Source: Dyadobacter arcticus (lineage in GTDB: Bacteria; Bacteroidota; Bacteroidia; Cytophagales; Spirosomataceae). Taken from it: a stretch of DNA of 64,000 nt. The notes below the pieces were generated by a model. That model had not been told where the DNA came from. It worked only from the letters and a program-made list of their open reading frames with translations, and made no database searches. Below are positions 1 through 64,000 of the stretch, piece after piece. Each line of letters starts with the position of its first letter. Position 1 is the stretch's first letter. The stretch covers positions 310,001 to 374,000 of the forward strand of contig NZ_JAASQJ010000003.1 of NCBI RefSeq assembly GCF_011762185.1. The letters are read 5' to 3'. A program made the position numbers and the translations under genes.

Positions 1-1
1 G

Positions 2-1102
2 AAATGGATCGCGCCGCATCAGCCTTTTATTGATATCAATTCAATGCAGTGGAAAGTGGGTGAAAATGAGTTCAGGCTGGAAATGCAGGGTGACACTTTC
101 GAAACTGAAGACCAGCGGAATTGGGGCGACGCTTCTTATAAAACCTATTGTACACCCTTACACATTCCTTTTCCGAGAAAGATCAATGTCGGGGACACCA
201 TTCTCCAGAAGGTGACCTTCAAAGCCAGCCTTTTTGAAATGCAATCGGAAAAAGTGCCGCAAAAGAATGTTATCCCTAACACTCAATTCAAAATTGGGAC
301 CTCTGCACCAGCGGCTCAGGATATTTCAAAGGAGTGTTTTGAGAAGTTGAAGGCAATGCGTTTTGATCATTTTCATGTTGAAATTGATTTCTCCGAAAAC
401 GGCTGGCGGGAAAAGTTTCTTGCACGGGCAAGCCAGGCAGCCATGTTAGGAATCAAAGTGGCGGCAGCGCTGGAATTAGGTAGTGATTTTCAAAATGATT
501 TTGACGTTTTTGTCAGCTTCTTGAGTGGCAATTTTTTGCAGTTGAAATCGCTGACATTGTTTAGCAAAGATGAATTGGTAACAAGCCAGGAAGTGATTGA
601 TCATATTCCCGAGATAAAAAGTCAGCTGGGAAACGCGAAGATTGGGATAGGGACCAAATATAATTTTACAGAATTGAACAGGTATAGGTTTGAGCCGGGA
701 ATGGCCGATTTTATCACCTTATCCTTTGATCCACAGGAACATGCATCCGATGATCTCACCATTATCGAAAATGCGGCAACTGTGAAATATATGGTTGAAA
801 GCTTGCATAATATGTACAAAAAGCCCGTCCACTTTTCGCCGGTAATGCTCAAACGCAGGTTTAATCCGTACGCAACAGACAAGCAACAAGTAAATCTGCC
901 TCGTGATAAACAAACGGATCCAAGACAAAAAATAGCTTTTCTGGCTGATTGGACAGCATTGCTTTTAAAGAATCTGGAAGAAACCGATGTAGCTTCTGTT
1001 ACACTTTACAGGGCGTTTGGTGAACTGGGATTGATGGATGAGATGGGAAATGAGTATCCTGTGTACCAAGAGATCAGAAATTATGCTGACCGGAATAAGT
1101 AG
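2..1102 (+). CDS. apnL: D-apionate lactonase-like protein (ApnL), 5' end outside window
   Basis: The reading frame is open to the left edge, so only the C-terminal ~366 residues are present. The first part has the G-D-T-F-E-x-E-D-Q-R-N-W and Y-K-T-Y-C-T-P-L stretch I associate with the beta-sandwich part of ApnL-type proteins. Residues after about 90 look like a (beta/alpha)8 barrel. ApnL opens D-apionolactone to D-apionate in apiose breakdown. The call rests mainly on context: the next two genes match OiaC and ApnO of the same pathway, and the next gene overlaps this one by 20 bp. It could otherwise be a generic glycoside-hydrolase-like protein. No signal peptide can be judged because the start is missing. 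Confidence 0.68.
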   Translation, partial: KWIAPHQPFIDINSMQWKVGENEFRLEMQGDTFETEDQRNWGDASYKTYCTPLHIPFPRKINVGDTILQKVTFKASLFEMQSEKVPQKNVIPNTQFKIGTSAPAAQDISKECFEKLKAMRFDHFHVEIDFSENGWREKFLARASQAAMLGIKVAAALELGSDFQNDFDVFVSFLSGNFLQLKSLTLFSKDELVTSQEVIDHIPEIKSQLGNAKIGIGTKYNFTELNRYRFEPGMADFITLSFDPQEHASDDLTIIENAATVKYMVESLHNMYKKPVHFSPVMLKRRFNPYATDKQQVNLPRDKQTDPRQKIAFLADWTALLLKNLEETDVASVTLYRAFGELGLMDEMGNEYPVYQEIRNYADRNK

Positions 1103-1910
1103 CTACACATACGGCTGGAATATCGGAGTGGAAAAAGCGATTCCCGCAAATGCTATGAATGAATTGGATTTGGTCGACTACACCATTGACTTCGGGTTGC
1201 AGTGCCTGCAAATTGGAGATAACCTTCCTGTACACACATTTAATGAGTCGCGAAAAGCAGATTTAAAACAATTGCTGATTAAAAACCAGATCAGACTAGA
1301 ACTGGGCGCAAGAAGACTAACTGCGGCGCATTTGCAAACCTACATCGAGCTCTGCCGGTTTTTCAATGCGCCCTTATTGCGCTTTGTGATTGATGGAGAT
1401 GATTATAAGCCTGATCTGATTGAAGTTAGCGCAATTATAAAAGACTTTTTACCCGAATTAAAAAAGTATAACATTACCCTTGGCATTGAAAATCATGATC
1501 GGTTTAAGGCAAAGCAGCTGGCTGATATGATGGAGGCAATAGGGGATGATCAAGTCGGAATCTGCCTCGATTGTGTGAATTCCATCGGGGCAGGAGAAGG
1601 TCTTGGCCACGTAACCGGGATTCTGGCATCATACACAGTGAACCTGCATATTAAAGATTTCACAATCAGTCGGTTAGCTCATAAAATGGGTTTTTTTGTA
1701 ATGGGAGAAATTGCGGGAACAGGAATGACAGACCTGCCCTTGCTTTTGGAAAAATTAGAAAAATACGGCCGCTGCCAGAGCGCCATTCTTGAACAATGGG
1801 TACCTCCCGAAATGAACATTGAAGACACTTGCCGCAAGGAAAAACATTGGGCAGCATTAGGTGTTGCTTACGTGAAATCAGTATTACTCAAACAGAAACA
1901 ATCGTTATAA
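1083..1910 (+). CDS. oiaC: Sugar phosphate isomerase/epimerase family TIM barrel, probable 3-oxo-isoapionate decarboxylase (OiaC-like)
   Basis: A 275-residue AP-endonuclease-2-type TIM barrel. The start at M-L-T-G-I-S-S-Y-T-Y-G-W is chosen because it begins the first barrel strand; the longer frame from 1038 only adds residues overlapping the upstream gene. Metal-ligand motifs of the family are visible: G-I-E-N-H-D (Glu) near residue 135, C-L-D-C-V-N-S (Asp) near 165, N-L-H-I-K-D (His) near 190 and a late Glu in A-I-L-E-Q-W. OiaC converts 3-oxo-isoapionate, the ApnO product, to L-erythrulose and CO2. That specific role is inferred from the ApnL-OiaC-ApnO order; on sequence alone only a sugar isomerase/epimerase-like enzyme can be claimed. 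Confidence 0.68.
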   Translation: MLTGISSYTYGWNIGVEKAIPANAMNELDLVDYTIDFGLQCLQIGDNLPVHTFNESRKADLKQLLIKNQIRLELGARRLTAAHLQTYIELCRFFNAPLLRFVIDGDDYKPDLIEVSAIIKDFLPELKKYNITLGIENHDRFKAKQLADMMEAIGDDQVGICLDCVNSIGAGEGLGHVTGILASYTVNLHIKDFTISRLAHKMGFFVMGEIAGTGMTDLPLLLEKLEKYGRCQSAILEQWVPPEMNIEDTCRKEKHWAALGVAYVKSVLLKQKQSL

Positions 1911-1922
1911 AATCACATTCGA

Positions 1923-2756
1923 ATGGCAAAGATCGCATTAGTGGGTGCAGGGGGCAAAATGGGTTGCCGGTTGACTGATAATTTCCTGAAAATGCCTGAA
2001 TATCAGGTATCTTATCTCGAAGTGAGTGAGGCGGGAATAGCAAATCTTGCCAGAAGAGGGGTTATGGTAAGTGAGCCGGGAGCGGGCGTTGCGGATGCAG
2101 ATATTGTTATTTTGGCGCTGCCGGATATTATTTTAGGTAAGCTTTCTGCAGACATTATCCCGCTGATGAAAGCTGGTGCAACGGTTCTTACGCTCGATCC
2201 CGCTGCGCCGCTCGATGGTGTCGTTTTTCACCGCGACGACCTGGGTTATGTTATAGCCCATCCCTGCCATCCTTCCGTGTTCAATTGGGAGCCAACGGAA
2301 GAAGCTTTTCGTGATTTTTATGGTGGTATTTCTGCAAAGCAATCCATTGTGGTAGCCTTAATGCATGGCAGTGAGGAGCATTTTGAATTGGGCAAACAGG
2401 TTGCGACGGATATGTACCAGCCCATTGACAAAGTGTACCGCATTACATTGGAACAAATGGCCACGCTGGAACCCGCCATGGTCGAAACGCTTGCGCAAAC
2501 CTGTATGGAAGTCGTGAAAGAGGGTTTTGATAGAATTGTGGAGCTGGGTGTGCCAGCGGATGCGGCCAGGGATTTTGTATTAGGCCACTTGCGAATCCAG
2601 ATCGCCGTTTTGTTCAAAGAAGTGAATGGCACCTTTTCGGATGCTGCTTATAAAATTTCAAAACGCGCCAAACCATTGATTTTTAAGGAAGGCTGGCAGA
2701 AAATATTTGAACTCGACGATATCAAGGAACAGGTTAAGGCCATTACCAATCACTAA
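1923..2756 (+). CDS. apnO: D-apionate oxidoisomerase-like dehydrogenase (ApnO)
   Basis: 277 residues. The N-terminus holds a Rossmann NAD(P) site (A-L-V-G-A-G-G-K-M-G, residues 5-14). The C-terminal half resembles the helical phosphogluconate-dehydrogenase C-terminal domain, with H-P-C-H-P-S in the linker and a long helical segment to the end. ApnO oxidises and isomerises D-apionate to 3-oxo-isoapionate, the substrate of the preceding gene product. It follows the OiaC-like gene by 12 bp and precedes the importer ATPase by 39 bp, so all five genes probably form one operon. The family assignment is firm; the exact substrate is inferred from gene order. Confidence 0.75.
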   Translation: MAKIALVGAGGKMGCRLTDNFLKMPEYQVSYLEVSEAGIANLARRGVMVSEPGAGVADADIVILALPDIILGKLSADIIPLMKAGATVLTLDPAAPLDGVVFHRDDLGYVIAHPCHPSVFNWEPTEEAFRDFYGGISAKQSIVVALMHGSEEHFELGKQVATDMYQPIDKVYRITLEQMATLEPAMVETLAQTCMEVVKEGFDRIVELGVPADAARDFVLGHLRIQIAVLFKEVNGTFSDAAYKISKRAKPLIFKEGWQKIFELDDIKEQVKAITNH

Positions 2757-2795
2757 TATCGTTTCTCATCGTTCAAGCTGGCAAATTTTATTGCG

Positions 2796-4265
2796 ATGCG
2801 CCTCGAACTGCATGCTATTTCGAAATCTTTTGGGCCGGTTAAAGCGGTGCAGAACATCAGCTTTGATCTGATGGAAGGAGAGGTACATGCCATTTGCGGC
2901 GAAAATGGCGCAGGGAAAAGTACATTGATGAACATACTGTCGGGTAATCTCAGCCCCGACAGCGGTGAGATTCGGATGGAGGGCAGCATGGTCAACTTTA
3001 AAAACCAAATGGATGCCAATGTTCATGGCATAGCCATTGTTTATCAGCACCTTAGTCTTTTTGATAATCAGAATGTTGCGGAGAACATTTTCGTAAACCG
3101 TTTTCCCGAGACAAGATCTGGCTTCATTAACTACACGCTGCTTTACCAGGAAACAGCCATTTTACTGCAAAAATTAGGGGTTGATCATCTTTTTCAACCA
3201 CAGACGAAGGTTTCAGAACTTTCGGCAGGGCAAAAACAAATGGTGGAAATTGCAAAGGCATTGTCGCAAAATCCATCGGTTTTGATCCTCGACGAACCTA
3301 CCGCCTCGATATCCGGAAATGATGCGCAAACGCTATTCCGGATCATTGTAGGCTTGAAAGCAGGAGGAACTTCGATCATTTATATCTCCCACCGTTTGGA
3401 TGAAATATTTGAAATCGCGGATCGGGTAACGGTTTTGAAAGACGGAAAATGGGTTGGCGTGTTCAAAATGGAGGTGTTGACTAGGGAGTCGCTGATTGCC
3501 ATGATGATAGGGAGGGAGATCAAAAAAATGGCTCGAAATTCCAATGTGGGAAAGGAAGTTGTGCTGGAAGTAAGGGGTTTATCCAATCAAAAAATACGTG
3601 ATATCTCTTTTAAAATTTACCAGGGCGAGATCCTAGCGCTGGCGGGACTGGTAGGAGCGGGGAGGACTGAAATCGCCAAAACGATTTTTGGAGCCATGCG
3701 AAAACAGGCAGGGGAAATACGGGTTAAAAACCGGGTCGTTGATATCAATAGTCCTGCTGACGCTGTAAAATACAAAATTGCATTTGTGCCCGAAGAACGT
3801 AAGGCGCTGGGCCTATTTGCAGGTATGTCCATTGCCGAAAACATCAATTCAGTCAATTTCAACGACGAACAACCTTTTTTTACAAATTCTACCGAAGTTG
3901 TTAAACGTGCAGAAACCTATAAAGAAAAGCTTAGGATCGTGAGCCACTCTGTCCGGCAACCTGTTGCCGCATTAAGTGGCGGTAACCAGCAAAAAGTGGT
4001 GCTAGCAAAATGGTTATCTACCAATCCTGACCTACTCATTATCGACGAGCCTACCCACGGAATCGACATTGGGGCAAAGTTTGAAATTTATGAAATGATC
4101 CAGAAGCTGGCGGTAGAAGGGATGTCCATCTTGCTTATTTCCAGTGAATTGCAGGAAGTACTGGCAATTTCTGATCGCATATTGGTGGTAAAAGATGGCA
4201 TGATCCAGAAGGAGCTGAAAACTGCCGATACCAGTGAGGAGGAAATTTTGAAATGGGCAATGTGA
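2796..4265 (+). CDS. Sugar ABC transporter ATP-binding protein (RbsA/XylG type)
   Basis: 489 residues with two ABC ATPase modules, as usual for the RbsA/MglA/XylG group. Module 1 has Walker A G-E-N-G-A-G-K-S-T (near residue 36), signature L-S-A-G-Q-K-Q and Walker B L-I-L-D-E-P-T. Module 2 has a degenerate P-loop (G-L-V-G-A-G-R-T-E, near 284), signature L-S-G-G-N-Q-Q and Walker B L-L-I-I-D-E-P-T. The weak second P-loop is normal for the family. It powers the permease/binding-protein fusion encoded 10 bp downstream. By context the substrate is probably apiose, apionate or a related sugar acid, which sequence alone cannot prove. Confidence 0.92.
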   Translation: MRLELHAISKSFGPVKAVQNISFDLMEGEVHAICGENGAGKSTLMNILSGNLSPDSGEIRMEGSMVNFKNQMDANVHGIAIVYQHLSLFDNQNVAENIFVNRFPETRSGFINYTLLYQETAILLQKLGVDHLFQPQTKVSELSAGQKQMVEIAKALSQNPSVLILDEPTASISGNDAQTLFRIIVGLKAGGTSIIYISHRLDEIFEIADRVTVLKDGKWVGVFKMEVLTRESLIAMMIGREIKKMARNSNVGKEVVLEVRGLSNQKIRDISFKIYQGEILALAGLVGAGRTEIAKTIFGAMRKQAGEIRVKNRVVDINSPADAVKYKIAFVPEERKALGLFAGMSIAENINSVNFNDEQPFFTNSTEVVKRAETYKEKLRIVSHSVRQPVAALSGGNQQKVVLAKWLSTNPDLLIIDEPTHGIDIGAKFEIYEMIQKLAVEGMSILLISSELQEVLAISDRILVVKDGMIQKELKTADTSEEEILKWAM

Positions 4266-4275
4266 ACCGAAAAAT

Positions 4276-6225
4276 ATGAAAAAGATCTTTTCAGAACGAA
4301 TTTATACCCTCACTTTGACCATCGGCGTGATAGCGGTTGCAGCCTCCATTATTTATCCCGACCAGTTTCCGACATTTCAGAATTTCAGCCAGATTTTCCT
4401 TAATCTTTCCATCGATACCATTGTGGCGGTGGGCATGATGTTGCTGATGATTTCCGGCGCTTTTGACCTTTCCGTTGGCTCGGTTGTCGCGTTTTCGAGC
4501 TGTTTGGCCGCCTATCTCATGTTTTTCATGCATGTTCCCGTTCCGGTTGCATTGCTGATCAGCCTGCTTGCCTCACTTTCTATCGGTGGGATCAATGGCT
4601 ATCTCATTGCATATCAGGGTATCAATCCGATGATCCAGACGCTGGCAATGATGGGTATTGTGCGAGGTTTGGCTTTACTGGTCAGCGGGGCGGGAATCCA
4701 GGGATTGCCTTACTGGTTCAATGCCATTTCACAATCCAGACTGCTGGGAATCCAAATGCCGATCTGGTATATGTTGCTCATTGTCATTGCGGTAGCCTTT
4801 CTGACGCGCAATACTACTTTTCTAAAACGATATTATTTTATAGGCGGAAATGACAAAGCCGCAGAACTTTCGGGCATTAATGTCAAAAAAATGAGGCTTT
4901 TTTCCTTTATGCTGATTTCCCTTCTGGCAGGTTTTGCCGGAATTCTACTAGCTTCGAGATTAGGCGCAGCGTTGCCCACATCCGGTCGGAACCTCGAATT
5001 GCGCGTTATTACGGCGGTAATTCTCGGTGGCGCCAGCTTACAGGGAGGGACTGGAAAGATACAGGGCGCATTATTGGGTGCCATATTAATGGGCCTGATC
5101 GCTAATATTATGATCATTGCGAGGGTATCCGGTTACTGGCAGGAAATTATCCTGGGTATCATCCTCATTCTGGCCGTATGGATTGACAGGATTTTGCAAA
5201 GGGGAAATTTCGGCGGCAATGTAAAGAAATGGACAGCATTGTTTCTATTGTCACTCACCGTCATGAGTTGTGAGCTTCCGCCACGAGAAGAGAATGCTTC
5301 CTCAGAAAAAATAGCTTTTGATACTACTCAAACCTTTGAAAATGAAGAATATGTGATGGTTACCACCGCAGTTTCTATGCCCATGTATGTCAATCACGAT
5401 CAGGCTGCATTTATCCGCTGGGGCAAGGCAAATCATGTGAAAGTTTCCATTTTAGGTCCTTCAGATTGGGATGTACCAGCGCAGATCAACACCATTGAAG
5501 AAGTAATTGGTACCCGTCCGACGGGTTTACTGATCAATGGTACCGACCCCGCGATTGCTGGTGCAATTAATAAGGCCGTGGACGCCGGGATCCCCACCGT
5601 CGTTTACGATTCTGACATTCCGAACTCAAAAAGGCATGCATTCCTCGGCACAAATTGGTACGAAATCGGACAAATGCAGGGAAATGAAATGGTGAAATTG
5701 ACCAGTGGAAAGGGGAAAATCGCGTATATGGGAATTCTGGGGCTTTCTAATATGGAAGACGGTTTTCGCGGTCTGCTTGATGTTTTCAAAAAATACCCGG
5801 GTATAGAAGTGGTCGGGAAGTATGATGACAAGGCCAATGTAGAAGAAGCCGCAAAGATCACTGCCGACCTCATTTCCGCGCATCCGGATCTGGCCGGACT
5901 CTGCGGTTTTGATTCTAATTCAGGTCCTGGGATAGCGCTTTCCGTAAAAGAGGCAGGGAAAGCAGGGAAAATAAAAATCACAACCGTCGATTGGGAGCCC
6001 GAGCATCTGAACCTTGTGAATGAAGGGATCATTCAATTATTGGCTGGTCAGAAACGCGAGCTTTTTACCTGGTATGGTGCTCAGTTTTTATACGATATGG
6101 TGCACAAAACCAATAAATTATCAACTAACGATTCAAAAGCCGGGATCACCAATCTACCTACAACCGTGAATACCGGATTAATCAAAATCACCAAAGAGAA
6201 CGTTGGGCAATTTTTGAAAAAGTAG
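4276..6225 (+). CDS. Fused sugar ABC permease and periplasmic binding protein
   Basis: 649 residues in one frame. Residues 1 to ~307 are an RbsC-like permease with many membrane helices and the cytoplasmic E-L-S-G-I-N-V loop near 197. A hydrophobic stretch (about 319-331) then ends in L-T-V-M-S-C332, which looks like a retained lipoprotein signal. From ~350 on there is a type I periplasmic sugar-binding domain (Peripla_BP_4 class: ligand motifs around L-L-I-N-G-T-D-P, V-V-Y-D-S-D and F-D-S-N-S-G-P). The fusion would tether the binding protein to the outer face of its own permease. No ATG lies at the junction that could start a separate binding protein; an out-of-frame ATG-TAA sits there. It is the last gene of the apionate operon. 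Confidence 0.9.
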   Translation: MKKIFSERIYTLTLTIGVIAVAASIIYPDQFPTFQNFSQIFLNLSIDTIVAVGMMLLMISGAFDLSVGSVVAFSSCLAAYLMFFMHVPVPVALLISLLASLSIGGINGYLIAYQGINPMIQTLAMMGIVRGLALLVSGAGIQGLPYWFNAISQSRLLGIQMPIWYMLLIVIAVAFLTRNTTFLKRYYFIGGNDKAAELSGINVKKMRLFSFMLISLLAGFAGILLASRLGAALPTSGRNLELRVITAVILGGASLQGGTGKIQGALLGAILMGLIANIMIIARVSGYWQEIILGIILILAVWIDRILQRGNFGGNVKKWTALFLLSLTVMSCELPPREENASSEKIAFDTTQTFENEEYVMVTTAVSMPMYVNHDQAAFIRWGKANHVKVSILGPSDWDVPAQINTIEEVIGTRPTGLLINGTDPAIAGAINKAVDAGIPTVVYDSDIPNSKRHAFLGTNWYEIGQMQGNEMVKLTSGKGKIAYMGILGLSNMEDGFRGLLDVFKKYPGIEVVGKYDDKANVEEAAKITADLISAHPDLAGLCGFDSNSGPGIALSVKEAGKAGKIKITTVDWEPEHLNLVNEGIIQLLAGQKRELFTWYGAQFLYDMVHKTNKLSTNDSKAGITNLPTTVNTGLIKITKENVGQFLKK

Positions 6226-6248
6226 GTTTGAATGTCAATGCTGATTGA

Positions 6249-6737
6249 TCAGAATGGCTTGTAGTCCTTCACACGAAGCTGCAATTCTGCCAATATTCCT
6301 CTCAACCTGCTATCCAGCTCATTACCAAGCGCTTCAAGTCCTTTTTCTGCTTTTGGATTAAAATTTTTCATCGGAATTGATCTGCCGTTGTCCATAAATT
6401 CAATACTTGTTATGGATGCGCGGTATTTTCTGTTAACACTTTCAACAGTAAGTACATACCGAAACTGGTAGCTGCCGCCAGGCGAATTTTCAGTCCGCTG
6501 GACGTTAATTGCGAGGTAACCCTGGCTCACAAAGTCGCCCGTTTCTTTGTCCGCAATTAATGTTTTGTTATCAGGGCCAAGTTGAGAAACGGCAATGCGG
6601 ACCCGTCTGAATAAATCGAGTTGGGAAACGCTTCCGCAATCAACAGTTTCGGAGTAAACTTTTTCGTCAGGAACATGGGATGCGAATGCAGTGACTGACA
6701 TGAGGCAAATGAGGGTGATAATGGACGATTTTAACAT
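6249..6737 (-). CDS. Exported protein, probable DUF4468 (TBP-like fold)
   Basis: About 162 residues from M-L-K-S-S-I-I-T, which starts a clear signal peptide ending near A-F-A-S-H; an earlier in-frame ATG (6770) would add 11 polar residues before it. The mature part has the S-x-x-D-L-F-x-R-x-R pattern, a G-x-F-V-S-Q-G-Y segment and alternating strands ending in a helix, as in the Bacteroidota family DUF4468. Its function is unknown; such proteins are periplasmic or surface-bound. It converges on the apionate operon with 23 bp between stop codons and belongs to no obvious operon. Confidence 0.6.
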   Translation of the reverse strand: MLKSSIITLICLMSVTAFASHVPDEKVYSETVDCGSVSQLDLFRRVRIAVSQLGPDNKTLIADKETGDFVSQGYLAINVQRTENSPGGSYQFRYVLTVESVNRKYRASITSIEFMDNGRSIPMKNFNPKAEKGLEALGNELDSRLRGILAELQLRVKDYKPF

Positions 6738-6838
6738 TTCGGCGGGCTTTAAGTTGACTTCAATGTTCAAATGTCCGCATGCTCGCCAGATTTGTATGAA
6801 TAAAATTATCGAGCGGTGAAAACAATTATAATCTGGTA

Positions 6839-7810
6839 TTATGCCTCCTTGCTGTATTTATTCCTGTAATCGACGGGTGTTAGCCCTGTCACTTTTTTGA
6901 AAACGTCCCTGAATGCCTTGGTATCGGTATATCCCACGTCAAACATCACCTCCGTAACATTTTTTCGGGACATTTCGAAGCTTCTCTTGGCCGCCTCCAC
7001 CCGCACCCGCCGCACATATTCATTGATAGTATTATTGGTCGCGCTTTTAAACCGCCTCTCAAAACTTCTGCGACTTACACTGGCAATATCCGCCAACTCC
7101 AGAATGCTTAATTTTTCAGCATAGTTATTTTCAATGTAATCCTGGATACCCCGGATTTCATTATCAGGATGTCCCTTCTGACCCCGGAAAATGGTAAAAG
7201 CCCTTTGATTATCACGGTCAATGTCAATGGCAAAGAACTTGGCAGCCAGAATGGCAAGGTCGCGGCTCGTATATTTTTCGAGGAGATAAATGAGTAAGTT
7301 CCAGATAGAATTGGCGCCACCGCTTGAATAAATTTTCCCTTCGTCGGTAATGATCGATCCGTCCACTACCTCTATCTGAGGATATTGAGCACGAAATTCA
7401 TCATAATATGCCCAATGGGTAGAGCATTTCTTTCCGTCTAATAAGCCCGTCGCACCAAGCAGGAAAGCACCCAGGCAGAGGGAGGATATTTCGGAGCCGC
7501 GTGCGTGCATCTGTAACATCCAGGGAATTGCTGGCCGGTTGAGATCTACTGCAGTCCTCAGGTCGCCGCACAATGCTGGGATTAGCACCAGGTCGGTATC
7601 CTCCACTTCACTCAGCAAGCGATCGACATGGACCGTATATTCGCCTGCCTGGGCCTTGATATCTTTGCTTAGTCCAACAAACTCTACCTCAAACATGGGT
7701 TTTTGCCCAATAGTATTTGCCAGGTCATTGGCGGCTGTGAACAGACGGTAAGCAGGTGTAATCGCCTCCATGTAGGCGCTTTGCGGAACGTACACTGAAA
7801 TGTGTTTCAT
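6839..7810 (-). CDS. GlxA-family transcriptional regulator (DJ-1/PfpI domain plus AraC DNA-binding domain)
   Basis: 323 residues. Residues 1 to ~185 form a DJ-1/PfpI-like sensor domain with the nucleophile-elbow cysteine in S-S-L-C-L-G-A-F. Residues ~220-320 are an AraC/XylS domain with two helix-turn-helix units (A-D-I-A-S-V-S-R-R-S-F-E-R-R-F and V-G-Y-T-D-T-K-A-F-R-D-V-F). Proteins of this type bind direct-repeat sites and often activate small detoxification-type genes. A VOC gene lies divergently 163 bp away, and the shared intergenic region holds a 29-bp direct repeat (7853-7881) found twice more in the window. A -7-like box for this gene lies at 7833-7840. The inducer is not predictable. 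Confidence 0.9.
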   Translation of the reverse strand: MKHISVYVPQSAYMEAITPAYRLFTAANDLANTIGQKPMFEVEFVGLSKDIKAQAGEYTVHVDRLLSEVEDTDLVLIPALCGDLRTAVDLNRPAIPWMLQMHARGSEISSLCLGAFLLGATGLLDGKKCSTHWAYYDEFRAQYPQIEVVDGSIITDEGKIYSSGGANSIWNLLIYLLEKYTSRDLAILAAKFFAIDIDRDNQRAFTIFRGQKGHPDNEIRGIQDYIENNYAEKLSILELADIASVSRRSFERRFKSATNNTINEYVRRVRVEAAKRSFEMSRKNVTEVMFDVGYTDTKAFRDVFKKVTGLTPVDYRNKYSKEA

Positions 7811-7832
7811 TTCAAAAGGGATTTAGAATTCT

Positions 7833-7840
7833 CAAATATA
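7833..7840 (-). promoter_or_regulatory. -7 promoter box for the GlxA-type regulator gene
   Basis: On the minus strand the sequence reads TATATTTG, an exact match to the Bacteroidota -7 consensus TAnnTTTG, 23 bp before the regulator start codon. No clear TTG -33 box was found at the usual distance, so it is a weak call. Confidence 0.4.
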
Positions 7841-7852
7841 GAAAAATAAAAT

Positions 7853-7881
7853 TGGCATTTTCACCCCCTTACAAAGGCGTT
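7853..7881 (+). promoter_or_regulatory. Direct-repeat operator, copy C, upstream of the VOC gene
   Basis: Two half-sites, TGGCATT and AGGCGTT, start 22 bp apart and flank a C-rich core (CACCCCC). It aligns without gaps to copies at 39028-39056 and 48219-48247 (18 of 29 identical positions with each, counted by hand). The right half ends 11 nt before a TAATTTTG -7 box, so a bound activator would cover the -33 region. It lies between the GlxA/AraC gene and the VOC gene; AraC-type proteins typically bind such two-turn-spaced direct repeats. The binding protein is inferred. Confidence 0.55.
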
Positions 7882-7892
7882 ATTACACCCGC

Positions 7893-7900
7893 TAATTTTG
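7893..7900 (+). promoter_or_regulatory. -7 promoter box of the VOC gene
   Basis: TAATTTTG matches TAnnTTTG exactly and lies 72 bp before the VOC start codon. The -33 position has no TTG and is instead occupied by the direct-repeat site at 7853-7881, as expected for an activator-dependent promoter. A short hairpin (TCGGCA/TGCCGA, 7926-7942) follows in the leader. Confidence 0.5.
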
Positions 7901-7972
7901 ACATCTCTATACCAATTTTGTAGCGTCGGCATTCATTGCCGATTCAAGCACAAAGAGACAAATCAAAATAAA

Positions 7973-8392
7973 ATGGCGATTTACCCCTTCCTTACCTTTA
8001 ATGGAAACTGCAAGGAGGCCATGCGCTTTTACCAGTCCTGCTTTGGCGGGGAGTTGCATTTCAAATATTTAGGTGAAGCGCCTTATGGTAAGAATCTGCC
8101 CATTGAAATGAAGCAACTCGTACTGCACGCAAGCCTGGTATCCGAGCACATCCGGCTTTTCGCGTCCGACATGCCTGGTGATGAAGGTTTGCTGAACGGA
8201 AATAGCATTTCACTGCTAATCAGCATTGCACAGAATGACGATCTTCAAAATGTATTTACAAGGCTTTCCAGAAGCGGAGAGGTAACTAATCCATTGTCGG
8301 AAAAGGCGCAATGGGCGACGCTGAGGGATAGATTCGAGGTTCAATGGATCTTTACAGCTGGGAACTCCTCCGACCAAAAAGTTAAATACTAA
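7973..8392 (+). CDS. VOC-family (PhnB/glyoxalase-like) protein
   Basis: 139 residues from M-A-I-Y-P-F-L-T-F, the usual start of PhnB-like VOC proteins; the frame is open back to 7898 but that region holds the promoter. The N-terminal G-N-C-K-E-A-M-R-F-Y and C-F-G-G-E-L motifs are typical. PhnB-like members are single-domain metal-fold proteins of mostly unknown reaction. The gene is divergent from the GlxA-type regulator, and its promoter carries the direct-repeat site also found before two other small-protein operons, so it is a likely target of that regulator. Confidence 0.85.
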   Translation: MAIYPFLTFNGNCKEAMRFYQSCFGGELHFKYLGEAPYGKNLPIEMKQLVLHASLVSEHIRLFASDMPGDEGLLNGNSISLLISIAQNDDLQNVFTRLSRSGEVTNPLSEKAQWATLRDRFEVQWIFTAGNSSDQKVKY

Positions 8393-8408
8393 TTAACATT
8401 TGCTTAAA

Positions 8409-8437
8409 TTGGTTTTCCTCCGAATGGTTTATTTTTG
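8409..8437 (+). promoter_or_regulatory. Bacteroidota promoter (-33 TTG, -7 TATTTTTG)
   Basis: TTGG at 8409-8412 and TATTTTTG at 8430-8437, separated by 17 bp, fit the Bacteroidota sigma-A pattern TTG-N(17-23)-TAnnTTTG. The -7 box ends 38 bp before the start codon of the exported phosphatase-type gene at 8476. Confidence 0.65.
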
Positions 8438-8475
8438 ACTATCCATTCATAATTTCAAAGAAAATCAATACGCAA

Positions 8476-9594
8476 ATGGTAAACTGTACTTTACTTTTCT
8501 CCAAAAGGATTAGACTCTGCTTGGCGTTAATATTGCTTCTGACATTCAGCCTCAATGGCAATGCTCAGCAGAAAAAAACCAAAAATCTGGTGCTTATTTC
8601 CATTGATGGTTACAGATGGCAGGAGATTTTTCAGGGTGCGGATTCATCGCTTTTTTTCAATAAAAAATTTCGGAACCAGGATTCTGCTACCCTGGCAAAA
8701 AAGTATTGGGCGACCACAGCATTGGAAAGACGTTCAAAACTGATGCCTTTTTTCTGGAATACAGTCGCATCCAAAGGGCAGCTTTATGGGAACAGAACCC
8801 AGGGCAATTTGGTGAATGTCAAAAATAAGTTTTGGTTTTCATACCCAGGCAGAAGCGAATCGCTGTGTGGTTTCTACGACCCGAAGATCAATAGCAATGA
8901 ATACCCTAATAATCCAAATGAGAATGTCCTTGAATTTTTGAATAAACAAAAAGGCTACGAAGGAAAGGTGATCTCTTTCGGCTCCTGGGGAGCGTTATCC
9001 AGAATACTAAACCGTGAGAGGAATGGAATGCTGGTAAATGTGCCAGGTGAAACGCTGAAAGATGCAAAAATGACCGAGGCCCAGAAACTGGCGGACGAAC
9101 TGCAATTCCTATTACCTGAATACTTTGGCGCCGACATTCGCTTCGACGTTACGACTTACGCAATGACGAAAACCTACATTGCAGCCAATCACCCGAAAGT
9201 GATACACATTGATTTCGGCGATACGGACGAGCTTGGGCATGCGGGTCTTTATAGTTCCTACCTCGACGCGGCGCATTATATGGACGCGATGATCGGAAAC
9301 CTTTGGAAAACTATGCAAGCCGATGAATTTTATAAGGATAACACCACATTTTTCATTTATCCGGATCATGGAAGGGGCACAATCGATAAATGGACCAGCC
9401 ACGGCACGTCGGCTCCCGGCTCAAACGAAACCTGGCTCGCTGTAATCGGTCCGGACACGCCTGCCACAGGGGAAATAAAAAGCAAAACGCAGATCTACCA
9501 GGACCAGTTTGCCCAAACGATGGCTCAAACGCTAGGCTTTACATTCACCGCAAACCATCCCGTTGCCGAGCCATTACCTTCCGTGTTACACTAG
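8476..9594 (+). CDS. Exported alkaline phosphatase-superfamily hydrolase
   Basis: 372 residues. A signal peptide covers about residues 1-31 and ends at N-G-N-A-Q-Q. The mature part is of the phosphodiesterase/phosphatase superfamily: first metal Asp in L-I-S-I-D-G-Y-R-W, a D-T-D-E-L-G-H-A-G motif near residue 250 and Y-P-D-H-G-R-G near 296, which supply the usual two-metal Asp/His ligands. It probably acts in the periplasm on a phosphate or sulfate ester; the substrate is unknown. It is a single gene with its own promoter. Confidence 0.82.
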   Translation: MVNCTLLFSKRIRLCLALILLLTFSLNGNAQQKKTKNLVLISIDGYRWQEIFQGADSSLFFNKKFRNQDSATLAKKYWATTALERRSKLMPFFWNTVASKGQLYGNRTQGNLVNVKNKFWFSYPGRSESLCGFYDPKINSNEYPNNPNENVLEFLNKQKGYEGKVISFGSWGALSRILNRERNGMLVNVPGETLKDAKMTEAQKLADELQFLLPEYFGADIRFDVTTYAMTKTYIAANHPKVIHIDFGDTDELGHAGLYSSYLDAAHYMDAMIGNLWKTMQADEFYKDNTTFFIYPDHGRGTIDKWTSHGTSAPGSNETWLAVIGPDTPATGEIKSKTQIYQDQFAQTMAQTLGFTFTANHPVAEPLPSVLH

Positions 9595-9608
9595 ATCCGG
9601 CAGGCAGA

Positions 9609-9709
9609 ATGATCATCGAAGAAAAAAACGGTATTTAGCTCAAAAGCTTCTGATCTGATCAAAGCGACATTCCCAACCAAAATCAGCGATCACGAAATCG
9701 GCTGGGCGT
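9609..9709 (+). pseudogene. Possible short gene remnant with a homopolymer frameshift
   Basis: In the gap between the two phosphatase-type genes an ATG at 9609 opens a frame that stops after nine codons. Dropping one A from the A7 run near 9622-9628 would join it to a second frame reading S-S-K-A-S-D-L-I-K-A-T-F-P and ending D-H-E-I-G-W-A before a stop at 9707-9709. The peptide would be 33 residues and I do not recognise it. It may be a decayed C-terminal fragment, or chance. Confidence 0.2.
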
Positions 9710-9790
9710 AGGTTATTTTTTCATTATTACCTTTTTGCAAAACCTATATTCATTTTTCGCGGTTGCCTATCTGATCATATCTACTCAACA

Positions 9791-10942
9791 ATGTCATTTT
9801 TTGGCCCGAAATACACTACACCCGTTTTAAAGAAAAACCAGGCAGATGATGCCTATAAATTCCAGCCGCTTCCAGCTCCATCAGGCCCATATCCTTTTCA
9901 TTTGAATCTGGAAACAATTCAGTCTGTACCAGACCAAAATAAACTGGCATTTCATATGCTTGGAGATACAGGCAGCATCCGCAACCCGGACTATCAAAAA
10001 TTGGTGGTGTCGGAAATGATCAGGCAATATGAAAAAACCGAGGGTACTGGTTTTGAACCTCAGTTTTTGTACCATTTGGGAGATATCGTTTACAATTATG
10101 GTGAGGCTTCGCAATACAAAAGACAGTTTTTCGAGCCTTACCAAAAATACCCTGGACCGATATTCGCGATTCCGGGGAACCACGACAGTGACATTAATCC
10201 CGATAGCCGCGTGTCCTACAAGAGCCTGGATGCATTCAGAGCCGTTTTTTGCGACACAACTTCCAAAACGGTTTCGTTCAGCGGCAATGCCGAGCGAAAA
10301 AGCATGACCCAGCCGAATGTTTATTGGACATTGGTGACGCCGGTTGCAAACATCATTGGCTTGTATTGCAATGTGACCAAGTTTGGGGTCATCACGCCAG
10401 AGCAACGTCAGTGGCTGATGGAGGAGTTACGAAATGCTGATAAGGAAAGGCCGGGAAAAGCGGTACTGCTTTGCATGCATCATGCACCTTACTCTGCAGA
10501 TGTTAATCACGGGTCAAGCCTGCCGATGATCCGGTTCCTGGAAGGTGTTTTTGAGCAAATTAGTATAAGACCTGATATGGTTTTCAGCGGTCATGTTCAC
10601 AATTACCAGCGCTTTGCGAAACGTTATCGAAGTGAAAGCCCGGATGGAACCCACGCTAGAAAGATCCTTCCTTTTGTAGTCGCCGGAGGAGGTGGTTATG
10701 ACGAGTTACATCCTGTTGCGAGTACTTACGATAGCAGTTTCACCGCCAATAATGCACTTTTCAATCACGTAGAGCTACAAAACTATTGTGACACCAAACA
10801 CGGCTTTTTGAAAGTATTGATCGAAAAGACGGGCAATGGTGTCACAATTAAGGTCGAATTTTATACGCTACCCCACGAAAAGCGGATCGATCCGGGCATG
10901 AAAGCCGTGCTGGCAGATGAATTTACTTTGGAAGTGCAATAA
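9791..10942 (+). CDS. Calcineurin-type metallophosphoesterase
   Basis: 383 residues with the full metallophosphoesterase motif set: G-D-T-G near residue 58, L-G-D-I-V-Y-N near 97, G-N-H-D-S-D near 134, M-H-H-A-P near 233 and G-H-V-H-N near 265. These ligate the two metals of the calcineurin-like fold, close to the purple acid phosphatase group. No signal peptide is visible, so it is probably cytoplasmic. The substrate is unknown. The gene converges on the sugar dehydrogenase with only 11 bp between stop codons. Confidence 0.88.
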   Translation: MSFFGPKYTTPVLKKNQADDAYKFQPLPAPSGPYPFHLNLETIQSVPDQNKLAFHMLGDTGSIRNPDYQKLVVSEMIRQYEKTEGTGFEPQFLYHLGDIVYNYGEASQYKRQFFEPYQKYPGPIFAIPGNHDSDINPDSRVSYKSLDAFRAVFCDTTSKTVSFSGNAERKSMTQPNVYWTLVTPVANIIGLYCNVTKFGVITPEQRQWLMEELRNADKERPGKAVLLCMHHAPYSADVNHGSSLPMIRFLEGVFEQISIRPDMVFSGHVHNYQRFAKRYRSESPDGTHARKILPFVVAGGGGYDELHPVASTYDSSFTANNALFNHVELQNYCDTKHGFLKVLIEKTGNGVTIKVEFYTLPHEKRIDPGMKAVLADEFTLEVQ

Positions 10943-10953
10943 CGGCACTGTTT

Positions 10954-13791
10954 TCACTGTATAAACTTGATCTTCGAGAATGAAAGCAACGGCTGTATTG
11001 CTTCGGCAGAATCATTTTTAAATACAAAATACAGATCGTGCTTTCCTTTGGTTTCCTGAATGTCGATGAAAACAGGCGCCCTGGTTGGCCTTCTTGGCGG
11101 CGCTTTTGGCGCTTCTCCCGGCTTGGCACTCTTGTTCTGGCTTTCTATTTCTGCCATCAGTTTGGCCATATCCACTTCCGGTGCAATGTCTACCTTTTGA
11201 GTTCCCACGATGGTACCGGTTGGTGAGTCAAGGTGTATTTCAATGGTTCCCCCGGCTGCACCTTCCCTTTTTTGCGCTACGGCGTTCACCTCTATTTTTT
11301 GAATGCCCGTCAAGTCTATTTCATTGAAAACCAACAGGCTGTTTGAAAACGGAATGACGGCGAATCCAAGGCCCGAGGTACCCAATGCCTTCAATTCCGC
11401 GCCTTTCACAATGTCTGCTTCGGCTGCATTCAGCTCAGGGCTGCGCAGTATAATCATTTCCTCCGAAGTCTGGGCAGGAACAGCCTTGCTGCCGCTGACA
11501 GCCCTATCCGTAAATGCTGCACGGATCAACACCGAACCTTTACCATTATCTTTTTCCGGGATTTTTGGGATGTAAGAGCCTTTGATGGGAAGTGTGCTCA
11601 ACGTTTTATCGGTGCTATTCAGAATGTATTTTACGATGGTTTCAGCATCTGCGACTGGCAATGCCGGGTGGGCAGCCATGGCAACTTCGCCCCAAACGCC
11701 CGAACCGCCTTCCAATACTTTTTTCACAAGCATTTCGGTTACCCCTGGCTTCCCCTTGTATTTGTTGGAAACATCCGCAAATGAAGGGCCAACGGATTTG
11801 GTGTTCGGCTGATGGCAAACCTTGCAATCGCTTTTGTTGATCAATACCTGGGCAACCGCGAATTGGGTGGAGGCGTCAACGCTGCGCTGGCTTTGGATGA
11901 CTTCCGCATAATCAAATCCTTCCGAAGCATAATCGATGCTCACGGCTACCTGGTCAGCTTTGATCTTTCCGTCCGAAAGGCTGCCGTCTTCCTGGTCGCT
12001 AACATCAATAGAGTAAGGGATGGGTTTATTGGCAAAAAAGAAGGTTTTGTTGCCTTCGAGATTGACCGAGACTTTTGGAGGCTCATTACCCGCAACAATT
12101 TTGAGCGATTGGCTGTTTGCTGCACCTTTTGCATCTGTGACGGTAAGACTGGCCGTGTAAACACCCGGCTTGTCAAAGGTAACCGAAGGATTGGCAGTGT
12201 TGAATGTCTTAGGACCAGTACCCGGGCCGACAATTTTCCAATTGTATTTTAATGCATCACCATCAAAATCTTTTGTTCCATCGGCAGATAATTTCGCCTG
12301 GAATGGTACCGTTCCGCCTTTTTTGTCGGTAGATGCCATCACAATCGGTTTCCGGTTTCCACCATTGTATTCAATCCTCACCAGACGAGAGTTTTCGCTT
12401 TTTCTGAACCAGTTACTGCCATATTCCAATACGTACAAATCACCAGACGGACCGAATTTAATGTCGATCGGCTGTACTGGATGATAGGTTGGCATGACGC
12501 GTTCCATCGATTGATAATCGCCATCTGCATTCATGGAAATCGCCATGATCCAGCCTCTCGAAAAGTCGGCAGCTATCCATTTGTTTTCATAATAGGCCGG
12601 CCAAGGACGTTTTGGAGCCTTGAAATCGGACCGGTGGTAAACAGGCCCGCCGGTTGCACTTCGCGAACCAGAACCAACGAGTGGAAATTTTTCGGAAATG
12701 CCGTATGGATAATAAATAAAGTTAGGCGCTGTTGGGAAAAGCTCTTTCAGTCCTGTGTTATTTGGAGAGGTATTGATCGGATTTTTCGGATCTTTCTTGG
12801 CCAAAGGTTTATTTTCAGCATAATCGTAAACCGGAAAGGCTTGATTATCACCTACAAACCAAGGCCAGCCAAAATTCCCCGGTTTTCTTGCCTGGTTCAT
12901 TTCATCGTAACCCCGCGGCCCGATCTCCGAATCTTCGCTGGCATCCGGTCCCACCTCACCCCAATACAAATAGCCTGTTTTACTGTCGACAGAAATCCGC
13001 CATGGGTTTCTATGGCCCATTGAATAAATCTCAGGCCTTGTTTTCGCCGTTCCTTTTGGATAAAGGTTGCCTTCCGGTATAGTATAGGTGCCATCCGCTT
13101 CGGGATGTATCCTTAATATTTTTCCTCTTAAGTCATTTGTATTTCCTGCGTGTCCCTGGTCATCCCAGCTCGCCCTGCCTGCGCGTTCGTCGGTTTGGGC
13201 TGCTTTCTGGTTTCCCGTGTTATTGCCAACGGTCAGGTAAAGGTTACCCGCCTTGTCCCAGGTCATTCCGCCGCCCGTATGGCAGCAAACTTCGCGCTGG
13301 GTTGTCACTTCCAGCACCGTCTTTTTGGTGCTTTCTACAAGCTGGTCATCACGCATCTCCCAACGGGCCAGCACATGCTTTTTCTCAGTGGGATCGGCAT
13401 AGTAAAGGTAAATCCAGTGGTTTTTTTCGTAATTAGGATCCATTGTAAGTCCCATTAAACCTTCTTCTGCTTCCCTGGCAACACCTTCGGCGCTCGTGTA
13501 TTTGGTGTTGACGGGAATTGTCGCAATCAGATCGGTTGATTTGGTAGCAGGGTTATATTTTTTCAAAGCCCCTTTTCTTTCGGCAATGTAAACCGAGCCG
13601 TCAGGCAGGACTTCGAAAACCATAGGCTCGTCGAGGTTATCTGAAACGACGATGGGCGTAAACCTGCTCTCATCGGGTTTCGAGGGGTCGTCCTGGACAG
13701 TAAATGCGGCGAGTAACATCAGCCCCAGCAACTGGACGGGGGATTTAATAATGCGAAAAAAGGTGGAACGCACAACGGAACGGGTTATCAT
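10954..13791 (-). CDS. PQQ-type sugar dehydrogenase with PKD and cytochrome c domains
   Basis: About 945 residues from M-I-T-R-S-V-V-R-S, which leads a signal or anchor ending near A-A-F-T-V-Q; the open frame extends to 13863. Order: glucose/sorbosone dehydrogenase beta-propeller (about 35-470, with H-T-G-G-G-M-T-W-D and G-H-R-N-P-W), a PKD domain (about 485-570), a class I cytochrome c domain with the haem motif C-K-V-C-H near 655, and a C-terminal jelly-roll resembling CBM6. It would oxidise a sugar or alcohol in the periplasm and pass electrons to its own haem. Bacteroidota have many such multidomain proteins; the substrate is unknown. No PQQ synthesis genes are in the window. Confidence 0.87.
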   Translation of the reverse strand: MITRSVVRSTFFRIIKSPVQLLGLMLLAAFTVQDDPSKPDESRFTPIVVSDNLDEPMVFEVLPDGSVYIAERKGALKKYNPATKSTDLIATIPVNTKYTSAEGVAREAEEGLMGLTMDPNYEKNHWIYLYYADPTEKKHVLARWEMRDDQLVESTKKTVLEVTTQREVCCHTGGGMTWDKAGNLYLTVGNNTGNQKAAQTDERAGRASWDDQGHAGNTNDLRGKILRIHPEADGTYTIPEGNLYPKGTAKTRPEIYSMGHRNPWRISVDSKTGYLYWGEVGPDASEDSEIGPRGYDEMNQARKPGNFGWPWFVGDNQAFPVYDYAENKPLAKKDPKNPINTSPNNTGLKELFPTAPNFIYYPYGISEKFPLVGSGSRSATGGPVYHRSDFKAPKRPWPAYYENKWIAADFSRGWIMAISMNADGDYQSMERVMPTYHPVQPIDIKFGPSGDLYVLEYGSNWFRKSENSRLVRIEYNGGNRKPIVMASTDKKGGTVPFQAKLSADGTKDFDGDALKYNWKIVGPGTGPKTFNTANPSVTFDKPGVYTASLTVTDAKGAANSQSLKIVAGNEPPKVSVNLEGNKTFFFANKPIPYSIDVSDQEDGSLSDGKIKADQVAVSIDYASEGFDYAEVIQSQRSVDASTQFAVAQVLINKSDCKVCHQPNTKSVGPSFADVSNKYKGKPGVTEMLVKKVLEGGSGVWGEVAMAAHPALPVADAETIVKYILNSTDKTLSTLPIKGSYIPKIPEKDNGKGSVLIRAAFTDRAVSGSKAVPAQTSEEMIILRSPELNAAEADIVKGAELKALGTSGLGFAVIPFSNSLLVFNEIDLTGIQKIEVNAVAQKREGAAGGTIEIHLDSPTGTIVGTQKVDIAPEVDMAKLMAEIESQNKSAKPGEAPKAPPRRPTRAPVFIDIQETKGKHDLYFVFKNDSAEAIQPLLSFSKIKFIQ

Positions 13792-13962
13792 AAGAAGTAA
13801 ACTAGAGTACTCTTGTAATTTAATAATATTTTGAGAAAAAATGGTTACTTGCTCATTTTCCAATCCCTTGGTCAGTTCCCTACTTTTCCTCGCTACCTGG
13901 GCATTCTTATTGCAACAGAATGAAATTCGTCATCAGAATTAAAAAAACACCTACCTACACTT

Positions 13963-14418
13963 ATGCCTATTCAAAGCGCAGGAATATTAATGTATCGAAA
14001 TACCGATTTGATTGAAGTTCTGCTTGTGCATCCCGGCGGGCCATTCTTCGCAAAAAAAGACCTGGGAAACTGGTCGATACCAAAGGGAATTTATACGTCA
14101 GAGGAAGATGCATTGGATGCAGCCAAAAGAGAATTTCGCGAAGAAACAGGAACAGACATAGACGGGGATTTTATCCCTTTGTCGCCGATTAAATTGCGAA
14201 GTGGAAAGGAAGTAAAAGCCTGGGCATTTGAAGGAGATATGGATCCTCTGACACTGGTAAGCAATACATTCGAAATGGAATGGCCGCCGCGCTCGGGCAA
14301 ATTACAAACCTTTCCCGAAGTGGACCGTGCAGAATGGTTTACCCTTGATATAGCCAGGAAAAAAATCAATGAAAGGCAATCGGCTTTTTTGGATGAACTT
14401 GAAAAGATAGTCAGATAA
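13963..14418 (+). CDS. NUDIX hydrolase
   Basis: 151 residues with a complete Nudix box: G-I-Y-T-S-E-E, seven residues, then R-E-F-R-E-E-T-G-T (about residues 46-67). The opening S-A-G-I-L-M-Y-R and I-E-V-L-L-V-H-P-G-G-P are typical of bacterial house-cleaning NUDIX proteins that hydrolyse nucleoside diphosphate-linked compounds. The substrate is not predictable. Single gene with no operon partner. The 344 bp downstream, up to the next start codon, are AT-rich and contain only the promoter described at 14726. Confidence 0.9.
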   Translation: MPIQSAGILMYRNTDLIEVLLVHPGGPFFAKKDLGNWSIPKGIYTSEEDALDAAKREFREETGTDIDGDFIPLSPIKLRSGKEVKAWAFEGDMDPLTLVSNTFEMEWPPRSGKLQTFPEVDRAEWFTLDIARKKINERQSAFLDELEKIVR

Positions 14419-14725
14419 TTAGCGACAATTCGGCCATCATTCCATATTAAAGTGTAATTAGGTGTTTATTCAAATTGCTTGCTGTCAGTTTTTTAAATGA
14501 AATTCAAAGGAAGAAATTAGAGATCGGATTGAAAAGTAAATTAGACAAAAGCACAAAAAGTAGAGGAAGGCAAATACCGGTTACCTATATCTTTTTTGTT
14601 ATCATATTATCTAAATAAATGTGTTTTCGATTTTTATTAAATGTTTTCGTGCCTCAATATTCTCTTAGTTAACAATGATTATATTTTTAATTAATGGAAA
14701 TATTTTTATAAGTTAAGTTCCTTGT

Positions 14726-14733
14726 TATTTTTG
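14726..14733 (+). promoter_or_regulatory. -7 promoter box for the AT-hook-tailed protein gene
   Basis: TATTTTTG followed by C is an exact TAnnTTTG match 29 bp before the start codon at 14763, inside a long AT-rich leader (14419-14762). No convincing TTG -33 box is present at the standard spacing. Confidence 0.5.
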
Positions 14734-14762
14734 CAAATCAAAAATTAACAATAACCCATTAT

Positions 14763-15239
14763 ATGGATATGAAAGCAAGCGCAATTAAATTCTTCACACC
14801 AGAAGAAAATGTCACCGTTACCAAGAAACTAAAAGAGCAGCCAAAGCCAACCGGCTATATTTCCGGAACCGGTAAGTTGGTCCTTCCTCCAAAAACATTG
14901 GAAGAATTAGGCATAGAACCATTATCAACCCGTTTCAAAATTGGTACGCAACAAGGAAAAAGAACTTTAAAATTTCTTTACCTTATTCCAAGTACTGACG
15001 AAGCCGGTACTTTCTCACTTAGCAAAAGCGGGCGAGGCTATTCGATCCCATTGGATGTGATCCTTAAAAGAAGTGGCGTGGATTTTGAGCAGATCAAATA
15101 TACCTTCACAGTGACATTATTTAACTACGAAGAAGGTGTAGTTGGTTTTGAACTTGAACTAGGGAATTCTGAGCCAAAACCTGCGTATACAGGTAAGCCA
15201 CGGGGCCGTAAGCCCAAAGGTGCCGTTGCCGCAGAATAA
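14763..15239 (+). CDS. Conserved hypothetical protein with an AT-hook-like C-terminus
   Basis: 158 residues, no signal peptide or membrane segment. The body (about 30-140) is strand-rich, with G-T-G-K-L-V-L-P-P-K-T-L-E-E-L-G resembling an AbrB/SpoVT-like opening. The last ~20 residues hold P-R-G-R-K-P-K-G, a textbook AT-hook that binds the minor groove of AT-rich DNA, so a nucleoid or DNA-binding role is suggested. Strong AT-rich promoter context and a good terminator (15292-15329) suggest a well-expressed single gene. I do not recognise a named family. Confidence 0.75.
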   Translation: MDMKASAIKFFTPEENVTVTKKLKEQPKPTGYISGTGKLVLPPKTLEELGIEPLSTRFKIGTQQGKRTLKFLYLIPSTDEAGTFSLSKSGRGYSIPLDVILKRSGVDFEQIKYTFTVTLFNYEEGVVGFELELGNSEPKPAYTGKPRGRKPKGAVAAE

Positions 15240-15291
15240 GCTGAATACTTTCGAAATGACGAAGTAGTTTGCATTCAAATTCATTTTATTG

Positions 15292-15329
15292 AAAAACCAA
15301 TCTGATCGCATAATCGGATTGGTTTTTTG
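15292..15329 (+). terminator. Rho-independent terminator
   Basis: Arms ACCAATCTGAT and ATCGGATTGGT (one G-U pair) enclose a six-base loop and are followed by TTTTTTG; A-rich DNA precedes the 5' arm, so it may work in both directions. It lies 53 bp after the stop of the AT-hook-tailed gene. Confidence 0.85.
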
Positions 15330-15341
15330 TTTTATTATTAT

Positions 15342-15546
15342 TGGACCGCCATATTCGTCGGAAATAAAATCGGTCAGCAAGGACCAATTTTGCTTGTTAA
15401 GCGCCATTTCAAATACATTTCCGACAACTGCTATTATTCTCCTGATCAATCATGTTAACCTCCATGTTTTGTTTTGATTTTTTTACAGGCTGGGAATACG
15501 CTGCGTTGACCAATAGCAACCCCACCGCAATGCAAATTGTTTTCAT
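15342..15546 (-). pseudogene. Remnant of a secreted SnoaL-like protein gene
   Basis: On the minus strand an ATG at 15546 starts a good signal peptide (M-K-T-I-C-I-A-V-G-L-L-L-V, then A-A-Y-S-Q-P). That frame stops after 45 codons. In the next frame the text continues as A-V-V-G-N-V-F-E-M-A-L-N-K-Q-N-W-S-L and D-F-I-S-D-E-Y-G-G-P, which resembles the first helix and loop of SnoaL-like/NTF2-fold proteins. Homology then ends at the terminator of the neighbouring gene, so the gene is both frameshifted and truncated. Family assignment is by eye from about 30 residues. Confidence 0.5.
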
Positions 15547-15672
15547 ATTATCGTGCTTTGTTTAAACAAATGTCCCGATAACATAAAAGAAACTCTTGTA
15601 AAAAATCATTGATTACCAGAAAACCGGTGGCACAGTTATTATAATTATGGTGCGCCTTATAACTCAACACGA

Positions 15673-16197
15673 ATGATGATCACAGATTATCCATACAAGC
15701 AGACTGAAAGCAGTACCGATTTCACGCCGCGACCAATTACACTACACATCAACAATGCGCCCGTACAGCTCGAAGTGCTGCCCTGGGTCAGCTTGCTGGA
15801 TGGTCTGAGGGATTATGCAGGACTTACCGGAACAAAAAAAGGGTGCGATCACGGGCAATGCGGCGCCTGTACGGTAATCTGTGACGGCGATAGGATTTTA
15901 AGTTGTCTCACCTTGGCCGTCATGAAAGATGGTTCAGACATTACCACCATCGAAGGCATTGCGCACGAAGGAGTTCTGCATCCATTACAAAAAGCGTTTA
16001 TTGAACATGACGCATTTCAATGCGGGTACTGCACGCCTGGCCAGATTTGCAGCGCGATAGGTATGTTCCAGGAAGGAAAAGCAAAAACGCGTGACGAGGT
16101 AAAGGAGCTCATGAGCGGTAACCTGTGCCGCTGCGGCGCCAATACCAACATTATTGATGCCATTATGGAGGTTAAAGCGCAAATGTCCCATGAATAA
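15673..16197 (+). CDS. Molybdenum hydroxylase, [2Fe-2S] subunit (PaoA-like)
   Basis: 174 residues. An N-terminal plant-type ferredoxin domain has G-C-D-H-G-Q-C-G-A-C with a later Cys in I-L-S-C-L-T. The C-terminal four-helix domain binds the second cluster through C-G-Y-C-T-P-G-Q and N-L-C-R-C-G-A. It carries electrons from the molybdenum site to the FAD subunit. Unlike E. coli PaoA, the N-terminus has no twin-arginine signal, so this enzyme is probably cytoplasmic. The stop overlaps the next start by 8 bp; the three genes are one operon. Confidence 0.92.
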   Translation: MMITDYPYKQTESSTDFTPRPITLHINNAPVQLEVLPWVSLLDGLRDYAGLTGTKKGCDHGQCGACTVICDGDRILSCLTLAVMKDGSDITTIEGIAHEGVLHPLQKAFIEHDAFQCGYCTPGQICSAIGMFQEGKAKTRDEVKELMSGNLCRCGANTNIIDAIMEVKAQMSHE

Positions 16198-17209
16198 TTT
16201 TAGCTATATAAAAGCTGCAAGCGTGCAAGCCGCTATCGATCAGTCGACCGCAGGGTTTAATGTGAAATACATTGCCGGCGGCACCAACCTGATTGATCTG
16301 ATGAAGTACAATCTGACCCGCGCCGACACGCTGGTGGATGTGAACCGCGTCCAGGAGAATAAGGATATCATTGAAATGGAGAATGGCGGTTTGCGATTGA
16401 GTGCTTTTGCAACCAATGCGCAAACGGCTTACAACCCGCTGATCGAGCGACGCTATCCGCTTCTTTCGAGGGCGATACTGGCGGGAGCTTCCGCTCAGAT
16501 CAGGAATATGGCGACCAATGGAGGAAACCTTTTGCAGCGCACGCGCTGCTACTATTTTTATGATGCCAATGTGCCCTGCAATAAACGGGAGCCAGGTTCA
16601 GGTTGCGCTGCAATAGCTGGATACAATCGTATTATGGCAATTTTGGGTACCAGCGAAAGCTGCATTGCCGTCTTCCCATCTGATATGTGCATCGCACTCG
16701 CCGCATTGGAAGCAATCGTCAATGTGGAAGGTCCGGAAGGTTCGAGGAGCATTCCCTTTGCCGATTTTCATCGTTTGCCGGGAGATACGCCGCATTTGGA
16801 TAACAACATTGGTCAGGATGAGATCATTACCAGCATTGATCTTCCTGCCAAGGGATTTTCAAAAAATTATTCTTATCTCAAACTGCGTGACCGAAATTCC
16901 TATGCTTTTGCCCTGGTTTCAGTCGCCAGTGGTCTGGATCTGGACGGTGATGTGATCCGGGAAGCACGCATTGCATTAGGCGGTGTTGCTCATAAGCCCT
17001 GGCGGGTCGAGGAAGCGGAAGATTTTTTGAGGGGAAAACCTGCAAATCAATCAAATTTCCGACAGGCGGCTGAAATGATTTTAAAAGGTGCAACCGGTTA
17101 CCGGCACAACGAATTCAAGATAGAACTCGCAAAAAGAGCTATTGTACGCAATTGTATGATGGCACTCAATCCTGCGACACAATTACCTGGCGCACAACCG
17201 TCGGTTTAA
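16190..17209 (+). CDS. Molybdenum hydroxylase, FAD-binding subunit (PaoB-like)
   Basis: 339 residues starting at M-N-N-F-S-Y-I-K. FAD-binding motifs of the CO-dehydrogenase medium-subunit family are present: A-G-G-T-N-L near residue 33 and A-T-N-G-G-N-L near 108. The insert R-T-R-C...C-N-K-R...G-S-G-C matches the extra cysteine region that binds a [4Fe-4S] cluster in PaoB, pointing to the PaoABC/YagTSR branch rather than xanthine dehydrogenase. The start overlaps the [2Fe-2S] subunit gene by 8 bp. Confidence 0.92.
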   Translation: MNNFSYIKAASVQAAIDQSTAGFNVKYIAGGTNLIDLMKYNLTRADTLVDVNRVQENKDIIEMENGGLRLSAFATNAQTAYNPLIERRYPLLSRAILAGASAQIRNMATNGGNLLQRTRCYYFYDANVPCNKREPGSGCAAIAGYNRIMAILGTSESCIAVFPSDMCIALAALEAIVNVEGPEGSRSIPFADFHRLPGDTPHLDNNIGQDEIITSIDLPAKGFSKNYSYLKLRDRNSYAFALVSVASGLDLDGDVIREARIALGGVAHKPWRVEEAEDFLRGKPANQSNFRQAAEMILKGATGYRHNEFKIELAKRAIVRNCMMALNPATQLPGAQPSV

Positions 17210-17223
17210 AACTTCTTCAACAT

Positions 17224-19461
17224 ATGTCTCTTTTACCATCAGTCGGTCAGCCGGTCAGTCGTCTCGAAGGACAGCTGAAAGTGACTGGCAGAGCCCAATA
17301 TGCTGCCGACTATTCAATTCCTGGACTAGTTTATGGCTACGTGATCAACAGCACCGTTACCAAAGGAAAAATCCAACGGATTGACACTACCAAGGCTATG
17401 TCCCTACCGGGCGTCATTCAGATATTTAGCCACGTGAAACGCCCATCGCTGGCCTGGTTCAACCTGCAATATGCAGATATGGATGCGCCTCCGGGTTCTC
17501 CGTTCCGGCCATTGCAGGATAACAAGATTATCTATAATGGTCAGCCGATTGGATTGGTTGTTGCGGAGACTTTTGAACTTGCGCGCTATGCTGCCACACT
17601 TGTGGAGGTGGAGTACGAGCAGGAAGCATTTGATACTGATCTGAATGCCAATCTTTCCAATGCGCGTACGCCAAAAATTGGAATGGCTACCATGCTCAAA
17701 CCACCGCCACCAAGGCCCAAGGGGAATTTCGAAAAGGCATTTAGTGAGTCATTGGTGCAGGTTTCTGCGGAATATTATCATGGAACTGAACATCACAATC
17801 CGCTGGAACTATTTGCGACGACAACGGTTTACGAAGGCGCTGGCAAGGTAACAATCTATGACAAGACGCAGGGTACGGTAAACAGCCAGCTTTATGTAGC
17901 AAATATCTTTGGGTTGAAATATAAAAATGTGCGGGTAATCGCTCCCTATGTAGGCGGTGCATTTGGCTCCGGACTTCGGCCTCAGTACCAATTGTTTTTG
18001 TCGGTCATGGCGGCATTGGAACTTAAAAGACCCGTTTTGGTGACGCTTGACCGCAGTCAGATGTTTACTTTCGGACATCGCCCGCCAACCATTCAACGGA
18101 CCCGGTTTGGTGCAGATGCAAATGGCAGGGTAACCGCTATGAACCACGCCGCGATTGGGGAAACGTCACGTTTTGAGGATTACACTGAGGTGGTCGTGAA
18201 CTGGTCACATATGCTGTATCCGGCCGATAACACTTTGATGCAATATAAATTGGTGGAATTGGACGTGTTCAGTCCGCTGGATATGCGTGCGCCTGGCGGC
18301 GTTACCGGCATGCATGCGATCGAAAGTACGATGGACGAATTGTCGTACCAATTGAAAATCGATCCTTTGCAATTGCGGCTCATCAATTACGCTGAAAAGG
18401 ACGAGAGCCTGAACCGACCGTACAGCAGCAAGGAGCTGAGAGCATGCTATGTACAAGGCGCCGCAAGGTTTGGCTGGGAACATAGAAACCCTGAGCCACG
18501 GAGTATGCGCAGAGGCAACAAACTTGTGGGCTATGGTATGGCGACGGGTATCTGGGAAGCGAATACGTTGCCAGCCAGGGCCGAGGCAATCATGACCACC
18601 GATGGTAAATTACATGTGAACAGCGCGGTTACCGACATTGGCACAGGTACCCTGACGGTGATGGCGCAGATTGCGGCAGATGAACTGGGTCTCCCAATTC
18701 AGGATGTTACATTTTCTTACGGTGATAGCAAAAAGCCTTTTGCGCCAGTTCAGGGCGGTTCTTTCACTGTTTCGACGGTTGGGTCTGCCATTAAGACCGC
18801 TGGAAAGGCATTGCGAAAAAAGTTACTTAGGATCGCAGGAAAAGTCGGCGACGGTGTATTCAAAAAACTGGAACTTGACGATGTATTGTTTGAAAATGGC
18901 CGGATTGCATTAAAAAACGATCCGCTAACATCCATTTCTTTTGTTGACATCGTTGCGGCGAACGACGGGAACCCTGTTAAGGTCATCAAATTTTCAGTAC
19001 CCAATGTTTTGAAATTGAAAAAGTATTCGAGGGCGGCCCATAGTGCAGCTTTCGTTGAAGTAGAGGTAGATGAAGAATTAGGGGTCATCAATGTAACCCG
19101 CGCAGTTACTGCAGTCGCAGCCGGTACAATTATCAATCCGAAAACCGCCCGAAGCCAGATCCTGGGTGGGATGGTATGGGGCATTAGTAAAGCTTTGCGT
19201 GAAGAGACCATCAGTGACCATCATTTTGGCAAATACATGAACCAGAATCTGGGTGAGTACCATATTCCTGTTCACGCGGATATACATGACCTGGATGTGA
19301 TTTTTGTGGAAGAGAAGGATGATATCGTCAATGCATTGGGCGCGAAGGGAGTAGGGGAGATTGGTTTAATAGGAATGCCTCCTGCGATTTCAAACGCAAT
19401 ATGTCACGCTACCGGGAAAAGAATTAACCACTTGCCGATTCATTTTGATAATCTTTTGTAG
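17224..19461 (+). CDS. Molybdenum hydroxylase, molybdopterin-binding catalytic subunit (PaoC-like)
   Basis: 745 residues from M-S-L-L-P-S-V-G-Q-P; the longer frame from 17152 overlaps the upstream gene. The order is aldehyde-oxidase hammerhead domain (about 10-130) then two MoCo-binding domains. Visible motifs are G-G-A-F-G-S-G near residue 245, R-A-P-G-G-V near 357 and, at the end, G-A-K-G-V-G-E-I-G with the catalytic Glu. Together the subunits form an aldehyde- or heterocycle-oxidising hydroxylase. No XdhC/PaoD-type maturation gene lies nearby. The substrate is unknown; PaoABC homologues act on aromatic aldehydes. Confidence 0.92.
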   Translation: MSLLPSVGQPVSRLEGQLKVTGRAQYAADYSIPGLVYGYVINSTVTKGKIQRIDTTKAMSLPGVIQIFSHVKRPSLAWFNLQYADMDAPPGSPFRPLQDNKIIYNGQPIGLVVAETFELARYAATLVEVEYEQEAFDTDLNANLSNARTPKIGMATMLKPPPPRPKGNFEKAFSESLVQVSAEYYHGTEHHNPLELFATTTVYEGAGKVTIYDKTQGTVNSQLYVANIFGLKYKNVRVIAPYVGGAFGSGLRPQYQLFLSVMAALELKRPVLVTLDRSQMFTFGHRPPTIQRTRFGADANGRVTAMNHAAIGETSRFEDYTEVVVNWSHMLYPADNTLMQYKLVELDVFSPLDMRAPGGVTGMHAIESTMDELSYQLKIDPLQLRLINYAEKDESLNRPYSSKELRACYVQGAARFGWEHRNPEPRSMRRGNKLVGYGMATGIWEANTLPARAEAIMTTDGKLHVNSAVTDIGTGTLTVMAQIAADELGLPIQDVTFSYGDSKKPFAPVQGGSFTVSTVGSAIKTAGKALRKKLLRIAGKVGDGVFKKLELDDVLFENGRIALKNDPLTSISFVDIVAANDGNPVKVIKFSVPNVLKLKKYSRAAHSAAFVEVEVDEELGVINVTRAVTAVAAGTIINPKTARSQILGGMVWGISKALREETISDHHFGKYMNQNLGEYHIPVHADIHDLDVIFVEEKDDIVNALGAKGVGEIGLIGMPPAISNAICHATGKRINHLPIHFDNLL

Positions 19462-19567
19462 CGTTTCGTAGTATGTGCTTTATTAAATGAGTTCTTAAAA
19501 GGCTTATGAATGGGTGCTGAACAATGTCATGTCATTTAAAGGTGATCCAAGTTACTTCCGGCTCTTT

Positions 19568-20173
19568 TTATATCTCCGTATCGTTTTTTGAATCGATCTT
19601 GTAGTCGGCGAAGCTGTTTTTATCGTCAGACCATTTGTAAACAATTTTTTTGAATCTCAGGTCGCTGACAATCTCTTCAATGCTTTTGGTAAATTCTTTT
19701 TGCGCTTTCTTCGGGGCAAACATTCCGCCCGTAAAGGTCAGTACGTCCTTCTTTTCACCTGACAAAGACACATTGATATGTTCCTGACCCAATACATCCT
19801 TCTTTGAGCTCACATATGCGTCTCGCAATGCTGGAAATTCCCGCGCCTGGATTTTGACCATTTTCTGTTTCAGCACTTCCCGCTGTCCACCTATCGCCTT
19901 GTCCTTGCTTGCTTTGACCTCGTTGTATAACGCGGTGTTGGATTTATGCCAGGATAGATTTGTTGCAATGTCAATTATTTCATCGCTTTTGGTCAATTTT
20001 TGGTCAATATCCGTAATCTTATTGCTGATAAACAGGCTCATATTCTGGTTGGAGGCATTATCGATTGGCTTGGGTGTAAGAAAGTGTATGCCAAGGCCAA
20101 CCGTTGCTATTGCCAGTAAAAGGTAAACAATGTATCGGCCTATTCTTCCCTTTTTTCTGTGATCGTCTTCCAT
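19568..20173 (-). CDS. Membrane-anchored hypothetical protein
   Basis: About 201 residues from the ATG at 20173; the longer frame starts with TTG at 20218. A basic stretch (K-K-G-R-I-G-R-Y) precedes one transmembrane helix (about residues 14-34). The remainder is polar, mostly helical in the middle with a possible coiled coil (about 70-115), and ends in an acidic Lys/Asp-rich tail. The orientation suggests a periplasmic domain on a single N-terminal anchor. No family is recognised. It is divergent from the MscS gene. Confidence 0.65.
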   Translation of the reverse strand: MEDDHRKKGRIGRYIVYLLLAIATVGLGIHFLTPKPIDNASNQNMSLFISNKITDIDQKLTKSDEIIDIATNLSWHKSNTALYNEVKASKDKAIGGQREVLKQKMVKIQAREFPALRDAYVSSKKDVLGQEHINVSLSGEKKDVLTFTGGMFAPKKAQKEFTKSIEEIVSDLRFKKIVYKWSDDKNSFADYKIDSKNDTEI

Positions 20174-20346
20174 GGTCGGATTAATAAATTCAGGTTCTAT
20201 TTGATTTTTGTGGATCAATTGGTTTGCATTTGACGTATAGGATCAGTATTTCAAAAAATATGCCACGTAGGCGCATGCTTGGGTTCGATAGAATGGTGGA
20301 ACGGATTTTTCCAATCCTGCTATTCAATCAATACCCTTTTTTAAGA

Positions 20347-21141
20347 ATGAAGCTGACACAATTTTATAATCAGGCCTATGCCTGGATACTGAGGACTGGC
20401 CCGGGGGTTATTTTGGGCATTACCGTCCTGGTTATTGGTCTCTGGCTGATCAAAATTCTTTCGAGGTGGCTGACTGCACATATGTTCAGAAAAAACATAG
20501 ATCCGTCGCTCGCTCCATTCCTGTTAAGCCTCGCGATTGTCAGCTTGCGAATTCTGCTGATTGTGACTGTCATGCAGATGGTAGGCATTCAAATGACCGT
20601 TTTTGCGGCTTTGATTGGTGCCATTGGTGTGGCGGCGGGGCTGGCACTTTCAGGAACACTGCAAAACTTCGCCAGCGGCGTCCTGATTTTGATCCTGAAA
20701 CCTTTTCAGGTTGGAGATAATATTATGGCGCAAGGTCAGGAAGGAACTGTTACGGCGATCAAAATTTTTTATACGATCGTCAACACTTTTGACAATCGTA
20801 TGGTGGTCATCCCAAATAGTAAATTATCGAATGAAGTGATTATCAACATCAGCGCATCCGGTAGCCGCAGGTTGGATGTAGAATTAAGATTCAGTAATAA
20901 CATTGATTTTAAGGCGGTCAGGAAAACGCTGAATCATGTCCTGGATGGTGCTCAAAATGCCCTGAAAGTCCCCGAAAGGAGTATTGGGATATCTTCTATA
21001 GAGTCCGATGGCTACAAGGTGATGGTAAATGTATGGCTGGATGCGCACAGCTTTGTTAATACGAAAATGGAAATTCAGGAAAAAATCATGGAAAGCCTGA
21101 AAACCTCCGGTTTAAAATTACCTGGTCTCGACCTACCATAA
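20347..21141 (+). CDS. Small-conductance mechanosensitive channel (MscS family)
   Basis: 264 residues from M-K-L-T-Q-F-Y-N-Q; the open frame reaches back to 20224 but those codons are not family-like. Three membrane helices are followed by the Gly/Ala-rich pore helix G-V-A-A-G-L-A-L-S-G-T-L-Q-N-F-A-S-G, then the beta domain (P-F-Q-V-G-D, near 120) and the C-terminal alpha/beta domain. It releases solutes on hypo-osmotic shock. Size is close to E. coli MscS (286). It converges on the ArnT-like gene with 9 bp between stops. Confidence 0.92.
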   Translation: MKLTQFYNQAYAWILRTGPGVILGITVLVIGLWLIKILSRWLTAHMFRKNIDPSLAPFLLSLAIVSLRILLIVTVMQMVGIQMTVFAALIGAIGVAAGLALSGTLQNFASGVLILILKPFQVGDNIMAQGQEGTVTAIKIFYTIVNTFDNRMVVIPNSKLSNEVIINISASGSRRLDVELRFSNNIDFKAVRKTLNHVLDGAQNALKVPERSIGISSIESDGYKVMVNVWLDAHSFVNTKMEIQEKIMESLKTSGLKLPGLDLP

Positions 21142-21150
21142 TTGTTACAT

Positions 21151-22800
21151 CTAGTTGGCTTTGATAAACAGCAAATAACGCGGTTCCAAAACCGAAGCCC
21201 TGGTTTTACTGTTTAGAAATGCATATTTCAGCCTCGTCACATGAAAATGTGCTGGCGTGGCTTTCACTTCCGCGTTCACACCTGCGCGGATGAGACTGTC
21301 AGCCACAAAAGCATTCGTATATAAATAGCACGGAGCGTTGTTAATGAAGTTTTGAAAAGAATTTCCGTCTTTAATTAGCATGACATCGCCGGGGGCGTAA
21401 AATTCAAGGCTGTATGAAAAGGAGCCATATTCTGCGACGGGTAAGACTTTATTTTGATTTGGAATTAATCTGGCGGCCTGTCGTCCGGATTGGTATTGAA
21501 GCAAAAGCGGGTAAAAGAAAATGAAAAGAAATATGTATAAAATGGCTGCCATCGCATAACCTTTGATAAGGATTTGCTGTAATTGGTTTTGGTAATGGAT
21601 GAAGAAAGAAGCGGTCACAATCATGAATGCGATGAGAATTGCAATCAACCCATTTTCGATTCCCATCATATATATCAGGCCGGCGACCAAGGTCAGCGAC
21701 ACGATCAGCAGCGCCGTTTGGATGGCGACCCAAACGTTCAATTTCGAAACATTGGCGAGCTGAAAGAAGAAAAAAGCCGTAATAAGTGAGAAATATGGGA
21801 ATTCAATCACCAGGTAATGAGGCAGTTGAAACTTTGACAAGGAAAAGAGGAGAAATGTTATCAGGGCGCTCCCGTAAATAACCCAACGCAACGGGTCCTT
21901 ATCCTTATCAAATCTCAACAAGTAAATAACGCCACCGACAAGCCCGACCGACCAGGGCAAAAAGGCCCACAATGTGGTATGCAGGAAGAAACTCACATTG
22001 CCTTTTCCCTTAATAGGGCCCGTATTGAAAAATCTCCCAAACTGGCTATCCCAAAAGAAGAAACGGATGCCTGAAACATGGGTTCGGCCAAAAACCACTT
22101 TTTCGGGGTGGAGGTCAAATTGAACATACAAACTATACAATTCAGGCAGGATGAAAATAAAGCTTAAACCCAGCATAACCCACCAGCGGTAGTTGAGAAA
22201 TTGCCTGAACTGCCTTGTTACCAACCAGAAAATAACCCAGCCGCCGCCAATGGTAATCAGCACAAAAATGCCCTTCGTCATGATCGCGCAGGCTATAAAC
22301 AGTGCGGCGGCAATAATATGGATCCAATGCTTGTTCTTGTAAACGGATAGCATGTGCCAGCAGGCGGCTACAATGCAGGCGGTGAGATAGGGTTCGGCCC
22401 GTACGTCGAAATTTGCCAAGGTACTGTGGAATGCAACTGCATAAATCAATACCGCGACCTGGGCAATGGATACATTGTAGAGATCCCTGCCAAGTAAATA
22501 AGTATATCTCAAACTGACCAGCCAGAATATAAAGGCGGGCAATTTGTAGGCGAAACCTGTGATTCCGAAAATTTTGTAGCTGATTGCGGCCATCCAAAAC
22601 GGGAAGTGGGGCTTATCGAGCCAGTCATGACCATCCCCGAAAAGATTGATCCAGTCGTTATGCAGAACAATGTGCTTGGCAATGGTCGCGTAGAGCGCGC
22701 CGTCGGGTTCAATGATATCGAGCCATAATCCTGGTATATTTAATAGAATTCCAATGAAAAGCAGCCAGGGAAAATAACGTGGTAGAAAAGGGTCATTCAT
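21151..22800 (-). CDS. Glycosyltransferase family 39 protein (ArnT/PMT-like)
   Basis: 549 residues with about 11-12 membrane helices. The first external loop has the catalytic-type acidic motif E-P-D-G-A-L-Y-A (near residue 31) and, further on, D-W-L-D-K-P-H-F-P-F-W, both characteristic of ArnT/dolichyl-phosphate-mannose-type enzymes that take sugars from polyprenyl-phosphate donors. It likely modifies lipid A, a lipoprotein or a surface glycan. No lipid A or arn genes are adjacent. The C-terminal ~100 residues form a small soluble domain. Confidence 0.85.
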   Translation of the reverse strand: MNDPFLPRYFPWLLFIGILLNIPGLWLDIIEPDGALYATIAKHIVLHNDWINLFGDGHDWLDKPHFPFWMAAISYKIFGITGFAYKLPAFIFWLVSLRYTYLLGRDLYNVSIAQVAVLIYAVAFHSTLANFDVRAEPYLTACIVAACWHMLSVYKNKHWIHIIAAALFIACAIMTKGIFVLITIGGGWVIFWLVTRQFRQFLNYRWWVMLGLSFIFILPELYSLYVQFDLHPEKVVFGRTHVSGIRFFFWDSQFGRFFNTGPIKGKGNVSFFLHTTLWAFLPWSVGLVGGVIYLLRFDKDKDPLRWVIYGSALITFLLFSLSKFQLPHYLVIEFPYFSLITAFFFFQLANVSKLNVWVAIQTALLIVSLTLVAGLIYMMGIENGLIAILIAFMIVTASFFIHYQNQLQQILIKGYAMAAILYIFLFIFFYPLLLQYQSGRQAARLIPNQNKVLPVAEYGSFSYSLEFYAPGDVMLIKDGNSFQNFINNAPCYLYTNAFVADSLIRAGVNAEVKATPAHFHVTRLKYAFLNSKTRASVLEPRYLLFIKAN

Positions 22801-22916
22801 AATCCGCGACAGATTTTGATATGTGGAGGCAGGTGAAAAGACAACGGCTGACGGCGGCTATAAGTTTTTCAACCGTCGGATTTTTGGCCGGAATGCTACA
22901 CTTGCCTAACCTTTTC

Positions 22917-24872
22917 TTATTTAAACAAAGCCAAATCAGGCCTCTCAAAAACTTCTGTTTCCGGCCTGGTTTCTATCCACCAGATCCTATCGCGGTCGGG
23001 ATCGTAGTAGCGGGCGAGTTGTCCTTTGAACAAAACCACCTTCCTAAGCTCATTTTTCAGCGGCATCAGATTGCTTCCAATCCCATAAACCTGCCGGAAA
23101 CCGTCCAGCAGATAAGGTTCCCTTTTCAATGTGGCCAAATCGAACGTACTGGCATTTTTTTCCTCCACATTACCTTTTAACAATGCAGCAGGCGGGGCGG
23201 GTTTGTGCATTGGGAATGTGACATAGAAAACCTCTGCACACAAGCCATTTCTTGCCCGATTTTTGAAACTGTGCGCTTGGTCAATGACGTAGGGATAATT
23301 TTCAAATGCCTTATTGATAGCCTGATAGGTCGCTTTGTTTCCATTCAGGTAGAATTGCGTAAGATCATCATAACCGATCAATTCTTTGTTTCTGTCGAAA
23401 TAGCCGTTTTTAAACTTAGTAAACACATCTTTCGGCCAGGGATAAGCTTTTTTGAAATCTATTTTGAGATTGTGTTCCGTGATAAACACACCCATTTCTT
23501 TATTCAGGAGAGCGCTTATCCCGCCTTTGATATCGCCAGATTTATATTGATTGAAGAAAAGGGATTTTGGGACACCATAAAAATCAATTTTAAAGCCATT
23601 CTTTCTGTCTGAACGTGTAGGAAGAAAGGTAACACCGAAGCCACTCCATCCCTGAAGGTCGGCACTGTAAGATTCCGGATAGGCGTATTCTATAAATTCT
23701 TTGACCCCAAAGGACGCGAAATAGACGATCTGACCATAAGGTGCGCCCGTGTCGGCGGCGATTGCCGGCATTTCCACATAATAGTAGCCATTCTTGTCCG
23801 TCAGAACTGTTTTTAAATCTTTGTCTTCAAATGAAATGGTCAGTGGGTAGCCAGAAACAGGCTTGCTGGTCCGGGCATCGAGAATAATTCCCGCTATAAA
23901 AACCGCCTTTTTAGGAAGTCTGGTTGGTCGTTTTGACTGATTGCCATAGCCATAAGTCGTACGATGCGGATCTTTCGAGATAAGCTGCGCCAAGTCACTT
24001 CGAAATGCTGCCAGGAGGAACACAAGCAACGGGACAGTAAAAAGGAAAAGCGTAAGAAAAAACTTCGGGCTTTTGGTTTTATTCATCATAATAATCCGCT
24101 GTTTGATGGATGAAAAACCGAATGGGTTTACAATCTTATATTCCGGAACGCCCGCCACTTTGAGTAACAGATATTGATATTGCCGGATATCTGCATGATT
24201 TTCAAGGACTTTTCTGTCTGCAATGAATTCCAGATTTTGGCGGATTGCGTGGCGGATGAGCCAGGCGAATGGATTAAACCAGTTGACAATGCACAGCAAC
24301 TCGCTCCATATGACGTCCAATGTATGTTTCTGCCGGACGTGCACATATTCATGCAGGATAATGTCTTTCAATTCTTCCGGTTTGTGCAGGTCGGGATTGT
24401 AGAAGATGGAATTTCCAAATGAAAAAGGGCTCACATTTTTTGCCAGGTGATATAGCTTGATTTCTTCATCAGAAACCAGTTGGGCATTGCGGCGAAGTCT
24501 TGCATAGAAATTGATATGCATTAAAAACCTTCCAATCATGATCGCAATGCCGAAAAGAACCAGGTAACAGATGATCTCTTCGGTGTCAAACGAGCGAATA
24601 GGTTCAACGTTGGTAGCAACTGCCGGCGTTTCTGGAACATAATGAATGCTTGGAATCCTTTCTATGAATTGAAAATGATGGGCTGTTGAAAGCTGTGAAA
24701 CGGATGAACTGACATCGATAAACGGAATACAAAACGCCAGTAACGAGTAAATAAGCAGGTACCAGCGGTTCCAGTCGTAAAAGGTGAGACGCCTCAGCAC
24801 TAGGTGATAAAACAGGCTGACAGTCGTGAGGCCTAGCGACAGTTTGATGAGATATGCTATGAATGGCAGCAT
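22917..24872 (-). CDS. M56 family metallopeptidase (BlaR1-like sensor protease) with regulatory beta-domain
   Basis: About 651 residues from M-L-P-F-I-A-Y; the frame open to 24911 would overlap blaI. The N-terminal ~275 residues hold four membrane helices and the zinc protease motif H-E-Y-V-H near 174, followed by W-F-N-P-F-A-W. The outer part begins with a carboxypeptidase-regulatory-like domain (about 300-380) and a long unassigned region. There is no penicillin-binding sensor domain as in classical BlaR1. With the BlaI-type repressor 22 bp upstream it forms a signal-dependent derepression pair. The signal is unknown. Confidence 0.87.
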   Translation of the reverse strand: MLPFIAYLIKLSLGLTTVSLFYHLVLRRLTFYDWNRWYLLIYSLLAFCIPFIDVSSSVSQLSTAHHFQFIERIPSIHYVPETPAVATNVEPIRSFDTEEIICYLVLFGIAIMIGRFLMHINFYARLRRNAQLVSDEEIKLYHLAKNVSPFSFGNSIFYNPDLHKPEELKDIILHEYVHVRQKHTLDVIWSELLCIVNWFNPFAWLIRHAIRQNLEFIADRKVLENHADIRQYQYLLLKVAGVPEYKIVNPFGFSSIKQRIIMMNKTKSPKFFLTLFLFTVPLLVFLLAAFRSDLAQLISKDPHRTTYGYGNQSKRPTRLPKKAVFIAGIILDARTSKPVSGYPLTISFEDKDLKTVLTDKNGYYYVEMPAIAADTGAPYGQIVYFASFGVKEFIEYAYPESYSADLQGWSGFGVTFLPTRSDRKNGFKIDFYGVPKSLFFNQYKSGDIKGGISALLNKEMGVFITEHNLKIDFKKAYPWPKDVFTKFKNGYFDRNKELIGYDDLTQFYLNGNKATYQAINKAFENYPYVIDQAHSFKNRARNGLCAEVFYVTFPMHKPAPPAALLKGNVEEKNASTFDLATLKREPYLLDGFRQVYGIGSNLMPLKNELRKVVLFKGQLARYYDPDRDRIWWIETRPETEVFERPDLALFK

Positions 24873-24894
24873 AGAAAAGATGGGTAAGGATTGG

Positions 24895-25254
24895 TTATTT
24901 TTTACTCTCAATCAACCGGATTATCTCTTTCAATTCATCGGTGGAAATATTGTTTTTCTCGACGAAAAAGCTAACCAATGATTGGTAGGAGTTTTCGAAA
25001 TAGTCTTTCACAACATTTCCAATAAACTTCTGTTTGTAAGCTTCTTCCGTCACGGCTGGGGAGTACAGGTAGACGTTTCCGATCAACCTGCCAAGGATAT
25101 AACCCTTCTTTTCAAGATTTTTAACAGTCGAGGCGAGGGTGGTATAAGGCGGGCCGGGTGGCGACATGGCAGCCATAAATGTCTTGATGCTGCCTTCACC
25201 TGTTTTCCAGATGGCGAGCATGGCTTCTTCTTCCTGAGCAGATAACTTTTCCAT
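24895..25254 (-). CDS. BlaI/MecI/CopY-family transcriptional repressor
   Basis: 119 residues: a winged helix (L-S-A-Q-E-E-E-A-M-L-A-I-W, then Y-T-T-L-A-S-T-V-K-N-L-E-K-K-G-Y) and a C-terminal dimerisation helix pair. Proteins of this family repress their own operon and are cleaved after activation of the partner M56 protease, encoded immediately downstream. A cluster of TTACGA/TTCGTAA half-sites lies directly upstream (25257-25292), consistent with autoregulation. The start is fixed by M-E-K-L-S-A-Q-E. Confidence 0.92.
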   Translation of the reverse strand: MEKLSAQEEEAMLAIWKTGEGSIKTFMAAMSPPGPPYTTLASTVKNLEKKGYILGRLIGNVYLYSPAVTEEAYKQKFIGNVVKDYFENSYQSLVSFFVEKNNISTDELKEIIRLIESKK

Positions 25255-25256
25255 TG

Positions 25257-25292
25257 TTACGATGTTTTCGTAAATTTACGAATATTTCGTAA
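25257..25292 (-). promoter_or_regulatory. Palindromic operator cluster upstream of blaI-like gene
   Basis: The 16-bp sequence TTCGTAAATTTACGAA (25267-25282) is a perfect palindrome. A second dyad, TTACGAA-TAT-TTCGTAA (25276-25292), shares one half-site with it, and a third TTACGA half lies at 25257-25262. The half-sites alternate every ~9-10 bp immediately before the repressor start codon (25254). This is the expected place for BlaI dimers binding side by side. Confidence 0.75.
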
Positions 25293-25316
25293 TGAAAAGT
25301 TAGATTGGTGATTTTT

Positions 25317-25964
25317 TTAAACGTCGGCGTTCTGTCCTTTGTAGAACTGGACCTTTTTGAACATACCAATAAGGGTAGAAACGTGCAGCTTGTCGAAAAT
25401 ACGGGCTTTGTAGGTGCTTACAGAACTTTCGGTGAGGTTGAGATAAATAGCGATTTCCTTTGTCCAGAAACCGTCAAGCAGCATATCCATCACTTCCAGC
25501 TCTCTTTGTGAAAGGTGCTCAAGTGGATTTTCGCCATCGGTTTTGCTTTCTAATGTATTCCGAAGCAATTGCTGCTGAACAGCTGCGCTGATATAATTTC
25601 CAGATTCAAACATCGAGAGTACCGCGCGTTTGATCTCGTTCTGGGAGGAATTTTTGGATAAGAACCCATTCGCACCTGCCTTGATGTAGTGGAGAGCATA
25701 TATCTGTTCCTCAAGACTTGTAAATACGAGAATCAATACTTTCGGCTGGACTTCCCGGATCTTTGGAATCATGTTAAAACCCTCTCCGTCCGGAATGCTG
25801 ATGTCCAGGATTATCAGATCAAGGTGATGAGCGGCAACCTGCGCTAAAGTCTCCCCAAAAGTACCGGCTTCATAAACGTTAACGGGGTGCAACAAGTCCA
25901 TAATCAGGAACTTGGTAGCCAGCCTTACAATTGCATGGTCTTCAACCAGTAGAATTTGCTTCAT
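25317..25964 (-). CDS. NarL/FixJ-type response regulator
   Basis: 215 residues. Receiver domain (about 1-120) with acidic pocket E-D-H, phospho-acceptor Asp in I-I-L-D-I-S-I-P-D and the conserved Lys in L-S-K-N-S. A LuxR-type helix-turn-helix follows (about 148-210: L-S-Q-R-E-L-E-V-M-D-M-L, T-K-E-I-A-I-Y-L-N-L-T-E-S-S-V). No histidine kinase lies next to it, so it is an orphan regulator. A TATTTTTG box at 26011-26018 lies 46 bp upstream of the start. Its stop is 62 bp from the blaI-like gene, with the operator cluster between. Confidence 0.92.
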   Translation of the reverse strand: MKQILLVEDHAIVRLATKFLIMDLLHPVNVYEAGTFGETLAQVAAHHLDLIILDISIPDGEGFNMIPKIREVQPKVLILVFTSLEEQIYALHYIKAGANGFLSKNSSQNEIKRAVLSMFESGNYISAAVQQQLLRNTLESKTDGENPLEHLSQRELEVMDMLLDGFWTKEIAIYLNLTESSVSTYKARIFDKLHVSTLIGMFKKVQFYKGQNADV

Positions 25965-26010
25965 TGCTGAGGAGATTTGGGGTTCAGTCAGGTTTATGTC
26001 GCCGTTAAGT

Positions 26011-26018
26011 CAAAAATA
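26011..26018 (-). promoter_or_regulatory. -7 promoter box for the NarL-type regulator gene
   Basis: The minus strand reads TATTTTTG, an exact TAnnTTTG match, 46 bp before the start codon at 25964. No TTG element was found at the usual -33 distance. Confidence 0.4.
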
Positions 26019-26179
26019 GGACATAAAACTAAGTTATTAAATTTCTACGTAGTAATTCTTACCAAACTGCGTAATATTTTATTAGAACAATATGATATCT
26101 TACTACTCAGGCTATCTATTTTACACATCCTCTCTTCATAACTAAACCGGATGCAGCCATAACTGCACTTTTTCGATAT

Positions 26180-26207
26180 AAAAAAAGCGCTACCCGCAGG
26201 TAACGCT
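26180..26207 (-). terminator. Rho-independent terminator of the LolA-like gene
   Basis: On the minus strand the stem AGCGTTACC/GGTAGCGCT (one bulged base) with a short CTGCG-type loop is followed by a run of seven T residues. It begins 25 bp after the stop of the LolA-like gene at 26232. The remaining ~170 bp up to the regulator start hold only its putative promoter. Confidence 0.8.
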
Positions 26208-26231
26208 CTACAAAATAGGATATCTAACAGA

Positions 26232-26948
26232 CTACTTAACCGGTCTTTTGAAGATGGCCTCGTCTACTGGTTCATTCACTGTTACTTTATTGGTAATGAA
26301 GGACATGGTCCCCATTTGTGGATTGACAATCTCCATCGTATTTGGGATTTTCACGCCATTCACCTCCTTATAGTCCGAGAGGTCAATTTCGCCTTCCTGT
26401 CCGTTCATGGTGGCTTTTACTTTACTCACCAGAAAAGTATTTGCGTCAACAAACTGGTCCATTACCTGTCCGTCTTTGGTGGTTAGTTTGAGGTGAAAAA
26501 CGTCCTTTTTGTCTAATTTTTCTTTTCCTACCAATTCCAGCTGGTTACCTTTTTCTTTATAATCAACCAAGCCGCCAAATGGGTCGAGCGAGGCGATTTG
26601 TTGTTTCACCTGATCTGCCGGCATATCTTCCGGCTCACCAGTACCGCCCATCATGGTAGGTCTGATCATCCAGCCCTTCGAATCACTCACGACTTGTACC
26701 ATTGAATTGCCCATCACAGTGGATTCGGTACGGACGGATTTGCCGACTACCAAAATGGTTTTATTCGGAATTTCCATCCCTTGAACCGCCAGAGAGCGTT
26801 CGATCACTAATGTATTCACCGCTTTTATCTTATCGATCCCACCCAAAGCAGCTACATGCTTTTCGACAATTTCGTCGACAGTTTGGGCATAGGATCCAGC
26901 TGCCATCAGGGCCGCTGCCATCGTTAACAATATTCTGCTCGTTTTCAT
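26232..26948 (-). CDS. Exported LolA-like outer membrane lipoprotein-sorting protein
   Basis: 238 residues. The signal peptide (1-21) ends G-S-Y-A-Q. The mature chain starts T-V-D-E-I-V-E-K-H-V-A-A-L-G-G, common to Bacteroidota periplasmic proteins of the LolA/LppX fold, and continues as regularly spaced beta strands ending in D-E-A-I-F-K-R-P. It probably carries a lipid-like ligand in the periplasm. A TAAATTTG box (27000-27007, minus strand) could be its own -7 element; the gap to the TonB receptor gene upstream is 59 bp. Confidence 0.75.
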   Translation of the reverse strand: MKTSRILLTMAAALMAAGSYAQTVDEIVEKHVAALGGIDKIKAVNTLVIERSLAVQGMEIPNKTILVVGKSVRTESTVMGNSMVQVVSDSKGWMIRPTMMGGTGEPEDMPADQVKQQIASLDPFGGLVDYKEKGNQLELVGKEKLDKKDVFHLKLTTKDGQVMDQFVDANTFLVSKVKATMNGQEGEIDLSDYKEVNGVKIPNTMEIVNPQMGTMSFITNKVTVNEPVDEAIFKRPVK

Positions 26949-27007
26949 AAGTAAGATTTATATGCGTTAGATTGGTTTTGCGTATCAAAGACATTCATTC
27001 AAATTTA

Positions 27008-29572
27008 CTACCGGGGAGCACTTCCTCCGCTCGCCGGTGCGCCACCGCCGGATTGTTGTCCGCCACCTTCGCTTTTCACGTCATCATTATTAACAGACTT
27101 GGCTTTTCTTTTCGGTGCGTCCATAGTCATTTTGCCAATTTTGTACGTGAATGTCAGACGAATTCCGCGGTTGTAGAGGTAGACATCATTCACCTGGTTG
27201 AATTGCAGCGAAGTCAATTCGGTGTGAATGTTGAAACGTTTGCTCAGGAAGTTTTCAGCGGCGAGTCCAACGCTTCCTTTTTTGTTATTAAATTCCTTTT
27301 TCACACCAATGGTATAAAATCCAAACCCTCCTTGCATCCCCTGCAGCTGGACTTGGTTTCCCTGCATAAAACCAAATGCCTGCGCGCCCCAGCCATGCGC
27401 AAATGTCGCCTGAGAGAAAATACCACCACTCACATTGAAACCATTATTATTAATTTCTTGTGAAAGACCGTTTTGACCTGTCGTAAGCCCTGTCAATGTG
27501 GTATAAAAGGCATTGGCAAAAATCCCAACATTGATCTTGGTCGTGGCAGCGACATTGGCAAAGAGGTTAACACCATATGCATGCTGTTTTCCAATATTTT
27601 CATAAGTCGTAACAATGGCACCAGCCAATGTATCTGAAGGCTGACGGATCTGGCTGATCGCGTTATTGGTAACCCTGCCGAAGAAAGTTGCATTCACGAA
27701 CGTCTTTTTGATGGTCTTGCTCAAACCCAGTTCAAAGTTATTGGTCAACTCAGGTCTCAGTTCCGGATTACCGATTGTAATGTTCTGCGGGTTGGCTGAG
27801 TTAAAATTCGGGTTCAATTGCTGTAAACCCGGACGTTGGATTCTGCGGTTATAACCCAGTTTTAACGTAGTTCCTTTGAATGTTTTGGAAGCATTCACAC
27901 TGGGTACCAGAACGCCATAATTACCTACACCGACAGTACCCTCATTGGTGCTGGCATCAATGAAGGTATGCTCGTAACGCAAGCCTCCTTTAAATGTGTA
28001 GCGCTTTTTGGTTGTATAAGTATATGAGGTGTAACCGGCTGCAATGTTCTGATGATAAGTAAGGTCACCCGCTGGCTGATCTGTTTCAGGCCGGAAATCT
28101 CCGGTCGGCTCTGCAATCAGGAAGCTGTACGCACTCGTTACCTCACGAAAAATTGCTTTTCCACCAAATTCAAGCAATTGGTTTTTCTTGATAGGTGTCT
28201 GATAATCAGTTTGTAAAGTAAATTCCGTATTCACGTTTTTGTTCAGGTTACGTTGGCGGTTTGTAAGCTGGTTACTTCCGTTCAGCAAATTGGCATCAAA
28301 ATCATTGGTAAGGTCATTGCGGCTGTACAATGTGGAAACACTCCATTCCTGCTGAGGCTTGAACGTATGGAGATAATCAATATTCACATCCACCGTTCCC
28401 GAGAGGTTTCTTGCATCCACATCGCGGGTAGAGATAATATCTGTGGAACCGGTTCGGGTCAGTCTGGTCATCAGGTCCTGCTGGTTGCTAAAATTCCGGA
28501 CACCATATTTCACACCTGCTGTCAGACTTTGATTTTTGGCAAGATCGTAGTCAAAGCCAAGGTTATAGTTTCCAAAAAGTCCGCGGCTGCTTCCGTCACC
28601 GGTTTGAAGCGTTCTTGTGGTAACATCACTTACGGTACTGGTTTGTTCCAATGATGTTTTGGTAATGGTATTATAAATCCCACGGCCAAATCCACCAATT
28701 GTAAATCCAGCCTTTCCTTTGCGGTAACCACCATTCAGCGACAACATAGAACCACGGTTTCCGACACCTGCATCCACATTCAGGTTAAGTCCTTGCAAAC
28801 TGTTCTTTTTAGTAATAATGTTGATGATACCACCGGAACCTTCCGCATCGTATTTCGCCGAAGGACTCGTAATTACTTCCACCGTTTTGATCTGATCTGC
28901 TGGTATTTGCTTTAAAGCATCTGCAACGCTGTTCGCGATGATGGTACTAGGCTTATTGTTGATTAATACCCGGATGTTCTGGCTGCCGCGAAGAGACACA
29001 TTACCATCCAGGTCGACAGTTAAAAGGGGAACTTTGCGAAGAATGTCAGTAGCATCGCCACCTTTCGCGGTAATGTCTTTATCCGCATTATAAACCAGCC
29101 TGTCCACTTTTTCTTCTATGAGCGCGGCCTGGCCGGTAACGGTTACCTCGTTTAAGGTTTTCGTATTCGATGCCAATGTGACTACTCCCAGATCCAATTC
29201 CTGGCCTTTGGCTAATTTGATGTTGTCGATGGTTTTGTTGCCGTAACCAATGAACGAAACCAACACTTTGTAATCTCCTGCGGCGACTTTGGTCAGGGCG
29301 AACTTACCTTTTTCGTCGGCAACGGTACCGTCGATGGCTTGTCCGTTTGCTTTGTTGTAAAGTGCAATGCTCACAAATTCAATGGCATTTGAAGAAGCTG
29401 AGTCGACAACAGATCCTGAAATTTTAGAAGAACCTTTCGGGGTCTGGTCGCCCGCAGTACCAGGTAGCGCTTTTGGCTTTGACGCGCCGCCCGAGGGAAA
29501 TTGGGCAAAAGCGGGTGTCAGAAAGGAAGCCAGAACAATAGTAGCAGTGAGCAGAAGTTTAAACATTTTCAT
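27008..29572 (-). CDS. TonB-dependent outer membrane receptor
   Basis: About 854 residues from M-K-M-F-K-L-L-L-T; the longer frame adds implausible codons. Signal peptide ends A-F-A-Q. Then comes a carboxypeptidase-regulatory-like domain (about 50-135), a plug domain (about 150-250, with S-A-K-Y-D-A-E-G-S-G-G-I-I-N-I-I) and a beta-barrel of the outer-membrane beta-barrel family. The C-terminal tail is Gly/Ser-rich and follows the last strand, which is unusual since barrels normally end in an aromatic residue. No SusD-type partner is adjacent, so the substrate is likely a siderophore, peptide or small glycan rather than a Sus-type polysaccharide. Confidence 0.9.
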   Translation of the reverse strand: MKMFKLLLTATIVLASFLTPAFAQFPSGGASKPKALPGTAGDQTPKGSSKISGSVVDSASSNAIEFVSIALYNKANGQAIDGTVADEKGKFALTKVAAGDYKVLVSFIGYGNKTIDNIKLAKGQELDLGVVTLASNTKTLNEVTVTGQAALIEEKVDRLVYNADKDITAKGGDATDILRKVPLLTVDLDGNVSLRGSQNIRVLINNKPSTIIANSVADALKQIPADQIKTVEVITSPSAKYDAEGSGGIINIITKKNSLQGLNLNVDAGVGNRGSMLSLNGGYRKGKAGFTIGGFGRGIYNTITKTSLEQTSTVSDVTTRTLQTGDGSSRGLFGNYNLGFDYDLAKNQSLTAGVKYGVRNFSNQQDLMTRLTRTGSTDIISTRDVDARNLSGTVDVNIDYLHTFKPQQEWSVSTLYSRNDLTNDFDANLLNGSNQLTNRQRNLNKNVNTEFTLQTDYQTPIKKNQLLEFGGKAIFREVTSAYSFLIAEPTGDFRPETDQPAGDLTYHQNIAAGYTSYTYTTKKRYTFKGGLRYEHTFIDASTNEGTVGVGNYGVLVPSVNASKTFKGTTLKLGYNRRIQRPGLQQLNPNFNSANPQNITIGNPELRPELTNNFELGLSKTIKKTFVNATFFGRVTNNAISQIRQPSDTLAGAIVTTYENIGKQHAYGVNLFANVAATTKINVGIFANAFYTTLTGLTTGQNGLSQEINNNGFNVSGGIFSQATFAHGWGAQAFGFMQGNQVQLQGMQGGFGFYTIGVKKEFNNKKGSVGLAAENFLSKRFNIHTELTSLQFNQVNDVYLYNRGIRLTFTYKIGKMTMDAPKRKAKSVNNDDVKSEGGGQQSGGGAPASGGSAPR

Positions 29573-29664
29573 GGTTTTTAAATATGATACCATAAAAATG
29601 CCATTTAAGTCCCGCGTGAGAAAGAAATTTATGACAAACGCCAAAATAAACGGGATGGATGTGC

Positions 29665-30519
29665 CTATTGTCTTGCCAGATCTTTATATCCGATTAAAAC
29701 AATACCTTCTTCTTTAACGGCGTCTTTGACTTTTTTACTGGTAAAAAGATCCGTTACACCTTGGCGGTCTGAGGCCACATCTTCATAACCAATGTGGCTG
29801 ATCGCCTTCAATTCCGCATCGTTCAATCCCGGATGGTCCACGAACAGATAAGTTTTGCCCGATTCCAGCTTTCCGAGCATGCTGATAAAGCTATTTATTT
29901 TTTCTTCCGGGGTCTTTTTCGGGCCATCGTAGCTGGCATATTTCAGGTCAGCTGGCTCCGGGTCGATGGGGATCTTGTATTCCTTTGCCAATCGTTTTGT
30001 CAAGGCGAGAACGTCGGGGTGCAGGCCCGTACAACCCATATGCGACGAGACATGACTGATTTGGGGAATCTTTTTCAATGCCATTTCAATCTGTGCTCTA
30101 AATTCCTTTTCAATGTCAGCCAGTTTCCAGTCGTTTTCCAGGATCGCCCGTTTAGGGTAGTTCTTATTGGCCCGGACCATTGGATAAAAATAACCATCCG
30201 CATCCCTGATACTGGGGCAATCCGTCAACGGCCTCCATTTGACATTGTCCCATTCGCTGGTGATCGCAAGGTGAATGCCCACATCCAGACCCGGATTTTC
30301 AGCCAGCATCTTCACAGCCTCGGGAAACCAGGGTGAAGGGACAATGACCTCAATGGAAGTTTGGATGCCTTCTTTTGAACTCTTTATCAATGCAAGGTTG
30401 CCCGAATGTGAGTAACCCATGTCGTCGCCGCGCACAATCAGGCGCGGCGCTTTTTGCTGTCCGAAACAGGTAAAGCTAACCAGCAAAAAAAGAAAAGGAA
30501 GTAAGGCTCTCTTCACCAT
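29665..30519 (-). CDS. Exported ChbG/HpnK (YdjC)-family deacetylase
   Basis: 284 residues with a signal peptide (1-21, ending C-F-G-Q-Q). The YdjC-type metal site is visible: R-G-D-D-M-G-Y near residue 31, D-V-G-I-H-L near 80 and S-H-M-G-C-T-G-L-H-P-D near 155, giving the Asp/His/His ligands. The family removes N-acetyl groups from chito-oligosaccharides or related sugars. The enzyme would act in the periplasm. It sits 4 bp after the Tat-exported DinB-type gene, so the two are cotranscribed. Confidence 0.85.
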   Translation of the reverse strand: MVKRALLPFLFLLVSFTCFGQQKAPRLIVRGDDMGYSHSGNLALIKSSKEGIQTSIEVIVPSPWFPEAVKMLAENPGLDVGIHLAITSEWDNVKWRPLTDCPSIRDADGYFYPMVRANKNYPKRAILENDWKLADIEKEFRAQIEMALKKIPQISHVSSHMGCTGLHPDVLALTKRLAKEYKIPIDPEPADLKYASYDGPKKTPEEKINSFISMLGKLESGKTYLFVDHPGLNDAELKAISHIGYEDVASDRQGVTDLFTSKKVKDAVKEEGIVLIGYKDLARQ

Positions 30520-30523
30520 TATC

Positions 30524-31207
30524 TTATTCTTTACCTGGTTTTGCTCCCGGAAGTCTGCTTTTCAAAAATGCGATCTGTCCGCGGTGATTGGATTCGTGCT
30601 CGCAAACGTGAAACCACTTCCAGTAAGTATTAAGAGATTCTTCCTTCGACCATTCCGGATCAATTGCGAGCAGCCATTTATCATCCTTACTTTTCAGTTC
30701 TTTCAGCGTTTTCTCCCGCACTTCGGTGATCATATCGATATAATACTGTGCATTGTTGCCTTTGATATTTTTCCGGCCCTCATCACCAAGTTCCATTGCA
30801 GCTCCCCATATTTTTTTCTCTTCTGCATTCATTTCCTGACGGCCTTCAAATGTATTGGCCTGATAGTATTTTTCAGTGGCGCCAAGGTGCATAACCAATG
30901 CTCCGATGGTGTTGGCATGAGGATCAAGCAGGAAATCGAGCTGTTCCATGCTCATTGATTTGACAGAATTAATAATAGTTGACCTATTGTAATTCAGCAT
31001 CGAAACCAGCGTGCCAATTTGTGGGGAATAACCTTCCATTGGCCCGATCATGAATATGCCTTCTTTTGCCGGAACTACCTGGGTAAGAGGCTTAGCCGAT
31101 AAAACATCAGAGGTAACCGCGCTTAATGCAACAACACCTAATGTGGAGACGGCGCCAGCACGAATAAAATTTCTTCTGTTCAGTGATTCTGAATTGGGAT
31201 TTTTCAT
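30524..31207 (-). CDS. Tat-exported DinB-family protein
   Basis: About 227 residues from M-K-N-P-N-S-E-S-L. The twin-arginine motif R-R-N-F-I-R and a hydrophobic stretch to about residue 35 indicate Tat export of a folded, probably metal-bound protein. The rest is a four-helix DinB-like domain with His in L-V-M-H-L-G, V-C-E-H and N-H-R-G-Q-I-A-F. DinB-fold enzymes include thiol transferases and metal-dependent hydrolases; export is uncommon. Cotranscribed with the deacetylase gene 4 bp downstream. Confidence 0.82.
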   Translation of the reverse strand: MKNPNSESLNRRNFIRAGAVSTLGVVALSAVTSDVLSAKPLTQVVPAKEGIFMIGPMEGYSPQIGTLVSMLNYNRSTIINSVKSMSMEQLDFLLDPHANTIGALVMHLGATEKYYQANTFEGRQEMNAEEKKIWGAAMELGDEGRKNIKGNNAQYYIDMITEVREKTLKELKSKDDKWLLAIDPEWSKEESLNTYWKWFHVCEHESNHRGQIAFLKSRLPGAKPGKE

Positions 31208-31243
31208 AGCATATTTAGTTAATTTTTTATATGCTGCCAATAT

Positions 31244-31291
31244 CAAAAAAAAATCCGGAAAAACAGGAACACTATTCCTGCATTTCCGGAT
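31244..31291 (-). terminator. Rho-independent terminator of the esterase lipoprotein gene
   Basis: On the minus strand, paired ATCCGGA/TCCGGAT arms with an inner CAGGAA/TTCCTG stem form a long hairpin followed by TTTTTTTTT. It lies 20 bp after the stop of the alpha/beta-hydrolase gene at 31311 and ahead of the DinB-type gene. Confidence 0.88.
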
Positions 31292-31310
31292 CTTACTGAA
31301 AAAAGGTATG

Positions 31311-32471
31311 TTATTTCTTGAATGCCATTTTCAGCTCGTCGGCTGCGTAAGCCATCGCATCTTTCGCTTCCGGAACGACAAGTCCCATACCAAAAAATTC
31401 GTGTGTAACACCAGGATAGGTTTTAGAAGAAACCTTCACACCAGCTGATTTTAACTTCTCGCCAAGCATTTCTCCATCTCTTTGAAGTGGGTCAATCTCA
31501 GCCATTACAATAGTCGTTGGCGGAAGACCTTTCAAATTGGCAGCTACCAGATTAATTCTTGGATCTTTGCCTTCACCCATATTGTGCAGGTAATTTTTCA
31601 CAAACCATTCCATCATCGGTTTGTCCAATGGCTTAGCGGAAGCATATTTTTGATACGATTCCGTGGTCATATCTGAACCGGCTACCGGGTAAACCAGCAA
31701 TTGGTGGATCGGTAGAGCAGCACCTTTATCCCGGGCCATAATGCTTACATTGGCGGCCAGGTTACCACCGGCACTTTCGCCCGCAACTGCTATTTTCTTT
31801 GGATCTCCTTTCAAGCTAACCACATTTTTGACAGTCCATAAGTAAGCTGCATATGCGTCGTCATGAGCGGTTGGGAATTTATGTTCTGGGGCCAGACGGT
31901 ACGCCGCAGATACTACAACCGCACCGGTTTGTTCAGCCAGGCTCTTTGCTGAGGCATCGTACACGTCCAGGTCAGCAATCACAAATCCGCCGCCGTGATA
32001 ATATACGATAACCGGGAAAGGCGCATTGCCACTTTTTGGTGTATAAATACGGACCGGAATGCTATCTCCTTTCACTGGGACCATTTTACCCATAGTATCT
32101 ACCATTGCTTCGGGCATGGGGATGTTGTTTTCACTGATCAGTTCCATCACCGCGTCTGTGGGCGTATGGTTTTTTCTGGCTTCCGCGGCAGTCAGCTGTG
32201 GAATGGGTTTGTCCTTATAGTTAACCAGTTTTTCAATGACCGCCTGCATTTCCGGCTTGATATCCGGGGCCCATGCAGGAGCAGCAGCAGTTGGTTTCAA
32301 GGTTTTTGGAGCAGAAGCTGTGTCCGTTTCTGTCACCAAAGAATCTTTGTCAGAGCCAGTTTCGGTTTTGCTGCCGCAGGCTGTCAATAACAAACAACCG
32401 ATCGCCGTTGCGATGGTTGCCTTGCAGACGCGGCTGATAAAATCCGGTTGCTTCAAAAATGTTGTGCGCAT
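31311..32471 (-). CDS. Alpha/beta-hydrolase (hormone-sensitive lipase-type esterase), lipoprotein
   Basis: 386 residues. A lipobox (L-L-T-A-C, Cys near 32) follows an N-terminal hydrophobic stretch, so the enzyme is membrane-anchored outside the cytoplasm. The oxyanion motif Y-Y-H-G-G-G-F (near 158), nucleophile elbow G-E-S-A-G-G-N (near 228), an Asp in A-E-I-D-P and His in V-T-H-E-F-F-G make the complete HSL-family triad. It hydrolyses short-chain esters; the natural substrate is unknown. Residues ~33-70 are a Thr/Ala/Pro-rich linker. Confidence 0.88.
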   Translation of the reverse strand: MRTTFLKQPDFISRVCKATIATAIGCLLLTACGSKTETGSDKDSLVTETDTASAPKTLKPTAAAPAWAPDIKPEMQAVIEKLVNYKDKPIPQLTAAEARKNHTPTDAVMELISENNIPMPEAMVDTMGKMVPVKGDSIPVRIYTPKSGNAPFPVIVYYHGGGFVIADLDVYDASAKSLAEQTGAVVVSAAYRLAPEHKFPTAHDDAYAAYLWTVKNVVSLKGDPKKIAVAGESAGGNLAANVSIMARDKGAALPIHQLLVYPVAGSDMTTESYQKYASAKPLDKPMMEWFVKNYLHNMGEGKDPRINLVAANLKGLPPTTIVMAEIDPLQRDGEMLGEKLKSAGVKVSSKTYPGVTHEFFGMGLVVPEAKDAMAYAADELKMAFKK

Positions 32472-32571
32472 GATTTCAATGGTTATGTTGATGATTTTGA
32501 TTAAAACCTACGGGATTGGGAGGGTTATGGATTAAAAATTGGGAAGTTAATGGCGATTTGATGCAACAATG

Positions 32572-33291
32572 CTAGAAATTGTACTTACTTCCAATGGTCG
32601 GATATGCCTGGAAAGCGCCCGGATTTCCCAAGATGTTATAGTAAACGCTAATCCTTGAACCCACTGAAAAGCCCTTCTTTATTTTAAACCAGACCTGCGG
32701 GTCGCCGTAAAAAGCAAACTTTTTGCCTCTCGGGGCGGGATCTGAGATTCCAGGATTGTGATTTTCAGTAAACGCCGTGAAACTGCCTTCCATAAAAATC
32801 CGGTAATTCAACAAGCCCCGACCCAAGTAAAATGTGGCTTGCGCATCATGCGTAGCAGTTTTAAACGGATTAAAGCGATACGAAGCAGCGGCGTTGAAAA
32901 ATGCTTTTTTCCAAACAAAAGGGTAACTGATTCCAATACCATAGCGATTACCGATATGATATCCGAAGGAGGGCGAAGCGATCCCAAGGCCACCTGAATA
33001 CTGCAATGCAAGATACACCTTGGGCTTCCAGAATTTGATGGTTTGTGATACCTGCATGAAAACCTCGCCCATATTATGCTGATCGCCGCTCAGAAACGAT
33101 TGGGCTTTGAAAAGAAATGATCCGGTCGAAACAGTATCGAGGTTTTTGAAATACTGAAAACAGATCATTGGAAAATTCTTCCGGTTCAACTTTGGATCGA
33201 CCGAATGCCTCAGGTCATAATGCAGCTGGATATCCTGGGCGTTTGACGCAATGCTCCAAAGACAGAGAAAAATCAAAGAAAAACGTTTCAT
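32572..33291 (-). CDS. Outer membrane protein, DUF5020-like
   Basis: 239 residues, signal peptide 1-18 (ending S-N-A-Q). The mature chain opens D-I-Q-L-H-Y-D-L-R-H and consists of alternating amphipathic strands ending in an aromatic residue (S-K-Y-N-F), as in small outer-membrane beta-barrels of the DUF5020 group related to Tsx-like channels. The role is unknown; nucleoside or small-solute passage is possible. Flanked by a ~100-bp gap on the esterase side and divergent from the ConA-domain protein. Confidence 0.65.
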   Translation of the reverse strand: MKRFSLIFLCLWSIASNAQDIQLHYDLRHSVDPKLNRKNFPMICFQYFKNLDTVSTGSFLFKAQSFLSGDQHNMGEVFMQVSQTIKFWKPKVYLALQYSGGLGIASPSFGYHIGNRYGIGISYPFVWKKAFFNAAASYRFNPFKTATHDAQATFYLGRGLLNYRIFMEGSFTAFTENHNPGISDPAPRGKKFAFYGDPQVWFKIKKGFSVGSRISVYYNILGNPGAFQAYPTIGSKYNF

Positions 33292-33411
33292 ATTTTAGCC
33301 GGATCTTAATGATGAATTGATGGGCCAAATGTCTTTTCATGAAACTTGGAATGCCGTAATTCCGGCGTAAAAATTGCGGAAACGTGAAATCTGACTGATT
33401 TAAAAGCTTTT

Positions 33412-34587
33412 ATGAACATTACCGAAGAGAAGGCGTTTATCGATTTGTACACGAAAGCATTTAGAAGATGTTTTGGTAGCCCTCCTTCCGTGCAACTCAG
33501 CGAAGCAGAAAGCAAACATTTTTCGAATGCCATTCAGGAACAAACGGGATTGATCGTTGGCTGGAAAAGCATTAAAAATTACTCTTTGTATATTCTAGAA
33601 CCGGGAAGCGCCAAGAAGGAAAATCCGTCCCTGGCAACATTGGATACGCTTGCCCGATTCGTGAATGCCGCGCCCAAAACGGATGAATTGCTTAGAAAAA
33701 AGAATGAATCACACTATCCTTATTGGTTTACCCATCTTGAAAATTCCCGAAACTTAACCGGTCTCAGGTCCATTGAAAAACCCGCTACAACACCTACTTA
33801 CCCAAAAATATTGCTGATGACAATCTCAATCCTGGCCATTGCAGCAGTCTTTTCTTTTTATATATTTTCTCAAAAGACAGCAGATTTCAATGAGGATTTT
33901 AATCAGCTGAGCGAAGATTCCCTCTCAGCCCATGGCTGGATATTGCGTGATAGGGAGCCTGTTTATTGGGGAAAAAGAAATTTCAAGCCCGGGCATTTGA
34001 CGCTTTTTACACAGGAAGGCGACAATTACATCTCCGGCAATCAAAAAGCACATATCAATAATTTTTTGTTTCGGGAAACAGTATCTGAATGTTTTAGTAC
34101 CGAAGTCCTTTTTACTGATTTTATTCCTGAACATAACTGGCAGCAAGCGGGTATTCTGCTCACGGAAGATACTTTACCAAACAGTAAAAATTTGAGATTA
34201 AGCCTGGCTTACAATGATTTTTTCGGAGGATATGTCAAGCCGGGTGAAATTATTATCCAGGCCGTTTATGATGACGGCGATCCTGTAAGAAAACCGGAAG
34301 AGCTAACCCACATGACACTTTTCACCAATCAACCCGCCAATCAGCAGATTATCCGCCAAAATCTGGCCAAATCGGCGTTAAGGATTGAGAAAACGGGTTC
34401 ACGCTTCCGGCTGCTGCATGCTTCCGGGTCTCCAAGCCTTTTCGCTTTGAAAGAGATATTGGAGAAAGAAATAGACTTCTCGCCCAAGTACGCAGGTGTA
34501 TTCGCGCTGAAAGGTTTTGTGCCGGAAACACCTGTCAAGCCGGTGCGTATTGATTTTTTCGGCATGAAAAAACTCGATTGCAATTAG
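33412..34587 (+). CDS. Single-pass membrane protein with helical N-terminal domain and ConA-like outer domain
   Basis: 391 residues. Residues 1-105 are polar and helical, with E-Q-T-G-L-I-V-G-W-K-S-I-K-N-Y-S and N-P-S-L-A-T-L-D-T-L-A-R-F, a conserved N-terminus I associate with Spirosoma/Dyadobacter proteins and which could be a DNA- or protein-binding helical domain. One membrane helix spans about 139-158. Residues ~170-390 resemble the concanavalin A-like beta-sandwich of beta-xylosidase C-terminal/DUF1349 domains, which bind glycans. The topology, cytoplasmic helical domain and outer lectin-like domain, suggests a one-protein transmembrane sensor, but this is inference. Confidence 0.65.
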   Translation: MNITEEKAFIDLYTKAFRRCFGSPPSVQLSEAESKHFSNAIQEQTGLIVGWKSIKNYSLYILEPGSAKKENPSLATLDTLARFVNAAPKTDELLRKKNESHYPYWFTHLENSRNLTGLRSIEKPATTPTYPKILLMTISILAIAAVFSFYIFSQKTADFNEDFNQLSEDSLSAHGWILRDREPVYWGKRNFKPGHLTLFTQEGDNYISGNQKAHINNFLFRETVSECFSTEVLFTDFIPEHNWQQAGILLTEDTLPNSKNLRLSLAYNDFFGGYVKPGEIIIQAVYDDGDPVRKPEELTHMTLFTNQPANQQIIRQNLAKSALRIEKTGSRFRLLHASGSPSLFALKEILEKEIDFSPKYAGVFALKGFVPETPVKPVRIDFFGMKKLDCN

Positions 34588-34765
34588 GATTTTGTTCAAA
34601 TCCCCAATATAATGCCACCGCCCTTTTCCTGATAGGCTTATCTGGAGCCGCGTTTTCATCATTGATCGGAAATGCTTCAGTCGGAGGGACAGAGGGCAAT
34701 ACAATTAGGAATGAGGCGCCAGGCTCTTTAATGCATAGATAAGCTGAAAATAAACGAACAATACG

Positions 34766-36170
34766 ATGTCGACGGAAAGTCATGAACATATTGGCCGGCG
34801 TTCGTTCCTGCAAAAGGCCGGATTGGTTACGTTAGCTGGCGCTGGGGCTGATTTGACAGGTTTTCAATTGCCTTTTTCTCCAACCATGAAAAAAATAAAG
34901 ATCACCAATGTTGATTCCAATTTTGAAAGGGAGCCGCTGAATCCTTACCGATTCAAGGGGAGCGCCATTACGGATAGTTGGCAAAGCATTGCGATGCTGG
35001 AATCGGAATCGGGTATCCGGAAAGTGGGGCTGGGAACGCAGGGCGTGCTTTTGGTCTGATTCGAAGGTTTTTGCGGCACATTCTGAAAGTGCGGGAAATG
35101 CATTGATGTATGCCATGAGCGAGCGGGCGCTGCAAATGCTGCGGGGTACAACATTCACCGATCCTGTCCAATTATTGGAAGATATGCTTCCGGAAGTGCT
35201 GGCTTATGGTAAAAAAATAACCGGAAATCCTGACCTGCGTAAAACGTTTGCCCTGAATGCCCTGGTTTGTGTAGATAATGCAGCCTGGCTCTTATATGCG
35301 CAGGAGAACAATATTACCCAATTCGATGAAATGATACCGGCGGCTTATAAGCCTGGCTTATCTTATCGTCATGAAAAGGTGGCCAGCATTCCTTCTTTCA
35401 GCGTGGGAACTACGGCCGAAAGAATAAAGCAGGCCGCGGATGAGGGCTATTTTATTTTAAAATTAAAAACGGGTGCTGCGGGGACACAACAGCAAATGAT
35501 CGAGAAGGACATTGCTTTTCTCACATCCCTGCATAAAACAATCGGTCATTACGAAACACCATATACCCAGAACGGGAAAATACCTTATTATTTTGACATG
35601 AATGGCCGTTATGAAAAGAAGGACACCCTCCTGCGTTTCCTCGACCATGCCAGGAAAATAGGCGCTTTTGACCAGATAGCAGTCATTGAAGAGCCTTTTG
35701 AAGAAAGCAATGAGGCTAGTGTCGGTGATCTGGGCGTTCGGGTTGCAGCTGACGAAAGTGCACACACCGTTGAAGATGCAGCACATCGCATTGAGCTAGG
35801 TTATTCTGCTATTGCTGTAAAAGCCATTGCCAAGACGCTTAGTATGACGATGAAGATTACGCAGCTTGCATATGAAAAAAAGATACCCTGTTTTTGCGCC
35901 GATCTGACTGTAAACCCGATTCTGGTTGATTGGAACAAGAATGTTGCCGCCCGTTTGCAGCCTTTTCCCGGAATGTCCGTCGGCTTGCAGGAAACAAACG
36001 GTCATCAATACTACAAAAATTGGGACCGGCTGATGACTTACCACCCGATGTCAGACGCGACGTGGATCAAGACGCAAAAAGGAGTGTATTTAACCGATAA
36101 ATCATTTTACAGCGCCAGCGGAGGAATACTGGCACCGTCTGCTCATTATGAAGGGCTATTTAAGGGTTAA
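34766..36170 (+). pseudogene. Tat-exported enolase-superfamily enzyme (mandelate racemase/muconate lactonising type), frameshifted
   Basis: Two frames carry one protein. The first (34766-35059) has a twin-arginine signal (G-R-R-S-F-L-Q-K-A-G) and the capping domain start, ending G-T-Q-G-V-L-L-V-stop. The second continues W-S-D-S-K-V-F-A-A-H to 36170. Removing one T from the TTTT run near 35049-35052 restores G-V-L-W-S-D-S-K. All catalytic elements remain: L-K-L-K-T-G lysine, D-M-N, I-E-E-P-F-E-E and A-D-E-S metal ligands. With no other lesion, the break is a recent mutation, sequencing error, or possibly +1 slippage at CUU-U. The substrate is unknown. Confidence 0.8.
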
Positions 36171-36185
36171 TATGCGACTATTAAC

Positions 36186-36671
36186 CTACAATTGCCTCAA
36201 CGTCTCAAAAATTTTCTCGTGTGGCTGCGTGCCTTCATATGTTTTTACAAGATTCCCCTTCTTGTCGTAAATGGCTATGTATGGGAATGAACGGATCTGA
36301 TAATACTTCTGAACAATCGCCGAATTCCCCTCTGTTCCTACTTTGAAGTTGGAGCGAGATGCAAGGCCATATTGGGTCACAAAAGGTTTTAACATATCCA
36401 TTGCCTGGAAAGTGACCATCACCACCTGTTTATTGGCAACAACATTATAATTCTTGACCAGATCCTTGGTGAAATCCTGGCAATGGTCGCAGTCTGGCGA
36501 AAAATAGATAAGCACCACCGGACCTGGTACAAGCTGAGAATAATTATAAAGCTGGCCGTTAGTAAGCCTTATGGAAAACGGAGCTATTTTGTTAGTTCCG
36601 GTCGTCGATTGAGCAAAGCAATTGAATAGTGGGCCAAGAATTAAAAGCAGGACGAAGAGCTTGCGGTTCAT
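36186..36671 (-). CDS. Exported thioredoxin-fold protein (TlpA/redoxin-like)
   Basis: 161 residues, signal peptide 1-20 (ending C-F-A-Q). The thioredoxin fold carries the redox motif C-D-H-C in Y-F-S-P-D-C-D-H-C-Q near residue 58, with the cis-Pro region R-S-F-P-Y-I-A near 128. It is a periplasmic thiol oxidoreductase of the TlpA/ResA group; partner proteins are not evident. It converges on the frameshifted enolase-type gene. Confidence 0.85.
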   Translation of the reverse strand: MNRKLFVLLLILGPLFNCFAQSTTGTNKIAPFSIRLTNGQLYNYSQLVPGPVVLIYFSPDCDHCQDFTKDLVKNYNVVANKQVVMVTFQAMDMLKPFVTQYGLASRSNFKVGTEGNSAIVQKYYQIRSFPYIAIYDKKGNLVKTYEGTQPHEKIFETLRQL

Positions 36672-36722
36672 ATTAAATGCGTATTTGTTTAATAATTAAA
36701 CGCAAGATATCAATCAGAAATG

Positions 36723-37244
36723 CTATCCAGCTACTTTTTCATTTACTTTTTTCAAAATATTCTGCAATTGGTGCGTGTGTCTTTTGGAATGACTGATGAT
36801 GAATATCAGCCATTCCAGCCGCGTTAACTCGCCCATCTGCGGAAGCGGGAAGCTCGTGCAGGTGAGGGTCAGGTCTTCCGTTGCTGCCAGCTTGGTAACC
36901 TCGTGCCGCTCTTTTTGAAAAGCCTGCAAAAGCGTCTTCTGATCATGAGGCCCGTCTGATGGGATGATAAAGTCCGGTGATTGCAGTTTGGTGCTGAAAT
37001 CCAGAAAAATTCCTTCGATCATCGGGACTTTTTCATCGGCCGCACGTTTTGTATCGGCTGTTTTACCCATTAATACATCCGGTAGTCCGGTTTCAGATTT
37101 AAGGATGTGTTCTACAACCTGTCCGGCAGTCCAGCTGCCTTCGAAGGGAACCGTATTCACTTGTTCAGGTTCAAATTGAGCAAGCGTATGCGAGAAACCG
37201 GCCGTCGTCTCATCCAGCATTTTGACAATTTCGTTGGTTTGCAT
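36723..37244 (-). CDS. DinB-family protein
   Basis: 173 residues from M-Q-T-N-E-I-V; the frame open to 37268 would overlap the upstream stop. DinB four-helix bundle with His in V-V-E-H-I-L near 50 and S-H-S-K-R-H-T-H-Q near 155-163, fitting a three-His metal site. Probable metal-dependent thiol transferase or hydrolase of unknown substrate. Last gene of the minus-strand run DUF1579, hypothetical, DoxX, AHSA1, DinB. Confidence 0.85.
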   Translation of the reverse strand: MQTNEIVKMLDETTAGFSHTLAQFEPEQVNTVPFEGSWTAGQVVEHILKSETGLPDVLMGKTADTKRAADEKVPMIEGIFLDFSTKLQSPDFIIPSDGPHDQKTLLQAFQKERHEVTKLAATEDLTLTCTSFPLPQMGELTRLEWLIFIISHSKRHTHQLQNILKKVNEKVAG

Positions 37245-37264
37245 GATTTTTAGTTTGTTGATGA

Positions 37265-37711
37265 TCAATCGTTTTCAGATAATGCCTTTATTCTTACCAA
37301 TGCTTTATCCCAAGCTCCGGACATATAATCAAAAAATTCGCTGCCCATATCGCATTCAATGTCGAGACGGGACCCAGAATCAATTTTTGTCAGCCAATAA
37401 CATTCCTTATAACCCTTGACACTTTGGGCTAGCTCACTATCGTAATCTTCCAATCCGTCCGTTACCACGCCATTGTATTGTACGATCAACTCCTGGCCAG
37501 GAATATTAGAGGCGACTACGCCTGCCAGACCACTTTTGGTATCGTCTATGAAAATGGCTTTGCTTCCTTCTTTCCAGTCGGTGATCGCAAAATTACCTTC
37601 TCCAAATTCAGCAAACCATTGTCGGGTGTATTCATCGGTGGTCAACACGCTCCACACTTTTTCCTGGGAAGCATTGATGTCGACAGATTTTTTAATCAGC
37701 ATATTTTCCAT
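37265..37711 (-). CDS. AHSA1/SRPBCC-family protein
   Basis: 148 residues. The START-like fold is shown by I-K-K-S-V-D-I-N-A-S-Q-E-K-V-W-S-V-L-T at the N-terminus, W-K-E-G-S-K-A-I-F in the middle and a long C-terminal helix (A-W-D-K-A-L-V-R-I). Members bind small hydrophobic ligands in a deep cavity. It follows DoxX by 44 bp and precedes DinB by 20 bp in the same direction, in the operon behind the direct-repeat site at 39028. Confidence 0.85.
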   Translation of the reverse strand: MENMLIKKSVDINASQEKVWSVLTTDEYTRQWFAEFGEGNFAITDWKEGSKAIFIDDTKSGLAGVVASNIPGQELIVQYNGVVTDGLEDYDSELAQSVKGYKECYWLTKIDSGSRLDIECDMGSEFFDYMSGAWDKALVRIKALSEND

Positions 37712-37755
37712 TTTTCGATATTGTTTATAGTTTGTAATGTTTAAGCGTAAATATT

Positions 37756-38136
37756 TTATATCGCAAGAGATACTTCGGACTCTTTCTTATGGTAATAGAA
37801 ATAAGAAGCTCCCAGTAATACGAGGCCTACAATTAACCCACCCCACATTTGCACGCCATCGCCAAAAGCAACATGTGAGTAAAGTGCTCCAAACATATCA
37901 TAAGCGAGGCCAGCATACGCCCATTCCTTTATTCTTGGATAACCGGGGATAAGGATCGCAATGATTCCCAGGATTTTCATCACACCGAGAAAAGGAACCA
38001 GATAAGTTGGATAACCAATCCTTGTGACGTGCTCCACAGCTTCCGGTGCCGAAATCGCGTCATAAACCGAACCGATACCCAACATGACGGAAAGCAGGCC
38101 GGTTAATATCCAGTAAATTATTTTTGTTTTTTTCAT
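37756..38136 (-). CDS. DoxX-family membrane protein
   Basis: 126 residues with four predicted membrane helices (about 7-24, 43-63, 71-87 and 96-113). The DoxX-like pattern is present: G-I-G-S-V-Y-D, F-L-G-V-M-K-I-L-G-I-I-A-I-L-I-P-G and W-A-Y-A-G-L-A-Y-D. The family has been linked to redox or detoxification roles but without a settled reaction. It is part of the five-gene DUF1579-to-DinB run. Confidence 0.85.
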   Translation of the reverse strand: MKKTKIIYWILTGLLSVMLGIGSVYDAISAPEAVEHVTRIGYPTYLVPFLGVMKILGIIAILIPGYPRIKEWAYAGLAYDMFGALYSHVAFGDGVQMWGGLIVGLVLLGASYFYYHKKESEVSLAI

Positions 38137-38185
38137 TTTTGGTAAGTGATTAGGTTAGATATGATTAAATATTAAATAAGATAAA

Positions 38186-38461
38186 TTAAATGCCGGTAAA
38201 GACTATACGATGGTTTACCAATTGGTTCATTGACATAACGTGAGCATCATCTTTCATCACTTCCGCATGATATCCGAACTCCCTCATCAACCGGATCAGG
38301 CTTGCCGCGCATACTTCTTCCCTGGAATTCACACATAACACCTTATCACAATCTTCCAGATCGAAAGTAGCGGAGCAGCCAATAAATGTTCGCTGGATAA
38401 GATCTATAAGCAGGCGTGCCTGGTTTTGCAACGCAACATTCGTCTTAAAAACTTCGGTCAT
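38186..38461 (-). CDS. Small conserved Bacteroidota hypothetical protein
   Basis: 91 residues, soluble. Recognisable pattern: N-V-A-L-Q-N-Q-A-R-L-L-I-D-L-I, then F-D-L-E-D-C-D-K-V-L-C-V and F-G-Y-H-A-E-V-M. I have the impression of a widespread small Bacteroidota family with the D-L-E-D-C-D-K core, without known function; the alternation of helix and strand suggests an alpha/beta sandwich of the ferredoxin-like type. Its gene lies 12 bp after the DUF1579 gene and 49 bp before doxX. Confidence 0.7.
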   Translation of the reverse strand: MTEVFKTNVALQNQARLLIDLIQRTFIGCSATFDLEDCDKVLCVNSREEVCAASLIRLMREFGYHAEVMKDDAHVMSMNQLVNHRIVFTGI

Positions 38462-38473
38462 ATACGGTCGTGT

Positions 38474-38926
38474 TTAAGGTTTTGTCAAAGCGATTTCCAT
38501 TAAATGTGTCCAGGAGTCTTCCATGCATTGTTCCCAGACTCCCGTAAGCGTTTTCATATCTGCGCTGAATATTCCATTGAATCGGAGCTCAGAAGAAAGA
38601 ATGGTCCATTGATCCCCTTCTAAGCGACCGTGCATAATGCCAGATTCCCCCTGATCGTCAAAATGCTGCATTGGATATAACTCGCTCAAGGGATCATAGC
38701 CTATCACTTCAATGCTTTGTTTCCTTTCATTCCCCATCATCACATCAACGGTATGCAAAAGAAAAAACCCGCCGGGCAGCCACTCATAAGTGTCTGTCCC
38801 GTGGAAATAGACAGGTGGGTCTCCGGGCATGGCTTGTAAGGTACCCGAGGTGTTCCATTTCCCTGCAAATGCATTCAAACGACGAAGTTCTGGTCCCGGT
38901 TTTTTAGCTTGGTTCTGATCGTCCAT
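38474..38926 (-). CDS. DUF1579-family protein
   Basis: 150 residues from M-D-D-Q-N-Q-A-K-K; the longer frame (to 38986) runs into the promoter. The lipocalin-like beta-barrel pattern of DUF1579 is visible: F-A-G-K-W-N-T-S-G-T-L, E-W-L-P-G-G-F-F-L-L-H, Y-D-P-L-S-E-L-Y and W-E-Q-C-M-E-D-S-W. It is the first gene of a five-gene run, 102 bp from the direct-repeat operator at 39028-39056. The function is unknown; ligand binding is likely. Confidence 0.8.
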   Translation of the reverse strand: MDDQNQAKKPGPELRRLNAFAGKWNTSGTLQAMPGDPPVYFHGTDTYEWLPGGFFLLHTVDVMMGNERKQSIEVIGYDPLSELYPMQHFDDQGESGIMHGRLEGDQWTILSSELRFNGIFSADMKTLTGVWEQCMEDSWTHLMEIALTKP

Positions 38927-39027
38927 GGCTTTTTTAGTTTGCTGATAACCATTACAAATGTGCGTCGGAACACACATCTTCAACACTACAAACTAACCAG
39001 GATAAAACCAAAAAAACGGACGGGATT

Positions 39028-39056
39028 TGCGACATTTTGAGGGGGGGATTGTGACA
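39028..39056 (-). promoter_or_regulatory. Direct-repeat operator, copy A, upstream of the DUF1579-DoxX-AHSA1-DinB operon
   Basis: On the minus strand, half-sites TGTCACA and TGTCGCA start 22 bp apart around an ATCCCCCCCT core. It matches copy B (48219-48247) at 23 of 29 positions and copy C (7853-7881) at 18 of 29, without gaps. Exactly 11 nt downstream lies TTTTTTTG (39009-39016), a near match to TAnnTTTG. Orientation towards the target gene is the same as in the other two copies. Confidence 0.6.
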
Positions 39057-39172
39057 AAAAAGGCGTGTTATTCGCCTGGAGAAAATGATTAATCTTTGCC
39101 AAAGTAAATTTCAATAATCAGCCTTGCAAATCAGTGACTTTACGGAGATAGTTACGTCTAAGTAAATAAACG

Positions 39173-39715
39173 ATGAGTACAGCATACAAAATCCAGGATC
39201 AATCCGCACCGCATTTTTTGACTTTCCAGATTATTGATTGGGTGGATATTCTCTCGCGAAAAGTATATAGGGATATCATCATCGACAGCATGATATTTTG
39301 CAGGCAAAGGAAGAAATTGAAAGTCTACGCCTATGTAATTATGACGAATCACATGCACGTGATCTGGCGTGCTGGAGACGATAACCTATCGGATGTGATC
39401 AGAGATTTTAAAAAATTTACTGCGAGGAAGATCATTGAAACCATTCCAGATATCCTGGAAAGCCGTGCGGATTGGATGCTGAAACGGTTTGAATTTTCGG
39501 CGAGGAAGAATGCAAGGAATAGCGTCAATCAATTTTGGACGCACGAGAACCATGCGGTTGAATTGTTTTCGCCCAGGTTTATTCAACAGAAACTGAATTA
39601 TATACATCTCAATCCGGTTAGAGCGGGCTGGGTTGAAAATGCGGAGGATTATCTGTATTCGAGCGCGCGGAATTATGCGAATTTGGATGCGCTGATGGAG
39701 ATTGAGTTTGTTTAG
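39173..39715 (+). CDS. REP-associated tyrosine transposase (RAYT, Y1 type)
   Basis: 180 residues. The HUH motif appears as T-N-H-M-H-V-I-W (near 60) and the family's conserved I-H-L-N-P-V-R-A-G-W-V and Y-L-Y-S-S-A-R-N-Y-A lie near 145-165. The catalytic Tyr is expected in the downstream helical region. RAYTs are single-copy domesticated IS200/IS605 relatives that nick and move REP hairpins. A cluster of REP-like hairpins starts 32 bp after its stop (39748-39872), the classic arrangement. Confidence 0.9.
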   Translation: MSTAYKIQDQSAPHFLTFQIIDWVDILSRKVYRDIIIDSMIFCRQRKKLKVYAYVIMTNHMHVIWRAGDDNLSDVIRDFKKFTARKIIETIPDILESRADWMLKRFEFSARKNARNSVNQFWTHENHAVELFSPRFIQQKLNYIHLNPVRAGWVENAEDYLYSSARNYANLDALMEIEFV

Positions 39716-39747
39716 CGGTGGAAGGTTGGCTATTGGCCGGTGACATT

Positions 39748-39872
39748 GTGCTAGTGCGGTCTGGAGACCGCTGTTCTCACGACCGTAGTTGAAAAACTAC
39801 GGTCAACAGTATCGTTGGTCGTAGTTTTTCAACTACGACCCTGCGTCACCCGGTCTCCAGACCGGCTAGCAC
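39748..39872. repeat. REP/BIME-like cluster of four hairpins
   Basis: Outer ends GTGCTAG (39748) and CTAGCAC (39866) are inverted. Inside each is a compact hairpin (GCGGTCT-GG-AGACCGC, 39756-39771; CCGGTCT-CC-AGACCGG, 39850-39865). Between them are two longer hairpins with 10-bp perfect arms: GACCGTAGTT/AACTACGGTC (39781-39804) and GGTCGTAGTT/AACTACGACC (39817-39840), again inverted copies of each other. The whole 125 bp is therefore an inverted pair of two-hairpin units, a BIME, directly after the RAYT gene. Confidence 0.85.
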
Positions 39873-39890
39873 AACGCCACCAACTAACCT

Positions 39891-41447
39891 TCAATTCCCC
39901 CCAGTCCCTTTCGTCCCTACCAAAAACGACGGCGGCACCGCCAAAACCGCCCCATTATCAAACTGATCAGCCCCAATATCAATACCGCCAGTTCTGGCAG
40001 CACCATCATAATCTTTCAAGACCAGTTCACCCAACACTTTCCCCATCCCAATTCCCAAACTGCCAGAAGAGAGATGAAACTGCGCATTCAGCTTAGGGTC
40101 GGAGTTCAAGCTATTGCTGTCGAAACCCGAATTCGCTTTCCAGTTGGCGAAATCTTCAAACTCCGCGTAATCATCTTCGCTAGTATCAATCCTATACTGC
40201 ATGGTGCCTGGCTTGTAATAAATATTGTTGCCGATCTCATTGGTACCTGTCAGTTTTCCCCGCAGCCGTGCCATTCTTCCGGCTGCGGCGGCTGTTTGGA
40301 CAAAAATATTATTACCTACCCTAATATTGCGGCAACCGGGATGTCTATCGCCACTTGGCGTGCCGTAAATTTCCCCTCTCGATATCATTAACGCGGAACT
40401 TCCTTCTGCGCTGGCCACATTAACCAGCGTATTATTATAAACCTGGGCACCTGACGCGGCATACAAACCCAATCCCTCACGCTTGGTATTCACCACGATA
40501 TTATTGCGGATGATCACATTAATACTTTCGTAGTAGTCAGGGTTCGTCGTGGTATTGAACCATTCGCTGTCGGTATCGAGATAACCAGCGACCAGGCCGC
40601 CTTCTCCGCAATTCATGATCAGGTTTTGTTCAAAAATGCAGTCTTTGGCCCCACCTTTTGCATAAAGTGCATTTGTGGCAATGTCGTGGAAGTAGCAATT
40701 ACGGACAACCATGCGATCGGCGTTGACATTGTCGATTCCTTCCGCATTCTGGGCTTCCACGTTGGCGGGCCCGACGCCTGAACGATAAATTTCGCAATTT
40801 AGAATATCAATATCCTTGCATCCGGGCGTAATTTTGATGCAATCGCGGCCAGTATCATGGATTTTGCAATTCAGGATTTTAACGTTGGAGATACCCTTTT
40901 TCTTATCGTAGGGGACAGAGCGATCGTCGTCCCAGTCGCTTTCAAATTTAATGCCGTAGTAATAGCCGCCAATAATTTCCAGGTTTTCCAATGTGATATC
41001 TGTTGTCCCTGGTTCGCGAAACCATAGGCAGCTGGCAATGTCTTCCACATTTGTAACTGCTTTAATCACAGCCCATTCACCAGGGTAGGAATGCATTTTG
41101 ATATGCGAGGTCCTGAATTTTATTTCCTTGCTTTCATAGGTTCCATTGCGCAATATGATCTCAATGCCTTTGTCGGGATCGGCTTGATCAGCTGCTGCCT
41201 GGATTGTCTTAAACGGCTTTGCTTCGCTACCATCATTCTGGTCATTGCCATTGGGCGAAACGTAGACTTTTCCGGTTAATGTACCAGGTTCTTCATCGTC
41301 TTCATCGGTGCCGCATCCGGGCGGCGCTTGTGGACATCCGCAGGCGGTTGCGTCGGAAGAGCATTCATCCGTTTCTATCGCTTTGTCCTTACAGCCAGTG
41401 GTAAGAAAAAGGAGCAGGATTATCCAAGAGAACAGTGATACTTTCAT
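39891..41447 (-). CDS. Lipoprotein with right-handed parallel beta-helix (pectate-lyase-like)
   Basis: 518 residues. Lipobox T-T-G-C near residue 19, then a Cys-rich linker with acidic repeats. From about 57 the domain opens V-Y-V-S-P-N-G-N-D-Q-N-D-G-S-E-A-K-P-F, the usual start of DUF1565/pectate-lyase-type beta-helices, followed by many N-C/I-I-R-N-N-I turns. Such proteins bind or cleave polyuronates at the cell surface; no catalytic residues can be fixed by eye. Its ATG overlaps the stop of the upstream lipoprotein gene (ATGA), so the two are translationally coupled. Confidence 0.85.
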   Translation of the reverse strand: MKVSLFSWIILLLFLTTGCKDKAIETDECSSDATACGCPQAPPGCGTDEDDEEPGTLTGKVYVSPNGNDQNDGSEAKPFKTIQAAADQADPDKGIEIILRNGTYESKEIKFRTSHIKMHSYPGEWAVIKAVTNVEDIASCLWFREPGTTDITLENLEIIGGYYYGIKFESDWDDDRSVPYDKKKGISNVKILNCKIHDTGRDCIKITPGCKDIDILNCEIYRSGVGPANVEAQNAEGIDNVNADRMVVRNCYFHDIATNALYAKGGAKDCIFEQNLIMNCGEGGLVAGYLDTDSEWFNTTTNPDYYESINVIIRNNIVVNTKREGLGLYAASGAQVYNNTLVNVASAEGSSALMISRGEIYGTPSGDRHPGCRNIRVGNNIFVQTAAAAGRMARLRGKLTGTNEIGNNIYYKPGTMQYRIDTSEDDYAEFEDFANWKANSGFDSNSLNSDPKLNAQFHLSSGSLGIGMGKVLGELVLKDYDGAARTGGIDIGADQFDNGAVLAVPPSFLVGTKGTGGN

Positions 41448-42295
41448 TTGCCAATATTGTATATACTCATTAAAAATGCCTTGCTGATGCGGGTTGCAGC
41501 TTTTTCACAAAGATGTCCCTGTCCTTCGGGCGCATCCACGCCTTGACCTTTACTGGGACATGAAGCGGTAGAACGATATTCGTCGCAAATTGTCCAAACT
41601 GAGCCCAATTTGCAGCTTCCGTTATTAGATTCAATGGCTTCGAGATCAAAAATCACGTCCTTGTCTTTGAATGTATCTTTCATCCATTGGGCCATATTCA
41701 TTTTGGCTGCGTTGCCTTCGTCTTTGGTTGCAATGTAAACCAATGGCGGCGTGACATGCACGAACCTTAGGCCCGGAATCTGATTTCGTAAATCATCGAT
41801 CATTGTCTTGTATGCTACTTTTACCTCATTCACATTATCGTCGGTGATGTCCGCATATCCGAATTTAAAAATGGCGATTTTAATGATAGATGCGTGGGCC
41901 AATGCATTCTTTTTGAACTCTGCAATTTTGTCCATTGGCATACCATTCGATGCGCTAAAAACATTGCCACTCAATCCCTTATTGGGCTTTTCGTTCATGT
42001 CGAAATACTCGAAGCGAAAGCCGTTGGCCGATGAACCATCTTCCAGGTCGGCGCCCACAGACTGATGCATGAATATGGTGTTCCAGCCTTTGATCCTATC
42101 TTTTTCAGACGAGGAAAGCTGTTCCCAGGCGGTAATTCCATCTGTTCCAACGATGCCAGGCTGTCCTTTGCCGGGATCAGTACCTGTTGCGGGGCCGGAT
42201 GGTCCTTCGGGGACATTGGGGGTGGGATCTTCATTTGCCGACTTAGAGCAGCCGAGAAAACAAAGTAAAAGTGCAGATAGAATGAGTTTTTTCAT
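41444..42295 (-). CDS. Lipoprotein, possible SGNH-hydrolase-like
   Basis: 283 residues with lipobox L-G-C (Cys near 16), a Pro/Gly-rich linker (about 20-50) and a soluble domain. I-F-M-H-Q-S-V-G near residue 74 may take the place of the first SGNH block, with H-V-T-P-P-L-V-Y near 180 and a C-terminal G-H-L-C-E-K-A; a Ser-His pair would fit an esterase, but this is a weak match. Several cysteines in the last 60 residues may form disulfides. Coupled by a 4-bp overlap to the beta-helix lipoprotein, suggesting joint action on a glycan. Confidence 0.5.
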   Translation of the reverse strand: MKKLILSALLLCFLGCSKSANEDPTPNVPEGPSGPATGTDPGKGQPGIVGTDGITAWEQLSSSEKDRIKGWNTIFMHQSVGADLEDGSSANGFRFEYFDMNEKPNKGLSGNVFSASNGMPMDKIAEFKKNALAHASIIKIAIFKFGYADITDDNVNEVKVAYKTMIDDLRNQIPGLRFVHVTPPLVYIATKDEGNAAKMNMAQWMKDTFKDKDVIFDLEAIESNNGSCKLGSVWTICDEYRSTASCPSKGQGVDAPEGQGHLCEKAATRISKAFLMSIYNIGK

Positions 42296-42427
42296 GGAAA
42301 TAGTTCGATTGCGGTTTCAGATATCCAAAACTATCCCTGCTTGTGGCTGCGGCCAATGGCTGATAGACCAACGACATTTTAAATAGACCAGTGACTAAAC
42401 TTTTCAGGATTTTACTGGAAAGTCTGT

Positions 42428-42435
42428 TAAATTTG
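42428..42435 (+). promoter_or_regulatory. -7 promoter box of the LytTR/histidine kinase operon
   Basis: TAAATTTG, an exact TAnnTTTG match, lies 30 bp before the ATG at 42466. No clear TTG at -33. Confidence 0.45.
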
Positions 42436-42465
42436 GTATCATAACTTACTCAATTTCCCCCCTTG

Positions 42466-43179
42466 ATGAATGCTCCCGACGCTTACAATTGCGTAATCAT
42501 CGATGACGATGAAATAGATCGGTTGACAACGCAGATGTACGCACGAAAATATCCTTTCCTTAACATTACAGGCGTATTTTCGTCGGCAGAGGAAGCAGCG
42601 TTGAAGTTGGGGAAAGAATCGGTGGATGTGTTGCTTACAGATATTGACATGCCCGGCTTGAATGGACTAGATTTCAGGGCTACCATGATGCAGGTCCCCG
42701 TTTGTGTTTTCATCACCTCTTTCCCTGATTACGCTGCCGAAGGTTTTGAAGTGGAAGCATTTGACTTTCTGGTAAAACCCATCAAATCAGAAAGATTTGA
42801 GCATTGCATGCACCGTGTCCGGAATTATTTTGAGCTGAAAAGGAAAGCGGAGCTGTTTGAATACAGTTTAGGTAGCGGCAATACAATCTTTATCAAGGAC
42901 GGGCATCAGCAGATCAAGCTTAATCTGCACGAGATCGTATATCTGGAAGCGTTAAAGGATTATACACGCATTGTCACCACGACCAAAAAATATAGTGTTC
43001 TGAGTTCGATTGGCAATTTGCTGCTTGAATCGGCCTTTCAATCTTTCCTTCGGATTCATCGGAGTTATGCAGTACAGCGGCATTTCATAGATCGCGTAAC
43101 GCCACAGCAGGTTTACGTTCGCGACTATTCGTTACCGGTCGGGCGAACTTTTAAGGATGCGCTTCTTAATTTGAAATAA
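42466..43179 (+). CDS. LytTR-family response regulator
   Basis: 237 residues from the ATG at 42466 (the frame is open three bases further to a TTG). Receiver domain with acidic I-D-D-D-E, phospho-acceptor Asp in L-L-T-D-I-D-M-P-G and Lys in L-V-K-P-I. LytTR DNA-binding domain from about 135 (E-I-V-Y-L-E-A-L-K-D-Y-T-R-I, then L-R-I-H-R-S-Y-A-V). It probably partners the kinase gene 8 bp downstream. Confidence 0.92.
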   Translation: MNAPDAYNCVIIDDDEIDRLTTQMYARKYPFLNITGVFSSAEEAALKLGKESVDVLLTDIDMPGLNGLDFRATMMQVPVCVFITSFPDYAAEGFEVEAFDFLVKPIKSERFEHCMHRVRNYFELKRKAELFEYSLGSGNTIFIKDGHQQIKLNLHEIVYLEALKDYTRIVTTTKKYSVLSSIGNLLLESAFQSFLRIHRSYAVQRHFIDRVTPQQVYVRDYSLPVGRTFKDALLNLK

Positions 43180-43187
43180 CCCTAATT

Positions 43188-45203
43188 ATGACGGTCCGGC
43201 TGCTCATTTTTTGCCTGCTTATTTCTGTCTCACCGGCATTTTCGCAAAAGCAAGGTCAGGACCTGATTGATTCATTGGTCAGTCGAATCCCAAAAACGGT
43301 TGACGATACATTAAAAGCCAGGCATTACAACAGAATTGCGCAAGAGTATTTCTTTACAGATACGGATAAAGCCCTCCAATATTCGAAACTTGGCCTTGCA
43401 CACGCAAACCGTATGCATTGGAATAAGGGCATTGGAGCATTTTCCGCGGCTATCGCCCGGGCCTATGGTGACAAAGGAAATTACGATTCCTGTTTGTTGT
43501 ATAATCAGCGTGCCTTAGCGATCCAGCAAAAAGAGAGCGATGGCAGGAATATCGCATCGACCCTTAACAATATGGGGGTTGCCGAGCAAAACCTGAATTT
43601 CAATTTCCCAAAAGCCATCGAATATTATTTGAAAGCAATGACCGAGGCGGAGAAACTAGGCGATAACTATATGATCGCAGTGGGCTATGACAATATCTCT
43701 CAGGTTTATTTTGGTCAAAAAAATTTTTCCAAAGCACTAAGCTATGCGTTCAAAGGGCTAAATATCAGAAAAAAGCAAGCTAATACCGACAGAAGCAATG
43801 CGACGCGCGAAGTAGCCAATTCTTATTCAAGCATAGCCTCCATTTACACGGAAATGAAGCAGACTGAAAAAGCTAAAAGTTATTATAAACAGGCGATTGC
43901 CATGCACGGGCAGGTCGGAAACAAGGAGGGCCTTGCAAAAGCGTATACCAATTTATCGTCACTTTCGGCGGATTTCAAAAATAAAATAGAGTACGGCCGC
44001 ATTGCGGAAACACTTTGGAATGAATTCAATCCGGCCGATGGCGTAACCAATCTTGGCAATCTAGGGAACACATACCTAAATCTGTTTCGGAACGATTCAT
44101 TGGGAAAGTCGCCTTATCCAAAAGCCTATTTGATTGCCAAGGCAGAGCATTACCTCAACAAGGCGATTGCAATAAGTAAGGAGGTCGATGACATAGATAA
44201 CCAGTTTTATTTTACGGGCGTCTTGGCCGAACTGCAGGCTTTGAAAGGAGATTACAAGAACGCCTATTTGAATTTCAGAAAGTATCAGTCCGTACAGGAT
44301 TCGCTTTTTTCACAAGAGAGCAAGAATAAAATTGCTGAAATGACGGGCGAGCGCGAGATCGCTGTGCGTGATAAACAATTGGAAATCAATAAGCTGGAAT
44401 TTGAAACACAGAAAAACCAGCGCATCGCCTTGATAGCCGGAGTTGCGTTGCTCGCGGTGATAGGAGGTTTGTTATTTTGGCAAAGCAGAACACGAAAACG
44501 CACGAATGTTCAACTGCTGCACCTTAATAATGAACTCGACGAAGCCAATCAGGTGAAGGCGCGTTTTTTCGCCATTATCAGTCACGATCTGCGGAGCCCG
44601 GTAGCTAACCTAGTTAACTTTCTGAATTTGCAAAAGGAGGCGCCTGGCCTGATGACGGCGCAAACCGTCGAGGCGCATCAGAAAAGAATCGGCGATTCGG
44701 CAGAAACCTTGCTGGAAACGATGGAATCCATGCTTTTATGGAGTAAAAGTCAGATGCAGCAATTCAAGCCGCAGGCACGACCAGTTCAGGTTTCCGGGGT
44801 TTTTGAATACATCCAAAAATTCTTTGCCGGTACTACCGGAGTTACGTTCACATTCGAGAATCCCTTAAAGCTGACGGTTGTTACGGATGAGGATTATTTG
44901 AAAACCATCATGCAAAACCTTACCAGCAATGCGGTGAAGGCCTTAAAAACAACGCCAGACGCATATATCCGCTGGGAAGCCAAGATGGAGAACGATCAGA
45001 TTATTTTAGGAATCACTGATAACGGGCCGGGAGCTTCCAGCGAACAATTGGACGCGCTTTACACCGATCAGGCTTCGATCGGTATAAAAACGGGATTGGG
45101 CTTGCACCTGATCCGAGATCTTGCCAAAGCAATTTCCTGCAAAATTTCCGTCGCATCCGATGTTGGCAGCGGTACCGTTTTCAGGTTGACCTTTGCAGAG
45201 TGA
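43188..45203 (+). CDS. TPR-containing sensor histidine kinase
   Basis: 671 residues. Signal peptide to about 20 (F-S-Q), then periplasmic TPR repeats (about 30-380), one membrane helix (about 411-430), a short coiled coil and a kinase core: H-box F-F-A-I-I-S-H-D-L-R-S-P near 460-471, N-box L-T-S-N-A-V-K-A, G-box D-N-G-P-G-A-S and G-L-G-L-H-L. TPR sensors of this kind are common in Cytophagales; the stimulus is unknown. It pairs with the LytTR regulator gene 8 bp upstream, although LytTR regulators more often pair with LytS-type kinases. Confidence 0.92.
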   Translation: MTVRLLIFCLLISVSPAFSQKQGQDLIDSLVSRIPKTVDDTLKARHYNRIAQEYFFTDTDKALQYSKLGLAHANRMHWNKGIGAFSAAIARAYGDKGNYDSCLLYNQRALAIQQKESDGRNIASTLNNMGVAEQNLNFNFPKAIEYYLKAMTEAEKLGDNYMIAVGYDNISQVYFGQKNFSKALSYAFKGLNIRKKQANTDRSNATREVANSYSSIASIYTEMKQTEKAKSYYKQAIAMHGQVGNKEGLAKAYTNLSSLSADFKNKIEYGRIAETLWNEFNPADGVTNLGNLGNTYLNLFRNDSLGKSPYPKAYLIAKAEHYLNKAIAISKEVDDIDNQFYFTGVLAELQALKGDYKNAYLNFRKYQSVQDSLFSQESKNKIAEMTGEREIAVRDKQLEINKLEFETQKNQRIALIAGVALLAVIGGLLFWQSRTRKRTNVQLLHLNNELDEANQVKARFFAIISHDLRSPVANLVNFLNLQKEAPGLMTAQTVEAHQKRIGDSAETLLETMESMLLWSKSQMQQFKPQARPVQVSGVFEYIQKFFAGTTGVTFTFENPLKLTVVTDEDYLKTIMQNLTSNAVKALKTTPDAYIRWEAKMENDQIILGITDNGPGASSEQLDALYTDQASIGIKTGLGLHLIRDLAKAISCKISVASDVGSGTVFRLTFAE

Positions 45204-45273
45204 GCTATTTAGAGTTGCTGGAACATTTTCATACATCCGGTCTGGCTTAGGGCTGCAAGAAAATAAAGCAATG

Positions 45274-45852
45274 TCACTTATCTTTTAAAACCCGGAAATA
45301 TAAATGGGTGGCCGTCTCGGTTTCGACTGTTTTTAATCTTTCCAGTTCAATGTGCCCCTTTCCTGATTGTTCAAATAACCTCGTGCCGCCACCAAGCAAC
45401 ACAGATATTAATTGAATGTGAACTTCATCAATCAGAGATGCACTGATTAAAGCCTGGCCCGCTCTGGCACCACCCATAACCCACACATTCTTCTCGCCTG
45501 CAATCTCTTTTGCCTGATGCAATGCATCTTCTTGTCCGTCAATGACATAGACAAACCCGTCCACCCGCCGTTTGGGAATGCGGTGCGTTACTACAAAAGC
45601 GGGCATATTGAAGGGGGAGGAACTAGCCCAAGCCCCTTCAATTGCAATTTCATAGGTAAATCCACCTACAATCACCGCCCCGCATGATGCGACATGTTCA
45701 GCGATCGCCTGCGCATCCCGCTCATCTTTTGAATTGAAAAGCCAGTCGTGCAAACGCATACCACCTTCACCCATTGGCGTTTCCTGACTGATATTCGGGC
45801 CTGCTATGTATCCGTCCACGGACATCGACATCGTCAATATTACTTTTTGCAT
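45274..45852 (-). CDS. Dihydrofolate reductase-family protein (RibD C-terminal type)
   Basis: 192 residues from M-Q-K-V-I-L-T. The RibD-C/DHFR-like pattern is clear: M-S-V-D-G-Y-I-A-G-P, I-V-G-G-F-T-Y-E and V-W-V-M-G-G-A-R-A-G-Q, the last being the NADPH-binding loop. These stand-alone proteins are reductases of unknown substrate, frequent beside AraC-regulated VOC/DinB genes. Last gene of the MFS-VOC-DinB-DHFR run; 26 bp after the DinB-type gene. Confidence 0.88.
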   Translation of the reverse strand: MQKVILTMSMSVDGYIAGPNISQETPMGEGGMRLHDWLFNSKDERDAQAIAEHVASCGAVIVGGFTYEIAIEGAWASSSPFNMPAFVVTHRIPKRRVDGFVYVIDGQEDALHQAKEIAGEKNVWVMGGARAGQALISASLIDEVHIQLISVLLGGGTRLFEQSGKGHIELERLKTVETETATHLYFRVLKDK

Positions 45853-45878
45853 ATACAATGCTCAGGAAAGCTATTGTG

Positions 45879-46373
45879 TCACATGTAACTCATCGCCGGA
45901 TAATCCAGCAATCTTCTCCAAAGCGCGATCTGGCCGATAATGTTGGCTTCACGGTATATGACGAATGTAACAAAGTCGTAAAGCGGAAAGCTCATGTCAG
46001 GAGCCATTTCAACCTTCTCATCAAGTTGCTCATCCGTCGCAGAGATTAAGGCGTTTTTTAGCTGAGGAGTGATAATGTCCCAATCTTTTTTGAAAGCTTC
46101 CAATAATGGATAGGTCACATTATCCTGGACACCCTTATTATCTTTAAAAAGATCGTCGGCTTGTTGTGTCCCTTCAATCTGAAATTGGCGCGCCAGCTCA
46201 AAACGCTGCTCTACCAAGCTACCCGTGAGCCACGCGATGTGGTTTGCCTTAGTATTCAGCCTGTTATGAATGTCATTATCTGAAATCCCTTCCAGGGCTC
46301 TTTTGAAAAAGTCAGTTTGCATGTCATAAAGAGAAATGACCGCATATAGCTTGCTGCTCGTTGGATTTTCCAT
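45879..46373 (-). CDS. DinB-like protein lacking part of the metal site
   Basis: 164 residues with the DinB helix pattern (N-H-I-A-W-L-T-G-S-L-V-E-Q-R near 45, a long third helix, and N-I-I-G-Q-I-A-L-W-R-R-L-L at 142-154). Only the first His is plain; the second and third positions are replaced, so metal binding is doubtful. Sits between the VOC gene (29 bp) and the DHFR-type gene (26 bp) in the same run. Confidence 0.7.
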   Translation of the reverse strand: MENPTSSKLYAVISLYDMQTDFFKRALEGISDNDIHNRLNTKANHIAWLTGSLVEQRFELARQFQIEGTQQADDLFKDNKGVQDNVTYPLLEAFKKDWDIITPQLKNALISATDEQLDEKVEMAPDMSFPLYDFVTFVIYREANIIGQIALWRRLLDYPAMSYM

Positions 46374-46402
46374 GATTTGCTTGTTTTAGTTGAATACTAC
46401 GC

Positions 46403-46783
46403 TTATGCCTCAATTACAGACAGAATATTCCCGGCTGGATCTGTAAACCAGGCAATGACGGGACCTTCGCCCCTGGAAATGTTATCATCGTCCGTTTGAA
46501 GTTCTGGCGAATCGTAGCTTTCAAATTTGACTCCTTTATCTTTCAATTCCTGAACCGTTTTCTCAATGTCCGCTACTTTGAAATTCAGGATTGTGAATGT
46601 GGCAGGCTCGTGATTCGGTTTTTCATAAATCATAATGTTATGGCCTCCAGCAAGGTGTAGGCCAAGTACCATTTCCTCCATCTCGTCGGTCACATCCAGT
46701 CCGAGGATATCACCGTAAAATGCTTTTGCTTCTTTAAGATTATCTACCGAAAATCCACTGAATGCTTCTGTTTGTTTGAACAT
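46403..46783 (-). CDS. VOC-family (glyoxalase/bleomycin-resistance-like) protein
   Basis: 126 residues. Two beta-alpha-beta units: F-S-V-D-N-L-K-E-A-K-A-F-Y and V-A-D-I-E-K-T-V-Q-E-L, with a closing W-F-T-D-P-A-G-N-I-L-S-V-I-E, the usual VOC end. The Glu and His residues allow a metal site, but the reaction is unknown. It follows the MFS gene by 39 bp. Confidence 0.88.
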   Translation of the reverse strand: MFKQTEAFSGFSVDNLKEAKAFYGDILGLDVTDEMEEMVLGLHLAGGHNIMIYEKPNHEPATFTILNFKVADIEKTVQELKDKGVKFESYDSPELQTDDDNISRGEGPVIAWFTDPAGNILSVIEA

Positions 46784-46822
46784 GGTTTCTATTGTTTAGT
46801 TGTTGATAAATGAAAATGCTTG

Positions 46823-48157
46823 TTAAGATCCGGACGCCGGAACAACACTCACGTCTAGTTCCGGTTTCGCTTTCCTGTATATGTTGGAAAGCTTTTGATA
46901 AGCGCCCGACTGCATGGCCAATAAGGTCACGAGCAGCCCGACAATGCCAGTTACAATGAATAAAAGTGCCAAACCACGGTCTGTACCCGTTCCAAACCAG
47001 GAACCAATCAGGTTTGCCCCAGCGCCAGTGGTCATGAAGGGAATGAAAATAAACTTCGCGATCGGACCAATCATAAATGCCGTCATAGGCGACGCGGCTT
47101 GCTCGACACTTTGCGCAAAACCAAAAACCCGGCCCTGCCTTTCGTGGGGTATTACTTTTTGAAGAATAGTCTGTTCTGTTGCTTCTACGACCGGGATCAG
47201 GCATAAGTAGGCGAACATTCCTGCGCCCAGTAACACAATGGAAGCCTGGATTGGGAAAATGATGGTTATGCACCACATCACAATGTTGGATAAGAAAAGG
47301 GTGCGCAACGGCATTTTTCCCAATCCTTTTTTGGCTACTACTATTCCGCCAATGATAAAACCGAGGCTAAGCACCCCCCACAAAATCCCCCAGGTTTGCA
47401 CGGACACCATTGAAAGCCCGTAAGCATCCATTAAGGACATGAAAACACCGCCAAGGAAATTGTTGAATGTGTTAAAGAAGATCAGCCCAAAGAGACCCGG
47501 CACCATGCCCACTACTCTAATGGTACCACGAATGTCGATACTGTCAAAATGCGACTCGGTATGGACAATGCCTTTTTCAGGAATGGTAATGGTCAGCAGG
47601 TGGAGCAGGACGAGAATGGTAAGGCCCGATGCGAGAATTAACATCCATAAAATTCCCAAGAAGCCGATCACGAGGCCGCTGAAAATGGAGGATATCAGGA
47701 AAGCAACCCCGTTTACTGTACCTACCATTCCATTGGCTTTGTCCCGCACATCTTCCTCAACCAGAATGGTTACCACTGTTGAAAGTGCTATTGACCGGAT
47801 ATTACCTGTTATGGCTCCAAAAAGGCACAAAATAACAAGTGTCCACAAACTAACGCTGTCATCATGTCTGAAAATCTCATCGGGTGTGATCAGGTAAATG
47901 ACTAAGGCAATCGTGTAGAACAGCAATGTAAGTACCCCTGAGATCATCATCGAGGTCTTCTTTTTATATCGGTCTACAATGGACCCAAGAAAAAATCCTG
48001 AAAATGCCACGGTTGCGAGATACACCCCCGCCATGACTGATGTAGCAATCACCGATTTGGTTTCCAGGTACACCCAAAACGTAACCGCAAACCACACGAA
48101 ATTGTTGGTAAGTGACGCCGCAAGCGAGTTTGCCAGAACAGCGTAAAATGTTTTCAT
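46823..48157 (-). CDS. MFS transporter (DHA3-like)
   Basis: 444 residues from M-K-T-F-Y-A-V-L; two further ATGs up to 48175 are possible. Twelve membrane helices, with the loop 2-3 motif G-S-I-V-D-R-Y-K-K-K-T and a second G-x-x-x-A-x-x-G-L-G-K-M-P-L-R copy in the second half. DHA3-type members export drugs, macrolides or siderophores. First gene of a four-gene run with VOC, DinB-like and DHFR-type genes; a 29-bp direct-repeat site lies 61 bp upstream (48219-48247). Confidence 0.88.
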   Translation of the reverse strand: MKTFYAVLANSLAASLTNNFVWFAVTFWVYLETKSVIATSVMAGVYLATVAFSGFFLGSIVDRYKKKTSMMISGVLTLLFYTIALVIYLITPDEIFRHDDSVSLWTLVILCLFGAITGNIRSIALSTVVTILVEEDVRDKANGMVGTVNGVAFLISSIFSGLVIGFLGILWMLILASGLTILVLLHLLTITIPEKGIVHTESHFDSIDIRGTIRVVGMVPGLFGLIFFNTFNNFLGGVFMSLMDAYGLSMVSVQTWGILWGVLSLGFIIGGIVVAKKGLGKMPLRTLFLSNIVMWCITIIFPIQASIVLLGAGMFAYLCLIPVVEATEQTILQKVIPHERQGRVFGFAQSVEQAASPMTAFMIGPIAKFIFIPFMTTGAGANLIGSWFGTGTDRGLALLFIVTGIVGLLVTLLAMQSGAYQKLSNIYRKAKPELDVSVVPASGS

Positions 48158-48218
48158 GGTTTTTTCCATTTCCATATCACAAAATTAATACATGAAGATC
48201 GCTAATAAGGTGGTAGTA

Positions 48219-48247
48219 TGCGCCAATTAAAGGGTGGGATTGTGCCA
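48219..48247 (-). promoter_or_regulatory. Direct-repeat operator, copy B, upstream of the MFS-VOC-DinB-DHFR operon
   Basis: On the minus strand, half-sites TGGCACA and TGGCGCA start 22 bp apart around an ATCCCACCCT core. It matches copy A at 23 of 29 positions and copy C at 18 of 29. Eleven nt downstream is TATTAGCG (48200-48207), which keeps the TA of the -7 box but is otherwise weak, as expected for an activator-dependent promoter. Confidence 0.6.
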
Positions 48248-48255
48248 GCAGGGGC

Positions 48256-48293
48256 AAAAAAAATGCAAGCAACCCTTTTAGGATGCCTGCATT
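48256..48293 (-). terminator. Rho-independent terminator of the Gln/Thr-rich protein gene
   Basis: On the minus strand, AATGCAGGCA pairs with TGCTTGCATT (one G-U pair), the stem extends with CC/GG, and a run of T residues follows. It starts 24 bp after the stop at 48317 and separates that gene from the MFS operon promoter. Confidence 0.8.
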
Positions 48294-48316
48294 ACATTAT
48301 ATGTCTAAGGAATTAG

Positions 48317-48847
48317 CTAGGGCTTCATACGCTGTGGCGTCGCCGGAGTTGCTTGCTGCTGCTGCACAGGCTGTGTTGTCGTCCGGGGCTGATTGGTATT
48401 TTGTTGCGTTTGCCTTGTAGTTGTTGTCGTCTGCTGGGCAGGAACTGCAACATTGGTTTGCTGGCCCTGGTTATTAACAATTGGCTGCGTTTGCTGGGCA
48501 GGTACTGTTTGCGTCTCCTGCGTAGTGATGACTTGTTCTGTCTGTTCAGTCTGAACTGGTTGTGTAAAAGCCGGGTCCTGAATGACTTGCTGATCCTGAA
48601 CGTTTGGGTCAGTCGTTTGGTTTTGCTGGACACCCGGGGCAGCAGGTGTCGGCGCTGGCGCTATTTGTCCAGTTGGTTTCGGGTTATAACCCGCGTAAGG
48701 GTTTGTTTGTTGTCCTGTTGTCGTTTTCGGAACTTGTCCGGTTGGAGCAGGGCGTCGGATCTGCGCGTTAACCTGGTCTACTGATGTAAAAAAGACCATT
48801 GTCGAGAATAATAGAGCGCTTATGAATTTAATGTTTGTGGATTTCAT
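48317..48847 (-). CDS. Secreted low-complexity Gln/Thr/Pro-rich protein
   Basis: 176 residues. The signal peptide (about 1-28) ends V-N-A-Q. The mature chain is almost wholly low complexity: P-x-P-T-G-Q repeats near the start, then long Gln/Thr/Val tracts (Q-T-E-Q-T-E-Q, T-T-T-T-T-R, Q-Q-Q-Q). There is no globular domain. Such chains are intrinsically disordered and may coat the surface or act as spacers. No homologue is recognised; repeat-driven composition makes homology claims unsafe. Confidence 0.75.
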   Translation of the reverse strand: MKSTNIKFISALLFSTMVFFTSVDQVNAQIRRPAPTGQVPKTTTGQQTNPYAGYNPKPTGQIAPAPTPAAPGVQQNQTTDPNVQDQQVIQDPAFTQPVQTEQTEQVITTQETQTVPAQQTQPIVNNQGQQTNVAVPAQQTTTTTRQTQQNTNQPRTTTQPVQQQQATPATPQRMKP

Positions 48848-48941
48848 CTCATGCTAAATTTTGTGTGTAACCGATAATATTACCGATTACGAAGGTAGCT
48901 ACTAAAATTATTCCACAAATAACATTGGATAAAAACAATTT

Positions 48942-48993
48942 CCCCGACCAGAAATGCAACCTGCAGATTTGCATAATCTTTTTTGGGTCGGGG
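48942..48993 (-). terminator. Nested hairpin downstream of a DinB-family gene
   Basis: Arms CCCCGACC (48942-48949) and GGTCGGGG (48986-48993) are perfect inverted repeats, and an inner ATGCAA/TTGCAT pair can form within the loop. On the minus strand it lies 25 bp after the DinB gene stop (49019) and is followed by AAATTGTTTTTA, so it may be its terminator; the U-tract is imperfect. Confidence 0.55.
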
Positions 48994-49018
48994 ATTGTCC
49001 TTTCATAGCAAATAGATT

Positions 49019-49540
49019 TTAGTAACGGTCCCAGAATGCTGGCGGCTCTATGCCCAGCGCCCGCAGGTACACATATCCCTGAGCGCGGTGATGTATCTCA
49101 TTATCAACTAGATACAGAATTGTGGCAAAGTTTTGGTTCTCGTACATGCCAAATGCTGCCTCGGTTTTCTGAAAACGTTCTGCGGTGATTTGAGGCCAAA
49201 GATGATCGATATATTCGGTAACAAGGTCCCAAAGTTTCAGAACTTCGGCCTTGGTCGGAGGCGGCGGGGTGGAGGAGTTCAATTCCGGATCGCTGAATGT
49301 CCATTCGCCAAAGGCTACTCCGCGAATTCCGGGCGCTGCAAGTCCGATCATTTCCATGGAAAGCTGCGCGAAAGTCCGCATACCACCAATAGAAAAACCA
49401 TAAAACTGATCTTCAGGAAATGCTTCAATAGCCTTACGGGTAAGTCGGCGATGCCCCTGCCAGTGGTCAAGTAATGCTTCCTGCGAAATAACATTTGCAG
49501 AAGTTTCGATCTCGTCAGTCTGATTGCTGTTAGTTTCCAT
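49019..49540 (-). CDS. DinB-family protein
   Basis: 173 residues from M-E-T-N-S-N-Q; the longer frame to 49573 runs over a palindromic upstream site. DinB bundle with His in L-L-D-H-W-Q-G-H-R-R near the start and E-I-H-H-R-A-Q-G-Y-V-Y-L-R near 140. Fourth DinB-type gene in 19 kb. Transcribed alone; the downstream hairpin at 48942 may terminate it. Confidence 0.82.
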   Translation of the reverse strand: METNSNQTDEIETSANVISQEALLDHWQGHRRLTRKAIEAFPEDQFYGFSIGGMRTFAQLSMEMIGLAAPGIRGVAFGEWTFSDPELNSSTPPPPTKAEVLKLWDLVTEYIDHLWPQITAERFQKTEAAFGMYENQNFATILYLVDNEIHHRAQGYVYLRALGIEPPAFWDRY

Positions 49541-49594
49541 GTCAAAGGTTTTTTGTTTAAAGTTTGATAACATGACAAACTAAACACACGGTAA

Positions 49595-49610
49595 TGACAG
49601 CAGTATGTCA
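49595..49610. promoter_or_regulatory. Inverted repeat upstream of the DinB-family gene
   Basis: TGACA-GCAGTA-TGTCA forms a 5-bp-arm inverted repeat 54 bp before the start codon at 49540, with another ATGACA half-site at 49572-49577. The arrangement resembles a binding site for a small dimeric repressor, but the arms are short and chance cannot be excluded. Confidence 0.3.
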
Positions 49611-49637
49611 GCAGCTTTTCAAAGAATCAAAATTTTA

Positions 49638-49678
49638 TCCCCCTCCCTTTTCCTTTCCTCCCCGTCCTCCCTTTTTTC
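49638..49678. repeat. Polypyrimidine/polypurine tract at the egtD 3' end
   Basis: About 41 bases of the plus strand are C and T with one G interruption (49664), directly touching the egtD stop codon on the minus strand. Such mirror-rich tracts can form triplex DNA or affect transcript ends. No hairpin terminator is visible for the ergothioneine operon, so the purine-rich RNA might play that role; this is speculation. Confidence 0.4.
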
Positions 49679-50618
49679 AAACCTCCCACAAACTATCAGT
49701 AAAAAAAGCTTTACAATCCATGAAATGCTCCATAACCGTGAATCCATTGTTTTCAGCAGCATTTTCGATTTCACGTAATGTATATTTCTTCGAAAGCTCA
49801 GTCCAGATCACCTCATTTCGTTCAAAAGAATAAGACTGCTGATTTTCCTTCACAAAAACATTTTGAGGCACAAGGCTGATCAGATAACTCCTTACTTCAC
49901 CATTTAAAGGATTATAATGGGAATAAAAATCAAACTGATTGGTCTTGAAATTCCCGCCGAGTTCACGGTTAATGCGGTGTAAAAGATTGATATTAAATGA
50001 TTTGGTGATTCCCTTAGGATCGTCGTAGGCGCAACGGATGGTAGCCGGATTTTTTTGCAGGTCAAAGCCGGTCAGCAGCTTATCGCCCTTTTTCATGCTG
50101 CCCCGGAAGTCCTTCAAAAGATTGTTGACTTCATTTGCCTCATAATTGCCAATATTTCCGCCCAGGAAAAGGTATAAGGCCGGCACCGATGTATGCGAAA
50201 GCTCTTCCATCATGGAAAAGTAATTGCCGATCATTGGATTGATTTTGATTTTGGGAAGATGTTTAAGCATGCCCGAAACCAGCTCCTCAATGGCTTTTTT
50301 TGAAATGTCAATCGGCACATAGGTGAAGTTAGCCCCTATTTCGACGAGCTGTTTGAGTAACTGCCGCGTCTTGATCCCGTCACCCGCGCCAAATTCCACA
50401 ATGTTGAAAGGTTTATCAAAACCCAATCTTTCGATAATCCGACATCCCTGAAGCGATAAAATTTCAAACTCGCAGGCGGTAGGGTAGTACTCCGGCATTT
50501 TCATGATATCCTGAAAGATGCCGCTGCCGATATCGTCGTAAAAATATTTAGAGGAAATGTGTTTCAGCGGAGCAGTTAAGCCTTTGTGAATATCCTTTGC
50601 AAATGTAGTGTCTGTCAT
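49677..50618 (-). CDS. egtD: L-histidine N-alpha-methyltransferase EgtD
   Basis: 313 residues, full length for EgtD. Family landmarks: the opening K-Y-F-Y-D-D-I-G-S-G-I-F-Q and E-Y-Y-P-T-A-C-E-F-E-I-L, SAM site V-E-F-G-A-G-D-G-I-K near 80, and P-I-D-I-S near 110. EgtD trimethylates histidine to hercynine, the first step of ergothioneine synthesis. It lies 17 bp after egtB and is the last gene of a five-gene minus-strand operon that also encodes an importer and a disulfide reductase. Confidence 0.95.
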   Translation of the reverse strand: MTDTTFAKDIHKGLTAPLKHISSKYFYDDIGSGIFQDIMKMPEYYPTACEFEILSLQGCRIIERLGFDKPFNIVEFGAGDGIKTRQLLKQLVEIGANFTYVPIDISKKAIEELVSGMLKHLPKIKINPMIGNYFSMMEELSHTSVPALYLFLGGNIGNYEANEVNNLLKDFRGSMKKGDKLLTGFDLQKNPATIRCAYDDPKGITKSFNINLLHRINRELGGNFKTNQFDFYSHYNPLNGEVRSYLISLVPQNVFVKENQQSYSFERNEVIWTELSKKYTLREIENAAENNGFTVMEHFMDCKAFFTDSLWEV

Positions 50619-50635
50619 AAACTATTTAATATCAA

Positions 50636-51793
50636 TTACTTAGCCAACCTGATGCCAGTGAATTGCCAGCGCTCCCGGGCATGAAAAAAGTTTCGGTACG
50701 TTTTCCGGCTGTGACCGGGAGAAGTTCCCACGGACGCGCCGCGCAGTATCATTTGGTTGATCATGAATTTACCATTGTATTCACCCACCGCACCGGGCGC
50801 TTTGGTAAAGCCAGGATAAGGCAGATAGGCACTGTTTGTCCATTCCCACCGTTTCCCCCAATCCAGGTTGACAGCCGCAATCTCCCACTCAAATTCCGTC
50901 GGCAGTCGCATTTGTTTCCATTGGGCAAAAGCAGAGGCTTCAAAAAAGCTGATGTGGCTAAGCATTGCATTAGGATTCACTTTTTGCAATCCATCCAGCG
51001 TGTAATAATGCCAAACACCATTTATTTTATGCCAATACATGGGCGAATTCACCGCATGTTCATTCACCCATGACCAGCCTTCATCGAGCCAAAGGTTAAA
51101 ATCCTGGTAGCCACCAGCTTCCATGAATTCCAGATATTCCTCATTGGTTACCAGCGCTTTGCTGATCTCAAATTCATGCAGATAGACTTTATGGGCACCA
51201 AGCTCATTATCAAAACAAAAGCCATCACTTGCAAACCCAACATCATATACGCCCTCCTGGATTTTCAAAAAGCCGGACTCGGTATTGGTGGAATCTACCA
51301 GATTATGGCCGGATTTGTAAACAGGAAATAACGGGTTGTGACCCAGAATGTATTTGATATCAGTTACCAACAATTCCTGATGCTGTTGTTCATGATGAAG
51401 CCCTAATTCTACCAATGTCAGCGCCTGTGGATCGTCCAGTTTTTCCAAAAGCTCATCCATACATCGATCCACATGTTGGCGGTATGCATACACAGCTTTC
51501 GTCGTTGGCCGCGTAACATTTCCCCTGTCAGTTCGGAGGGTGCGTTCTCCGACATTGTTATAATAACTGTTGAAAAGGTAGTTGAAATCGGGATCGTAAA
51601 CCTGATAATTGGGCAGGAAATTTTTAAGGATAAATGTTTCAAAAAACCATGTTGAATGAGCTAGGTGCCATTTCGGAGGACTTACAAATGGAACTGGCTG
51701 CGGTACATAATCTTCTGTTTCAAGTGGGGCGCAAATAAGCTCGGAATATTTTCTAACACTGTTATAAGCTTCCCTAATGCTGCTGGTTTTCAT
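50636..51793 (-). CDS. egtB: Ergothioneine biosynthesis sulfoxide synthase EgtB
   Basis: 385 residues. N-terminal DinB-like domain with iron ligands His in A-H-S-T-W-F-F-E (near 46) and H-H-E-Q-Q-H-Q-E (near 133-140), followed by a formylglycine-generating-enzyme-like catalytic domain (about 175-385: L-P-T-E-F-E-W-E, R-G-A-S-V-G-T, R-N-F-F-H-A-R-E-R-W-Q-F-T-G). EgtB joins hercynine to a thiol donor with O2. No egtA or egtC is adjacent, so either cysteine is the direct donor, as in some non-actinobacterial EgtB types, or later steps are encoded elsewhere; the missing C-S lyase (EgtE) must be elsewhere. Its start lies inside the importer gene (20-bp overlap). Confidence 0.95.
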   Translation of the reverse strand: MKTSSIREAYNSVRKYSELICAPLETEDYVPQPVPFVSPPKWHLAHSTWFFETFILKNFLPNYQVYDPDFNYLFNSYYNNVGERTLRTDRGNVTRPTTKAVYAYRQHVDRCMDELLEKLDDPQALTLVELGLHHEQQHQELLVTDIKYILGHNPLFPVYKSGHNLVDSTNTESGFLKIQEGVYDVGFASDGFCFDNELGAHKVYLHEFEISKALVTNEEYLEFMEAGGYQDFNLWLDEGWSWVNEHAVNSPMYWHKINGVWHYYTLDGLQKVNPNAMLSHISFFEASAFAQWKQMRLPTEFEWEIAAVNLDWGKRWEWTNSAYLPYPGFTKAPGAVGEYNGKFMINQMILRGASVGTSPGHSRKTYRNFFHARERWQFTGIRLAK

Positions 51794-53351
51794 TAGATGA
51801 ATGTATTTTTAAATCACTAATCGTCTTAATATTCAAGGATTGTGCCTGCGTTTTTCGCATCATCAACGCATATGCGTTATTAAATCCGATCGGTTTGAGC
51901 CATCGCAGTTTATATTGGGTTAGAAATTGAGCTTTTACATATTCAAACACTTTCTCCCGATCACCAGCCAGCCCTTCCATCACTGCTGAGGAAGGTTTAA
52001 GCAAAACCAGCAATCCAGTTCCGGTATATTCAGGATACATATCAATTTCACCGTTTGTCAAAGCATCAAAGCAAATTTTTGTCCCGCCGAGACCGGTTTG
52101 GCTGACTGTTTTTAATTGGGTATTCCCTTCAATCAATTCTTTAAACATCTGGATAAGGATGTACTGCTCTGCGAAAATCTTCGAACCAAGCCTAATAGTA
52201 CCCTTATTTCCATTTAGAGGCTTTTTGTAAAGCCCTTTGGACAAAAGAAAATCATGCGCCACTTTCTCAGGGCTTTGTTTGAGGTAGTCTACCCGATAGT
52301 TTAAATCCGTCATCACCGAGTCATTAATTTGCCCGGAAAGCAATTCCAATGTCGGTTGGAGTTCGGGAAATTTTTTTAGAATATCCTCCCGGATAACAGC
52401 AGAGGCAAAATAAGGCGGGAAAATATGTTTATCGTCTTTCAGCGTAATCAGGTTATAGGCCTTCAATCTCCCATCGGTGCTATACCCGCTGATCACGTCA
52501 ATCTTGTTTTCAAAAGCGGCCTTATACATTACCGCATCGCTGATCACAACAGTTGGAATATCTAAATTATACTTTGATTTCAAACCCAAATAACCGTCCT
52601 CGCGACCCATAAACTCCGGCGTGAAGCCGCCGAGTATTTGATTTTTGGTATGAGGAATAATGTAAAAAGATGAAAGGATTAAAAGTAGCGCAGGTAAAAT
52701 CACTGACACTTTGCGCATTCGTTTTACATTGGCCTTCTGTATCCGGGAAAGTAGAAAATCAAAAAAGATAGCCAGTAATGCAGCAGGAATCGCGCCAGCC
52801 AGGATCATATTGGTGTTATTCAATGCAATACCTCCAAAAATAAATTCACCCAAGCCACCCGCAGCGATGTAAGCCGCCAATGTGGCCACACCCACATTAA
52901 TCACCGTTGCGGTTCGAATCCCCGCAAGAATCACAGGCATCGCCAAAGGCAATTCCACGCGAAAAAGTACCTGCCATTTATTCATTCCCATTGCCCGTGC
53001 CGATTCGGTAATAGCCGCATCCACACCAATGATTCCCGTGTAAGTGTTTCGGATGATTGGAAGCAATGCGTACATAAAAAGTGCGGTAATTGCAGGCAAT
53101 GCGCCAATTCCCAACAATGGTATCATAAAACCAAGCAATGCAATGCTGGGAATGGTTTGTAGGATTCCGGCAAATCCCAAGATAAACCAGGCCGCCTTAC
53201 GTTTCTGGGCAATCCAAATGCCAAGAGGTAATCCAATAATTACCGCGATTAAAAGTGAAATGCAGGTGAGCCCAATGTGCGCGAGGGTCTGGCTCCACAG
53301 CTTATCCGACTGTTGCGCCATAAAACCCCATAAGCTTTGACTGGTCTCCAT
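51774..53351 (-). CDS. Fused ABC permease and OpuBC-type binding protein, probable ergothioneine importer subunit (EgtU-like), binding domain permuted
   Basis: 525 residues. Residues 1-210 are an OpuB/ProW-type permease with EAA loop (A-M-G-M-N-K-W-Q-V-L-F-R, 119-130). After a further helix (215-233) comes an OpuAC-type domain whose halves are swapped: segments normally in the second half (P-E-F-M-G-R-E-D-G-Y, 245-254; S-T-D-G-R-L, 291-296; F-P-P-Y, 311-314) precede those normally at the N-terminus (G-S-K-I-F-A-E-Q-Y-I-L, 389-399; P-E-Y-T-G-T-G, 440-446; G-F-N-N-A-Y-A-L, 489-496). The chain ends just after I-S-D-L (511-514), at the usual hinge. EgtU, a known ergothioneine importer, is also a permease-binding-protein fusion. 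Overlap with egtB makes ergothioneine or a precursor the likely ligand; betaine-type compounds are the alternative. Confidence 0.85.
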   Translation of the reverse strand: METSQSLWGFMAQQSDKLWSQTLAHIGLTCISLLIAVIIGLPLGIWIAQKRKAAWFILGFAGILQTIPSIALLGFMIPLLGIGALPAITALFMYALLPIIRNTYTGIIGVDAAITESARAMGMNKWQVLFRVELPLAMPVILAGIRTATVINVGVATLAAYIAAGGLGEFIFGGIALNNTNMILAGAIPAALLAIFFDFLLSRIQKANVKRMRKVSVILPALLLILSSFYIIPHTKNQILGGFTPEFMGREDGYLGLKSKYNLDIPTVVISDAVMYKAAFENKIDVISGYSTDGRLKAYNLITLKDDKHIFPPYFASAVIREDILKKFPELQPTLELLSGQINDSVMTDLNYRVDYLKQSPEKVAHDFLLSKGLYKKPLNGNKGTIRLGSKIFAEQYILIQMFKELIEGNTQLKTVSQTGLGGTKICFDALTNGEIDMYPEYTGTGLLVLLKPSSAVMEGLAGDREKVFEYVKAQFLTQYKLRWLKPIGFNNAYALMMRKTQAQSLNIKTISDLKIHSSNENQQH

Positions 53352-54307
53352 TAAATGTTATTTTTTATCTGATTGAAGGCAGTTTGAATCGATGATTGGG
53401 TTCCAATTCTGACTTCGCCGTTTTGCAGATTCTTTATAGCTATCTCCTTTACGTTACGCTGTGAAAGCAACTCCATCCCTTGCCACAAACTCTGATTGCT
53501 TTCCAATACATTATCAGGCATGCTATCTGAAACGGGCAGCAAATGCCATATATCTTCAAATTTCAGAGCCGTCAGTTCAAGATATAATCGCTGATTTTCG
53601 AAGAAAGAACGTACGAAGTCATTGGCAGGACGAAATAATAGGTCTTTGGCGTCGCCTGATTGCACAATCCGGCCCTTATCCATCAGGCAGATCCGGTCAC
53701 CCATTTCAAAAGCCTCCTGCACATCATGCGTCACGAGAATGATCGTCTTCTTTTTCAGTTCGGGCAGGTTCACGAATTCTTTGCGGACGGCTGCGCGTGT
53801 GACTGGGTCCAATGCGCCAAATGGTTCGTCCATTAATAGTACCGGCGAATCCGAGATCAGCGCCCGTGCAACAGTAACCCGCTGCTTTTGTCCGCCGCTT
53901 AATTCATCAGGATATTTATCGCCAAATTCCGCCACTGGGAGTTTCAGTTGATCCAGCAATTTTTCTGCATGTTCACGGATTTTCACCTTATCCCATCCCA
54001 ATAAGCGAGGGACGACTGCTATATTCTCGGAAACTGTATAATGAGGGAAAAGGCCATTGTTCTGGGAAACGTATCCGATTGTACGTCTTAATATTTCGGG
54101 TTGTTGCTGAAAAATGTCTTGCCCGTTGATCGAAATGCTGCCGGAAGTAGCCTCAATAAGCCGGTTGATCATTTTTAATGTCGTGGTCTTTCCGCAACCG
54201 CTGGTGCCGAGCAGGACCATCGTTTCACCTTCTTTTACCGTAAAGGAAATGTCAGCAACTGCCTGTATATCATTGAAATTCTTACTGAGTTTTTCGGCAA
54301 CGATCAT
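53351..54307 (-). CDS. ABC transporter ATP-binding protein (OpuBA/EgtV-like)
   Basis: 318 residues. Walker A G-T-S-G-C-G-K-T-T (near 34), Q-loop, signature L-S-G-G-Q-K-Q (near 137), Walker B V-L-L-M-D-E-P-F-G-A-L-D and H-loop V-T-H-D. The ~75 C-terminal residues after the nucleotide-binding domain are a divergent extension. It drives the permease fusion; stop and start overlap by one base (TAATG), the tightest form of coupling. It is homologous to quaternary-amine ATPases; EgtV would be the name if the substrate is ergothioneine. Confidence 0.92.
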   Translation of the reverse strand: MIVAEKLSKNFNDIQAVADISFTVKEGETMVLLGTSGCGKTTTLKMINRLIEATSGSISINGQDIFQQQPEILRRTIGYVSQNNGLFPHYTVSENIAVVPRLLGWDKVKIREHAEKLLDQLKLPVAEFGDKYPDELSGGQKQRVTVARALISDSPVLLMDEPFGALDPVTRAAVRKEFVNLPELKKKTIILVTHDVQEAFEMGDRICLMDKGRIVQSGDAKDLLFRPANDFVRSFFENQRLYLELTALKFEDIWHLLPVSDSMPDNVLESNQSLWQGMELLSQRNVKEIAIKNLQNGEVRIGTQSSIQTAFNQIKNNI

Positions 54308-54325
54308 ACAAATATTGAAATCGGT

Positions 54326-55708
54326 TTATTGGTCCAGCGTCATGAAAAGGTTATTCAGCGATTCGGCATAGGTGGGGTGCGCGATCACACAATCTTTTAT
54401 TTGTTCATAAGTAATTCCGCCCATCATTACCATTTGCAAAATGGTAACCACTTCGCCGCCTGCTTCCGCAAGTACGGAGGCACCTAAAATTTTACCCGTT
54501 TTTGCATCAATAACAGCTTTCATTATGCCGCGTTCATCGCCGGTTTCGATGCACCTGGCAACGCTTTCGTTTTTTAAAACAGCCACTTTAATGTCCAGTC
54601 CCTGTTTCTTGGCCTCTTGCTCCGTGATCCCAACCCTGCCCAACTGCGGATCAATGAACATACAGTAAGGTAAAATGCGGTTTTTGATACTCGCATTTCC
54701 CTTCTCAATGATGTTTTCCACGAGTATTCTATAATCATCATAGGAAATGTGCGTAAATGCGGGGCCTCCTTTCACGTCTCCCATTGCATAAATATCTTTG
54801 GCAGAAGTTTCCAGCCTGTCATTGACTTTGATATACCCTTTTTCATCCGTTTCAATACCCGCAGCATTTAGGTTCAATGCTTCTGATTGTGGTTTTCGGC
54901 CGGTTGCCACCAGAATATGGGAACAGGAGAGACTGCTTTTTTCACCCTTCTTTTCAATAGTTACCAGAATATGACCTGATTTTTTTTCAAAAGCGACGGC
55001 TTTGGTTTCAGTCTCAATGATGACATCTTCTGCGCCGAGGATTTTTGTGATTTCCTCAGCGATATCATTGTCCTCTCTTTTAAGAATACGTTTGGAGGGT
55101 TCGAGAATCGTTACCTTACTTCCAAACCGCCTGAACATTTGCCCAAATTCCATCCCAATGTAACCGCTACCCAATACCAGCAAATGCTCCGGAATTTCTT
55201 CCAGATCCATAATGGTTGTGCTGGTCAGATAGTCAATATCGCTTATGCCATCAATGTCAGGAATAGATGGTTTTTCACCTGTGTTGATGAAAAACATTTC
55301 AGCGCTCGCTACCTCTGTGCCACCAGTCTTCAAGGTTATGATAATCTCTTTTTCAGATGTAAAGCTTGCTTCGCCTTCAATTAAGTCCAGGTTTTCGGTT
55401 TCTGAAACACCTTTTTCCAGGCCACTCCTCATTTTTTTGACGACATCATTTTTCCTTTCAAGAATTTTTCGAAAATCAATTTTTGCGTTTCCGGAATCCA
55501 CGCCAAGGCTCTTGTTATGTTCGACTGACCAGGCTGCTTTTGCAGAAGCGATCATGGTTTTGGTAGGGGAGCAACCGTCGTTGACGCAGGTACCGCCAAG
55601 CCAACGTTTTTCAATTAATGCGGTTTTTAATCCTGAGCCAGCCAATTTTTTAGCCAGCGGAGTTCCTGCCTGGCCAGCCCCAATAACGATTGCGTCGTAA
55701 TATTTCAT
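54326..55708 (-). CDS. FAD/NAD(P) disulfide oxidoreductase (mercuric reductase/dihydrolipoamide dehydrogenase-like)
   Basis: 460 residues from M-K-Y-Y-D-A-I-V; the frame to 55765 covers the ribF terminator. FAD site V-I-G-A-G-Q-A-G (near 7-14), redox pair G-T-C-V-N-D-G-C (C42/C47 region), NAD(P) site L-G-S-G-Y-I-G-M-E near 175, A-M-G-D near 308 and the C-terminal base A-H-P-T-Y-A-E. All parts of an active flavin disulfide reductase are present. No 2-oxoacid dehydrogenase genes are near, so lipoamide is unlikely. As first gene of the ergothioneine operon (18 bp before the ATPase) it may reduce ergothioneine disulfide or another low-molecular-weight disulfide; this is inference. Confidence 0.9.
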   Translation of the reverse strand: MKYYDAIVIGAGQAGTPLAKKLAGSGLKTALIEKRWLGGTCVNDGCSPTKTMIASAKAAWSVEHNKSLGVDSGNAKIDFRKILERKNDVVKKMRSGLEKGVSETENLDLIEGEASFTSEKEIIITLKTGGTEVASAEMFFINTGEKPSIPDIDGISDIDYLTSTTIMDLEEIPEHLLVLGSGYIGMEFGQMFRRFGSKVTILEPSKRILKREDNDIAEEITKILGAEDVIIETETKAVAFEKKSGHILVTIEKKGEKSSLSCSHILVATGRKPQSEALNLNAAGIETDEKGYIKVNDRLETSAKDIYAMGDVKGGPAFTHISYDDYRILVENIIEKGNASIKNRILPYCMFIDPQLGRVGITEQEAKKQGLDIKVAVLKNESVARCIETGDERGIMKAVIDAKTGKILGASVLAEAGGEVVTILQMVMMGGITYEQIKDCVIAHPTYAESLNNLFMTLDQ

Positions 55709-55729
55709 GGTGTTGAATTTGTTGATAAA

Positions 55730-55759
55730 ACAATAAAAGCGTGCCGGTAAGGTCACGCT
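55730..55759 (-). terminator. Rho-independent terminator of the ribF operon
   Basis: On the minus strand AGCGTGACC pairs with GGCACGCT (one bulge) around TTACC and is followed by TTTATTG. It starts 24 bp after the ribF stop (55784) and ends 21 bp before the flavoprotein start codon, so the ergothioneine operon needs its own promoter or read-through. Confidence 0.75.
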
Positions 55760-55783
55760 CTGCATTTTTGAGATCGATATCCC

Positions 55784-56710
55784 CTAAGAAAAGTAACGCA
55801 GGGTATTTTCTTTATCCACATTGATTTGCTTTACTAGCATATCCAATCCGTCAAATTTCTGTTCAGGCCGCTGATAGTGAAGCAGCTCTAATTGCAAATC
55901 CTCTCCATAAATTTCCTGGTCAAAATCGAACAAATGTGCTTCAATCGTGCGCATGGTACCATCCAGGGTTGGGCGGACGCCTATGTTCAGCATGCCTTTG
56001 TATCGGTTACCATTGTGCACGGCATGAATGATGTATACCCCGTTCATGGGTACAAGCTTATACGATTCATGCAAGTGCAGATTGGCCGTGGGAAAGCCAA
56101 TGGTCCGGCCGAGTTGCTTGCCTTTCACCACAGTCCCTGCAAGCGTATAGGGCCGTCCAAGCAATTCATTCGCTTCATGGATGTGTCCGGTGACCAGCGA
56201 CTTACGGATCCGCGAGGAACTGATTGCCATATGTTCAATGTCCGCCCGCGAAATCTCTTCCACTTCAAAACCAAATTTTGATCCATTGTTTTGCAGAAAT
56301 TCAAAACTGCCCTCCCGGTTCCGGCCAAAGCGGTGGTCGTAACCGATCACCAGCTTCCTGGTGCCAATCTTATCGACCAGGATTTGCTGAATAAATTCAT
56401 CGGAAGATAGTTCTGAAAAAGCGCGGGTAAATGGTATGATCGCCAAATGGTGTATACCTAACTTCGAAAACATCTCGATCTTTTCATCGATTGTGGACAG
56501 TAACTGAAGTGCCTGGCTGTCTTCGGATACCACCATTCTCGGATGCGGCCAGAAAGTCAGCACCACCGATTCCCCTCCCGATTGTTCGCTGATTTCAATG
56601 AGACGTGATAGTATTTTTTGATGCCCCAAATGTACACCATCAAAAGTGCCACTGGTTACGACGCCATTTTCCAGCTTATCAAAGGAATCCAGGCTATGGT
56701 ATATGTTCAT
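55784..56710 (-). CDS. ribF: Bifunctional riboflavin kinase/FAD synthetase RibF
   Basis: 308 residues. N-terminal FAD synthetase nucleotidyltransferase domain with T-S-G-T-F-D-G-V-H-L-G-H (near 19-30) and I-S-S-S-R-I-R-K near 160; C-terminal riboflavin kinase domain with R-T-I-G-F-P-T-A-N-L (near 202) and M-N-G-V-Y. It makes FMN and FAD. Its start lies 3 bp after truB. Last gene of the ftsX-DUF3098-uppP-truB-ribF run. Confidence 0.95.
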   Translation of the reverse strand: MNIYHSLDSFDKLENGVVTSGTFDGVHLGHQKILSRLIEISEQSGGESVVLTFWPHPRMVVSEDSQALQLLSTIDEKIEMFSKLGIHHLAIIPFTRAFSELSSDEFIQQILVDKIGTRKLVIGYDHRFGRNREGSFEFLQNNGSKFGFEVEEISRADIEHMAISSSRIRKSLVTGHIHEANELLGRPYTLAGTVVKGKQLGRTIGFPTANLHLHESYKLVPMNGVYIIHAVHNGNRYKGMLNIGVRPTLDGTMRTIEAHLFDFDQEIYGEDLQLELLHYQRPEQKFDGLDMLVKQINVDKENTLRYFS

Positions 56711-56713
56711 TCG

Positions 56714-57409
56714 TCAAACTTCTAACTGCAATGCTATTCTTTTCTGATAAATGAACTCGGTGAGATTCCAAGCATTTTTGAGTTCGAAGGCGCCAATCCT
56801 TGTTCTGCATAATGCGCTCAGATAGGCGCCGCTCCCGGCCAACTGGCCGAAATCACGAACCATGCTGCGAATATAAGTACCTTTTGAACAAATGATCCTA
56901 AAATCGATGGAGGGAAAATTCTGGCTGTCAATCTCAAAAAGGTAAACCTCGACATTCCTTTTTTTGATTTCGGCAACCTCCCCGCGTCTTGCTTTTTTGT
57001 AAAGCCGCTCGCCGTCCACACGTACCGCCGAGTAAATTGGAGGTACCTGCTCAATGCTGCCCGATAATTGCAGACGGGCATTTTCAAGGGTTTTTGGGGT
57101 AATGTGTTCGGTTGGATATTCGGCGTCAAATTCAGTTTCCAGGTCAACCGACGGAGTTGTTTTACCCAGGATGAAAGTGCCCGTATATTCCTTTTCCTGG
57201 GCCTGGTAAGTATCGATCTGCTTTGTTTTCTTTCCAGTGCAAAGAATAAGAAGTCCGGTAGCAAGCGGGTCAAGGGTTCCGGCGTGGCCTATTTTCTTGA
57301 ATTTGCAAGCTCTTTTAAGCTTATTGGCTACATCAAAGGAAGTCCAGGTCAAAGGCTTGTCAATCAGAATGACCTCGCCTTCGTCCGGTATGTTATTTTC
57401 GTTAGTCAA
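56714..57409 (-). CDS. truB: tRNA pseudouridine(55) synthase TruB
   Basis: 231 residues. Motif I G-H-A-G-T-L-D-P-L-A-T-G (near 41-52) contains the catalytic Asp; K-P-L-T-W-T-S-F-D-V near 18 and C-S-K-G-T-Y-I-R-S near 176 are also typical. It makes pseudouridine 55 in the tRNA T-loop. The PUA tail is short, as in Bacteroidota. The start codon is TTG at 57409; no ATG fits upstream in frame. uppP ends 34 bp before it. Confidence 0.95.
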   Translation of the reverse strand: MTNENNIPDEGEVILIDKPLTWTSFDVANKLKRACKFKKIGHAGTLDPLATGLLILCTGKKTKQIDTYQAQEKEYTGTFILGKTTPSVDLETEFDAEYPTEHITPKTLENARLQLSGSIEQVPPIYSAVRVDGERLYKKARRGEVAEIKKRNVEVYLFEIDSQNFPSIDFRIICSKGTYIRSMVRDFGQLAGSGAYLSALCRTRIGAFELKNAWNLTEFIYQKRIALQLEV

Positions 57410-57443
57410 TCGCGGAAATGTTAGTAAAAATCTGCGGCGGGGA

Positions 57444-58223
57444 TCAGACGATATCCAGCTTATATCCAGACGCCAGAAGGCTCAGCAGGATCAATCCAAG
57501 GATAATGCGGTAGTAACCAAAGACTTTGAAACCATATTTGGTCAAAAAACTAATAAAAAACTTAATCGCCAGCATGGCAACGACAAATGCAACCAGATTA
57601 CCGATTAAAAGCGTCTGAATGTCTTCCTGCTTGATGCTATCATAGGTTTTCAGCAACTTATATCCACCCGCAGCAGCCATTGTGGGTACTGCAAGAAAAA
57701 ATGAGAATTCAGCCGCTTGCTTTCTCGACAATCCCTGAAGCATTCCGCCAATGATGGTTGATGCCGAGCGGGAAACGCCAGGGATCATTGCAATGCATTG
57801 AAAAAACCCAATCTTCAAAGCGGTCCAATAGGTAATTTCCTTTTCTTCGGTTTTGTCATTTGCGATTCTGTCAATAAAAAGAAGAATGATACCTCCAATC
57901 AACAGCGAAACCGCAACCACAATGACATTTTCCAGCAATGCGTCAATAAAATCATTTAGCAAAAAGCCGATAATGGCAGCCGGGAGAAATGCTACTGCAA
58001 GCTTGAAATAGAAATCGGTGGTTTGAAAGAAACGTTTCCAATAAAGTACCAATACGGAAAGGATGGCTCCAAACTGGATGTTTACAGTAAACATTTTAGT
58101 GAATTCCAGATGACTGATCCCCATGAAAGAGGAAGCGATGATCATATGGCCAGTAGAAGAGACGGGCAAAAATTCGGTAATTCCTTCAACAATTGCTAAA
58201 ATAATGGCCTGCCAGATACTCAT
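57444..58223 (-). CDS. uppP: Undecaprenyl-diphosphatase UppP (BacA)
   Basis: 259 residues with about eight membrane helices. The signature [14 protein letters not shown] (near 14-27) and the second P-G-V-S-R-S-A-S-T motif (near 146) are complete. It recycles the undecaprenyl carrier for wall synthesis and can give bacitracin resistance. Its ATG overlaps the DUF3098 stop (ATGA). Confidence 0.95.
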
Positions 58224-58435
58224 GAATTAGCAGGTTTGCGTAAGATCGCCCAGAATTCAACGATGAAGCCCAAAACGGTAACAACCGGGCCGAGCGTCAG
58301 CCCCAAAAAGCCAAACCCAAATTCGGTGGTATCCAGGGTCATGATCAAAAAACCGGCCAGGATCAAGGCAATTCCAATTAACATCATGGTGTAATTTGCC
58401 GAAGAGAAAGGAAGTTCTTCTTTTTTGCTGTTCAT
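58220..58435 (-). CDS. DUF3098-family small membrane protein
   Basis: 71 residues from M-N-S-K-K-E-E-L; the frame to 58495 would overlap ftsX. It has two membrane helices (about 16-35 and 44-64) joined by a short loop. DUF3098 proteins are found almost only in Bacteroidota, between ftsX and uppP as here, which suggests a role with cell division or wall recycling; none is proven. Confidence 0.88.
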
Positions 58436-58481
58436 CACTTTTTTATTTAATATTTCTAAATGCTTAAAATCAGGATAAAGA

Positions 58482-59360
58482 TTAATACAAATCATCCAAT
58501 GCCATTCTGAGATAACGCGCCAGTGATTGATAAGTGCTCGTTACACCAATAAGAACTCCCAGTGAAAGTACCGAGATGACTAGAAGAATGATTTTATTAT
58601 ATTCCTGCAACATCGCTAGACCTTCGACATTACGCACGGCAAGTTGCTGCAAACCAAGTAGCATCAGGGCTGCCAAAAGTCCACCTACAAGACCCTGGAT
58701 CGCACCTCTAATCACATACGGCTTTTGAATAAATCCATTGGTAGCGCCCACAAGCTGCATACTTCTGATCAGGAAACGCTGGGAATAAATGGCGAGCTTG
58801 ATCGTATTGTTGACCAGCAACACAATGATAATGAGCATGACAAGCGCAAAACTGGCCAACACAGTGTAGATTTTAGTAACATTCCTATTAATGTTGTCGG
58901 CCAGATCCTCCTGGTAAACAACCTCATACACGCCCCCGATCTGTTCCAATTCTTTTTTGATCTGCTGTAACTTAGCTTCTTCAAAATAATCATCATTGAT
59001 TTTGACACGGTAACTGTCTCGCAGTGGATTTTCCCCTAAAAAAGTGGCGAAATCCTCCTTGGTACCTTCTATAAATTCTTTGGCAGCTTCTTCTTTGGAA
59101 ACGAATGTGATGGGTTTCACTTCGGTGGAGCTCAGCACAAACGGCTTCCCTTGTATAACATTCAGGATGGAATCCTGGGCAGATTTTGTTCCTTCTTTAT
59201 CCAAAAATACCCTTACCTCAATGTTCTGGCGAATAACGGAAACCAGTTTTTTGGATTGGATAACGAGTAAACCGCAAAAACCAATTAAAAATAATGCGGC
59301 GGTCAGGCTCATCACAATCATTGCATTGGGGTAACTTCCAATCTTCTTTTTTTTGGCCAT
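58482..59360 (-). CDS. ftsX: Cell division protein FtsX
   Basis: 292 residues: a basic cytoplasmic N-terminus, first membrane helix (about 12-33), an outer domain (about 34-165) and three membrane helices in the C-terminal half, with S-M-Q-L-V-G-A-T-N-G-F-I typical of FtsX. With FtsE it forms an ABC-like complex controlling peptidoglycan hydrolases at the septum. ftsE is not in the window, as often in Bacteroidota. Confidence 0.93.
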   Translation of the reverse strand: MAKKKKIGSYPNAMIVMSLTAALFLIGFCGLLVIQSKKLVSVIRQNIEVRVFLDKEGTKSAQDSILNVIQGKPFVLSSTEVKPITFVSKEEAAKEFIEGTKEDFATFLGENPLRDSYRVKINDDYFEEAKLQQIKKELEQIGGVYEVVYQEDLADNINRNVTKIYTVLASFALVMLIIIVLLVNNTIKLAIYSQRFLIRSMQLVGATNGFIQKPYVIRGAIQGLVGGLLAALMLLGLQQLAVRNVEGLAMLQEYNKIILLVISVLSLGVLIGVTSTYQSLARYLRMALDDLY

Positions 59361-59489
59361 AACAGCGTAAGATTTCGCTTATGTTAATTGAAGTTGCGGG
59401 AACGGTATGTGGCAAAAATAAGGATTAAAAATTCAAAAAGGCCGATTTGGGCTAATCCTTAACTATTTTTAACTTAAAGAGGAATGTTT

Positions 59490-60083
59490 TCAATTTCTTC
59501 TTCCCATCTCATCCCGGATCTTCGCTGCCTTCTCATAATCTTCTTTGGAAAGTGCGTCGTCGAGCATTTTTTGTAATTCGTCAAAAGGAAGGTCGCGGAG
59601 CTGATCTTTGGAGCCGGATGCTTTAATCGTTTCGCGGACAGCATCATCGTCCTCGTCTTCTTCGTCCGTCAGCGAGCTCGATACTATCCCAGCTTCGGAC
59701 AAAATGGCTTCATAGGTATAAATCGGAATGGCGAATCGCAAACCAATTGCGATGGCGTCGGAAGGTCTTGCGTCAATTTCCACTTCTCTTAGCGTGTCCG
59801 TGCAAACAATTTTGGCGTAAAAAATGCCCTCTTTGAGATCCGAAATGACGATTTCTTTTAATGTATAATTCATTCCGTCGGCAAATGATTTGAACAGATC
59901 ATGCGTCATTGGCCTGTTGGGTATAATATTCTCAATCTGAACAGCAATTGCCTGCGCCTCGAACACACCAATGATGATCGGTAAGCGGCGATTGCCTAAC
60001 TCTTCTCCCAGCACCAATGCAAAAGAACCTGCCTGAGATTGGCTGGGTGAAAGTCCCAGAATTTCTAACTTAATTTTTTTCAC
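59490..60083 (-). CDS. Bifunctional nuclease-family protein with UVR motif
   Basis: 197 residues from a GTG start. Residues 1-135 are a bifunctional nuclease (DUF151) domain: P-I-I-I-G-V-F-E-A-Q-A-I near 36 and A-R-P-S-D-A-I-A-I-G near 105. After an acidic linker (D-E-E-D-E-D-D-D) the last ~35 residues form a UvrB/UvrC-type helical pair (M-L-D-D-A-L-S-K-E-D-Y-E-K-A-A). The family is described as having RNase and DNase activity and stress roles. Single gene; a -7 box lies at 60145-60152. Confidence 0.9.
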   Translation of the reverse strand: MKKIKLEILGLSPSQSQAGSFALVLGEELGNRRLPIIIGVFEAQAIAVQIENIIPNRPMTHDLFKSFADGMNYTLKEIVISDLKEGIFYAKIVCTDTLREVEIDARPSDAIAIGLRFAIPIYTYEAILSEAGIVSSSLTDEEDEDDDAVRETIKASGSKDQLRDLPFDELQKMLDDALSKEDYEKAAKIRDEMGRRN

Positions 60084-60144
60084 GTTTAACTAAATCCGCA
60101 AGAATGAGCAACGGTTGTGGTGAGTAATGCCTTGAACAAAGTTG

Positions 60145-60152
60145 CAAAAATA
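60145..60152 (-). promoter_or_regulatory. -7 promoter box of the BFN gene
   Basis: The minus strand reads TATTTTTG followed by C, an exact TAnnTTTG match, 61 bp before the GTG start. It overlaps the T-rich end of the preceding hairpin, so terminator and promoter are back to back. Confidence 0.45.
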
Positions 60153-60189
60153 AATAACCCGTACTGCATAAAAAAATGCAGTACGGGTT
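60153..60189 (-). terminator. Strong hairpin between etfA and the BFN gene, probable terminator
   Basis: Fourteen-bp perfect arms (AACCCGTACTGCAT and its complement, 60156-60189) enclose a six-base loop. On the minus strand it is followed by ATTTATTTTTG, giving a partial U-tract. It lies about 124 bp after the etfA stop, rather far, but no closer terminator is visible. Confidence 0.7.
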
Positions 60190-60312
60190 AACATTTGCCT
60201 CGGTAATTGCTTCGGGAAAACAAATCGGGTTAAATAACTGATTTAGAAGCCATTTTTATCAGTTTAATCTTAGGAAATAATTCTGATAATAATTAAAATG
60301 GGCAATATGCGC

Positions 60313-61287
60313 CTATTTTAAAGTTTTTGCCGCCTCGGTCAGTCTGGGCAGGATTTCAAAAACATCGCCGACAATCCCATAGTCGGCTGCCTTGAAAAAG
60401 GGTGCTTCCGGATCTTTATTAATTACCACAATGCACTTCGAACCATTCACGCCCGCCAGATGCTGAATTGCCCCCGAAATTCCGCAGGCAATGTACAAGT
60501 TGGGCGCTACCTTAATGCCGGTCTGGCCTATATGCTCATGATGCGGACGCCAGTCGAGATCTGAAACAGGTTTGGAACAACCTGTGGCCGCACCGAGGGC
60601 TTTGGCAAAATCAATGAGCGGTTGCCAGTGCTCCGGGCCTTTCATTCCACGCCCGCCGGATACGATAACCGCCGCTTCGGTCAAGGATAATTCGGAACTG
60701 GCTTTTTCCACGTTGACCACAGTTGCCTTAAAAGCTTCATCTGCGAGTTTCGGCGCGAATTGTTCAACAACAGCCTGCACCGTCGCCACCGATGACTCAT
60801 CCAATTCAATTGCATTCTTTCTGACTACCAGAATTTTGATATCAGATTTTATTTCGGTGACCGCGAATGCTTTACCTGTAAAAATACTCCGGGTAACCTT
60901 AAACGTTTCGCCAATCTCGGGCAATGCGGTCACGCCCGAAACGATGCCGGCCTTCATTTTTGCCGCCGCACGGGCCGCAACGGCGTCGCCCAGGCCGGAT
61001 TTGGATAAAATAATCACTTTGCTGCCTTCTTGCTGAGCAGCCTGGACAAGCGTATCGGCATAAGCCAAACTATTTTCATGTTTTAACTTTTCTTCCGACG
61101 CATGCAGCACTTTGGACGCGCCATAATGCCCGGCTTTTTCAAGCTCCCTTTTTTCGGCAGAACCGATAGCCAACACAACGGCATGATCACCAGTTGCTGC
61201 TGCCACCTTTACGCCATAAGCTATTGTTTCCAGAGATGTTTTCTTGATCGAACCGTTGTCCAGTTCAGCATATATAAGGACTGACAT
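60313..61287 (-). CDS. etfA: Electron transfer flavoprotein alpha subunit
   Basis: 324 residues. The C-terminal FAD-binding domain carries V-S-G-G-R-G-M-K-G (near 208-216), G-Q-T-G-I-K-V near 260, Y-I-A-C-G-I-S-G-A-I-Q-H near 267 and I-N-K-D-P-E-A-P near 292. With EtfB it accepts electrons from acyl-CoA and other dehydrogenases and passes them to ETF:quinone oxidoreductase. etfB lies 37 bp upstream in the same direction. Confidence 0.95.
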   Translation of the reverse strand: MSVLIYAELDNGSIKKTSLETIAYGVKVAAATGDHAVVLAIGSAEKRELEKAGHYGASKVLHASEEKLKHENSLAYADTLVQAAQQEGSKVIILSKSGLGDAVAARAAAKMKAGIVSGVTALPEIGETFKVTRSIFTGKAFAVTEIKSDIKILVVRKNAIELDESSVATVQAVVEQFAPKLADEAFKATVVNVEKASSELSLTEAAVIVSGGRGMKGPEHWQPLIDFAKALGAATGCSKPVSDLDWRPHHEHIGQTGIKVAPNLYIACGISGAIQHLAGVNGSKCIVVINKDPEAPFFKAADYGIVGDVFEILPRLTEAAKTLK

Positions 61288-61324
61288 ATGATTGCTATTC
61301 TAAGGTTTTTGATGGGATACCTGT

Positions 61325-62062
61325 TTAAAGAACCTTTGCTTCGGTTTGCAAAAGACGGATCAGGGTTTCAGCCTCGCTGGCGGGAATCATTTTGCAGGCT
61401 CCTTTCGGCGCAGGTAATGCATATTTTTCAGGAGCTGTCAACGCTTCCATGCTGACAGGCTCTACTACATTCAAAGGTTTCGTCCGGGCCGTCATAATCC
61501 CGCGCATATTAGGGATTTTCCATTCAGCGATTGGCTCCTGACATCCCAGAACCAGCGGCAACGGTGCTTTCAAGATTTCCTTACCGCCATCAATTTCACG
61601 GGTGATCGTTACCTCGCTGCCTTCAATATCCAGTTTCATAACCGGCGAATAGGAGGGAATGTCCAGCATTTCCCCCACAAGTCCATGTACAACGCCGCTG
61701 TTATAGTCGATGGATTCGCGGCCCATCAGAATAAGGTCATAGCTATTTTGCTTTGCTACCTCGGCGATCTGAACTGCTGTGTAGTAGGAATCCAAAGATT
61801 CCGCATTGATCCTTATGGCATCATCCGCGCCAATGGCCAATGCTTTTCTGATTTGGGGATCTGCATCAGCTTCTCCTACGTGAAGCACCGTCAGCGATCC
61901 GCCGAACTGCTCTTTCAATTCAACACCCCGGGCAAGGGCATAGTCGTCGTATGGCCCGATGATGAATTGTACGCCGTTTTTGTTAAGCTTTGTCTCGTTG
62001 TCGGTGAAGGTGATTTTGGCAGTCGTATCGGGGACATTGGATATACAAACCAGTATTTTCAT
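61325..62062 (-). CDS. etfB: Electron transfer flavoprotein beta subunit
   Basis: 245 residues, usual EtfB length. I-S-N-V-P-D-T at the start, the family stretch N-P-Y/G-P-Y-D-D-Y-A-L-A-R-G-V-E near 40, L-M-G-R-E-S-I-D-Y near 112 and the A-R-T-K-P-L region near 190 are typical; it binds AMP. Divergent from the TPR-like gene at 62159, sharing a 96-bp promoter region. Confidence 0.95.
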   Translation of the reverse strand: MKILVCISNVPDTTAKITFTDNETKLNKNGVQFIIGPYDDYALARGVELKEQFGGSLTVLHVGEADADPQIRKALAIGADDAIRINAESLDSYYTAVQIAEVAKQNSYDLILMGRESIDYNSGVVHGLVGEMLDIPSYSPVMKLDIEGSEVTITREIDGGKEILKAPLPLVLGCQEPIAEWKIPNMRGIMTARTKPLNVVEPVSMEALTAPEKYALPAPKGACKMIPASEAETLIRLLQTEAKVL

Positions 62063-62097
62063 GATGATTTGGTTACGTATTTTTGAGTTTATGGGAC

Positions 62098-62105
62098 TAA
62101 CTTTG
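62098..62105 (+). promoter_or_regulatory. Candidate -7 box of the TPR-like gene
   Basis: TAACTTTG matches TAnnTTTG exactly, 53 bp before the ATG at 62159. A second match, TATTTTTG, lies at 62078-62085; only one is likely to be used. No well-spaced TTG supports either. Confidence 0.35.
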
Positions 62106-62158
62106 TTCGGGCAAATTAAAAGAAATACAAACAGTATGCAAGCATAATAATTTTCAAA

Positions 62159-62485
62159 ATGGACAGTTCTTTCCTCTCAACGTTAGTGACTTTTTACGAA
62201 GAAGATCCCGACGATCCCTTCAACATTTATGCCCTCGCCATCGCCTATGCGAAGATTAATCAAGGAAAAGCGGCGGATTTTTTTGACATCCTTTTAAATA
62301 AACATCCTGATTACCTGGCCACATATTATCATGCAGGGGCTTTTTTTGCCGAGCAGGAGAAAATAGAAAAGGCGGAAAGGATTTATCAGAGAGGTATTGA
62401 ACTGGCACGTTTGCAGGGTAATGTGAAGACGCAGCAGGAATTGATGAGGGCGTATAATGCATTCCTGGATGAGCTGGACGACTAA
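62159..62485 (+). CDS. Small tetratricopeptide-repeat-like protein
   Basis: 108 residues, soluble, all helical. Two or three degenerate TPR units are visible: P-F-N-I-Y-A-L-A-I-A-Y-A-K, H-P-D-Y-L-A-T-Y-Y-H-A-G-A-F-F-A, K-I-E-K-A-E-R-I-Y-Q-R-G-I-E-L-A. The acidic end (D-E-L-D-D) is typical of such small adaptors. Partner unknown. It is divergent from etfB. Confidence 0.8.
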   Translation: MDSSFLSTLVTFYEEDPDDPFNIYALAIAYAKINQGKAADFFDILLNKHPDYLATYYHAGAFFAEQEKIEKAERIYQRGIELARLQGNVKTQQELMRAYNAFLDELDD

Positions 62486-62653
62486 CCGATTTATGCCCGA
62501 TATTTGCTCATTAGCACAAAATCCTGTACCTTTCCATCATATTTACACGACTTGCCAGCCTGTTTCAGGCAAAACTTAAATCCTCTGCTCAGTTAAGCTT
62601 GATTTTTTTAGAGTGAGTTCGTTGTTGACGGGGACAAAAAATATTCATCATTT

Positions 62654-63010
62654 ATGGAAAGGGAATCATTTATTCCGCTTGTAGTAAAGTGGGCAAAGGC
62701 TCATGGGTTTAAGGAAATTCAGGCTAACCTTGAGGGATACGAAGTTCCCAAATCCTACGAAAGAGCTGCCGACAACCTCAAATTTACCCCGGATGTGACG
62801 GGCGTAAATATGTTCAACAGACATTATCTGGAAGTTTCAATGAAAACGGACCAGTTGCGCGGTAACATTTCCAAATGGAAATTGTTGAGCGAACTTGCCG
62901 GAATGAAGGGCGCTAAATTGTATCTAATGGCCCCGCGCGGTCACGTCAGATTTACCCGTGAGGTGATTGAACAATATAACATCCCGGCCGAAGTCGTTAA
63001 GATTGACTAA
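62654..63010 (+). CDS. Conserved hypothetical protein, possibly nuclease-fold
   Basis: 118 residues, soluble. Pattern F-T-P-D-V-T-G...Y-L-E-V-S-M-K-T-D (about 43-67) resembles the PD...ExK arrangement of PD-(D/E)xK nuclease-fold proteins, followed by a helix (K-W-K-L-L-S-E-L-A-G) and strand (K-L-Y-L-M-A-P-R-G-H). The fold suggestion is by eye and the catalytic set (D, E, K) is only partly convincing. It stands alone, 169 bp after the TPR-like gene, and has a good terminator. Confidence 0.65.
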   Translation: MERESFIPLVVKWAKAHGFKEIQANLEGYEVPKSYERAADNLKFTPDVTGVNMFNRHYLEVSMKTDQLRGNISKWKLLSELAGMKGAKLYLMAPRGHVRFTREVIEQYNIPAEVVKID

Positions 63011-63039
63011 GAACGCGGGGGCTTTTCGGATGTTGTTGT

Positions 63040-63294
63040 TCGGAATAGGGTTCGAAGTTGTTAGGGTATTGTCGTTTGTAGTCAGATATTGTCATGAATA
63101 GTCAGGAGTTGTTGATCGTCGATTAACAGCTCCTGACCTTTTTTGTACCCATTCAAAAATTACAATTCCAAACAACCCCCGAACCACTCTGAACAACTCC
63201 TAACCATTCCGAATAACCGCGAACTATCCCGCACAAACACTACCAATGACCACTCCTGACAATAAATGACAACAATTGACCACCCTGCCCCTTC
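63040..63294. repeat. Degenerate ~10-12-bp tandem repeats in two inverted blocks around a hairpin
   Basis: The left block (63040-63120) is built of units such as TTGTTCGGAATA, TTGTTAGGGTA and TTGTCATGAATA. The right block (63165-63294) reads as the complementary type (CAACTCC, CGAACCACTCT, CCGAATAACC). The two blocks are thus roughly inverted, with the terminator hairpin between them. Units are strongly diverged. There is no coding potential in either strand. Confidence 0.5.
63101..63144 (+). terminator. Rho-independent terminator
   Basis: Arms GTCAGGAGTTGTT and AACAGCTCCTGAC (13 bp, one mismatch-type G-U) enclose an 11-base loop and are followed by CTTTTTTG. It lies 90 bp after the stop of the gene at 62654-63010. 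Confidence 0.8.
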
Positions 63295-64000
63295 CTAAAC
63301 CGCCGGATACTTCCATTCCCCCCGATACTCCCTGCTCAGCAACTTATTGGCCTCGGGATCTCCTTCGATTGTTTCTTTTTCGCCATCCCAGACAATGCTT
63401 CTTCCAAGTTTGTAAGATAGCATTCCCAGCAAAGCAACATTGGTCGATTTTTGGCCGACTTCGATTTCGCAGATTGGTGGTTTGTTGGTTTTAATTGATT
63501 CCAGAAAATTAGCCCATAACGGCGCAATGTTCTGGTCATCAGGCTTATTTAGCTGGGCGTCCTGGTGTATGACGGGTTTTTTGGGATCAGTTGGATAGAA
63601 TGTCCATCCATCGAGCCAGCCCATGTGAAATGTTCCCTCCGTGCCGTAGAAGTAAACGCCAACTGCCTGCTGCGGATGCGTTTTCTCGGCGTTGTTTGCT
63701 GCGAAGTTCCGATGTTCCCATTCCAGCGTAAAACCATCGAAATCATACACAGCTACCTGATGATCAGGGGCATCGGTATTATCCTGCCTGATTGCGCGAC
63801 CACCTGTTGAATAGATCTTCTTGGGATATTTCTGCTCCGACCACCAAAGTACCTGGTCGAGCCAGTGAATACCCCAATCGCCCAAAGTTCCGTTTGCAAA
63901 ATTGAGATAACCCCGGAAGCCTCTCGGGTGAATCGTTTTATTATAGGGTACCAATGCCGCAGGCCCGCAGTAAAAATCCCAATCCAACCCTTGAGGCACT
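63295..64000 (-). CDS. Gfo/Idh/MocA-family oxidoreductase, C-terminal part (start outside window)
   Basis: The frame is open to the right edge, leaving ~235 residues of the C-terminal half. The text G-F-R-G-Y-L-N-F-A-N-G-T-L-G-D-W-G-I-H-W-L-D-Q-V carries the conserved G-D-x-G-x-H motif whose His is the catalytic acid/base. The remainder is the large beta-sheet domain. The NAD(P)-binding N-terminus lies outside. Such enzymes are usually Tat-exported in Cytophagales and act on sugars or inositols; no more can be said here. Confidence 0.88.
   Translation of the reverse strand, partial: VPQGLDWDFYCGPAALVPYNKTIHPRGFRGYLNFANGTLGDWGIHWLDQVLWWSEQKYPKKIYSTGGRAIRQDNTDAPDHQVAVYDFDGFTLEWEHRNFAANNAEKTHPQQAVGVYFYGTEGTFHMGWLDGWTFYPTDPKKPVIHQDAQLNKPDDQNIAPLWANFLESIKTNKPPICEIEVGQKSTNVALLGMLSYKLGRSIVWDGEKETIEGDPEANKLLSREYRGEWKYPAV

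Follow-up and report, generated by a model that had tools for sequence, protein, structure and literature searches.

Lipoprotein signals are commonly treated as N-terminal features, prediction programs included. In OpuA, a permease is followed by its receptor in one chain, and in Bradyrhizobium FbcH (cytochrome b/c1), a membrane protein and an exported protein are made as one chain that carries an internal signal sequence and is then cut. No paper on FbcH was found in the literature that we searched. According to the part of PMC9732360 that describes it, EgtUBC (ergothioneine) carries TMD and SBD in a single chain, and OpuF, also a TMD-SBD fusion, is named in the title of a reference in the same article. 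A phrase search of the literature, together with topic searches covering titles and the beginnings of abstracts, returned no description of an internal lipobox.

Here we analyse a stretch of 64,000 nucleotides from Dyadobacter arcticus (the window). It contains a gene of a kind found in few bacteria, in which the importer pore and the sugar receptor are one protein and the join keeps the lipid-attachment signal of the receptor. The sequence suggests that the receptor may still be excised by the cell and held by a lipid anchor.

Organization of the fused gene

The gene has the following layout.

4276..6225, plus strand: fused permease and substrate-binding protein ORF, 649 aa, no internal stop
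4276..5202, plus strand: RbsC/AraH-type permease part, aa 1-309 (Pfam BPD_transp_2 at aa 38-301)
5221..5268, plus strand: internal lipoprotein-type signal sequence, aa 316-331
5269..5286, plus strand: lipobox C332 and conserved mature N-terminus C-E-L-P-P-R, aa 332-337
5287..5343, plus strand: variable linker, aa 338-356 (model pLDDT <50 at 331-352)
5344..6222, plus strand: RbsB-type substrate-binding domain, aa 357-649 (Pfam Peripla_BP_4 at aa 361-609)

As judged from its domains, the ORF joins an RbsC/AraH-type permease in frame with an RbsB-type receptor. The permease part matches PF02653 (BPD_transp_2, 128.6 bits, aa 38-301), and its top NCBIfam model is AraH with 223.9 bits, which is under the cut-off of 378. 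The receptor part matches PF13407 (Peripla_BP_4, 169.9 bits, aa 361-609), and among solved structures it is closest to the arabinose-binding protein 6sw4 (E 4e-40), followed by other sugar-binding proteins. The junction between the two reads VKKWTALFLLSLTVMS-C332-ELPPR, with the hydrophobic stretch ending in VMS-C332 and the cysteine encoded by TGT at 5269-5271. The domains and the junction sequence confirm the preliminary description of this DNA, which had claimed an RbsC-like/RbsB-like fusion with an internal lipobox-like stretch ending at C332. The signal begins near aa 316 and not at the N-terminus of the primary product.

An AlphaFold2 model of the fusion (28 rows, mean pLDDT 76, pTM 0.47) has a 15-residue helix of low confidence at 316-330 and a confident receptor fold from about residue 380. 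The pLDDT is below 50 at residues 255-258, 311-318 and 331-352.

Neighboring genes and the likely substrate

Four genes precede the fusion on the same strand.

44..1102, plus strand: ApnL-like (D-apionate lactonase-like) gene, 3' part, with its start lying before the window
1083..1910, plus strand: xylose-isomerase-like TIM barrel protein, start placed at about 1083 by comparison with homologues (scan from 1074)
1923..2756, plus strand: PGDH_C-family protein, for which apionate oxidoisomerase is a possible name
2796..4265, plus strand: double-ABC sugar ATPase of the importer, with two ABC_tran stretches

The best NCBIfam model of the ATPase is AraG (518.1 bits, under the cut-off of 689). In D. 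luticola, the upstream part of the locus comprises an apiosidase-like gene (PF13204, 416.8 bits) and the ApnL-like, TIM barrel and PGDH_C genes, and the window carries the latter three. Both ApnL-like sequences score below the NCBIfam equivalog cut-off of 750 (274.5 bits for the D. luticola copy and 121.1 bits for the part in the window). We take the apiose pathway as the basis for reading these neighbors as apiose/apionate genes. The Dyadobacter genes then form an apparent operon for apiose or apionate use, and the neighbors together with this pathway make apiose or apionate the likely substrate of the importer. The literature searched contained nothing on the apiose/apionate link. Upstream of the window, a 455-aa ORF may be the apiosidase, as judged from its start.

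Distribution and origin of the fusion

In a set of 39 genomes that includes the window's own, a full-length fusion without stops is also encoded by G009 (88% identity) and G020 (84%). Coordinates and sequence match G009 to Dyadobacter luticola and a further genome, G101, to D. psychrophilus. The search was widened to the family, the order and the class, where the best 3-5 candidates per genome were scored and weak homologues may be missed. In the family, 36 of 222 genomes match at E 1e-60 or better, and stop-free fusions are present in G000, G009, G020 and G101, all of one genus, and in G178 of another genus (59%), in which 2/13 genomes match. In the order, 20 of 390 genomes match at E 1e-80 and add one further fusion, that of G324 from another family (58%). 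In the class, the window's own genome is the single match among 395 at E 1e-90, in a thin sample: separate relatives exist in other orders, e.g. in Mucilaginibacter and a Chitinophagales MAG. Altogether, four Dyadobacter genomes carry an intact fusion, the three besides the window being 88, 84 and 84% identical to it. A second fused group comprises three genomes outside Dyadobacter, two with an intact gene and one with a frame break after the lipobox. In the other members read, including G090 and G100 of the window's own genus, the permease and receptor genes lie apart.

The preliminary description had named a frame error at the junction as evidence that would count against it. The fusion is not such an error because full-length, stop-free homologues exist in three other genomes of the genus. 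More generally, that a sequencing or assembly error joined two genes is a practically negligible possibility: G183 does show a frame break near this place, but each of six genomes carries an intact fused ORF, and four of these genomes belong to one genus. The G183 locus (L066, from the genus of G178) has a similar junction, and its break, real or a sequencing error, falls between the lipobox and the receptor.

Eight further Dyadobacter genomes had open frames of 665-739 aa that were candidates for additional sugar-permease fusions. These listed lengths read through stops, and all eight proved to be separate genes with stops between them. The separate pairs are often tightly packed, with 8/39 overlapping by 4 bases and 23/39 (those 8 included) within 14 bases of each other, so a small frame change could fuse them.

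Several loci have unusual layouts. Three Flammeovirgaceae MAGs (L086, L087 and L088) have two tandem lipobox receptors behind one permease. In L034 (G028), the permease and the receptor are encoded separately, with about 1.3 kb and a 300-aa ORF between the two genes. In L038 (G013), short NGYYPMNG-like repeats run in frame before the start of the receptor gene and are probably repeat DNA ahead of the real start.

In a tree of the receptors (48 loci), the seven fused rows fall in two places, and well-supported branches force two changes. Three changes, two of them forced, appear in the tree of the permeases (46 loci); the third arises because the separate locus L098 falls among the second fused group. 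A single clade of all fused receptors is rejected on the receptor tree (p-AU 8e-96). Hence, the fusion probably arose twice, as far as these trees can tell; one old fusion followed by many later splits is a less simple explanation.

A second, unrelated fusion in the window

51774..53351, minus strand: EgtUBC-like fusion ORF with BPD_transp_1 and OpuAC domains

This ORF stands in a row of minus-strand genes (49677-54307) that are EgtD-like, EgtB-like, the EgtUBC-like fusion and an ABC ATPase. The EgtB-like neighbor matches TIGR03440 with 524.8 bits, above the cut-off of 360, and the EgtD-like neighbor reaches 273.6 bits, below its cut-off of 290.9. The row is apparently a set for ergothioneine synthesis beside an ergothioneine-type importer, whose cargo, by its neighbors, would be ergothioneine. 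The EgtUBC-like fusion occurs in 43/121 genomes and 11/36 genera of the family (E 1e-100). None of the 30 rows read (the window and 29 loci, of 49 places listed, three of those with an internal stop) has a cysteine at the junction.

A second, unrelated permease-receptor fusion had been taken to mean that this lineage favors tethered receptors. The fusion is there and it is unrelated (BPD_transp_1/OpuAC), but the preference does not hold up. The second fusion is of the EgtUBC-like kind, common in the family and without the junction cysteine in the rows read, and the related sugar pairs read in the genus are separate genes in 9/9 loci, among them the window genome's own second permease-receptor pair. 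The ORF at 51774-53351 is therefore an unrelated, ordinary case and a useful contrast to 4276-6225.

Conservation of the junction

The junction cysteine is present in all 51 receptor rows, 7/7 fused and 44/44 separate, as located by a finder that looks near the expected place for A/G/S/T before the cysteine and E/D/Q/T after it and hence favors lipoboxes. Homologues lacking this cysteine, which the preliminary description had named as evidence against an internal lipobox, do not occur among these rows. The rows come from 48 loci, since L086, L087 and L088 give two each; the second receptor row of L086 and L100 are cut by contig ends. Same-genome duplicates (e.g. L002, L044, L045, L047, L049, L050, L053-L055, L057, L063-L065, L103-L106 and L109) were left out. 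In the separate receptors the cysteine lies within a lipobox, e.g. MKKLLLFSLLGVAS-C-ELPPR, and in the fused rows the residue at position -1 is small (S/G/A) in 7/7, partly by construction of the finder.

A strict PROSITE-like lipobox pattern fits the window junction and altogether 4/7 fused and 40/44 separate junctions. The fused junctions that miss it have W at -2 (G020 and D. psychrophilus) or C at -4 (G324). The same pattern also matches a permease cysteine in 4/7 fused proteins, and a generic pattern is by itself weak evidence.

In 46 gap-free junction columns of the four Dyadobacter fusions, hand-aligned and counted from after the invariant permease end LQR up to the receptor fold, only five are invariant, and these are C-E-L-P-P in a row. 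An invariant run of this length appeared in 6/100,000 shuffles. C-E-L-P-P is the mature start of the separate lipoproteins, and the second fused group has C-E-G-P-P, with four of the five residues in common. The surroundings of the motif drift. At residues 306-331, the window and D. luticola are 35% identical, the four cross pairs 27-31% and G020 and D. psychrophilus 81%, and the linker after C-E-L-P-P retains 21-47% identity; the two domains are 86-96% identical. In five Dyadobacter pairs the dN is 0.69-0.92 at the junction versus 0.05-0.11 in the two domains, and for G020 and D. psychrophilus it is 0.109 versus 0.025; most of the dS values in this comparison were high or could not be computed.

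As the motif is fixed, selection seems to preserve the lipobox cysteine and the start of the mature receptor, with the remainder of the junction drifting in the manner of signal peptides. This pattern favors a junction that would still be used as an internal lipoprotein signal. The lipobox reading of the preliminary description is supported, and so is its suggestion that C332 may still be lipidated after internal cleavage; the cleavage belongs to the mechanism proposed below.

Signal sequence or membrane helix

Uncharged residues preceding the cysteine form a stretch of 13, 16, 13 and 13 in the Dyadobacter fusions, 9-17 in the 44 separate rows, and 17, 23 and 22 in the second fused group. At the junction, the best 19-residue Kyte-Doolittle mean reaches 1.12 for the window protein, 1.38-2.02 for the three other Dyadobacter fusions and 1.59-2.03 for the second group. 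For reference, permease peaks (>=1.4) have values of 1.84-2.37 and separate signal peptides 0.83-2.48. By this measure the window junction looks signal-like, and the other fusions look ambiguous. The longer stretches, and a hydropathy of 1.38-2.03 across the six other fusions, make a membrane helix possible for the second group. The extra membrane helix considered in the preliminary description is a poorer fit to the window protein.

If the stretch were a mere membrane anchor, as in EgtUBC, the cysteine would be a relic or be kept for some other reason. The 17-23 uncharged residues of the second group agree with this, as does the frequent occurrence in the family of permease-receptor fusions that lack a junction cysteine. 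However, a relic should decay, and C-E-L-P-P is unchanged where the rest of the junction has diverged in five of the six Dyadobacter pairs; the stretch in the window is also short and weakly hydrophobic. We consider this explanation rather improbable and prefer a functional lipoprotein signal.

Start codons at the junction

Two features of the junction were considered as present or former starts of the receptor.

5194..5196, plus strand: in-frame TTG (Leu307), in the window protein the sole candidate for an internal start at the distance of a signal peptide
5219..5224, plus strand: out-of-frame ATG-TAA, not conserved and probably due to chance

The ATG-TAA had been proposed as the scar of a lost start. 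This finds no support, since it is absent from both other fusions scanned, those of D. luticola and G020. A better candidate for such a relic may be the in-frame codon 316. At this codon the window has GTA, D. luticola ATG, and G020 and D. psychrophilus both have CTG. In the window it precedes the cysteine by 16 residues; the starts chosen for separate genes (picked by rule as a Met 13-34 residues upstream of the cysteine) lie 13-17 residues before the cysteine in 22/39.

An in-frame start at the junction could also be in use and give an extra, free prolipoprotein besides the fusion, and thus an excess of receptor. Candidates are the TTG at 5194-5196 and, in D. luticola, an ATG 20 or 16 codons before the cysteine. 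Leu307 is TTG in 4/4 Dyadobacter fusions, the only such column among 68 all-Leu columns, and this is the chief pointer to internal initiation. This observation was made post hoc on four related genomes, and among separate homologues with Leu at this position TTG occurs at the background rate (4/25). For the second group, in-frame candidates are an ATG at -31 codons in G178 and GTG at -31 and -16 in G324, but the codons at position 307 are CTC, GTA and CTG. As there is no in-frame ATG at signal-peptide distance in 3/4 Dyadobacter fusions, the fusion is apparently the route by which the receptor is made, and even with internal initiation the fused product would remain. We hold such initiation to be unlikely.

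Proposed processing

We propose that the fusion is a polyprotein that would be processed at its internal lipobox. One chain comprises a CUT2-type permease, then the internal lipoprotein signal peptide and then the sugar receptor. RbsC permease ends in the cytoplasm. If the same is true here, the KK-plus-hydrophobic stretch can enter the membrane N-in/C-out, as ordinary signal peptides do. C332 would then receive diacylglycerol from Lgt, and LspA, which requires a small residue at -1, would cut before C332 to free the permease and a lipid-anchored receptor in equal amounts. The location of the anchored receptor likewise follows from this scheme. We put the probability of such processing at roughly one half. 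A farther-reaching reading, which we hold to be slightly less probable, is that an ABC importer polyprotein, its receptor cut out of the permease by LspA at an internal lipobox, arose at least twice in Bacteroidota and would fix permease and receptor synthesis at 1:1. The LspA (PF01252) and Lgt (PF01790) families are present in 6/6 fused-gene genomes searched (G183 left out). As they also occur in 10/14 and 9/14 control genomes, respectively, their presence shows only that the pathway is possible.

Alternatively, Lgt could modify C332 with LspA remaining idle, so that the receptor would be held by both the signal stretch and the lipid. The conserved cysteine and C-E-x-P-P fit this equally, 3/7 fused junctions have no strict lipobox match, the modeled linker at 331-352, of low confidence and probably flexible, could let the receptor reach the permease, and the known TMD-SBD fusion EgtUBC is described, in the relevant part of PMC9732360, as one chain. 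Against it, the small residue at -1 in every fused row, if partly a product of the finder, suits LspA, and an uncut chain has no obvious need for a fixed C-E-L-P-P downstream. We regard this uncut form as unlikely and retain cleavage before C332 as the preferred reading.

If the conserved internal signal is real, a preceding polytopic membrane protein would be no obstacle to Lgt and LspA, and internal lipoproteins may be missed in annotation. The fusions also offer two separate natural cases for asking how tethered and freed receptors compare at fixed stoichiometry in a sugar importer.

Comparison with known systems

The closest relatives are the CUT2 (RbsABC/AraFGH-type) importers of Fibrisoma, Larkinella, Chryseolinea and others, which have the same permease and receptor families and the lipobox cysteine, mostly followed by E-x-P-P-R, and whose genes are mostly adjacent. 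The fused gene shares with them BPD_transp_2, Peripla_BP_4 and an adjacent double-ABC ATPase. They differ in having two genes and a receptor with its own start codon, whereas in 4276-6225 receptor and permease are one ORF. Fusions of the EgtUBC/OpuA type resemble 4276-6225 in the order of permease then receptor in one ORF, but they belong to the BPD_transp_1/OpuAC families, which 4276-6225 does not, and the EgtUBC-like ones have no junction cysteine (30/30). FbcH, in turn, is a cytochrome cut by a signal peptidase of another type, whereas the internal signal of 4276-6225 is of the lipoprotein type and would be cut by LspA.
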